Positions 1 to 36,962 of a DNA stretch of 36,962 nucleotides are shown in pieces. Both the position numbers and the translations under genes were made by a program. Numbering within the stretch: the first letter of the stretch is position 1; each line of letters starts with the position of its first letter. The stretch lies in assembly GCA_022822085.1 (NCBI GenBank), contig JAJECK010000129.1, positions 1 to 36,962 of the forward strand, written 5' to 3'. Origin of the DNA: Candidatus Poribacteria bacterium (GTDB lineage: Bacteria; Poribacteria; WGA-4E; WGA-3G). The notes beneath the pieces were generated by a model that worked only from the letters and a program-made list of their open reading frames with translations, did not search any database and had not been told where the DNA came from.

Positions 1-58
1 CGAAACCCGACATGATAACCACAATCAATACTTGTCGGGTTTCGTGCCTCTACCCGAC
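1..58. repeat. Three-armed inverted-repeat element (intergenic)
   Basis: The first arm at 1-12 (CGAAACCCGACA) is perfectly complementary to the second at 33-44 (TGTCGGGTTTCG), leaving a 20-nt loop. The core of the second arm, GTCGGGT at 34-40, is also complementary to ACCCGAC at 52-58. The middle arm can therefore pair left or right but not both at once. A related, decayed sequence lies at 9257-9286, which suggests a dispersed repeat family. Whether it acts as a terminator, an mRNA stabiliser or only a mobile repeat cannot be decided here; it begins at the window edge and may extend left. Confidence 0.7.
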
Positions 59-184
59 CTACGAAAAAGGGTCCATTATTAAGTAGAAATGGTATTAGAA
101 CGTATCTTCTCTGTTTTCCACTACTGAAAGCGAAATATCAAATTTTGAATTGAGATGGAACAGTTTGCTTACAAAGGAGAAAAA

Positions 185-926
185 ATGAAATACAGATATT
201 TATTGGCTATAGTTATTGCTATTAGTTTTTGTACTATGAGCGTGTTTGCGGCAAAATTATCTGATGGGCTTTACGGATATTGGCCTCTTGATGGAAATGG
301 TAAGGATGAATCAGGCAATAGGCATGATGCCGAGTTGAAACCAGGCGCGAAATTTGTCCAGGAAGGTTGGATAGGTGGTGCACTTGAAGTTGATGGTGCG
401 GGTGGACATGCGGTTGTTGATTGTGCTTTTAGTTTGACAACAACTGAAATCACGGTAGCTGCACGTATCAACGATTGATTGGTCAGGTATAGTTGTTGGA
501 CGAAGTGATCCTGCCTCGTTTTGGTTAGGTGTAGCTGACAACAATACCTTGACCTATGTATGGAATAATAACAATGCAGCAACCTGGGGTTGGAAAGGGG
601 CACCTAGGATTCCACAGGATACATGGGCTCTTGTTGCCATTGCTATTGAAGAAGAAAAAGCAACGAGCTACATCTATCACAGAGCTGAAAACACACTTGA
701 TTCAGCAGAGAATGAAATAGAACATATTGAACAGACAGTGAAGAACTTAAAATTCGGGTGGGACGAATGCTGTGGTGCAAGGTATTTCAAAGGAATCATA
801 GACGAAGTCATGATTTACGATCGAACCCTGAGCACAGACGAAATTAAGAAACTGGTAACTGATGGATTACCCGTTGAGAGCAAAGGCAAACTCGCTATCA
901 CATGGGGTTCACTCAAACGGAAGTAG
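185..926 (+). pseudogene. Secreted LamG-like (concanavalin A-like) protein, frameshifted
   Basis: ATG at 185 has a Shine-Dalgarno sequence (AAAGGAG, 174-180). It opens a signal peptide (MKYRYLLAIVIAISF..., cleavage likely near VFAA). The mature part starts GLYGYWPLDGNGKDESGN and later has DEVMIYDRTLSTDEIK, both typical of LamG/Laminin_G_3 jelly-roll domains. Frame one ends at TGA 476-478, but homologous-looking sequence continues without a break in another frame from about 471 (IDWSGIVVGRSDPASFWLG) to TAG 924-926. Skipping one base near 470 restores one protein of about 246 residues. Recent inactivation, a sequencing error and recoding are all possible. The restored protein ends in the tail ESKGKLAITWGSLKRK, shared with the paralogues at 7558-9125. 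The next gene converges on it with a 2-base gap. Confidence 0.75.
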
Positions 927-928
927 AC

Positions 929-2716
929 CTAAAAGAAACCGTTAATAAAGAGAACAACACGGTATGTATCTGCTTGTTGAAATCCAGTGGCATATAGATC
1001 ATTGGTTTCATCAATGTACTCATATCTATTCTTACCGAAGAAATGTGTAGCTTCAAAGTGTAATCGAAATTTTCTGCTTAAGTCAAAATGGACACCGCCT
1101 CCCCAGTCGGAGAGTTTTGCGTAGAAATCGAATAATCTGAAGTTACTTCTATCAAGGGCATCGTTGATGAAATCAAGATTTACAGTGCTGAGGTACGCAT
1201 ACACGCGCGCTTCACGATAGTTATAGATGCTATGGTCTCGGATCCAAGTGAAATCAAGCTGAATCCGGTTGTCCCAAGAGGATTCTGTTGACCTATCATC
1301 TTGATTGAAACTACCACGGAAATCCTCAAAATCTTGTGCTCTGTAATAACTCGTATCGGTCATCCGAATGTAAGTAAGCTGATTGGATAGTCCGATACGA
1401 TAATTTTCATTCAGATCATAAGTGAAGGTAAGGAACGCATCAGCAGAATTCTGAATTATCTGTTCATCAAAATCGGATTTTGTATACAAGTCAGCATCAA
1501 GGTCATCCTGATTGTCAATCTCAATGTCATGCACATCTCTTGTATAACGAAACTTCAGTTCTGTTTGGATCATAGAAGAAAACAGAGATGAAGCGGGGGC
1601 ATATTTCCTAAATTTTAACAATGATGAACTGAAATAATATAGGTTTCCCTCTGTATCAATTCCCTTCAGTTGAAGTGCATGATCCGATTCCATTTCTCGT
1701 TGAAAGGGGATGAGGATCTTTTGTGTTAATTTCCCCTCCGTTGTAAATCGTTGGACTCTGTGTAGTCTGTAGCGAAATGTCCGAGTAAATCCATCAAGTC
1801 GGCGTGTCGGATCGTCAAGTCGTTTTGGTAGTGTAGAGAGAAAATCCTTGAGATACTTTGCCTTGTCAGCGACGAGGAGAGATCCGTCTGTTAGTATTGT
1901 GATTCGAAATGGTGAAATAAATTGTCTGTCTGCATCTCCATATTGTCCGAATGATAAGACAAACTTTCCATCCGGATTATATTTCACCACACGATGTCCT
2001 TTTTCATCGACAATATAAAGGTTCCCTTTTTTGTCCACTGCCATATCAGAAGGATGGATTACCTGTCCAGTCCCAGGTTGTGAAATAGCAAACTGTATTA
2101 AGCGTTGACCTTCAGCATCAAACTTATGTAATATTTCATCGTCATATACATAGAGATTGTCTTGGTGATCTATTGTCAATAAGAAATTGCGCTTTGTGTC
2201 ACCGTGAGGGATAATGAGGGCGTATTTGCCATCACTATCTAAACCAGGCGCAGCTTCTTCAAGGTTCTCTATTCTTTTACTAAAATCCTGGATTGGAAAT
2301 GTTGCTACAAATTGGCCTTGCGCGTCAAATTTGTGAATACACGGACCGTAATTGAACACCTTGGGTTTGTCTGTACCTGTTATGTACTGGATCACCCAAT
2401 CCATCACATAAATTGAACTGTCAGCCCCAATTGCTATAGCAGTCGGTTTGATAAAGCGGAACTTTGAAGTATCCTCTACTTCAATGTCAAACTGATATTC
2501 CATAGACTCCGAAAACTTGTGAATTTTGAAGTTCTCTGTGTCTGTTACATAGATATCTCCATCAGTACCAAATGCCATAAACAATGTTTCTGCAAATTGT
2601 GCTTTTCCCTCACCTTTTCCACCGAATTCTCCGATGTATTTGTATTCTTGTGCGGCGTTAAGACACAACGGAACTAAAAGCAGGATGGGGAGTAATAGGT
2701 TTCTTAGAAAATGCAT
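929..2716 (-). CDS. NHL-repeat beta-propeller protein with putative C-terminal beta-barrel
   Basis: This is a 595-residue exported protein with a clear signal peptide (residues 1-21, hydrophobic LLLPILLLVPLCL, cleavage near NAA). Residues about 25-370 carry NHL-type propeller blades: DGDIYVTDTENFKIHKF, KGNLYIVDEKGHRVVKYNPDG and DGSLLVADKAKY are recognisable. Residues about 385-595 differ: alternating hydrophobic and aromatic strands (FRLFDFYAKLSDWGGGVHFDL, VVLFINGFF) and a terminal Phe, as in outer-membrane barrels. A propeller-barrel fusion is inferred from pattern only. It lies 67 bases downstream of nusB on the same strand and probably shares its promoter. No strong ribosome-binding site precedes the ATG. 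Ligand and function are unknown. Confidence 0.7.
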   Translation of the reverse strand: MHFLRNLLLPILLLVPLCLNAAQEYKYIGEFGGKGEGKAQFAETLFMAFGTDGDIYVTDTENFKIHKFSESMEYQFDIEVEDTSKFRFIKPTAIAIGADSSIYVMDWVIQYITGTDKPKVFNYGPCIHKFDAQGQFVATFPIQDFSKRIENLEEAAPGLDSDGKYALIIPHGDTKRNFLLTIDHQDNLYVYDDEILHKFDAEGQRLIQFAISQPGTGQVIHPSDMAVDKKGNLYIVDEKGHRVVKYNPDGKFVLSFGQYGDADRQFISPFRITILTDGSLLVADKAKYLKDFLSTLPKRLDDPTRRLDGFTRTFRYRLHRVQRFTTEGKLTQKILIPFQREMESDHALQLKGIDTEGNLYYFSSSLLKFRKYAPASSLFSSMIQTELKFRYTRDVHDIEIDNQDDLDADLYTKSDFDEQIIQNSADAFLTFTYDLNENYRIGLSNQLTYIRMTDTSYYRAQDFEDFRGSFNQDDRSTESSWDNRIQLDFTWIRDHSIYNYREARVYAYLSTVNLDFINDALDRSNFRLFDFYAKLSDWGGGVHFDLSRKFRLHFEATHFFGKNRYEYIDETNDLYATGFQQADTYRVVLFINGFF

Positions 2717-2783
2717 CTGTATAATTACTTAGAATTCCTTATCCGGATTGAATTGGGTTTGGGTATGGAAAATAGGTAAGGTG

Positions 2784-3197
2784 TTATTGTGAATCTTGAT
2801 GCCTTTTCATGATGTTATCAAGCACACCATTAATAAATTTAGGAGAATTGGATGTACTGAATGATTTTGCTATTTCTATTGCTTCATTTATGGAGGTGGC
2901 TGCATCAATATCATCTAAAAACAGTATTTCATAAACTGCCATTCTCAGTATTGACAGGTCAACAATAGGCATCCGATGTAATTTCCAATTTTTAGATGTA
3001 ACTTGGAGTTCTGCATCTATTGTTTCCAAATTGGATGTAGTACCTTCAACAAGTTGCTGTGTAAAAGGTCTTAGTTCTACTGAGATTTCCCGGTTCAACC
3101 AAAACTGTTTTATAACAAGTTGAACTGGCTCTGCGGTGAGATGAATTTGATATAGCATTTGCATCGCAATGACGCGAGAATGTCTACGAGGGGGCAT
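2784..3197 (-). CDS. nusB: Transcription antitermination factor NusB
   Basis: This 137-residue protein matches the usual NusB length. It starts with the family hallmark RRHSRVIAMQMLYQIHL (arginine-rich N terminus followed by A-x-Q-x-LY) and ends with VYEILFLDDIDAATSINEAIEIAKSFSTSNSPKFINGVLDNI, where INEAIEIAK and KFINGVLD are the conserved C-terminal signatures. NusB binds boxA RNA with NusE (S10) in ribosomal-RNA antitermination complexes. ATG at 3197 is preferred over the TTG one codon earlier. A perfect consensus sigma-70 promoter lies about 40 bases upstream. The NHL-repeat gene follows. Function is known from the family; the assignment from sequence is secure. Confidence 0.95.
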   Translation of the reverse strand: MPPRRHSRVIAMQMLYQIHLTAEPVQLVIKQFWLNREISVELRPFTQQLVEGTTSNLETIDAELQVTSKNWKLHRMPIVDLSILRMAVYEILFLDDIDAATSINEAIEIAKSFSTSNSPKFINGVLDNIMKRHQDSQ

Positions 3198-3237
3198 CAA
3201 TTTTCCAATCTTCTGAAGTGTGTTTTCAATGTGTTAT

Positions 3238-3266
3238 ATTATACGGATTTTTGGGTTGAGTGTCAA
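3238..3266 (-). promoter_or_regulatory. Consensus sigma-70 promoter for nusB
   Basis: On the minus strand TTGACA (3266-3261), a 17-base spacer and TATAAT (3243-3238) match the sigma-70 consensus at all 12 positions. Transcription would start near 3231, about 34 bases before the nusB ATG. It drives nusB and probably the NHL-repeat gene behind it. Confidence 0.8.
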
Positions 3267-3314
3267 GGGAAATGCATAAGTCAAACAAATACATTCAATT
3301 ATCACCATACACTC

Positions 3315-3387
3315 TTGTAGGCGGACTTTGTAAACCCGATTTTGTGAGTTTTAAGCTGTAAATCGGGGTTAGAACCCCCTCCAACAA
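3315..3387. repeat. Degenerate intergenic inverted-repeat element
   Basis: The 251-base gap between nusB and the thioredoxin remnant holds the nusB promoter and this element. Outer ends CTTGT (3314-3318) and ACAAG (3384-3388) are complementary. AACCCGATTT (3333-3342) pairs with AAATCGGGGTT (3360-3370) apart from one extra G. GGGGTT-AG-AACCCC (3365-3378) forms a further small hairpin. The layout, beginning TTGTAGG and with a GGTTAG-AA-CC core, resembles the element at 7405-7482, which suggests a dispersed non-coding repeat. No gene is seen here. Confidence 0.5.
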
Positions 3388-3448
3388 GAAGGTTTTTCCC
3401 TAAATTGACGCTTATGTGAGTTATTTGAAACCGCACCTGATTATGAAT

Positions 3449-3655
3449 TTATCTATCACCAGAACTACCCTTGAGTGCGTCTTCAACTAAACTTTCTAAC
3501 TTCTCTCCTCTGGCGTTGTGTGAGATTAATTTGCCGTCTCTGGCAATAAGCCACTGTTCTGGAAGTCCAGTAACTTCATATTGGGTTGCAAGCGGATCTT
3601 CTTCCCACCTTTTACCGCTTTTTCCTAAACTCTCCTTTCCAGAAAAACTTGACAA
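3449..3655 (-). pseudogene. C-terminal remnant of a thioredoxin-like (TlpA/redoxin) protein
   Basis: About 68 residues remain, readable as DPLATQYEVTGLPEQWLIAR followed by DGKLISHNARGEKLESLVEDAL. This is the second half of a TlpA/AhpC-type thioredoxin fold: the cis-proline loop (GLP), the WLIARDGK strand pair and the last helix. The N-terminal half with the CxxC active site is missing. An in-frame TAA at 3673-3671 lies 5 codons upstream and the only usable start is TTG at 3655. The 5' end coincides with the promoter of the divergent gamma-glutamyltransferase gene, as expected if a rearrangement cut the gene. A functional redox protein is unlikely. Confidence 0.65.
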
Positions 3656-3677
3656 TTCAATTAAAACACTTTAAAAT
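3649..3677 (+). promoter_or_regulatory. Sigma-70 promoter for gamma-glutamyltransferase gene
   Basis: TTGACA (3649-3654), a 17-base spacer and TAAAAT (3672-3677) match consensus at 11 of 12 positions. The predicted start near 3684 rules out the TTG at 3681 and supports ATG 3711 as the first codon of the downstream gene. Confidence 0.7.
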
Positions 3678-3710
3678 ACCTTGCATTATCCTTCTGCAAA
3701 GGAATACACT

Positions 3711-5312
3711 ATGGAATCACACAAGATAGAATTTGGTACTGTTGTCGGTCCCCATCCACGTACAGCGAGGGCAGGATTTGATACGCTGTTTGCAGGTGGG
3801 AATGCTGTGGATGCTGCTGTGGCAGCTGCGTTTGCTGAAGGAGTCGTTGAACCCATGCATAATGGAATCGCAGGTTATGGCGGCTGTATGCTCATCTATC
3901 GTAAGAAAACGCAAGATGTGATAGCGATTGATTACAACAGTGCTGCTCCTGCCACCGCTTCAGAAGATATGTTTACGATTGAGGATGCACCAGATGCAGT
4001 AGCAGGATATCGAGTGTCGGGACGAGTAAATGTCCACGGGCCGCTATCTATCGGAGTACCGGGAGTTGTCGCGGGGCTCTGTTTAGCATCGAAAGAATAT
4101 GGCAGCCTTCCACTCTCGGATGTTTTACGTCCTGCTATTAACTCAGCACGTTACGGTTATGCTCCGAATGGTGCCACTCGTAGCGGAATTACAGGTAATG
4201 CTGAACGATGGAAAAAAGAGTTTCCTGAAACAGCACGTGTATTTTTGAAAGATGGTAATCCACCGAAAAAAGGTGAAGTACTGACTAACCCTGACCTTGC
4301 AAAAACCTTGGAAGCAGTCGCTGAAGGTGGGCATGAAGCCTTTTACGAAGGTCATATCGCAGAAACAATCGCAAACCACATTCAGGATTTAGGCGGTTGC
4401 CTAACCGTTGATGACCTGAAGAATTACCGCGCCATTATCACAGATCCCTATAAAATAAAGTATCGTGATTATTCAGTCTATACCTCACCGCTTGGTGCAG
4501 GTGGACTCACCACATTACAAATGCTTCGTTTGGTGGAAGGATACGACGTTCCTGAAATGTCTATCACAGAAAGGTTCCATCTGTTTGCTGAAGCCATGAA
4601 AATATGTTGGGTTGAAAGACTACGTCGTTTCGGTGATCCTGCATTCGTTGATATTGATATAGATGACGAGTTGTCTGATAGTTTTACAGCGAAGCTCAGT
4701 GAACAATTGAAATCAGGACTTGAATCACCACAACCTGGAGAAGTGGTCTACTATGAACCGATGAGTTGTACAAGTCATATCTCTACTGCGGATGCGGAAG
4801 GGAACATGGTATCTTTGACGCAGACGCACGGTGGTGGCTTTGGTTCAATGGTTACTGTGCCTGGTACTGGTCTGCTATTCGGACACGGTGTGGGTCGTTT
4901 TGATCCGAGACCTGGGTTGGCAAATTCTATCGGTCCAGGAAAACGGCCGCTCCACAATATGGGTCCTTGCCTTGCAACGGTGAACGGGATGCCTTTCGCA
5001 ACTTATGGAATACCAGGGGGACGGACTATCCCAAACAATCAACTCAATATCAGTGTTAGTCTGATGGATTTACAAGTATCCGCGCAAGCTGCATTAGATG
5101 CCCCACGGTTTCACTGTGATGGTGCTGAACCTATTCAGGTAGAATCTCGTGCTGGTGATGAAACACTTGAAGGATTGAGGGAGCTCGGTCACAAAATTTC
5201 TGCCAGTGGTGGAATTGGGGGACCGGGACATGCAATACGTCTCCGGGAAGATGGATTATTCCAAGATGGTGGAACTGATCCGCGGGGAGAAGGGAAAGTA
5301 ATATCACGTTAA
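3711..5312 (+). CDS. Gamma-glutamyltransferase family protein
   Basis: This 533-residue Ntn-hydrolase is of the gamma-glutamyltranspeptidase family, which cleaves and transfers gamma-glutamyl groups from glutathione and related amides. Family marks are the N-terminal GGNAVDAAVAAAFAEGVVEP and GIAGYGGCMLIY, and the processing site CTSHISTADAEGNMVSLTQT. Thr354 of that motif corresponds to the autocatalytic nucleophile; the usual TTH is TSH here. Near the C terminus are GPGKRPLHNMGPC and YGIPGGRTIPNNQ. Bacterial GGTs are usually exported, but no signal peptide is visible, so a cytoplasmic relative or another amidase activity is possible. ATG 3711 is chosen for its AAAGGA site (3698-3703) and the promoter at 3649-3677. 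A Rieske protein and an epimerase follow in the same direction. Confidence 0.85.
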   Translation: MESHKIEFGTVVGPHPRTARAGFDTLFAGGNAVDAAVAAAFAEGVVEPMHNGIAGYGGCMLIYRKKTQDVIAIDYNSAAPATASEDMFTIEDAPDAVAGYRVSGRVNVHGPLSIGVPGVVAGLCLASKEYGSLPLSDVLRPAINSARYGYAPNGATRSGITGNAERWKKEFPETARVFLKDGNPPKKGEVLTNPDLAKTLEAVAEGGHEAFYEGHIAETIANHIQDLGGCLTVDDLKNYRAIITDPYKIKYRDYSVYTSPLGAGGLTTLQMLRLVEGYDVPEMSITERFHLFAEAMKICWVERLRRFGDPAFVDIDIDDELSDSFTAKLSEQLKSGLESPQPGEVVYYEPMSCTSHISTADAEGNMVSLTQTHGGGFGSMVTVPGTGLLFGHGVGRFDPRPGLANSIGPGKRPLHNMGPCLATVNGMPFATYGIPGGRTIPNNQLNISVSLMDLQVSAQAALDAPRFHCDGAEPIQVESRAGDETLEGLRELGHKISASGGIGGPGHAIRLREDGLFQDGGTDPRGEGKVISR

Positions 5313-5397
5313 TGTCATGATGTTTTGTTACACATAAACTGTAGAATAGATAACTAATCTCGATTCATATACAACAACGATTGGAGTTTTACCAGAT

Positions 5398-5733
5398 ATG
5401 TCACAATTTGTAAAAGCTGCGACCACCGAACAGATACAACCGGGTAGGTGTATCGGTGTCAAAGTTGAAGGTGTTTTAATCGGTATCTATAATGTTGAAG
5501 GCGAGTATTTCGCCATGAATAATATTTGTCCACATCTTGGTGGGATCTTGACTTACGGTTTCATTGACAAAAACTGTGTTACTTGTCCGATGCACATGTG
5601 GGAATTTGATGTGAAAACAGGTGAATGTGTTTGGCCTGGTGAGGAGAAACTTCCCATTTACCCTGTGAAAATTGAGGGGGATGATATCCTCGTAAATGTG
5701 GATGAACCGATGAATATGGATAAACCTGAATAG
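5398..5733 (+). CDS. Rieske [2Fe-2S] domain ferredoxin
   Basis: This 111-residue soluble protein consists of a Rieske domain only. The two ligand pairs are visible as Cys44-x-His46 (CPHLG) and Cys63-x2-His66 (CPMHMWEFD), binding a 2Fe-2S cluster. WEFD-x-x-TGEC and the YPVKIEGDDILVNV end are typical of ferredoxin subunits of ring-hydroxylating dioxygenases or NirD-like proteins. No oxygenase or reductase gene is adjacent, so the partner is unknown. It lies 85 bases after the GGT gene and 57 before the epimerase, in the same direction. TTGGAG at 5381-5386 is a plausible but distant ribosome-binding site (11 bases). Confidence 0.9.
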   Translation: MSQFVKAATTEQIQPGRCIGVKVEGVLIGIYNVEGEYFAMNNICPHLGGILTYGFIDKNCVTCPMHMWEFDVKTGECVWPGEEKLPIYPVKIEGDDILVNVDEPMNMDKPE

Positions 5734-5790
5734 ATAAAAGAAGACAATAGTCAATATTATGATAATATCTATTACATTGGAGTAATTTGT

Positions 5791-6744
5791 ATGGCATATC
5801 TGCTCACCGGTGGCATGGGATGCATCGGTACTTATGTTATTCGCGATCTATTAGCCGCTGGTGAAAAGGTGATCGTTTTCGATTTTACTTACGACCTTAC
5901 CATTCCCAAGATGGTACTCACGGATGAGCAAATTGAAGGTTTAACTTTTGTGCAAGGAGATATTACAGACCTGCCACATGTCTTACGTACTGTTCAGGAA
6001 CATGATATTGATCGTGTAATACACCTCGCTTCGTGGCAAGTGCCAGCTTGCAATGCGAATCCGCCTCAAGCATTAAAAATAGTGTGTGAAGGTACAATCA
6101 ATATATTTGAAGCTGCCCGCATTTTCGGTTTGAAACGCGTTGTGTGGGCAAGTAGTGTTGCTGTGTTCGGTTCGCCTGAAGACTATAACAATCAACAGAT
6201 TTTAAACGATGCTCCCCACTATCCCAAGTTTATTTACGGTGCTTGCAAATCTCTTAACGAAAGATATGCGATGCATTATTTTGATGCTTATGGGGTTGAT
6301 TCAATCGGTCTACGGTTTACTGCTGTTTACGGAGTTGGTAGGACGCGTGGTATGAGTTCATTCACAACAAAGATGATTGAAGCAGTTGCGATGGGTGAAC
6401 CGCATGTATGTCCGTTTGGAGACGATTCGGTGGATTGGCAATATGTTGAGGATGTCTCTCATTCCATCATCATGGCATGCACATGTCCGACAACGAAGAC
6501 CCGCGTTTTCAATGTCAAAGGCGGAATCCGACCTGTCAAAGAGGGAGTTGCATATCTGAAGTCATTGGTGCCTGATGCTCAGATTACTTTGGAATCGGGA
6601 GTGTTCGGTATTTCGTGGGATTATGACGCAACTGCTATTGCGGAGGAGATGGGTTTTAAACCTGCATGGACAATGGAACAAGGCATATTGAAAACGTATA
6701 ACAAATTTCGGGAACGGGCAGGATTGGAATTATTGTCAATATAA
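5791..6744 (+). CDS. NAD(P)-dependent epimerase/dehydratase (extended SDR)
   Basis: This 317-residue extended short-chain dehydrogenase/reductase belongs to the sugar-nucleotide epimerase group. The Rossmann dinucleotide motif GGMGCIG (GxxGxxG, Gly7-Gly13) is at the N terminus. Catalytic residues fit Ser121/Ser122 (WASSVAVFG) and Tyr149-x3-Lys153 (YGACK). LRFTAVYGVGR, WQYVEDVSHSI and FNVKGG are the usual substrate-side motifs. The family oxidises and re-reduces a sugar or similar alcohol; the exact substrate cannot be read from sequence. TTGGAG lies 8 bases before ATG. It probably forms a transcription unit with the Rieske gene, and it converges on the next gene with a 2-base gap. Confidence 0.85.
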   Translation: MAYLLTGGMGCIGTYVIRDLLAAGEKVIVFDFTYDLTIPKMVLTDEQIEGLTFVQGDITDLPHVLRTVQEHDIDRVIHLASWQVPACNANPPQALKIVCEGTINIFEAARIFGLKRVVWASSVAVFGSPEDYNNQQILNDAPHYPKFIYGACKSLNERYAMHYFDAYGVDSIGLRFTAVYGVGRTRGMSSFTTKMIEAVAMGEPHVCPFGDDSVDWQYVEDVSHSIIMACTCPTTKTRVFNVKGGIRPVKEGVAYLKSLVPDAQITLESGVFGISWDYDATAIAEEMGFKPAWTMEQGILKTYNKFRERAGLELLSI

Positions 6745-6746
6745 CT

Positions 6747-7313
6747 TTATTCTGTACTTACTTGTGGCATTCCCTTTTCTCTAATAAGTTGGTAAATAGG
6801 AGCAAGTATCTCTGACGGTGTTTCTTTATTGAATCGAAGTGAAAGCAGGATTTGATTTGATTGTGGGACATCAATTGCTGAAAGTCCATAGACAGCATTC
6901 CAAACATCTGCTTGATTTATATTTTCCTGATTTCCTAATACTTCTTTCCATAGGACAATAAGTCGTTTTTTTCTTTGAGTAGATAAGGCATGAAGCGCGC
7001 GACTTTGAACTTTTTCATCAGAATTTGTATAATACAAATGCAGTAGAGCATCAACTGTTAAATCATCGTGCTGTTTCTTGACAAACTCTTTCCAACGAAT
7101 GTAAGCTGGATTCGTTCCACAACGCAGGAATGATGGGATAGGATTAATGTATCGCTTCTGTATAGCTGCTGCTTTATCTTTAACGTAAATTGACTCTTTG
7201 CTATATTTGTACAGTGGTTCTTTTGGCACCGTTTCTGTAATATAGACAGAACGACAGTTGATAGTAATAAAACCAAGAATGAGAATTGAGTGTAAGGCAG
7301 CAAATCTTTTCAT
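6747..7313 (-). CDS. Putative envelope (lipo)protein of unknown function
   Basis: I do not recognise this 188-residue protein. The N terminus MKRFAALHSILILGFITINCRSVY looks like a signal peptide ending in Cys20, but Asn at -1 makes a poor lipobox, so lipidation is uncertain. Residues about 90-185 are helical (VDALLHLYYTN, VQSRALHALSTQRKKRLIVLWKEVLG, ADVWNAVYGLSAID), with spacing suggestive of HEAT-like repeats. Upstream (7314-7557) there is only a hairpin element. No operon partner is evident, since the gene behind it converges and the genes ahead are the separate paralogue array. Confidence 0.55.
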   Translation of the reverse strand: MKRFAALHSILILGFITINCRSVYITETVPKEPLYKYSKESIYVKDKAAAIQKRYINPIPSFLRCGTNPAYIRWKEFVKKQHDDLTVDALLHLYYTNSDEKVQSRALHALSTQRKKRLIVLWKEVLGNQENINQADVWNAVYGLSAIDVPQSNQILLSLRFNKETPSEILAPIYQLIREKGMPQVSTE

Positions 7314-7404
7314 AATAATATCTTAGATTGTGGAATGCAATGAGAACAGAATTAACACAGTACTGGACTGACGCATCAGAACTATTCAATTGTCACGTGT
7401 GCTA

Positions 7405-7482
7405 TTGTAGGAGGGGTTTCATAAAGATTAATAAATAAATTCGGTAATGTGGCGAGGTTAGGAAACCTCGCCAGCAGGAGGT
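7405..7482. repeat. Intergenic hairpin element
   Basis: Within the 244-base gap 7314-7557, GGCGAGGTT (7451-7459) and AACCTCGCC (7464-7472) form a perfect 9-bp stem with an AGGA loop. The surrounding block starts TTGTAGG (7405) and ends near CAGGAGG (7475-7481). It resembles the decayed element at 3315-3387. It sits downstream of the paralogue at 7558 (minus strand) and could also end its transcript, but no U tract follows in that direction. Nothing else is seen in this gap. Confidence 0.55.
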
Positions 7483-7557
7483 ACAACTGCCTCGTCCGGA
7501 AGGAAAAGGACAGAATTAATCAATTAATCTTCATTAAAGTGCGCCTACCGTTCCTGT

Positions 7558-8280
7558 TTAGTAATACTTTTTCATCTGTGCCCAGCTGACGGCTAACTTT
7601 CCGCGTGAATCAACTGCAAGCACTCTATCCCACGGTATGTTATCACCGTTTCTATCGGCTTGATGTACGTCGTCAAAGTTTGGATGCCCCCAACCTCCGC
7701 TATGTTTATCAATAACCCTAAGTTGGGCAGTTTTACCTTTCAAATCGGAGACATCCCATTCTCTACGTGTCATAGTTTCTGTGTTACTACCGGTCATTGT
7801 TCGTTCAACCTTATCATTAATCAAGAGATTAACACAACATGGATTATTAGCTCCATCATCTCCCCAGGGACGATTGCCGCCTCCCATAAGAAAATTCATC
7901 GTTTCACCGACAATTGTGAACTCAATAGAGGTTAAGGTGCCCTGTGGGAAATCAGGTGCCACACCACCTTGAGCATTCTGCTGCATATCGCCTGGTTTCT
8001 GTCCCAGTTTTGCTCCTTTGTCCGGACCTTGATACCTTTCTGCGAGTCCGAGCCACCAATCCCCTTGATGTTGTGAGGGTTGTCCTCTATCACGTGCTGT
8101 GGGGTTATCACCCCAAGTGGGTTGAAAATCAAATGCTGTTCCTGTTTTCTCTTCCCAGTCAGTAAGGTCTCCTGTTTCAAAATCATTGTTAAATGATCTT
8201 GCAAAAGCCGTGTCTACACTCACTATGACAAAGATTGCGATAAAGCAGAGAATCAGGAGTGATAAAGTATTTTTATTCAT
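7558..8280 (-). CDS. Secreted jelly-roll/CBM-like protein, paralogue 1
   Basis: This 240-residue exported protein has a signal peptide of about 27 residues (LSLLILCFIAIFVIVSVDTAFA). The mature part opens with NNDFETGDLTDWEEKTGTAF. It continues through TSIEFTIVGETMNFLMGGG, VNLLINDKVERTMTGSNTE, REWDVSDLKGKTAQLRVID and SGGWGHPNFDDVH. That order resembles the beta-sandwich module found in GH32-type fructosidases and related secreted proteins, a possible carbohydrate-binding fold without a catalytic domain. It ends with VDSRGKLAVSWAQMKKYY, a tail shared with the broken LamG protein at 185-926. AAGGAG lies 9 bases before ATG. The next gene upstream is a close copy, separated by a 15-bp hairpin. Ligand unknown. 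Confidence 0.75.
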   Translation of the reverse strand: MNKNTLSLLILCFIAIFVIVSVDTAFARSFNNDFETGDLTDWEEKTGTAFDFQPTWGDNPTARDRGQPSQHQGDWWLGLAERYQGPDKGAKLGQKPGDMQQNAQGGVAPDFPQGTLTSIEFTIVGETMNFLMGGGNRPWGDDGANNPCCVNLLINDKVERTMTGSNTETMTRREWDVSDLKGKTAQLRVIDKHSGGWGHPNFDDVHQADRNGDNIPWDRVLAVDSRGKLAVSWAQMKKYY

Positions 8281-8313
8281 CAGTCATTTCTCCTTCTGTT
8301 TAAAAAAGTTGTG

Positions 8314-8347
8314 ATATTCGGTTCATGTTTGTACATGAACCGAATAT
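8314..8347 (-). terminator. 15-bp perfect hairpin between tandem paralogues
   Basis: ATATTCGGTTCATGT (8314-8328) and ACATGAACCGAATAT (8333-8347) are perfectly complementary around a 4-base loop. On the minus strand it follows paralogue 2 by 67 bases, and a run of six T residues (8308-8303) begins 5 bases after the stem. That makes it a possible terminator for paralogue 2, or an attenuator or mRNA stabiliser in the leader of paralogue 1, which starts 33 bases further on. A decayed copy sits at 9317-9348, upstream of paralogue 2. Confidence 0.5.
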
Positions 8348-8414
8348 ATTTGCGATTTACAATTTTCCTTTTTCAATGTATGTAATGGTAATTGATGACC
8401 GTTAGGTCTACCAT

Positions 8415-9125
8415 CTAATAGTACTTCTTAATCTGTGCCCAGCTGACAGCTAACTTCCCACGTGCGTCAACAGCAGTTACCTGTGACCATGGAATATTAT
8501 CTCCACCAGCATCCGCCTGATGCACATCGTCAAAATTAGGATGCCCCCATCCACCACTGCTCTGATCAACTACGACAAGTTGGGCGATTTGCCCTTTCAG
8601 GTCGGATACATCCCACTCTCTGCGTGTCATACTTTCTGTGTTACTACCGGTCATTGTTCGGACGACCTCTTCATCAATGACAAGATTGACGCAACAAGGT
8701 TCAGCTGTGCCCCATGCACGGCTGCCGCCACCCATCAGAAAATTCATTGTTTCACCGACGATTGTGAATTCAATGGAAGTTAATGTGCCTTGCGGGTAAT
8801 CAGGTGCGACACCACCTTGAGCATTCTGTTCCATATCCCCTGGTTTCTGTCCAAGTGCTGCGCCTTTTTCTGGTCCTTGGTATCTCTCTGCAAGTCCGAG
8901 CCACCAATCCCCTTGGTGCTGAGAAGGTTGTCCTCTGTTGCGTGCTGTGGGGTTGTCACCCCAAGTGGGTTGGAAATCAAATGCTGTTCCTGTTTTTTCC
9001 CAGTCAGTAAGATCTCCTGTCTCAAAGTCATTATTAAACGTTCGCGCAAAAGCGATGTCAACAGACATAATGAACAGGATCGCGATAAGAAAAAAAATCA
9101 TTATTGAAAAAGCGAATTTATTCAT
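8415..9125 (-). CDS. Secreted jelly-roll/CBM-like protein, paralogue 2
   Basis: This 236-residue protein is nearly collinear with its neighbour. The signal peptide is MNKFAFSIMIFFLIAILFIM... ending in AFA. The mature part runs NNDFETGDLTDWEKTGTAF, TSIEFTIVGETMNFLMGGG, CCVNLVIDEEVVRTMTGSNT, REWDVSDLKGQIAQLVVVD and SGGWGHPNFDDVH. Main differences are the loss of one residue after DWE and a shortened loop before CCVN (SRAWGTAEPCC against NRPWGDDGANNPCC). The tail VDARGKLAVSWAQIKKYY is kept. GAGGAG lies 9 bases before ATG. It is the middle copy of a tandem array. Near identity in the core and divergence in the loop suggest the duplication is fairly old but the protein is under constraint. Function unknown. 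Confidence 0.75.
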   Translation of the reverse strand: MNKFAFSIMIFFLIAILFIMSVDIAFARTFNNDFETGDLTDWEKTGTAFDFQPTWGDNPTARNRGQPSQHQGDWWLGLAERYQGPEKGAALGQKPGDMEQNAQGGVAPDYPQGTLTSIEFTIVGETMNFLMGGGSRAWGTAEPCCVNLVIDEEVVRTMTGSNTESMTRREWDVSDLKGQIAQLVVVDQSSGGWGHPNFDDVHQADAGGDNIPWSQVTAVDARGKLAVSWAQIKKYY

Positions 9126-9256
9126 CTGATATATCTCCTCTTGTTTAGAAAAATGATAGTAAAATGAGATTAACCTAAGTTTGATAATTCAACCTATAGG
9201 TATCTGTTCGTTAGATTGAGCGGCAAAACCAATATCTTTACTCATTATAGGCAACC

Positions 9257-9286
9257 TGTTGGTTTCGACCCACAACCCAACCTACA
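9257..9286. repeat. Decayed copy of the intergenic repeat seen at 33-62
   Basis: TGTTGGTTTCG...ACCCAACCTACA here aligns with TGTCGGGTTTCG...ACCCGACCTACG at the window start, with one base deleted and several substitutions. It lies in a stretch (about 9160-9310) upstream of paralogue 2 that has no counterpart upstream of paralogue 1, consistent with insertion of a repeat after the duplication. The 294-base gap 9126-9419 otherwise holds only the decayed hairpin at 9317-9348. Confidence 0.45.
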
Positions 9287-9316
9287 CTGTATTAAACTAT
9301 CAACTCACATTATGAA

Positions 9317-9348
9317 ATATTCAGTTCATGAACAAACATAAACCAAAT
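9317..9348 (-). repeat. Decayed copy of the 8314-8347 hairpin
   Basis: ATATTCAGTTCATG followed by CATAAACCAAAT aligns with the hairpin at 8314-8347 (left arm 13 of 14 identical, right arm 10 of 12), but the arms no longer pair perfectly. It occupies the equivalent place between paralogue 2 and the third remnant, showing that the duplicated unit included the intergenic hairpin. Confidence 0.5.
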
Positions 9349-9419
9349 GTCCTTTGTCATTGTGCGGCATGACGTTCTCATGATGTAAGCAATGGTGATT
9401 ACTGATAAATATCTATCAC

Positions 9420-9533
9420 CTAATAATATCTTTTCATCTGTGTCCGACTGACGACTAATTTTCCATGTGCATCAACGACCAAAACTCTATCCCACGATAT
9501 GTTTCCACCACTTGCATCTGCTTGATGTACGTC
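9420..9533 (-). pseudogene. C-terminal remnant of a third secreted paralogue
   Basis: The minus strand reads DVHQADASGGNISWDRVLVV then DAHGKLVVSRTQMKRYY and a TAG stop (9422-9420). This aligns over its full length with the ends of the two intact paralogues. Similarity stops abruptly at 9533, within what was HPNFDDVH. There is no start codon or signal peptide, and the conserved tail Trp has become Arg. It is the truncated third copy of the tandem array. The following 265 bases (9534-9798) are very AT-rich and hold only the inverted repeat at 9628-9668. Confidence 0.75.
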
Positions 9534-9627
9534 ATTGATAATGTAACTATCTTGTTAATAATTACTATATGATATTATATAAATTTATTATATGATTGTC
9601 AAGGGTTATTCAAGCAAGGCAGGGGAT

Positions 9628-9668
9628 TTTAGTTTTCAATATTTCCTAAGAAAATATTGAAAACTAAA
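9628..9668. repeat. 17-bp perfect inverted repeat
   Basis: TTTAGTTTTCAATATTT (9628-9644) is exactly complementary to AAATATTGAAAACTAAA (9652-9668), with loop CCTAAGA. It lies 130 bases before the DUF6807-like gene and 95 bases beyond the breakpoint of the third paralogue remnant. An A/T-rich perfect palindrome of this size could be a terminator, an operator, or the trace of a small mobile element. No target-site duplication was recognised by eye. Confidence 0.6.
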
Positions 9669-9798
9669 TAACCTTGTGATACCATATACTTTATTGAATT
9701 AGCTGCAAAACTAAAGTAATTTGATATATTCACACGAATCTCAAACTAATATGTAATTATTCATAGATTGAATTAAATAGTATAAAATTGGTGAATTC

Positions 9799-10650
9799 AT
9801 GAGCAATTATGATGTAATTATCAATGCCCGAACGCATTTAGTCGTTGAAACAAATTCAGGTCGTTGTTTAGGTGGTGTTGGAACAAATTTTTACCGGCCT
9901 TTTGTCTTTCCGTTCTATACTCCCGCAGGACACACAGTCATCCAAGAGTTTGCCTTTGACCACCCATTCCATAACGGCATATTCGTTGGTCAAGCTCCAG
10001 TGAAAGTTGGTGAACGAGAAGCATGGTTTTGGGGCGCACCACCGCGCCGTTCTTTTACTGATAGACTCTTTGAGAACTTAGGACGAATGGATACACAGAA
10101 GGATATGGAGGTATCTCCGCACGATGTTGGTGTTAAATTTACACAACACATTATTTGGCGTGATGCAAACGAAGAACCGTTGATTAATGAAATACGAACT
10201 ATCAATCTATATGCGCATGATGATGCCACGGTATGTGATATGACAAGTGAAAAAGTTGCTGCTTACGGTGATGTTGAATATCCACAAACAAAATATGGCA
10301 GCATCGGTATGCGAGTTGAACCGAGACTATTACCTGTTATGGGAGGTGTCGTCATAGGTGATAACAATCGGAAAGGCACAGTTAAAGATATTGACGACAA
10401 CACTTCAGATTTTGTCGCATATCAAAATAAACTCCCAGCACACGGACATTTTGGAATCCTTATGACAATACTTGATGAAACATTACGTGGACCTTGGTTT
10501 ATCCGAGATTATGGTATGGCACTCTACAACCCAACACAGACAGGTTCAGTAACAACAAAAGCAGAAAACTCATGGAAAATTGGTCTACGGTTTGTTGCTT
10601 ATGATGCTGAATTGACACCTGAAAGAGTAGAGAAATGGTGTGTGCTATAA
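9799..10650 (+). CDS. DUF6807 / PmoA-like family protein
   Basis: This is a 283-residue cytoplasmic protein without signal peptide. FYRPFVFPFYTPAGHTV, FDHPFHNGIFVG, EAWFWG and the later AAYGDVEYPQTKYGSIGMRV with FVAYQNKLPAHGHFGI resemble the DUF6807 family (annotated by name as methane oxygenase PmoA-like, usually found beside sugar-related dehydrogenases). The DHP-x-HNG motif probably forms part of the pocket. The name does not imply methane oxidation: no other pmo genes are present. Its TAA (10648-10650) is followed at once by the ATG of an ABC transporter ATPase at 10651, so the two are almost certainly cotranscribed and translationally coupled. The ribosome-binding site is weak. A role in handling a transported sugar-like compound is inference. 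Confidence 0.6.
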   Translation: MSNYDVIINARTHLVVETNSGRCLGGVGTNFYRPFVFPFYTPAGHTVIQEFAFDHPFHNGIFVGQAPVKVGEREAWFWGAPPRRSFTDRLFENLGRMDTQKDMEVSPHDVGVKFTQHIIWRDANEEPLINEIRTINLYAHDDATVCDMTSEKVAAYGDVEYPQTKYGSIGMRVEPRLLPVMGGVVIGDNNRKGTVKDIDDNTSDFVAYQNKLPAHGHFGILMTILDETLRGPWFIRDYGMALYNPTQTGSVTTKAENSWKIGLRFVAYDAELTPERVEKWCVL

Positions 10651-12243
10651 ATGGATACCAATATCGTACTTCAGTTAGAAAACATAACTAAAAAATTCGG
10701 TGATCTCGTTGCTGTTGACAATATAAACTTTGAACTAAAATCGAGTGAAATCCATGCGATATTAGGAGAGAATGGCGCAGGAAAATCAACATTGATGAAC
10801 CTCATCTATGGGCTCTTCCAACCTACAAGCGGTACCATCTCTATCTCTGACAATCCAACCATTCTTAGATCACCAAAAGATGCTATTGAACACGGTATCG
10901 GCATGGTACATCAACACTTTATGCTCATTGAGAACCTTACGGTAGCGGAGAATATCGCCCTAACAATTGCACAATTCAGTTCACAAGATGGAGCAATATC
11001 TAACATAGATTCTCAACATAGTCCCACCGGAAGCATACCTCATCTTAGCAAATTTAGATATAAGAAAGAAGAAGCGATACAGATAACCGACGCACTTTCT
11101 AATCAGTTCAATTTACAGGTCGATCCTAAAGCACTTATACGATCACTGTCTGTCGGATTAAAACAACGGGTTGAGATACTTAAAGCACTCGCTGTAGACG
11201 CACGAATTCTAATTTTGGATGAACCCACAGCTGTTCTCAGCCCACAAGAAGTTACCAGTTTTTTTTCTATTCTACGCACATTACAAGCTGATAATCGTTC
11301 TATCATTTTTATTAGCCACAAAATGAAAGAGGTGCTTGAAGTTAGTGATAGAGTTACAGTCTTGCGAAATGGAAAGAAAGTATATTTTGGAAAAACAAGT
11401 GAAACATCCGCACGCGCTCTTGCAAGAGAAATGATTGGAGAAGAAATCGCTGATATAGAAAGAAATGAGACCAAAGCAACAACAGAACTTGTGCTGAATG
11501 TATCAGGTTTGAAAGTACAAGGAAATCGCAAAGAAATTGCTGTGTCGGATATTACATTACAAACATATCGGGGGGAAATTGTAGGTATTGCGGGGGTGGA
11601 TGGAAACGGTCAACGCGAATTAGCAGAGACAATTATGGGATTACGCACTCATGTTGACGGAAAAATTGAGATATTAGGTAGACAACCAAAAGGAACAAAG
11701 AATATCCGAGAATGTGGTGTCGGTTATATCCCAGAAGATAGACAGACAATGGGAATCATTTCTTCTTTTTCCGTTACAGATAATCTATTGTTGAATGCTC
11801 CGCAATTAGATCACATCGCAAAATGGGGTGTAATTGATCAAAAAAAGAAATTTGATATAGCAAAGCATCTAATTGAAACTTATGATATTCGTCCACCAAT
11901 AAAAGACAGAATTTCATCAACACTATCTGGTGGAAATCAACAAAAAATTGTACTTGCAAGAGAAATATCTCCACAACCTGAATTGCTAATCGCTGTTAAT
12001 CCTACTCGTGGATTGGATATCAGTGCTGCTCAATTTGTACATATTAATTTACTTGAACAACGTTCACAGAAAAAGTCTATACTATTGATTTCAACAGAAT
12101 TGGATGAAGTTTTGCAGTTGAGTGATAGATTATTTATTATGTCAAGGGGGAAATTAATTGAAGCAACACCATATAGAGATGACATTGAGACATTGGGATT
12201 ATTCATGACTGGAGAGATGGATACCGATGCCCAACCTGCATGA
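10651..12243 (+). CDS. ABC transporter ATP-binding protein (YufO/NupA, RbsA-like, two nucleotide-binding domains)
   Basis: This 530-residue ATPase has two fused ABC domains. The first has Walker A GENGAGKST (residues 39-47), a Q-loop at MVHQHF, the signature SVGLKQRVEI and Walker B LILDEPTAVLSP. The second has a degenerate Walker A (GVDGNGQREL), signature LSGGNQQKIVLARE and a Walker B-like region LLIAVNPTRGLD lacking the usual Glu, so only one site is likely to hydrolyse ATP efficiently. This is the normal layout for sugar and nucleoside importers with BPD_transp_2 permeases, and the MVHQHFMLIENLTVAENI stretch is typical of the YufO/NupA (BMP-type nucleoside) branch. It abuts the upstream DUF6807 gene and overlaps the first permease gene by 17 bases. 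Confidence 0.9.
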   Translation: MDTNIVLQLENITKKFGDLVAVDNINFELKSSEIHAILGENGAGKSTLMNLIYGLFQPTSGTISISDNPTILRSPKDAIEHGIGMVHQHFMLIENLTVAENIALTIAQFSSQDGAISNIDSQHSPTGSIPHLSKFRYKKEEAIQITDALSNQFNLQVDPKALIRSLSVGLKQRVEILKALAVDARILILDEPTAVLSPQEVTSFFSILRTLQADNRSIIFISHKMKEVLEVSDRVTVLRNGKKVYFGKTSETSARALAREMIGEEIADIERNETKATTELVLNVSGLKVQGNRKEIAVSDITLQTYRGEIVGIAGVDGNGQRELAETIMGLRTHVDGKIEILGRQPKGTKNIRECGVGYIPEDRQTMGIISSFSVTDNLLLNAPQLDHIAKWGVIDQKKKFDIAKHLIETYDIRPPIKDRISSTLSGGNQQKIVLAREISPQPELLIAVNPTRGLDISAAQFVHINLLEQRSQKKSILLISTELDEVLQLSDRLFIMSRGKLIEATPYRDDIETLGLFMTGEMDTDAQPA

Positions 12244-13330
12244 GATATACAAAACCACAAAATCCGTTTGTTTAGCAACTATGGAGAAATACCCAAGAGT
12301 TTTCCAATGGGTAGTGACACCATGCCTTATATTATCTGGGGCGTTTATAACAAACGGAATTATTATGTTTTTATGTGCTTACAATCCAATTGAGGCATAC
12401 ATCGCTGCTATAGCATTAACCTTCGGCACTCTAAGTGGTTTAAGCGAAACATTGGTAAAAGCTACACCGTACTTAATGACGGGCCTATCTGTAGCTATTG
12501 CATTTCGTTGTGGGATATGGAATATAGGGGCTGAAGGTCAGTTTCTAATGGGGGCATTAGCTGCTGCCTTTGTTGGTACAAAGGTGGCACCTGTTCTACC
12601 CAACACTTCTTGGATTGCTATTCCTCTTAGTCTGTCGATTGCAGCAATAGCAGGGGTAATATGGGGTATTGTTCCTGGTATACTCAAACTCACTCGCGGT
12701 GTCAATGAAGTAATTAGCACAATTATGTTCAACTATATCGCTATTTACTTTGTCAGTATGATGATAGATGGTGGGCCTCTTCAGGAAACATCAAGAACAG
12801 GACCACAAAGTGACCCGATAGCCCTTTGGGCAAATTTACCACCTTTGATTAAACCCTTTCGTATTCATTCAGGTATAATTTTAGCGGTTGTATTAGCAGG
12901 TGTCTTAACATTTATTCTATTTCGGACTACCTATGGATATCAACTTCGTGCCGTGGGTGAGGGGGCAGCAGCAGCGGAAGCAGCAGGGATTTCCATTCCA
13001 CACAATACACTCCGCGTCTTTTGTATTAGTGGGGCACTTGCTGCATTAGGCGGTGCTATAGAATTGATGGCACTATCACGTATACTTACAGACAACTTTT
13101 CACCAGGTTATGGATATACTGCAATAGCTGTTGCGTTATTAGCAAGACTGCATCCATTGATAACAGTTGCTTCTGCTCTATTGTTTGGTGCGCTTGCTGA
13201 AGGGTCTTTTGCAATGGAGGCAGAAATCGGTATATCCAGACAGGTTACATGGATGATGCAAGCGATTATACTCCTATTTGTCATCGGTTTTGGTTCTATT
13301 AGATATTTACAAAAACACAAGTCTAAATAA
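12227..13330 (+). CDS. ABC transporter permease 1 (YufP/NupB type)
   Basis: This 367-residue inner-membrane permease of the BPD_transp_2 family (sugar and nucleoside importers) has about nine to ten hydrophobic segments. Landmarks are ATPYLMTGLSVAIAFRCGIW, NIGAEGQFLMGALAAAF, TRGVNEVISTIMFNYIAIY and the cytoplasmic coupling region YQLRAVGEGAAAAEAAGIS. These are characteristic of the first permease of the guanosine/nucleoside system YufOPQ (NupABC). The ATG lies within the end of the ATPase gene (17-base overlap), indicating translational coupling. After its stop, a 7-bp inverted repeat (13331-13350) precedes the second permease gene. Confidence 0.9.
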   Translation: MPNLHEIYKTTKSVCLATMEKYPRVFQWVVTPCLILSGAFITNGIIMFLCAYNPIEAYIAAIALTFGTLSGLSETLVKATPYLMTGLSVAIAFRCGIWNIGAEGQFLMGALAAAFVGTKVAPVLPNTSWIAIPLSLSIAAIAGVIWGIVPGILKLTRGVNEVISTIMFNYIAIYFVSMMIDGGPLQETSRTGPQSDPIALWANLPPLIKPFRIHSGIILAVVLAGVLTFILFRTTYGYQLRAVGEGAAAAEAAGISIPHNTLRVFCISGALAALGGAIELMALSRILTDNFSPGYGYTAIAVALLARLHPLITVASALLFGALAEGSFAMEAEIGISRQVTWMMQAIILLFVIGFGSIRYLQKHKSK

Positions 13331-13350
13331 GGTATGTAATTCAACATACC
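13331..13350. repeat. Small inverted repeat between permease genes
   Basis: GGTATGT and ACATACC pair perfectly around AATTCA in the 48-base gap between the two permease genes. It has no T tract, so it is more likely an mRNA processing or stability feature than a terminator, or chance. Confidence 0.35.
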
Positions 13351-13378
13351 GGATCGGTATTAGGGACAAGGGGACATT

Positions 13379-14338
13379 TTGGAGATATTTGAGAATATAT
13401 TCACATCTATGATACATGCGTCAACGCCTCTATTGCTTGCTGCAATGGGAGAGGTAGTATCACAGAGATCAGGTGTGATAAACATCGGCATTGAAGGTAT
13501 GATGCTTTTCGGTGCCCTTTTTGGATTATTGGGTTCATATTATACATCTGGTTTACCAATTCTTGCTCCCTGGATTTTACCAATTCTCGCTCCGTGGATT
13601 GGTATTCTTACTGCTGGATTAAGTGGTCTGATTACAGCAGCGATATTTTCCTATTTTGCAATTAGACTACGGGGAGATCAAATTGTAATTGGTACGGCAA
13701 TTACATTATTGGCTTTAGGATTTACTGAAGTAGTATATCGAAGGCTATGGGGTGGAATTGACAAACAACTTGGTATACATGATTTCAAAGTAATTGAAAT
13801 TCCTTTACTTGATAACATACCTATAATTGGAGAGATCCTATTTTCTCATAACATAGTTGTCTTTCTTGCTTTTCTACTTGTTCCTTGTGTCTATTTTTTT
13901 CTCTATCATACACAATACGGGTTAAAAGTTCGTGCATGTGGGGAACACCCGAAAGCAATTTCTACTGTTGGATATAATGTCTTAAAAATTCGGACGATAT
14001 GCATGTTGTTCGCTGGAACAATGGCGGGGATTGGCGGGGCATACTTAACGCTTGCTGATGTCCCCTATTTCTCACCGGGAATGACTTTTGGACGGGGGTT
14101 TGTCGCGCTGGCAATAGTTATTTTTGGAAAGTGGCACCCAATAAAAGCATTTGCAGCAGCACTGTTATTCGGCTTAGGATATGCAATGGATGCTCAATTT
14201 CAAGCATTGGGTCTTGGAATACAATATCAATGGTTTAAAATGTTACCCTTTGTTCTCTGTTTAACTGTATTGGCGGGATTTGTCGGACGCGCAGAAGCAC
14301 CACTTGCATTGGGTAGACCTTATGACCCATCCGAATAA
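13379..14338 (+). CDS. ABC transporter permease 2 (YufQ/NupC type)
   Basis: This 319-residue inner-membrane permease is the second BPD_transp_2 subunit. STPLLLAAMGEVVSQRSGV then INIGIEGMMLFGALFG is the signature start of this branch; YGLKVRACGEHPKAISTVG is the coupling region. The TTG at 13379 is taken as start because GGGG lies just upstream (13370-13373) and the next Met (residue 11) would leave almost nothing before the first membrane segment. Residues 59-66 (LPILAPWI) are repeated at once at 67-74 by a 24-base in-frame duplication, which lengthens an early membrane segment or loop. No substrate-binding protein gene follows: the next gene converges with a 9-base gap. Confidence 0.88.
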   Translation: MEIFENIFTSMIHASTPLLLAAMGEVVSQRSGVINIGIEGMMLFGALFGLLGSYYTSGLPILAPWILPILAPWIGILTAGLSGLITAAIFSYFAIRLRGDQIVIGTAITLLALGFTEVVYRRLWGGIDKQLGIHDFKVIEIPLLDNIPIIGEILFSHNIVVFLAFLLVPCVYFFLYHTQYGLKVRACGEHPKAISTVGYNVLKIRTICMLFAGTMAGIGGAYLTLADVPYFSPGMTFGRGFVALAIVIFGKWHPIKAFAAALLFGLGYAMDAQFQALGLGIQYQWFKMLPFVLCLTVLAGFVGRAEAPLALGRPYDPSE

Positions 14339-14347
14339 CTGAAATAG

Positions 14348-17300
14348 TTAAAATGTGTTCCCTAAACGAAAGTAGAGTGATTTTGTCGGCACACCCGGAA
14401 CTGATAAGAGTGGCACTGCATAATCAACACCACCGATAAGTGGCCCCAAGTTCAATCTTAACCCAACACCGACGGAGGTAGGCATCCATGTGAATTCAAT
14501 ATCTGCTACAGTGCCCCATACATTACCTGAATCCAGGAAGAGAATTCCGTGGATAGGATTTAGAATAGCAAACCGTAATTCTGTATTAAATATAAATTGG
14601 ACATTTCCTCTATGTTTGCCTGTAATATCTTCCGGACCAAGTCCTCTCTCCTCATATCCTCGGACTGTTGTAGAACCGCCAGCCCAGAATCGTTCAAATG
14701 AAATTAATTCTGACTCTCTATTTTGTTGCAGCCCTGTGGTTAGGCCGAGTCTTAGTGACGTAGACAACACATAATCAGGTTTATGGAGTTGCTGATGAAA
14801 TATGGAATTCGCGACAGTTTTTATAAAACTACTCCTACCTCCCAATATGCTACCTGCATACTCTACTGTAACTTGATTTAGCACACCAGATACCGGATTT
14901 AATGAGGGAAATTGTGTGTCTTGTATCCATAAAAAACTGATGCTACTCACAGTTGTTGACAGGTCAGTTTCGGTTAGGTCAAGAGATGTGTCCTTTAGAA
15001 AACGATAGTTGTATTCCAAATTCAGACGTTGTGCATTTGGCAACTTCCTACTGAGGTTAAAACTTCCTTGAAGTGCTCTAACACCATCGTCTTCTTCCAA
15101 TTTCCTCCCCAAAAAATGCAAACTTCCACTTGTTCTACCGATAAGCCACGGTTCAGTTAACGTTGTATCATATAGGTAAGCGCGAAAACCCCATCTTCCA
15201 CGAAGGTGAAATCTTATATTTCGCTTCAACAGATTGAGATGACTAAATGCAATCGTTCCGCGTGGACCATCGGATGAACTTACACCAACACTCGCACCGT
15301 ATGATCGGGCTTTTCGTTTCTGAAGTCTAAATTCGACATCATTTACTACAGTTTGAGGTATTGGTAGAATTTCTCTTTCATTATCATTTAAGTTACTTGC
15401 TTCCTCTTCTATGCCTATAGGTAAACTTCTTTCATAACTGATACCCGGTTCAAAAATACGGGTATTACTTATATTCAGTCTAACCAGATTTAATTTGTCT
15501 GGTGTATAGAGAGAGCCTGTGAGATGGGACACTTCTCGGTTTAGGACATTCGGTATAACACCTAAATCACCATTAAATTTGAATTTGCCGAATACAATTT
15601 TATCACCTTCTGAAATAGAAAATTGTAATATACCGTGTTCATACACTGACAGTTGTTCCTTTTCTTGTAATAGTGTATATCTTGCATTTCCTTCAAAATC
15701 TTGTATGCTCCATTCTTCACCTATCGTTGCAACATACATCCCTATAAGTGATAGGTTATGTTTATTAAATTCCTCTTTAATTCCTTGTGATAGCACTCCA
15801 GCATTTAATGATTCCGTATAATCTCCTTTTATCTGAAGTGTGGGAGTATCATTTTTATGTTTGTATTCTGTTTCAGCAACTTCTGCATCTATGTAACCTC
15901 TATCATGATAAGTTTTGAGTATTGCATTTTCGTAATTCTTTTGGACAAGTCTAGCATTTGGTTGCGGAGGTTTATTCGGTAACACTTCATATAAGAATTT
16001 GTTGTCCACAACAGTGTTTCCAATAAATGAACATCTGTAAATCACCTGTTTGTACGGTTCAACAATTGATAGTTTAATCGAAACTTCCCCATCATTCCTA
16101 TTATTTGAATTATGCATTTTTAATTCAGTTGTTATATTTACATTAGGATATCCTGATTTTTCGTATAATATTTCCAAGTGGTTTTTATCTTTTTCGAGCG
16201 TTAACTCAGAAAAATACCGTTTGCTAATTAATGGATAAAGTAAATTAGAAGGTTGTGTCTTTATCTCCCTTAACAATTCCTCTTTTGAGAAAACTTCATT
16301 GCCAATAAATTCAATAGATTTGACAACATATCTATTGCCAGGTTTGATTGTAAATTCAACATGAAGCGGTGAATTGGTCAGTATCAAAGTTTGAACCTCA
16401 GTTCCATAATAACCTTTTTCTTGATAGTGCGCTTGCACAATTTCTTCCCATCGGGACTGGTTGTTGATATATCTTTCAATCCTTTTCCTAAGTAGATTGC
16501 CTTCTGATTCTTCTCTACTGATTCCTAATTTTGCTAACACTTTACGTAGAAAAGATTTTTGAAGGATTGTATTTCCCTGATCATCCACGAAATCGATTAT
16601 AAGTTGTTTACCTTCTTCGATATTATATGTAAGCAGCCCAGACTGATGATCGAAGTTAGAATATATCTTAATGCTTGGATAATATCTCTTTCTGTAAAGT
16701 GAACGGATCGCAGTAAAATCTTCATTAATTGCTGATCTTAAGTAGGTATTTCCAAGATGTGAATTACATACCTCTTTGATGTGTTCTGTGAATAGAGCAG
16801 AATTACCTTGTATGTCAAATTTAGTGACATTTGCCGAATCTCCTAAGACGATATTATATGTCAAATGTCCTCTTGCTAAATCTGTTTTTACATCCACAAT
16901 AACATCAAAATAACCGTGAAATCCACATACTCGCTTGATTGATTCCAGATCTGCTTCTGCGATTTCGCGGAAGTACATATCCCCCGGTTCCAACCTTAAC
17001 ACATTATGTATTGAACGGTTTAATTCTTCTGATGCTATACCTGTTATACTTCTTTTCTCTATTTTCATCACTTTAACAATATCAAATTTGAGAATTATGC
17101 CTTGTTGAGTTTCGGCAGTGTACACATCAACTTGAGAGTATTCTTGTGATGAATAGAGAGAAATTACACTCTGTTGAATAGCATATCGTGAAAATTGTGA
17201 ACCAACCGTAAAGTGTGTCAGTTTCTCTAACTTACTCAGTAGTTCACTATCTGTTACGAGTTCATTGTTGATAATATACTCTATTTTGAGAATCGCTTCG

Positions 17301-17413
17301 TGTTGAATAGTGTTATTGGTGGTAGTCGGAGGATTGGATTTTTCAATTGACTCCACAAGACCGGGTTGAATGAGACTAATGGTGAAAAGTAATAAAAATA
17401 AAAAACGAAACAT
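14348..17413 (-). CDS. Omp85-family outer-membrane protein (TamA/BamA-like) with multiple POTRA domains
   Basis: This 1021-residue exported protein has a signal peptide (FRFLFLLLFTISLIQPG). Residues about 45-640 hold six to seven POTRA-like repeats (beta-alpha-alpha-beta-beta), recognisable from elements such as KFDIQGNSALFTEHIKEVCN, KSIEFIGNEVFSKEELLREI and YRCSFIGNTVVDNKFLYEVL. Residues about 690-1021 form the Omp85 barrel, with the lid-lock motif region STTVRGYEERGLGPED and a C-terminal Phe (FRLGNTF). Omp85 proteins insert barrel proteins into the outer membrane. The position 64 bases after a TamB-like gene argues for a TamA role. Known E. coli TamA has three POTRAs and about 577 residues, so this protein is much larger and a BamA identity cannot be excluded. 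Confidence 0.85.
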   Translation of the reverse strand: MFRFLFLLLFTISLIQPGLVESIEKSNPPTTTNNTIQHEAILKIEYIINNELVTDSELLSKLEKLTHFTVGSQFSRYAIQQSVISLYSSQEYSQVDVYTAETQQGIILKFDIVKVMKIEKRSITGIASEELNRSIHNVLRLEPGDMYFREIAEADLESIKRVCGFHGYFDVIVDVKTDLARGHLTYNIVLGDSANVTKFDIQGNSALFTEHIKEVCNSHLGNTYLRSAINEDFTAIRSLYRKRYYPSIKIYSNFDHQSGLLTYNIEEGKQLIIDFVDDQGNTILQKSFLRKVLAKLGISREESEGNLLRKRIERYINNQSRWEEIVQAHYQEKGYYGTEVQTLILTNSPLHVEFTIKPGNRYVVKSIEFIGNEVFSKEELLREIKTQPSNLLYPLISKRYFSELTLEKDKNHLEILYEKSGYPNVNITTELKMHNSNNRNDGEVSIKLSIVEPYKQVIYRCSFIGNTVVDNKFLYEVLPNKPPQPNARLVQKNYENAILKTYHDRGYIDAEVAETEYKHKNDTPTLQIKGDYTESLNAGVLSQGIKEEFNKHNLSLIGMYVATIGEEWSIQDFEGNARYTLLQEKEQLSVYEHGILQFSISEGDKIVFGKFKFNGDLGVIPNVLNREVSHLTGSLYTPDKLNLVRLNISNTRIFEPGISYERSLPIGIEEEASNLNDNEREILPIPQTVVNDVEFRLQKRKARSYGASVGVSSSDGPRGTIAFSHLNLLKRNIRFHLRGRWGFRAYLYDTTLTEPWLIGRTSGSLHFLGRKLEEDDGVRALQGSFNLSRKLPNAQRLNLEYNYRFLKDTSLDLTETDLSTTVSSISFLWIQDTQFPSLNPVSGVLNQVTVEYAGSILGGRSSFIKTVANSIFHQQLHKPDYVLSTSLRLGLTTGLQQNRESELISFERFWAGGSTTVRGYEERGLGPEDITGKHRGNVQFIFNTELRFAILNPIHGILFLDSGNVWGTVADIEFTWMPTSVGVGLRLNLGPLIGGVDYAVPLLSVPGVPTKSLYFRLGNTF

Positions 17414-17477
17414 GAGGAGTGTTCCCGACTATGCCTAAGTGGAAATCTATATCGATTCTATCTGATGAAATCAATAA

Positions 17478-20400
17478 TTAAAATCGTCGTTCCAACAGTT
17501 GTACATCTACGCCGAAGTCTCCCCGTTCATCACCTTCTACTTTGATAGACATATTTCTTGGCAGCGGATATTCAGCGATAATATGCCTTTCGTTTGGATC
17601 AAATCCTGATGAGATTGTGAATGTAATTCCACCGAATGAACGTGAGATAGAACTTCCAGGTAGGAGGAGAGATAAAACATAAGCATCTGAAAAAATCGTT
17701 GTAGTAGAGGAATTTATAGGATCTACCATAAAACCTAACCTTGCTTTGTCAATATCACCATTTTCCAGTGTTCCTGTGACGGTAGCAGTAACCATCAGGT
17801 CTGCTGTGCTACCATCTTCAAGTAAAACACCGCGTATTGGATTTGGTGTTTTAAGTGTAATATCTAACTTAGGATTAAATGCAGTTTCATCCTGGTTAGT
17901 AATTCTTGAACCTTCAACAATATCAAATTCCTGTGTTACCATACTTATCTTTCCCTTTAGTATAGTTACTTCCCCTGAAAAAATAGGTTCTTGTATCAAA
18001 CCTGTTATCTGTCCGTTGCAGGTGATTTCAATGTCTGTAGTGCCACCTAACGATGAAAGGAAGTGAAAATCTTCCGGCATATCAATACCTAAGTCTAATT
18101 GTAGGTTATCAAGAAATGTATTGCCAAATGTGAGTTCAACACCGCTAACAGTTCCACCGCTGAACCAATCACGAACGTTTTCCCAATTTTGTTCATAATT
18201 GCCAGAATGGATTAAAATATCTCCAGCCAGAGTGAGATTATTATGTTGAGTTTCATCCATATTCCCATATAGTCGTAGATCGTTTACCCCTGTACTCACA
18301 TTTACTAAATATTGTCCAGGTTCTGCAAAACTACAATTGTCAAGACTCGCATCAATATTGACATGCTTGACATTAAACCAATCTGTATCAATATTGCCTG
18401 ATGCTCTAAAAGAACCTTCGTTTAGTTGACCATTGATAGATGGAATTCTTAATTTTGATTCAGAGAATATAAATTGACCCTGTGTATCATTGAAATATAC
18501 AGGAGAATCATCCAAAATCAAAGACTCCAAATTGAATTCGCACTCACCAGTTAAATGAGAGTCAAAGGGAGTACCATGAACTGTTGCAGAAATTGATCCT
18601 GTTCCATCTGCAGATTCTATCTGAGGTTCAATTACAGACAAAATTCCTATATCATCTAATTTTAAAGCAAAAAGAACTTCCATCGGCTCACTTAACGGCT
18701 CAGCAACAAGATCTGTGAATGACAACATATATGGTACTGTACCTGAAATGCTGAGTTGATTGTTCCCAGCAATGAGTTTTAACGGATTGGATTTAGTAAT
18801 TGTCCACTTCCTGTCCGCCGATATATAACTTATGCCTCCTATGAAATCATCAATATGTGCATTATTTAGCTTTATCATATCACCATCAAAACTTACGGTT
18901 ATATCTGGCTCTGTATAGGTGCCGGTAATGTTGATAGCAGTTGATAAGAGTCCGTTGAGTTTATATGTATCAAGATTGACATCTGTAAAAAGACTGTTGA
19001 GTGCAGACAAATCAAAATTGTCCAATTTCATGTGCAGCAACATTTCACTACGCATATTCCACTTACCATAACTACTAAATGTTAACGGTTTTGTCCGGGG
19101 ATTTTGTTCTGATTCTAATGAATTTACGAGTTTTAATTCCGTGATTTTGAATTCACCTGAAGCAAGCGATAACGGAATTGGTTGTGGATTCTCAAAATTA
19201 ATTCGTTCATCTAATAGAGTGAAACCACATGATAGTTTATCAACTGTAAAATCTGCTTCTACGTTTTGTGTAACAGATTCAAAAGTTATTGATTCACGTA
19301 ATTTAGGTATTGGGTATTTATCTGAATTTTCATAATAACTATCCAACGGAATGCTCAGTTTCCTCAATGTTGCTGATATATCACCATCAAAGTCCTTAAT
19401 CATTTCATTGTTTATAGACTGCTCTAATAATGAACTGTATGGATATTTGTTCAATGTAAGGTCAAATATCTCAAGTTTTTTCGGTGTTAATCCATCTAAT
19501 GTCAGTAGGCTTGTTTGGTTTTGTTGAAGCATCACTATTCCATCATCCATTTCAAATCGGAACTTTGTTAACTGGATACTGTCTTTTTGGGCAATCAGTT
19601 GAAGTTTAACATTCTCAAGGGGTTGAGGAATATTCCGAATAGCAATATAGGGTGCTTCTAAATTGGTGGTTCCTTGTAGATGTAGTTTAGGATAAACCCC
19701 TTGAATCTTCAAATCAAGACCTACAACGCCTTCAACTTTTGAAAAATAGTTTTCAAGTCCCGGAAAAAAGGTAAGTGGTAGTTCATTACCTGTAAGTCTA
19801 ATATCAATAGGTGTTTCAGTGAATTGAGCAAGAATATCATTTTCTCTAATAGAAAAAATATACGGAATTTTACCGACGAGGTTTAAATTATCACCATTAT
19901 TCGTAAGTTGTGCGTTGAGCTTAATCAAATTGTTGCCATACTCAACATTGCCATTCCACTTTAAAGGCGAATCTGATTGGACTTGTAAAAGATTATTGAT
20001 ACTTCCATACCAATTGATTGAAAAAGCTGGGTTAGAAAATAGACCATCAACTATTACATCAATATTGGTATCAATTTCAGGAGATTGTATTTGTAATGGA
20101 ATATACGACTGTATTTTGTTTTTATTTATATTTAAGCTAATACTTGTTTTATTTTCTATTTCATAGTTCTTTATATGAATTTTGAGTTCATCTATCAGTC
20201 CTACTGCAGTTATGAGATACGGTTTAGTACTATTACCCGTAAAATCCACACCTCCACTTATCAATGCTTTATCTATTATAGCGTTATTTTGGACAAGTTT
20301 TGCAATTTCATTAACATCCAGTTTATTAACTCTAACTCCAAGAATAAAAGTCATATCATCTGTATTGACAGTTGACAATGAAGTTTCACCATTAATCTGA

Positions 20401-23400
20401 AAAACACCTTCATCCATCTTCCCATTTACTACCACATCTTGTATGTGTATATTATGTTGTTTGATAGTAGTTTTTGCACTGAATTCATCAAGTATTATCG
20501 GTTTTGAAATGGGACCAAACGTAATCGGATTGTTAGCAGTGGTATGAGCATTTACATTGATAATTGGTTGAGCAACACTACCACCAACTTTAATTATTGT
20601 ATCAATTGATCCAGTAATTATTGCTTCTTCATTCTTATTATATCTATTAAGCAAATCAACAGACAAACATTTCTTAATGATCTCTGAAAACTCAACTAAA
20701 TCAAGACTATCACTGCGGATGTCAAAGTTCAATTTTGAATTATCTATACGTTTTTTGTCTACATCAACATTTCCTTTAATGAATACTTTATTGTTCAATA
20801 ATTGCAGAGTAAAGGGAGTGAGATTGATTCTACCGTTCCTATATGTCAATTGTCCATCAGCATTCTGTAAATTAAAGTTTCCTGCATTCGTATGTACACT
20901 TAATTTTGGTAATCCCCATTTGAGTTCTACGTCTGGATTGCTTAACTGACCTTTGGCAGACAATTGATAGGAAGCCGTCCCATCTATAGATTGTCCAAAC
21001 GCTAAGCCAATAGGTTCAATTGAGAATTCTTGGTCTGTTTCAACTGAAATGTCAATAATTTCATTCTTTATATCAAAAGTTCCTATAAGTTCAAGGAAAG
21101 GCGAATGTTGACCTTTGAAGTTAAGGGAACTATCTACAATTGACAAAATATCATTTTCTAATCTCATTTGAATTGGTCTTGGATTAGAAAACTCTACAGA
21201 ATTGTATTGTAATCGTGAATTATTTATTATGATGTCAACATCGTATGGAAAATTTAGTGCTTTTGGAGATCGGTTTGGCTCTACTAAATCTGTAATGGTA
21301 CCAACCACTTCAACCTTTCCATCTGCAGTACCAGAAATTGCTTCAAGTCTACGATCAAAAATACGGAGTATTGGTGAGACTGGAATATGTGAACTTTCCA
21401 TAGAAAACTGGTATGGACTATCTTGAGTTGTAAAGATTTTACCATTTATGATACTCGTTCCTTCAAATGCTTCTCCAGTAAAATTGAAATAATCAGGTTC
21501 ATCAACATTATCATTATTTTTTACAAGCGTGCCATGCAGAACAGCATTTCCGAGTGGGTTATTTTGGAATGATAAATCGGTGAAATGGAAGTCTGTATGA
21601 AATACAAGCTTTTCATGCTTTTTTTGAAATGAATGAACACTGATGTCCATGTGTCCATCAAGAGGAAAATCGATTACACCAGATGCAAGTGCAAGTTTTG
21701 CTAATTGAACAGGTCTGTCTTTTCTATTTTTTATAGTAAGGTCAAATTCTCCATCGTTGGTAGCAAGGACATTGAGGACCACCTGTTGACCTTGTGTGGT
21801 AATCTCAAAATTAGGTATAGTCAGTGTGTAATCGTCAATTTCCAATTGAAACGTTGCCGGATCTAAATTCATTCCCCAAGCATTGCCAGAATTAGCAGTA
21901 AATGTGCCTTCACCATCCAAATGATCAATCAATGAACCGGATAATTTTAATTCCCCAGTGATGTTACCATTGATAGGATGTGCTTGTTGAAAAAAGATTC
22001 GATTGTAATCCGAATCCAGAACCAAAGTATTGGCATTAATCGTAAAATCTAATGGCATTTTACCTGTTAATTTGACATTACCGTCAATAGAGATATTTGT
22101 ATCTCCATTACTGCTCTCTTTAGACAAGTTAGCATTTTCAATATATATTACTTTATCATTATATCTTAGATTGCCGGAAATTCCTCCAAGTAGACTATTT
22201 GAATTTCCATAGTAAGCACGGGGAATCTCAACAAAACCAGTTGCTGTTCCATCCTTATTAATTATTGCAGATAAATTGCCATAGCCTGAAAATGGACCTG
22301 AATTTGATATATTAGATAATTTCCCAAAGTTGATATTAGTTAGTTTTACGTCAATGATGTCTAAACTACCGCTGATCTCTACTTTTGAATCGTCAATATT
22401 CCCGTTTGCAGTGATTGTTGAATCTTTACCTTCTTCTGATGTTATAACAAATTTCAAGGATGAATCTGTCATAGCGTAAAATTTTTCCTGTTCTTTATCA
22501 TGAACGATGATACTTGTATCTAATAGATTCACAACTCCATCAATATGTACAGGACCCGTAGTTTTTCCACTAATTTTCGCTGAACCATTGACAGTACCTG
22601 AGTTAAAATTTGGTATCTCATCTGACATTTCAACGAACATAGATATAAGTGATGGTAGTTCAACATCTGAAACTGTCAAATTGCTGTTATAAGAAACTGG
22701 TTGTTTCAAATAATGCTGTAATCTTGAAAACAGATTACCTTCCACATCTTTATCAAATGTCATACCGCCAGAACCAGTCAGTGAACCTTCTGCAGTTTTT
22801 CCGCTAAATTCATTGAGCGTAATTTTTGGATCTTCACTGATATCAACAGTTGTGTCAATTACAATATCAGTAAGGTCAACTTTTCTTGTAAATCGTTCAG
22901 CATTGCCACTGTTTTGTTGAGCAATTTGCTTGATAGACAGTGTGTCAGATTCTCCTACGATTTTGCCATTTATTGTTGAATTTGTTCCATTTAGATCAAC
23001 AATTATCGTGCATAATCCTGCAAGTTCAATATTGTTCTGAATTATGTTCTGAACATCTTGTGCATCAATAGTTAACTCAATAAGTGTTTTCCAGTTTCCT
23101 TGATCCCATCCTCTCTCAAAATCTTTTACCTCTATCAATGAATTCCCAAGCTTTAACCTGAATGGCTCTGATAACCCACTGCCAGTAGTTGTAATAGCAA
23201 ATTCCATATCAACCAACTGTTCAAATGGGACCATCGTTTCATTGATAGTAAAACCACCTTTACCGACTGAAAAATTTCCTGTATGATCCCATGAATCCAA
23301 TTTCCCATCCAAATCAAAACTTATGTTAGGCAAACTTATGCCAATATTCTGTTGAGCATCAGAAATCTGGACATCTCCTTGTTTTATAGATACACGTGCT

Positions 23401-23861
23401 ACAGCAAAAGCAAAATTATTCTCTGTTTCTGGTTTAGGATCAGAAGTAGTTTTCTTTAACATTTGTGTTAGGTTCAATTGACCATCAGAATCACGGCTTA
23501 TGTTAATCTTTGGAGAATCAATTACCAATGCTTTAACAACTAATTTGCGTCTTAATAAGGCAATTATGTTGTATTTTAGAACTACTTTATCAGTAGATAA
23601 AATTGGTTCAGTGTTAGAGTCGTCTTCTTTTACAGAAAAATTCTCAACTTCAACACCTGTTAGGACATTTCCGCGCAATTTATCAATGCTGACCTGATAA
23701 TCCTCATGTATTTCGTCTTGAATAGCTTTAATAAGCCGATCTTTGACGATGTTTTCAAGAAAATAATCGGAACTAACAAAAAGAAATCCTGCTATACCAC
23801 ATAGTAGGATGAATATTGGTATTGATATGAATAGTATTTTTCTTCGGGTCATCGTTATCAT
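17478..23861 (-). CDS. TamB-like (AsmA-family) translocation and assembly protein
   Basis: This very large protein (2127 residues) has one N-terminal membrane anchor (about residues 8-28, ILFISIPIFILLCGIAGFLF). A long body of repeated amphipathic beta-strands (many G-x-L/I-x-[GN] turns) is expected to form the hydrophobic groove of AsmA-family, periplasm-spanning bridge proteins. The last 400 residues match the TamB C-terminal domain (DUF490): ILKGKISMVTQEFDIVEGSR, KLDITLKTPNPIRGVLLEDG, FSDAYVLSLLLPGSS and the end VDVQLLERRF. TamB works with TamA in outer-membrane assembly and lipid transport. E. coli TamB has 1259 residues. A second ATG at 23852 is better placed behind CGGA than the one at 23861. 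It lies 10 bases after tlyA and upstream of the TamA-like gene. Confidence 0.87.
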   Translation of the reverse strand: MITMTRRKILFISIPIFILLCGIAGFLFVSSDYFLENIVKDRLIKAIQDEIHEDYQVSIDKLRGNVLTGVEVENFSVKEDDSNTEPILSTDKVVLKYNIIALLRRKLVVKALVIDSPKINISRDSDGQLNLTQMLKKTTSDPKPETENNFAFAVARVSIKQGDVQISDAQQNIGISLPNISFDLDGKLDSWDHTGNFSVGKGGFTINETMVPFEQLVDMEFAITTTGSGLSEPFRLKLGNSLIEVKDFERGWDQGNWKTLIELTIDAQDVQNIIQNNIELAGLCTIIVDLNGTNSTINGKIVGESDTLSIKQIAQQNSGNAERFTRKVDLTDIVIDTTVDISEDPKITLNEFSGKTAEGSLTGSGGMTFDKDVEGNLFSRLQHYLKQPVSYNSNLTVSDVELPSLISMFVEMSDEIPNFNSGTVNGSAKISGKTTGPVHIDGVVNLLDTSIIVHDKEQEKFYAMTDSSLKFVITSEEGKDSTITANGNIDDSKVEISGSLDIIDVKLTNINFGKLSNISNSGPFSGYGNLSAIINKDGTATGFVEIPRAYYGNSNSLLGGISGNLRYNDKVIYIENANLSKESSNGDTNISIDGNVKLTGKMPLDFTINANTLVLDSDYNRIFFQQAHPINGNITGELKLSGSLIDHLDGEGTFTANSGNAWGMNLDPATFQLEIDDYTLTIPNFEITTQGQQVVLNVLATNDGEFDLTIKNRKDRPVQLAKLALASGVIDFPLDGHMDISVHSFQKKHEKLVFHTDFHFTDLSFQNNPLGNAVLHGTLVKNNDNVDEPDYFNFTGEAFEGTSIINGKIFTTQDSPYQFSMESSHIPVSPILRIFDRRLEAISGTADGKVEVVGTITDLVEPNRSPKALNFPYDVDIIINNSRLQYNSVEFSNPRPIQMRLENDILSIVDSSLNFKGQHSPFLELIGTFDIKNEIIDISVETDQEFSIEPIGLAFGQSIDGTASYQLSAKGQLSNPDVELKWGLPKLSVHTNAGNFNLQNADGQLTYRNGRINLTPFTLQLLNNKVFIKGNVDVDKKRIDNSKLNFDIRSDSLDLVEFSEIIKKCLSVDLLNRYNKNEEAIITGSIDTIIKVGGSVAQPIINVNAHTTANNPITFGPISKPIILDEFSAKTTIKQHNIHIQDVVVNGKMDEGVFQINGETSLSTVNTDDMTFILGVRVNKLDVNEIAKLVQNNAIIDKALISGGVDFTGNSTKPYLITAVGLIDELKIHIKNYEIENKTSISLNINKNKIQSYIPLQIQSPEIDTNIDVIVDGLFSNPAFSINWYGSINNLLQVQSDSPLKWNGNVEYGNNLIKLNAQLTNNGDNLNLVGKIPYIFSIRENDILAQFTETPIDIRLTGNELPLTFFPGLENYFSKVEGVVGLDLKIQGVYPKLHLQGTTNLEAPYIAIRNIPQPLENVKLQLIAQKDSIQLTKFRFEMDDGIVMLQQNQTSLLTLDGLTPKKLEIFDLTLNKYPYSSLLEQSINNEMIKDFDGDISATLRKLSIPLDSYYENSDKYPIPKLRESITFESVTQNVEADFTVDKLSCGFTLLDERINFENPQPIPLSLASGEFKITELKLVNSLESEQNPRTKPLTFSSYGKWNMRSEMLLHMKLDNFDLSALNSLFTDVNLDTYKLNGLLSTAINITGTYTEPDITVSFDGDMIKLNNAHIDDFIGGISYISADRKWTITKSNPLKLIAGNNQLSISGTVPYMLSFTDLVAEPLSEPMEVLFALKLDDIGILSVIEPQIESADGTGSISATVHGTPFDSHLTGECEFNLESLILDDSPVYFNDTQGQFIFSESKLRIPSINGQLNEGSFRASGNIDTDWFNVKHVNIDASLDNCSFAEPGQYLVNVSTGVNDLRLYGNMDETQHNNLTLAGDILIHSGNYEQNWENVRDWFSGGTVSGVELTFGNTFLDNLQLDLGIDMPEDFHFLSSLGGTTDIEITCNGQITGLIQEPIFSGEVTILKGKISMVTQEFDIVEGSRITNQDETAFNPKLDITLKTPNPIRGVLLEDGSTADLMVTATVTGTLENGDIDKARLGFMVDPINSSTTTIFSDAYVLSLLLPGSSISRSFGGITFTISSGFDPNERHIIAEYPLPRNMSIKVEGDERGDFGVDVQLLERRF

Positions 23862-23871
23862 TCCGATTATT

Positions 23872-24693
23872 TTAAGACTTTGTATTAAATGCGCTATGTG
23901 CTGAGTTAACTACATCATTGACGTATTCCGTGTTTATGGAACACGTTGAACCTAATTCTGATGTTGATACCTTTCTTAGCCAGATCAAATATTCTATATT
24001 TCTAATGTCCCGGTGTACAGGAGAAAACGTCATATCCATAGTTATTGTTGACATGTTATCTCTAATAAACTCAATCAGGTTATTCAGTAAATCCTTATGT
24101 ATTTCTGGACAATCAACGATTCCCCCCTTTCTCACGAGGTTACGACCTGCTTCAAACTGTGGTTTTACAAGCGCGACGACCTCTGACACTCCTAATTTTT
24201 CAAGTAATACAGGTAATACTAACTTTAAGGAGATGAATGAAACGTCAATAACTGCAATGTCAAGGGGATTTGAAAAAATGTGATTGTCAATGTAGCGGAT
24301 ATTCGTCCTATCTACTACCTGAACACGTGGGTTTTTCTGAAGTTTCCATGCAAGTTGTCCATACCCAACATCTACAGCATATACAAAACCTGCTCCATGC
24401 TGAAGCAAACAATCAGTGAACCCACCAGTTGATGCACCGACATCAATTGCGACTCTATCCTTGACCGAAATATCAAATAATTGTAATGCCTTTTCAAGTT
24501 TCAATCCACCACGACTGACATATTTTGGTAGGTTTTCTATAACAATTTCTGCATCTGATTGAATGCGTTGACCAGGTTTAAGTTGTGAGTTGTTGTTAAC
24601 CTTTACCGCACCTGCCAGAATCAAACGTTTGGCTTGAATGCGACTTTCAACTAAACCCCGCTGAACAAGAACTATATCTAACCTTTCCATCAT
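23872..24693 (-). CDS. tlyA: TlyA-family rRNA (cytidine-2'-O)-methyltransferase
   Basis: This 273-residue protein has an N-terminal S4 RNA-binding domain (RLDIVLVQRGLVESRIQAKR, LILAGAVKVNN). A FtsJ-type methyltransferase follows: the SAM-binding motif is AIDVGASTGGFTDCLLQHGA, then VYAVDVGYGQLAWKL, DVSFISLKLVLP and LVKPQFEAGR, providing the Lys and Asp residues of the KDKE-type active site. TlyA proteins methylate the 2'-O of ribosomal RNA cytidines and are often misnamed hemolysins. It follows dxs by 57 bases and precedes the tamB-like gene by 10. ATGs at 24693 and 24690 are both possible starts. The xse-dxs-tlyA neighbourhood is common in bacteria, which supports the call. Confidence 0.92.
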   Translation of the reverse strand: MMERLDIVLVQRGLVESRIQAKRLILAGAVKVNNNSQLKPGQRIQSDAEIVIENLPKYVSRGGLKLEKALQLFDISVKDRVAIDVGASTGGFTDCLLQHGAGFVYAVDVGYGQLAWKLQKNPRVQVVDRTNIRYIDNHIFSNPLDIAVIDVSFISLKLVLPVLLEKLGVSEVVALVKPQFEAGRNLVRKGGIVDCPEIHKDLLNNLIEFIRDNMSTITMDMTFSPVHRDIRNIEYLIWLRKVSTSELGSTCSINTEYVNDVVNSAHSAFNTKS

Positions 24694-24750
24694 TCATCTA
24701 TCGTAAATATATTAGGACAAGAATATAATTTGAATGAAAAGAAACCGAAG

Positions 24751-26613
24751 TCATTGAGAACCCACTGCTAAAGTAATCCCTGTGCGAATAATTGCTTGTG
24801 TATCAAAACCATAACGGTCATACAACGTGTTTACATCTCCATGCTCAACAAACCGATCTGGTATACCGAGTGTAGAAACACGAACATCAATAACACCCGC
24901 ATTTGCAAGAGTCTCAAGCACAGCACTTCCAAACCCACCCATTAGAACACCATCTTCTACAGTGATGACTTTGCCAATCTGTTGTGCTAAGTCTAAAATT
25001 AACTCGGTATCAAGTGGCTTTATAAACCGCGCATTAACAACAGTTGACTCTATTCCTGTTTCACTTAATGTTTCTGCAGCCTCAAGGGCAGGGGACACTC
25101 TGTTACCTAATGCCAAGATCAAAAGATCTTCACCTTCACGACAGACTTCAGCTTTTCCAATAGGTAGTGGTTTCGGTTCAGCATCTAACTTAACGCCAAT
25201 ACCGGTTCCACGTGGATATCGCATTGCAATTGGACCCTCTTCATACATCAAAGCGGTCTTAAGCATATGTTGGAGTTCATTTTCATCTTTTGGTGCCATA
25301 GATACAATGTTAGGAATTGATCGTAGGTAAGCAATATCAAAAACGCCATGGTGTGTTGGACCATCAGCCCCTACAAGTCCTGCGCGGTCAAGTGCAAAAA
25401 CTACAGGTAGATTTTGGATACAGACATCGTGGAGTACTTGATCATATCCCCGTTGAAGGAACGTTGAATAGATGGCAACTACAGGTTTTAAACCCTCCGT
25501 TGCGATACCTGCAGCGAAGGTAACAGCGCACTGCTCTGCTAATCCGACATCAAAACATCGTTCAGGAAAAGCATCGGCAAACTTGTCTAATCCCGTTCCA
25601 CCAGGCATGGCAGCAGTCACACCTATAATCCGGGAATCTTGTTTTGCTGCTTCTATTAAGGTCCGACTGAAAACATCAGTGTATTTTGGTATAGCAGACG
25701 AAGGCCGGAGCGATTTGCCAGTCTTTAGGTCAAACTGCCCACTAACACTATAGAACCCAACAGGATCATCTTCAGCAGGTTTATACCCTAAACCTTTTTG
25801 GGTGACGACATGGACTAAAATCGGTCCGCTTAACTCTCGTATACCCGTTAAAACAGGAATTAGCGATTCCATGTCATTCCCATCAAGCGGTCCAAAATAA
25901 CGGAATCCGAATTCTTCAAAAAGTGTGCCAGGTTTAAGAGATGCCTCAATTTTCTGGGCAAGTGCTTTTGCATCGGATGATATGAAATTCACCAACTCTT
26001 TCGCACCGGTTCGTAGGCGGTTATAGCCTCGCGAACTTATCAATTTATGAAAATGTTTTGAGATTGCTCCGATAGTAGGAGAAATTGACATCTGGTTGTC
26101 ATTGAGGATGACAATCATATCCTTTCGGAAATCACCCGCGGCGTTTAACCCTTCAAGTGCCATACCACCTGTCAGACCACCATCTCCAATAACTGCAATT
26201 ACTTTGAAATCATCTCGGTTGACATCCCGGGCAGTGGCTATTCCTAATGCAGCTGATATAGATGTACTGGAGTGACCAGCACCAAATACATCATACTTGC
26301 TTTCTTCACGACTTAAGAACCCACTGATTCCATCAGTTTGACGTATGGTATCAAATGAATCAAGACGACCTGTAAGAAGTTTATGTGGATAAGCTTGGTG
26401 ACCAATGTCCCATATAACTTTGTCTCGCGGAGTATCAAAAACAGTATGGATTGCTATAGCAAGTTCAACTGTACCGAAGTTAGGTGCGAAGTGGCCAGGA
26501 TGTTTGGATAGTACTGCCAACATGTGTGCTCGCATCTCGTCTGCAAGTGTTTTAAGCTCACTGACATTTAGATTCTTCAGATCCGATGGGTCGTTAATTT
26601 TCTTCAAAACCAT
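24751..26613 (-). CDS. dxs: 1-deoxy-D-xylulose-5-phosphate synthase
   Basis: Dxs is the first enzyme of the MEP isoprenoid pathway. It condenses pyruvate and glyceraldehyde-3-phosphate using thiamine diphosphate. The 620-residue length is standard. Visible motifs are HPGHFAPNFGTVELAIAIH, WDIGHQAYPHKLLTGR, the ThDP-binding GDGGLTGGMALEGLNAAG to NDNQMSI, DRAGLVGADGPTHHGVFD in the pyrimidine-binding domain and the transketolase C-terminal part (VVTVEDG-like VITVEDGVLMGGFGSAV). ATG 26613 is chosen over 26631 because GGAG sits 6 bases before it and the protein then begins MVLKKINDPSDLK, as in homologues. It overlaps the end of xseB by 20 bases, indicating coupling. ispA, often found between the two, is absent here. 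Confidence 0.96.
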   Translation of the reverse strand: MVLKKINDPSDLKNLNVSELKTLADEMRAHMLAVLSKHPGHFAPNFGTVELAIAIHTVFDTPRDKVIWDIGHQAYPHKLLTGRLDSFDTIRQTDGISGFLSREESKYDVFGAGHSSTSISAALGIATARDVNRDDFKVIAVIGDGGLTGGMALEGLNAAGDFRKDMIVILNDNQMSISPTIGAISKHFHKLISSRGYNRLRTGAKELVNFISSDAKALAQKIEASLKPGTLFEEFGFRYFGPLDGNDMESLIPVLTGIRELSGPILVHVVTQKGLGYKPAEDDPVGFYSVSGQFDLKTGKSLRPSSAIPKYTDVFSRTLIEAAKQDSRIIGVTAAMPGGTGLDKFADAFPERCFDVGLAEQCAVTFAAGIATEGLKPVVAIYSTFLQRGYDQVLHDVCIQNLPVVFALDRAGLVGADGPTHHGVFDIAYLRSIPNIVSMAPKDENELQHMLKTALMYEEGPIAMRYPRGTGIGVKLDAEPKPLPIGKAEVCREGEDLLILALGNRVSPALEAAETLSETGIESTVVNARFIKPLDTELILDLAQQIGKVITVEDGVLMGGFGSAVLETLANAGVIDVRVSTLGIPDRFVEHGDVNTLYDRYGFDTQAIIRTGITLAVGSQ

Positions 26614-26845
26614 CCCATTCTCCGTTTTCATTATCGGCTAAAGATTCTCTACCGTCTTCACTGTTTTCATCTTCAGACACATTTTGAACTCGGACTTCTG
26701 CTTCTTCGAGAAGTTTTCTGCAAGTGCGTGCTAAACTCACGCCTTCTTCAAAAAGCGATAAAGACATATCCAAATCCAACGTATCTGGTGATTCTAATTT
26801 GTCTACAATCTCTTTCAATCTATCAAGTTTTTCTTCAAAAGTCAA
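26594..26845 (-). CDS. xseB: Exodeoxyribonuclease VII small subunit
   Basis: This is an 83-residue XseB. FEEKLDRLKEIVDKLESPDT then LDLDMSLSLFEEGVSLARTCRKLL is the family core (E-x-G-x-x-L/A-x-x-C coiled helix pair). The acidic tail after residue 60 is not conserved. The start is TTG at 26845, backed by AGGAG 7 bases upstream; no ATG fits. The subunit assembles in several copies on XseA to form ExoVII, which degrades single-stranded DNA from both ends. It lies 97 bases after xseA, and its end overlaps dxs. Confidence 0.92.
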   Translation of the reverse strand: MTFEEKLDRLKEIVDKLESPDTLDLDMSLSLFEEGVSLARTCRKLLEEAEVRVQNVSEDENSEDGRESLADNENGEWDGFEEN

Positions 26846-26942
26846 ACGGCATCTCCTCTCATAACAACAAAAATGATAGTAGATTTATGGATGATTAAAC
26901 TATGTTAATTTACAAAAAGTATTCCAAGAAATGGTGTGTCAA

Positions 26943-28163
26943 TTATTCAACTTGTTCATCCACAGTACATAAAAGTTTTCCCTCAGAAAGAACCACATCA
27001 AGTCTGTCTCCAACATTTACTTGTTTGTTTGATGTCATAATCTCTCCTGTGGATGTTCTGACAATACTATACCCACGTCTTAATGTAGACAATGGACTTA
27101 GTCCATTTAACTGAGCAGCGAATGACTCTAACAATTCAATCTTAGATTCTAAACTTTCATTAATTGCCTTATAGGACGACGTTTCAAGTCCATCTATTGT
27201 TTGAGATAACTGATTTATTGAATCCAAACGTTTTGATGGTGATAGTCTTTCCTTCAACATATTAATTTCATTATGTTGTATTGAAAATCTTCGTAACATG
27301 AAGGTTCTTAAACGTTCTTCTTGAGCTTTCAATTGTGACAATAGTTCTTGTTGATCAGGAACTACATGTTCAACAGCAGCAGTTGGGGTAGGGGATCGAT
27401 GATCTGCTACCATATCTGATATGGTGAAATCTGTTTCATGTCCTACCGCAGAGACAATAGGGATTTTCGATGCGAATATTGCCCGCGCTACCTTTTCTTC
27501 ATTGAATGCCCATAAATCCTCTAACGATCCGCCACCTCTACCAACTATCAAGACATCTATATCTGTTCTATCATTCATAACCCGTATAGCATTTGCAATT
27601 TGGGCAGAAGCATATTCACCTTGAACAAGTGTTGGATAAAGAAGAAGTTCTGCAAGTGGAAATCGGTTTCTCAGTTGTTGCTGTATATCCTGAATTGCTG
27701 CACCCGTTTCAGATGTTATAACCCCTATTTTCTTAGGAAACACTGGTAATGGCTGTTTATGTTCAGTATCAAATAAACCCTCTTCTGCTAATCTCTGCTT
27801 CAACTCTTCATAAGCACGTTGCAGAGCACCAATTCCCAGGGGTTCTATTTTGTTGATAACAATCTGATAATTGCTACTTGCAGCATAGATATTGATTTTA
27901 CCCTGTACCAGAACTTCCGCTCCATCACGCGGTAAATACTGTAAACGAGAAGCACTGCTCCGAAATACAACACTCCGAATTGTACTATTCTCATCCTTTA
28001 AAGTGAAATAGATATGACCCGATGCCGGTTTACTGAGATTTGAAACCTGTCCCTTTACCCACACATTTTGAAGTTGCGGTTGCTGTTCAATTGTACGTGA
28101 AATAGTACGTGTTATTTGTGTTACACTAAATATTGTACGGGGTATTGGAATATCTAATGGCAT
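26943..28163 (-). CDS. xseA: Exodeoxyribonuclease VII large subunit
   Basis: This 406-residue catalytic subunit has an N-terminal OB fold (VTQITRTISRTIEQQPQLQNVWVKG, VSNLSKPASGHIYFTLKDEN). The catalytic domain contains KKIGVITSETGAAIQDI, LIVGRGGGSLEDLWAFNEE and SAVGHETDFTISDMVADHRS followed by PTPTAA, then a long coiled coil of about residues 280-360 and a short C-terminal strand region (LRRGYSIVRT) that closes the fold. ATG 28163 is preferred over the TTG at 28190, because homologues begin near the OB fold. It is cotranscribed with xseB behind it and a YmdB-type phosphoesterase gene in front. Confidence 0.95.
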   Translation of the reverse strand: MPLDIPIPRTIFSVTQITRTISRTIEQQPQLQNVWVKGQVSNLSKPASGHIYFTLKDENSTIRSVVFRSSASRLQYLPRDGAEVLVQGKINIYAASSNYQIVINKIEPLGIGALQRAYEELKQRLAEEGLFDTEHKQPLPVFPKKIGVITSETGAAIQDIQQQLRNRFPLAELLLYPTLVQGEYASAQIANAIRVMNDRTDIDVLIVGRGGGSLEDLWAFNEEKVARAIFASKIPIVSAVGHETDFTISDMVADHRSPTPTAAVEHVVPDQQELLSQLKAQEERLRTFMLRRFSIQHNEINMLKERLSPSKRLDSINQLSQTIDGLETSSYKAINESLESKIELLESFAAQLNGLSPLSTLRRGYSIVRTSTGEIMTSNKQVNVGDRLDVVLSEGKLLCTVDEQVE

Positions 28164-28213
28164 TATTGTTAATCCAAATCTCGCGTCCAATTGAAATTAC
28201 AATACAAAATGAA

Positions 28214-29002
28214 TTATAACTGATACTGTATACGCTTTATACTTTCAGCTAAACCTGTTTCAGCATTCAATTCGATATGAACTGCATTCAATCTAACATT
28301 ATCTTTTGCAACCCCAAAACGGGCAGGCATCAATGTCAGAAAACTTTCAATCACCTGTTCTCTGCGGCTACCTATCACTGAATCGTGGGGACCAGTCATA
28401 CCTACATCACTGATATAGGCGGTTCCCTGGGGTAAAACCCGTTCATCTGCTGTCTGAACATGAGTGTGTGTGCCAATTACTGCACTGACCTTACCATCAG
28501 CATGCCATCCCATCGCTATCTTCTCGGAGGTCGCTTCCGCATGGAAATCCAAAACCACATAAGGTGTTTCTTCTTTTAATTCTGGTATTATTGAATCTAA
28601 TGCATGAAACGGATTGGTATACCTGTTCATGAATATCTGACCAGCAAGATTAATTACACCAAGTTTCGTTTTTCTATCGGCAGAATCTACTACAGTAAAG
28701 CCGCGCCCTGGAACATCTGCGGGATAATTGGCAGGTCGTATGAGTTGTGGTGTTGTGTCAACGAAATCAAATATTTCCTTCTGTGCCCAAACATGGTTTC
28801 CAGTTGTGATTGCAGTAACTCCCGCTGCTAACAACTGATCCACAATATCAAATGTTAAACCTTTACCACCTGCAGCGTTCTCTGCGTTTACAACAACAAA
28901 GTCATAAGTGGTTTCAGGTGTTTTATCTATTTGTTTCAAATATTCTGTTACCGCTTTTCTCCCCGGATTGCCAACAACATCTCCAATAAATAGTATTTTC
29001 AT
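28214..29002 (-). CDS. YmdB-family metallophosphoesterase
   Basis: This 262-residue calcineurin-like phosphoesterase belongs to the YmdB/TIGR00282 group; Bacillus YmdB hydrolyses 2',3'-cyclic nucleotides. The metal-binding motifs appear in order: GDVVGNPGR, NAENAAGGKG, TTGNHVWAQ, LDFHAEATSEKIAMG and GTHTHVQTADERVLP. ATG 29002 is chosen since family members start with M-[KR]-[IV]-L-FIGD-[IV]-[VF]-G; an upstream ATG at 29029 would add nine unlike residues. It lies in the 17-kb minus-strand run, 50 bases before xseA and 173 after pyrE. Its in vivo substrate is not evident from the sequence. Confidence 0.9.
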   Translation of the reverse strand: MKILFIGDVVGNPGRKAVTEYLKQIDKTPETTYDFVVVNAENAAGGKGLTFDIVDQLLAAGVTAITTGNHVWAQKEIFDFVDTTPQLIRPANYPADVPGRGFTVVDSADRKTKLGVINLAGQIFMNRYTNPFHALDSIIPELKEETPYVVLDFHAEATSEKIAMGWHADGKVSAVIGTHTHVQTADERVLPQGTAYISDVGMTGPHDSVIGSRREQVIESFLTLMPARFGVAKDNVRLNAVHIELNAETGLAESIKRIQYQL

Positions 29003-29175
29003 TTTTATATTCACATTTCTCGTAGTCATATACGTTTGCTTGTGCTTTATTTTTTATAATTTAATTGACCTGATTATACTTAAATCAAATTGAACAGCAC
29101 AAGTTTTTGATGTTATCTCAATTGAGCTATTTGGTTTATTTTTGTGTTAATTTTTATAGATTGTAGACGATTAGA

Positions 29176-29691
29176 CTATTCTAATTCGGCAAGTGTAAAA
29201 ACGGATGAAAATGAACATCCAAATCTATTTATCTTTTCCTTTCCCCCTGCTTGCCGATCTATTACTGCCACCACATGCTCTACCGTGTGTCCCTCTTCAC
29301 GGATTTGGGTTATGGATGTACATACCTGTCCTGCAGTGGTGATTACATCTTCGATTACAACAAGTCTGCTTTTCTCTTGGACACCTCCTTCTATTAGATT
29401 ACAAGTGCCGTAAGATTTTGCTTCTTTACGGACAAAATAACAAGGAATTCCTGTTTGTAACGAAATTGCGGTCACTAAAGGGATACCGCCTAATTCCAAA
29501 CCTGCTAAACCCCCAACTTCTGTAGGTAACAATTTTACCATTTCAGTCGCTATTTCAGCTAATAGATTTGGATTACTTTCAAATCGGTATTTATCCCAAT
29601 AAAAATCGCTAATTTGTCCAGATCGTAATGTAAATTTACCTGAAAGATATGAAACTTCTCGTATTTGCTTTGCTAACTCAGTCTTTGTCAT
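29176..29691 (-). CDS. pyrE: Orotate phosphoribosyltransferase
   Basis: This 171-residue type I phosphoribosyltransferase is close to the short form of PyrE. It joins orotate and PRPP to OMP in pyrimidine synthesis. Evidence is the N-terminal FTLRSGQISDFYWDKYRFES substrate region, GGLAGLELGGIPLVTA, the mobile-loop YFVRKEAKSYGTCNLIEG and the PRPP-binding VVIEDVITTAGQ (acidic pair followed by TTAG). It starts 24 bases after selD in the same direction. No strong ribosome-binding site is seen, so coupling to selD is likely. No other pyrimidine genes are present in the window. Confidence 0.92.
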   Translation of the reverse strand: MTKTELAKQIREVSYLSGKFTLRSGQISDFYWDKYRFESNPNLLAEIATEMVKLLPTEVGGLAGLELGGIPLVTAISLQTGIPCYFVRKEAKSYGTCNLIEGGVQEKSRLVVIEDVITTAGQVCTSITQIREEGHTVEHVVAVIDRQAGGKEKINRFGCSFSSVFTLAELE

Positions 29692-29715
29692 AAGAGTCTT
29701 ATTAAGGTTGGATAT

Positions 29716-30762
29716 CTAATGCACTTCAATGTGTGCTGCATCTGTCCCAACTACTTCACCGATTACAGAAGCTTCTGGACAATCTGCTGCTTGAAGTTCC
29801 TTAAGTGCCGCATCGGCATTTTCTGCAGGAAGAGCAAATAACAAGCCACCGGAAGTTTCAGCTTCCATTAGAATATGTTGCATTTCATCCGATACAGAAG
29901 AATTGAAAGATACCTTACCTGTAAGGAACTTTGTGTTTGCAAGATATGCTTGCGTATAGGTCTTCTTTGCGACAAGTGAAGGGGCATCTTCAAAATAAGG
30001 CACAGCACTACTATCTATCCGTAGACGAACATTATTGCCTTCTACCATTTCTGTTGCATGCCCTAACAAACCATACCCCGTCACATCTGTACAGGCAGTC
30101 GCTTCGTATTTCAACATTACTTTAGATGCAGATGCATTCAGACGTGTCATCGATTCAACAACTTGAGGTAGCACTTCTTCTCCGATTTTTTTGAACTTCA
30201 AACCAGTTGTGAGGATACCTATTCCAAGGTTTTTTGTCAGAATCAGAACATCACCAGGACGTGCACCATAGTTTTTCACATATTTATCGGGATGCACGAC
30301 ACCCGTTACTGCTAAACCATACATTAATTCTGGTGATTCCACAGTATGTCCTCCGACAAGTGCAGCCCCTGATTCTGTTGCTTTATCTCCACCGCCTTTT
30401 ACTATTTCGCCTAATATTGAAATATCAAGGTCATTTTTAGGCCAACATGTAATGTTCAACGCAGTTTTTGGAATTCCACCCATACTATAAACATCACTTA
30501 GGGAATTTGTTGCTGCGATTGCACCAAATGTATACGGATCGTCAACAATAGGTGTAAAGTAGTCTACAGTATTAACAAGAGCGATGTCGTCGGTAATACG
30601 GTATATCCCAGCATCATCAGAGGTTTCTGTACCTACGAGAAGATTCGGATCCGTCGATTTAGGTAGGTTGTCTAAAATGTGTGAAAGCTCACCCGGAGCA
30701 AGTTTTGATGCTCACCCCGCACATTTTACTGTTGCGGTAAGTCGTATCTTTTTCTTAGTCAT
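29716..30762 (-). CDS. selD: Selenophosphate synthase SelD, selenocysteine-containing
   Basis: SelD converts selenide and ATP to selenophosphate, the donor for selenocysteine. The full gene runs 348 codons from ATG 30762 through an in-frame TGA at codon 17 (30714-30712). Upstream residues read MTKKKIRLTATVKCAG, then Sec17, then ASKLAPGELSHIL. Sec17 and Lys20 fall at the positions of the catalytic Cys17 and Lys20 of E. coli SelD. Downstream are TSDDAGIYRI, ALVNTVDYFTPIVDDPY, GAIAATNSLSDVYSMGG, the ATP-binding VGGHTVESPELMYGLAVTG and CTDVTGYGLLGHATEM. A small stem-loop follows the TGA. A caller that stops at TGA would report only the C-terminal 255 residues. It lies between an HD-hydrolase gene (75-base gap) and pyrE. 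Confidence 0.93.
30687..30714 (-). promoter_or_regulatory. Sec codon and candidate SECIS hairpin in selD
   Basis: UGA at 30714-30712 is followed 16 bases later by apical loop CGGGU (30695-30691), closed by GCUC (30699-30696) and GAGC (30690-30687), with an A-rich/U-rich extension below a bulge. A G within the first two loop bases and this distance fit the bacterial SECIS rule, although the 4-bp core stem is short. Confidence 0.6.
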
Positions 30763-30837
30763 TATATTTTAGTCCAATAATCCGAAATTAGTCTGTTAAG
30801 TATATTTTATTCCTGGCACTTTTTCTACATAATCTAA

Positions 30838-31458
30838 TCATTCATATCCATCAAAAAGATAAGATACTGCCAGTTTTAGTTGTTGAATAATTGATTGGGT
30901 CTGTTGCTTAAATTCTATTTCGTTACTATCACTGTTTTGAGAAATCATTTGAGTCTGTAGACTGTCTAAGATACTTCTGTAATACCATGCTTGTGCTTCA
31001 ATTCCACCGTGAAAACGTTCCCATACTACATCCCCGATTTCATCATATTCAGATATGACTGTCCTCAGATTGTGAAGTTTATCAGCACTGGTTACAAGAC
31101 ATACTTCAGTACTCGCAGTTTTTAATGCTTCAATTCGTTCGGTTTTGCGTTCTCGCCAACGTAAGGATTTATCTTCGGAACACCCATCTACTATTTCAGC
31201 AATAGACTGACCGAAACTTCTCTTGATACAATCCAATGTCAGATCTGTATCTTCAACCGTATCATGCAGAATTCCAGCTATTACCACTTCCTCCGAACAC
31301 CCTTCACTCATCAAGATCAAACCAACAGCATACGGATGTGAAATGTATGGGGTGTGTGTGCCTTTCCGATATTGTCCATTGTGTGCTTGTGCTGCAACTT
31401 CTATCGCTTCTTCAATTCGGTTCTTTCGTCCATCATTGTCATACATACGTTCTATCAC
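30838..31458 (-). CDS. HD-domain (p)ppGpp hydrolase-like protein (SpoT-N/MESH1 type)
   Basis: This 206-residue stand-alone HD domain resembles the hydrolase half of RelA/SpoT. Motifs are AHNGQYRKGTHTPYISHPYA, LHDTVEDTDLT (HD metal site), VDGCSEDKS and ADKLHNLR. The family removes the 3'-diphosphate of (p)ppGpp; no synthetase domain is present. The C-terminal 60 residues are helical and not family-typical. GTG 31458 or ATG 31446 may be the start; neither has a clear ribosome-binding site. It is the first gene of the long minus-strand run and has its own sigma-70 promoter at 31528-31556. A related activity such as NADPH phosphatase, known for some MESH1 proteins, is possible. Confidence 0.83.
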   Translation of the reverse strand: MIERMYDNDGRKNRIEEAIEVAAQAHNGQYRKGTHTPYISHPYAVGLILMSEGCSEEVVIAGILHDTVEDTDLTLDCIKRSFGQSIAEIVDGCSEDKSLRWRERKTERIEALKTASTEVCLVTSADKLHNLRTVISEYDEIGDVVWERFHGGIEAQAWYYRSILDSLQTQMISQNSDSNEIEFKQQTQSIIQQLKLAVSYLFDGYE

Positions 31459-31527
31459 TACTTCATTCGCCCATATATCGGTAAAAATCCATATAGGACA
31501 TTAATTACAAGTAAAAATGTGTGTTAA

Positions 31528-31556
31528 ATGATACACTATTAAATGGTCTCAGTCAA
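31528..31556 (-). promoter_or_regulatory. Sigma-70 promoter for the HD-selD-pyrE run
   Basis: On the minus strand TTGACT (31556-31551), a 17-base spacer and TATCAT (31533-31528) match consensus at 10 of 12 positions. The predicted start near 31521 lies 63 bases before GTG 31458. It probably drives at least the HD and selD genes; how far the transcript extends toward tamA cannot be told. Confidence 0.6.
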
Positions 31557-31654
31557 GATGTTTTTACAAAATATAATGATAAATACATTGTCTCTTCGTT
31601 AGTGTCTATTATCGTTAAATGCCTTTCACTACACACTACAACACAGGATAAATT

Positions 31655-33109
31655 ATGAACAAAATAGCAATTGGTGGAATAATGCACGAATCTAATACAT
31701 TCAGTGCAACACCTACAGATTTCAATGCTTTTAACTATTCAGTAGGCGAAGATGTAATTTCTGTATGGAAAGACACGCACCATGAAATAGGTGGATTTAT
31801 TGAATGTATTAGAGATCAAAACTTTATCGGAATTCCTACTTTGATGGCTTCCGCTACACCTGCTGGACCTGTGACAGACGCTGCTTTAGATAAACTAACC
31901 GATATGCTCATTCAACAACTCAAGACAGTACAGAACCTTGATGGGATACTGCTTGCATTACACGGGGCAATGGTGGTTGACAGTTATCCAGATGGTGACG
32001 GTGAAGTTCTGCACAGATTGAGAGCGGAATTTGGAGATTCTATACCTATTGTTGTAACACTTGACCATCATGCAAATGTTTCACAACAGATGGTAGACAA
32101 ATCTACAGCATTGATTATCTACAAGACAAATCCACACATTGACCAACGTCAGAGGGGCATACAAGCGGGTGAAGTGTTGATTCGTATCCTAAAGCAAGAT
32201 GTTCTGCCAACCCAAGCACTTGCTAAACCACCGATGATACTCAACATACTGTATCAGAACACCAGTGCAGAACCAATGTCATCTATCGTGAAGCATGCTG
32301 TGCAATTAGAAAACGAACATAAAATCCTTGTTGCGAATGTTGCTGCGGGATATCCTTATGCTGATGTTTTTGAGATAGGGCCATCCTTCGTCGTAGTTAC
32401 AAACAATGATCCACAACTTGCACAAACTGAGGCGGATAGGTTGTCTGATATGTTGTGGAATGTGCGTGACCGATTGTCTTTGAATCTACCTGATGCTGAA
32501 AACGCTGTAAAAAAAGCAATCCAAAGTAGAGAGCATCCAGTGGTCCTTGTTGAAATGGGTGATAACATAGGTGGCGGTTCACCAGGAGATAGCACAATCA
32601 TCCTGGCAGAATTGTTACAACAAAAGGCTACTGAATTTGTTATTGTCCTTTGGGATCCTGATTGTGTTCAAACCTGTATACAGTCAGGTGTTGGTAACCA
32701 AGTTTCTCTTAGGGTCGGAGGAAAAACCGATGATTTACATGGTCAACCTGTACCAATCCAAGGGAAAGTCCGCTTAATCCATGATGGTCAATATATTGAG
32801 ACCGAACCACGACACGGAGGACAGAGACATCATAATCAAGGGATAACTGCAGTCGTTGAAGTAAATGATTCCTTGGTTGTCCTAACAAGTAATCGTCAAA
32901 CACCGTTCAGTCTACAGCAGCTGTTGAGTCTTGGAATTGATTCAAAAAGAATGAATATAATTGTCGTAAAAGCAGCAATTGCATATCGGGCCGCCTATGA
33001 ACCGATTGCAGGGAAGATTATTGAGGTGGATACACCGGGTTTGACTGCTGTGAATCCACTGCATTTTTCATATCAGAATGTTCGCAGCCCTTTGTTTCCG
33101 TTGGATTGA
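31655..33109 (+). CDS. M81-family metallopeptidase (MlrC-like)
   Basis: This 484-residue cytoplasmic protein is of the MlrC family, named for microcystin-peptide degradation but widespread in bacteria with unknown substrates. The N-terminal domain has GIMHESNTFS, ALHGAMVVDSYPDGDGE, VTLDHHANVS and YKTNPHIDQRQRG, providing the metal-binding Glu/Asp/His residues. The C-terminal MlrC domain has EMGDNIGGGSPGDSTIIL and the late SLGIDSKRMNIIVVKAAIAY then RAAYEPI. The ATG sits behind AGGAT. It is divergent from the HD gene over a 196-base gap and is probably monocistronic, since a new promoter precedes the TPR gene. The microcystin role itself is not implied. Confidence 0.9.
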   Translation: MNKIAIGGIMHESNTFSATPTDFNAFNYSVGEDVISVWKDTHHEIGGFIECIRDQNFIGIPTLMASATPAGPVTDAALDKLTDMLIQQLKTVQNLDGILLALHGAMVVDSYPDGDGEVLHRLRAEFGDSIPIVVTLDHHANVSQQMVDKSTALIIYKTNPHIDQRQRGIQAGEVLIRILKQDVLPTQALAKPPMILNILYQNTSAEPMSSIVKHAVQLENEHKILVANVAAGYPYADVFEIGPSFVVVTNNDPQLAQTEADRLSDMLWNVRDRLSLNLPDAENAVKKAIQSREHPVVLVEMGDNIGGGSPGDSTIILAELLQQKATEFVIVLWDPDCVQTCIQSGVGNQVSLRVGGKTDDLHGQPVPIQGKVRLIHDGQYIETEPRHGGQRHHNQGITAVVEVNDSLVVLTSNRQTPFSLQQLLSLGIDSKRMNIIVVKAAIAYRAAYEPIAGKIIEVDTPGLTAVNPLHFSYQNVRSPLFPLD

Positions 33110-33160
33110 TATGATCTCCTCGGTTTACATCCTTCTATCTAATTGGTTATCAAAAATTCA

Positions 33161-33189
33161 TTGACTTTTCTCAATGTTATTGTTAAAAT
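33161..33189 (+). promoter_or_regulatory. Sigma-70 promoter for TPR-UGSC unit
   Basis: TTGACT (33161-33166), a 17-base spacer and TAAAAT (33184-33189) match consensus at 10 of 12 positions. Transcription would begin near 33196, leaving a 21-base leader that carries AAGGA (33205-33209) before ATG 33217. Confidence 0.65.
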
Positions 33190-33216
33190 CTATTCAAATT
33201 TATTAAGGAATAGAAA

Positions 33217-33543
33217 ATGCAAACCCAAGAAGAACTATACAACGTTGCACTTACACAGTTCGCTGATAACGACCTTGAAGCAGCAGTCCAAACCTTCAAG
33301 GAACTTACAGAGAAATATCCTGATTATATAGAAGGTTATCTCGGTTTAGGACACGCTTATGAACGATTAAGCCAGTATGATGAAGCTATAGAGGCAGTTC
33401 AAAAAGCAATTGAAATTAACCCGAATGATCCGCTTGCATATACAAGTCTATCAATCTGTTTACAACGCAAAGGGATGATACAGGAAGCGGAAGATGCGAT
33501 GGCAAAATCGCAGCAGCTACAAATGCAAGCCTCCGATAACTAA
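33217..33543 (+). CDS. Small TPR-repeat protein
   Basis: This 108-residue protein consists of about two and a half tetratricopeptide repeats: LYNVALTQFADNDLEAAVQT, YIEGYLGLGHAYERLSQYDE then AIEAVQKAIEINP, and PLAYTSLSICLQRKGMIQEA then EDAMAKS. TPRs act as protein-binding scaffolds; no enzyme domain or signal peptide is present, so it is a cytoplasmic adaptor of unknown partner. The ribosome-binding site AAGGA and a good promoter lie upstream. The UGSC selenoprotein gene starts 18 bases after its stop, so the two form one transcription unit and might interact, which is inference. Confidence 0.85.
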   Translation: MQTQEELYNVALTQFADNDLEAAVQTFKELTEKYPDYIEGYLGLGHAYERLSQYDEAIEAVQKAIEINPNDPLAYTSLSICLQRKGMIQEAEDAMAKSQQLQMQASDN

Positions 33544-33561
33544 TTCTGGAGATGATTGACA

Positions 33562-34089
33562 ATGTCTAAATATAATCTGCTTAATCCTACTTCTCAAGAG
33601 GAAACAACTGAGAAATATCTTGCCCCTCGATTGGACAATCTTGATGGGAAAGTCATGGGACTATTAGATATAACAAAAAATGGAAGTGATATTTTCCTTG
33701 AACGTGTTGAGGAATTAATCTGTGAGCAATTTGATATCGCTGAAGTAGTTCGTATCAAAAAACCGACATTTTCCCGTCCAGCACCAACCGAATTGCTTGT
33801 CAATCTTGCAGACCGGTCAGATTTCGTTGTGGAAGGTCTTGCAGACTGAGGATCATGTATATCGTGCAGTATGCACGATGGCAGTGTTTTAGAGGAACAT
33901 GGTGTCCCAAGTGTTGCGATATGCACGGAAGTATTTTTCTCTGCAGGAAAAGTTCAGGCACGCGTTCTTGGACATAGTGACTTAGAACCACTCACTGTGG
34001 AACATCCTATTCAAAGTCTGACAAAAGAAGAAATTCGTCAACGGGCAGATGGGATTGTTGAGAAAATTGTAGATCGGTTAACAAAATAG
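33562..34089 (+). CDS. UGSC-family selenoprotein
   Basis: Two reading frames, interrupted only by TGA at 33847-33849, are in the same frame and read as one 175-residue protein with selenocysteine at position 96. The centre is VVEGLAD, Sec, GSCISCSMHDG, the hallmark of the UGSC family, in which the first residue is Sec or Cys. Flanking conserved parts are LAPRLDNLDGKVMGLLDITK, KPTFSRPAPTELL, EEHGVPSVAICTEVF and EEIRQRADGIVEKIVDRL. A strong hairpin follows the TGA. The biochemical role of the family is unknown to me; U-G-S-C suggests a selenothiol redox or metal site. GGAG lies 10 bases before ATG 33562. It is cotranscribed with the TPR gene. Two adjacent short genes or a pseudogene are the alternatives, but conservation after the TGA argues against both. 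Confidence 0.9.
33847..33879 (+). promoter_or_regulatory. Sec codon and SECIS hairpin in the UGSC gene
   Basis: UGA (33847-33849) is followed by AUCGUGCA (33861-33868), loop GUA (33869-33871) and UGCACGAU (33872-33879), a perfect 8-bp stem. The loop begins with G, 19 bases after the UGA, as expected for a bacterial SECIS element bound by SelB. Confidence 0.8.
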
Positions 34090-34098
34090 AATCTGAAA

Positions 34099-34149
34099 AC
34101 ACAACAGACACACGAATATAATGAAGTATACAACGTATGTCTGTTGTGT
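34099..34149. terminator. 12-bp inverted repeat between convergent genes
   Basis: ACACAACAGACA (34099-34110) and TGTCTGTTGTGT (34138-34149) are perfectly complementary, with a 27-base loop. It fills the 66-base gap between the ends of the UGSC gene and clpB, so it may serve as a bidirectional terminator. The long loop and missing T tract make intrinsic termination uncertain. Confidence 0.45.
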
Positions 34150-34155
34150 AAGTGG

Positions 34156-36744
34156 TTATTCAGTTGTTTTATTAAAAACAAACTTATCATCGGTGAAATC
34201 AACAACTATTGAATCACCGTCATGAAAGTTGCCCTCGAGCATATCAATGGCTAATGGGTTTAGTATATCACGCTGAAGTGTACGTCGAAGAGGTCGTGCA
34301 CCATAGACAACATCAAACCCACGGTTCACCAATTCCTCAGTTGCCGGATCAGTTAGGTTAAGTGTCATATCCTTTTCAGCAAACTGGACACTGAGTTTAG
34401 TAAGTTCCAATGACACAATTTGCTTCAATTGATCTACGTCAAGCCGTTCGAAAATAATCAAATCATCAACACGGTTCAGGAATTCTGGCCGGAATTGTGT
34501 TTGCAGAGCATCCATCACCTTACTATGTATTTCGTCTTTCGTCAGGTGTGTATCGCTAATCCATTGACTTCCGATGTTTGATGTCATGATGACAACCGTA
34601 TTCTTAAAGTCAACTGTTCGTCCCTGTCCATCAGTCATTCGACCATCATCAAGCATTTGTAGCAAAACATTGAACACTTCTGGATGTGCTTTTTCTACCT
34701 CATCAAGAAGAATAACGCAATACGGTTGTCGTCTAACCGATTCAGTCAACTGTCCCCCTTCATCAAATCCAACATAACCTGGTGGAGCACCGATAAGTCT
34801 TGATACGGTATGTTTTTCCATATATTCACTCATGTCAATCCGAACCATCGCATCAACATCATCAAATAGAAATTCAGCAAGTGATTTTGCCAGATGTGTC
34901 TTTCCAACACCTGTAGGCCCCATGAATAAGAATGATCCGAGCGGCCGTTCTGGATCTCCGAGTCCAACACGTGAACGGCGTATGGCATTGGAGACTGCAG
35001 AAACAGGTTCATCTTGTCCAATGACCTGTTCACGTAATCGTTCCTCCATGTGAAGCAATTTCTGTGTCTCACCTTCCATAAGACGATGGACAGGAATACC
35101 AGTCCATTTTGCAACAATCTCTGCTATATCTTCAGCACCGACTCGTTCCTTTAACATGTGTGTGCCGTTGCCACTCTTTTCTACTTCTTCCCGTAATGAG
35201 TTGAGTTGGGACTCAAGTTCAGGAATTTTACCATATTCGAGTTCAGATGCTTTTGCCAGATCACTGATACGTTTTGCTTGTTCTGATTCTTTGCGAAGCG
35301 TCTCAATCTCTTCCATCAACTCTCTTATCTGGATAAGATTTGCTTTCTCGTTCTGCCAACCTGCTTTCAATGCATTAGATTTCTCTTTCAGATCAGCAAG
35401 TTCAAGGTTCAACTTTCCTAACCGTTGTTTTGAAGCGTCATCATCTTCTTTTTCCAATGCCTGTTGTTCTATTTGTAATTGAATAATACGACGGTCTACT
35501 TCATCTATCACCTCAGGCACACTGTCAATCTCAATTCGTAGACGAGATGCTGCTTCGTCAATTAAATCAACTGCTTTATCAGGCAAAAAACGATCAGATA
35601 TATACCGTTTTGACAACGTGGCGGCTGCAACGATAGCATTGTCCTGAATCTGTACTCCGTGATGCGTTTCATAACGTTCTTTCAAACCACGAAGAATAGC
35701 AATTGTCCCCTCAACAGAAGGTTCATTGACTTGAACTGGTTGGAATCGTCGTTCAAGTGCAGCATCTTTTTCAATATGTTTTCGGTATTCATCCAATGTA
35801 GTAGCACCGATACATCGAAGTTCACCGCGTGCTAATGCAGGTTTTAGCATGTTGGATGCATCCACTGCACCTTCAGCAGCTCCTGCCCCCACAATAGTAT
35901 GAAGTTCATCAATAAAAAGAACTACCTCTCCTTGAGCATGTTCTACATCAGCGAGAACAGCTTTGAGTCTATCCTCAAATTCACCACGATATTTGCTTCC
36001 GGCAATGAGTGCCCCCAAATCAAGTGCAATGAGTCGTTTTTCTCGTAAACTTTCTGGCACATCACCATCTGTAATTCGTTGTGCTAATCCCTCAACGATT
36101 GCTGTTTTACCAACCCCGGGTTCTCCGATTAGCACTGGATTATTTTTTCGTCTTCGGGATAGAACTTGCATGACACGACGGATTTCATCATCCCGTCCGA
36201 TTACAGGATCAAGTTTTCCTGCCAATGCTTCTTGTGTCAGTTCTCTACCAAACCGTGTGAGTGCTTGGTATTTATCCTCTGGATTCTGGTCTGTTATACG
36301 TTGAGTACCACGAATATCCACAAGTGCTTTTAGTATTTTATCTTTCGTAATGTCTGAAACACTTAAGATTTTACCAACGTCACTCCGTTTTGATTCAGCA
36401 CATGCAATTAACAGATGTTCAGTACTGACATATTCATCTTTGAGCGAAGTTGCCTCTTTGAGAGCAGTCTCAAGAACAGATTGTAATGCACTTGAGATAC
36501 GGAGGTCTGAGCCTTCACCTTGCACTTTTGGTGATTTCTGTATGATTTTCTCAAGTAATGAAGTTATTCTATTTATATCAGCACCTAATTTTTGTAGAAT
36601 TGGTGTGACAATTCCATCAGGTTGATTTATCAGAGAAAGTAACAGATGTTCAACACCGAGTTCAGGATTCTGTGCTTCACTCGCCATTGTTTGAGCAGAT
36701 TGCAATGCCTCTTGAGCTTTTATTGTAAATTGATCATTTCTCAT
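34156..36744 (-). CDS. clpB: ATP-dependent disaggregase ClpB
   Basis: This 862-residue Hsp100 chaperone of full ClpB length works with DnaK to rescue aggregated proteins. The N domain ([20 protein letters not shown]) covers residues 1-150. AAA-1 has Walker A GEPGVGKT at residues 207-214 and Walker [11 protein letters not shown]. The ClpB-specific coiled-coil M domain lies at about 400-525 ([20 protein letters not shown] onward). AAA-2 has [29 protein letters not shown] and the sensor region [16 protein letters not shown] 36744 is chosen over 36762 because GGAG lies 7 bases before it and homologues begin there. A -24/-12 type promoter match is placed correctly for this start. It converges on the UGSC gene. 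Confidence 0.97.
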
Positions 36745-36777
36745 TTTAAACTCCAAATACATTTTTACTAACCAAAG

Positions 36778-36793
36778 TGCAATATCAGTGCCA
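36778..36793 (-). promoter_or_regulatory. Candidate sigma-54 (-24/-12) promoter of clpB
   Basis: The minus strand has TGGCAC (36793-36788), five bases, then TTGCA (36782-36778); the GG and GC pairs are 10 bases apart, as in sigma-54 promoters. The start would lie near 36767, about 23 bases before ATG 36744. A weaker sigma-70 reading (TTGGCA, 17 bases, TTAGTA) overlaps it. No enhancer-binding site was recognised. Confidence 0.45.
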
Positions 36794-36845
36794 ATAATTC
36801 AGTTTATATATTTGGTAAAATAGATGTAATACCATTTCTAATAAA

Positions 36846-36962
36846 TTATATCACATTTTCGATTTTAGTTATATAATCGTACTTTGTTATACTCTCAATA
36901 GTGATTTTAGTGTAACTTTGTAAGATCTCAGTGAGTTTATCCTGCATCTCTTGTAATGAAGT
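36846..36962 (-). CDS. C-terminal end of an unidentified protein (partial at edge)
   Basis: The minus strand is open from the window edge to TAA at 36848-36846, 38 codons ending in DYITKIENVI. The visible part begins TSLQEMQDKLTEILQSYTKI and is predicted helical. It is upstream of clpB in the same direction. The family cannot be identified from this fragment, and chance openness over this length is possible. Confidence 0.35.
   Translation of the reverse strand, partial: TSLQEMQDKLTEILQSYTKITIESITKYDYITKIENVI

Follow-up and report, generated by a model that had tools for sequence, protein, structure and literature searches.

The UGSC family dates back in the literature to 2008 or earlier (GOS survey, PMC2398784) and is named in both Pfam (PF24696) and NCBIfam (NF041046). 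That survey reported a fusion of UGSC to a separate conserved domain, 'Unknown_1' (its Figure S1A). No function has been established for the family (PMC13188914), as the initial annotation of the gene described here had said, and no description of a poribacterial member was found in the searched literature. The closest enzymes of described chemistry are D-proline reductase and glycine reductase, two-subunit enzymes whose selenocysteine (Sec) subunits are PrdB and GrdB (PF07355, TIGR04483 and TIGR01917). For PrdB, it has been proposed that a selenolate attacks the alpha-carbon of the substrate and that a Cys brings about release as a selenide-sulfide, which is then re-reduced (PMC3091704). In glycine reductase, reducing power comes from NADPH, thioredoxin reductase and thioredoxin, and the 436-residue GrdB protein of C. 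sticklandii has its Sec at position 350 (PMC3091704).

A UGSC gene predicted to be read through an in-frame UGA

We analyzed a window of 36,962 nucleotides from a Candidatus Poribacteria genome (contig JAJECK010000129.1), in which the following features were identified:

29716-30762, minus strand: selD, selenophosphate synthetase, itself a selenoprotein (UGA codon 17 at 30712-30714; TIGR00476 match of 1e-69 for the part of the frame that follows the UGA)
31655-33109, plus strand: MlrC-like M81 metallopeptidase (PF07364, 6.3e-93), single copy in the genome
33217-33543, plus strand: TPR protein of 108 amino acids (TPR Pfam matches), directly upstream of the UGSC gene
33562-34089, plus strand: UGSC family selenoprotein, 175 amino acids on read-through, with ATG at 33562 and a TAG stop at 34087-34089
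33847-33849, plus strand: predicted Sec codon UGA (codon 96, U-G-S-C motif), the sole internal TGA; TGA in full-length Poribacteria homologues and a Cys codon in distant ones
33860-33880, plus strand: bacterial SECIS hairpin (stem 33860-33868/33872-33880, loop GUA at 33869-33871), based on folding, codon freezing and published rules

The read-through product matches PF24696 with an E-value of 7.9e-50 (169.8 bits, cut-off 25) and the NCBIfam model 'UGSC family (seleno)protein' with 157.1 bits (curated cut-off 125). The half before the TGA covers positions 2-92 of the 172 positions of the UGSC model and the half after it covers positions 94-171, leaving the Sec position alone uncovered. The initial annotation, which had placed a single TGA at codon 96 between two stretches of sequence from a family with Sec and Cys variants, is thus borne out: its coordinates are exact, the two halves match the respective sides of the profile, and Cys homologues align at codon 96. 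It had also called the selenoprotein hidden and expected ordinary annotation to give two short hypothetical proteins. Such a split is seen in the deposited annotation of Paracoccus ferrooxidans, where selB lies about 4 kb from the gene; because UGSC already has a name and entries in the family databases, the gene is hidden from naive ORF callers only.

Internal stops are absent from 22 of the 24 genes in the window, and the two interrupted genes, UGSC and selD, contain one TGA each. TGA is also the ordinary stop of four of the 24 genes, including the MlrC gene two genes upstream of UGSC. Because TGA terminates ordinary genes in this genome, the UGA at codon 96 points to recoding and not to an altered genetic code. 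The absence of selA, selB or selC and homologues ending at the UGA had been named beforehand as findings that would speak against read-through; selA (4.7e-163), selB (1.1e-105), selC (the tRNA-Sec, with anticodon TCA, immediately adjoining selB) and selD are all present in the genome, and no homologue ending at the UGA position was found. On read-through, the selD product begins MTKKKIRLTATVKCAGUASKLAPGE, and ordinary ORF calling places its start about 90 residues late. The SECIS element of selD itself is weak, with a short stem after the UGA.

The hairpin downstream of the UGSC UGA had been described as an 8-bp stem with a G-first loop, 19 bases after the UGA. The hairpin is present, with eight Watson-Crick pairs plus one G-U pair and a 3-nt GUA loop, but the 19 nt correspond to the spacing between the UGA and the loop, the hairpin itself starting 11 nt downstream of the UGA. 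Its minimum free energy is -16.7 kcal/mol (z = -2.7; 3 of 200 shuffled sequences were equally good). An Rfam scan of the whole window at gathering thresholds gave no matches, and SECIS rules were therefore applied by hand. The published constraints on bacterial SECIS elements are a loop of 3-9 nt, a stem of 4-16 bp, a G within the first two loop positions, a spacing of 16-37 nt and a minimum free energy of -7.5 kcal/mol or lower (PMC13188914), and the UGSC hairpin agrees with every one of them.

Among 54 Poribacteria genes, the hairpin codons are the most constrained stretch of the gene: synonymous entropy is 0-0.13 bit at codons 101, 102, 103 and 105, against a mean of 1.27 bits at conserved residues elsewhere in the gene. 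The frozen codons are TCG-TGC-AGT-(ATG/GTG)-CAC, with entropies of 0, 0.13, 0 and 0 bits for the degenerate ones. All seven core pairs are kept in 57 of 57 Sec genes, and in Acidovorax, where residue 102 is Trp, the stem is maintained by a compensated change from C-G to G-C on both sides. Genes with Cys also pair at this site (7/7 in Halorientalis and 6/7 in three other haloarchaeal genes); pairing by itself thus fails to tell Sec genes from Cys genes, and the frozen codons make the stronger case for a SECIS element. With the TGA kept in all 60 full-length homologues of the phylum and the hairpin codons frozen, the combination of TGA and hairpin is beyond chance. We therefore predict, with very high confidence, that the codon 96 UGA of this sponge-symbiont gene is decoded as Sec.

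Outside the hairpin, two further codons show little variation despite the existence of a synonymous codon: codon 95 (33844-33846), immediately before the UGA, is GAC in 54 of 54 Poribacteria genes, and codon 91 (33832-33834) is GAA in 53 of 54.

Homologues, neighbors and a co-inherited partner family

The UGSC family is carried by 63 of 85 Poribacteria genomes, and each of the 60 full-length copies in the phylum has exactly one internal TGA. A search with the C-terminal half returned 53 genome contigs, all assigned to 'Candidatus Poribacteria' or uncultured Poribacteria, with TGA at the site in every one. On plasmids, the position corresponding to codon 96 encodes Cys in 11 homologues (Halorientalis, two Natrinema, Halalkalicoccus, Haloterrigena, Halosolutus, Roseovarius, Arthrobacter, Embleya and two Variovorax) and is TGA in those of Acidovorax and Paracoccus. 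The Sec or Cys and the Cys three residues downstream (Cys+3) are retained in every separate UGSC protein examined. The poribacterial protein thus resembles the described family in its full-length match above curated cut-offs, its UxxC motif, the exchange of Sec and Cys at one position and its downstream SECIS element (PF24696/NF041046; PMC2398784). It differs in that it always carries Sec within the phylum, and in that its partner, described below, is mostly encoded apart, whereas the two are adjacent or fused in the plasmid and GOS examples.

Beside UGSC on plasmids, we identified a conserved family of 330-370 amino acid proteins (A2, here called the partner) with the motifs 'TDGLPVVPPT' and 'NAVMAGC', for which Pfam and NCBIfam gave no credible match. 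Both UGSC and the partner are present in 61 Poribacteria genomes, UGSC only in two, the partner only in two and neither in 20, so that 61 of the 63 UGSC carriers encode the partner (Fisher p = 4e-15, in a test that ignores relatedness). On the gene tree of a third selenoprotein, the joint absence amounts to three changes within the sample. The genomes that lack both genes in the genus concerned keep selB, and the joint absence is therefore not loss of Sec as such.

In most Poribacteria, the partner gene is unlinked to UGSC: in the present genome it lies on another contig (C19:27824-28615), and in a closed genome (G010) it lies about 605 kb from UGSC. The two are adjacent or fused in three Poribacteria (G042, G040 and G053). 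The partner is present in 15 of 15 plasmid records with UGSC, adjacent or fused wherever the neighborhood was read, and the partner record of Variovorax SRS16 has a UGSC gene alongside. For the Haladaptatus partner, no UGSC gene was found within the 11 kb read. Fusions of the partner to UGSC occur in Variovorax, Acidovorax, Neorhizobium, Sporomusa and Vibrio; in Sporomusa, Vibrio and a Neorhizobium plasmid (the one read among five Neorhizobium records), a UGSC-like domain lies in front of the partner. Because of these fusions, the partner family is probably the 'Unknown_1' domain of the GOS survey, likewise a distinct conserved domain joined to UGSC; there it is an occasional fusion, whereas here it is a general co-inherited partner. 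We consider it highly probable that UGSC and the partner form an obligate two-component system. No member of the partner family was found in the viral collection.

In the Sporomusa and Vibrio fusions (L173:4362-6086 and L174:4335-6020), which lie near aconitase X and DUF126 genes, MGTS replaces the UGSC motif; part of the family therefore appears to work without Sec or Cys. In two haloarchaeal clusters (L175 and L122), the partner is found with a CoA transferase, a CoA ester lyase, an LLM flavin oxidoreductase, DUF6282 and a TAXI-TRAP system.

The MlrC, TPR and UGSC genes are collinear in the window. The TPR gene has this place before UGSC in 40 of the 53 loci from Poribacteria and is probably co-transcribed with it. 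M81 (MlrC) genes, seen here and at L151, L167, L168, L170 and L171, are found near UGSC in four loci of one clade and beside the unlinked partner in five genomes of another family, which suggests that MlrC shares a process with UGSC and the partner and is a possible functional neighbor.

Thioredoxin genes also recur: trxB, or trxA together with trxB, adjoins the UGSC/partner pair in Roseovarius, Arthrobacter and Variovorax SRS16. In the genome of the window itself, no trxA or trxB gene was observed beside either member of the pair. In two other Poribacteria, a thioredoxin-like CPTC domain (with weak Pfam matches, E = 2e-5 to 0.08) is either fused to the partner (G042, L146:9550-10971) or encoded by a separate adjoining gene (G040, L147:1346-1687).

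Predicted fold and distant relation to PrdB

An AlphaFold2 model of UGSC (pLDDT 79, moderate; pTM 0.78) predicts a Rossmann/flavodoxin-like beta-alpha-beta-alpha-beta arrangement, in which Sec96 lies just after the third strand. The PDB neighbors of the model found by Foldseek are flavodoxin- or Rossmann-like and weak (best E = 1.8e-4, TM < 0.6), and no thioredoxin was present among the top 50 PDB matches listed, which argues against the thioredoxin-like fold suggested earlier. Foldseek comparison with viral structures was uninformative, and searching PDB sequences with UGSC, with the partner or with the PrdB-like alignment brought up no credible relative.

When UGSC was compared with PrdB/GrdB-like proteins at the profile-profile level, the E-value was 6.6e-6 (probability 85%), and comparison of plasmid UGSC proteins with four Firmicute PrdB sequences and one alphaproteobacterial relative gave 9.6e-7 (probability 91%). 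The alignment spans only about 64 residues and places Sec on Sec and the resolving Cys (Cys+3) on Cys+3. The reversed template gave an E-value of 0.61, the best of 41 unrelated families gave 0.0065, and with the four motif residues masked the match still reached 1.8e-5. An apparent cross-hit to the partner cluster in this calibration was not counted as background, as the aligned stretch reads as the C-terminal part of UGSC fused ahead of a partner gene (L148). It should be noted that an earlier comparison, in which the PrdB side consisted of Poribacteria sequences alone, did not reach significance (E = 0.12); the match became significant after clostridial PrdB and more diverse UGSC sequences were added.

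Based on these comparisons, the Sec domain of UGSC appears to be a distant homologue of the Sec subunit PrdB of D-proline reductase. UGSC and PrdB/GrdB have in common a Sec in a U-G-[TS]-C motif, the profile homology over about 64 residues and, with the partner, probably a two-subunit organization; feeding by thioredoxin is a feature of glycine reductase. They differ in that HMMER detects no match between UGSC and PF07355 at E <= 10, the relation being detectable by profile-profile comparison only, with a HMMER hint to GrdB (TIGR01917, E = 0.18) over its Sec region. They also differ in that no PrdA/GrdE-like pyruvoyl subunit was found (compared with one PrdA sequence, the partner gave E = 0.48 and no recognizable similarity), and in that UGSC extends to haloarchaea, Proteobacteria and Actinobacteria, whose members of the family mostly have Cys. 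As far as the searched literature shows, the near-strict co-inherited partner and the homology to PrdB are new here.

The genome also encodes a PrdB/GrdB-like selenoprotein (PF07355) of its own (L117, C150:12882-13247). All copies read (loci L102-L121) are interrupted by UGA within a U-P-x-C site, and this selenoprotein is likely mis-annotated as well.

A proposed reductase and competing explanations

The best explanation of these data, which we hold to be only just on the probable side, is that UGSC is the Sec subunit of a thioredoxin-fed two-component reductase with PrdB-like chemistry, acting on a small organic substrate. As we infer it, the selD product would supply selenium for Sec, and SelB and tRNA-Sec would decode the codon 96 UGA, directed by the downstream hairpin. 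The UGSC product would then act as the Sec subunit, with the partner of about 330 amino acids encoded on contig C19 probably binding the substrate. By analogy with the mechanism proposed for PrdB, Sec96 as the selenolate would be the attacking group on a small organic substrate, Cys99 of the UGSC motif would resolve the adduct to give a selenenylsulfide, and thioredoxin and thioredoxin reductase would re-reduce it. The sequence evidence behind this model comprises the Sec codon, the SECIS element, the Sec machinery, the co-occurrence and fusion with the partner and the homology of the Sec site to PrdB. Weighing against it are the short span of the PrdB alignment, the negative HMMER result for PF07355, the dissimilarity of the partner to PrdA, the negative result for trxA and trxB beside the two genes in this genome, the MGTS fusions and the moderate confidence of the structural model. 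PrdB-like reductive chemistry, taken by itself and by analogy, is in our judgement evenly balanced. Judging from the gene neighborhoods of other organisms, the candidate substrate class is small organic acids or their amide or CoA derivatives.

The UxxC motif and the trxB neighbors would also suit a general thiol-redox protein of the thioredoxin or peroxiredoxin type, in which Sec would be a fast peroxidatic or exchange residue and there would be no dedicated organic substrate. We consider this unlikely, as the predicted strand order and the Foldseek matches are flavodoxin/Rossmann-like and not thioredoxin-like, and as a general antioxidant fits poorly with near-strict pairing with one partner family and with the varied, catabolic-looking contexts of the genes.

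Somewhat less likely still is that UGSC and the partner constitute a hydrolase, lyase or racemase, in which Sec or Cys would be nucleophilic or metal-binding and would undergo no redox turnover. The fusions near aconitase X genes, whose motif reads MGTS and not UGSC, are consistent with such an enzyme, as are the M81 peptidase, DUF6282 and amidohydrolase-like neighbors. The conservation of both Sec/Cys and Cys+3 in every separate UGSC protein examined and the recurrence of trxB or trxA beside UGSC argue against it.

Sec96 could also serve as a metal ligand, for example in mercury or arsenic detoxification, since some Sec proteins of unassigned function are thought to bind metals (PMC13188914); in the annotated loci that were read, no metal-resistance gene lies beside either of the two genes, and we regard this role as very improbable. 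Finally, we give next to no probability to the TGA being a genuine stop or having arisen by pseudogene mutation or sequencing error: although TGA is an ordinary stop in four of the 24 window genes, the same TGA is found in 60 assemblies of different species and is followed by an intact conserved frame with frozen hairpin codons, in a genome with complete Sec machinery.

Returning to the thioredoxin-fed two-component reductase, we tentatively suggest, at somewhat less than even confidence, that UGSC and its partner may represent an additional class of Sec/Cys reductases, with proline and glycine reductase as relatives. This class would have an apparently non-PrdA/GrdE partner, would be fed by thioredoxin and would extend across bacteria and haloarchaea, with some branches having lost the Sec/Cys pair. 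A partner inherited and lost together with UGSC, the distant homology to PrdB and the repeated presence of trxB nearby make the function of UGSC a testable biochemical question, for which Paracoccus and Acidovorax strains offer the Sec form and haloarchaea the Cys form.
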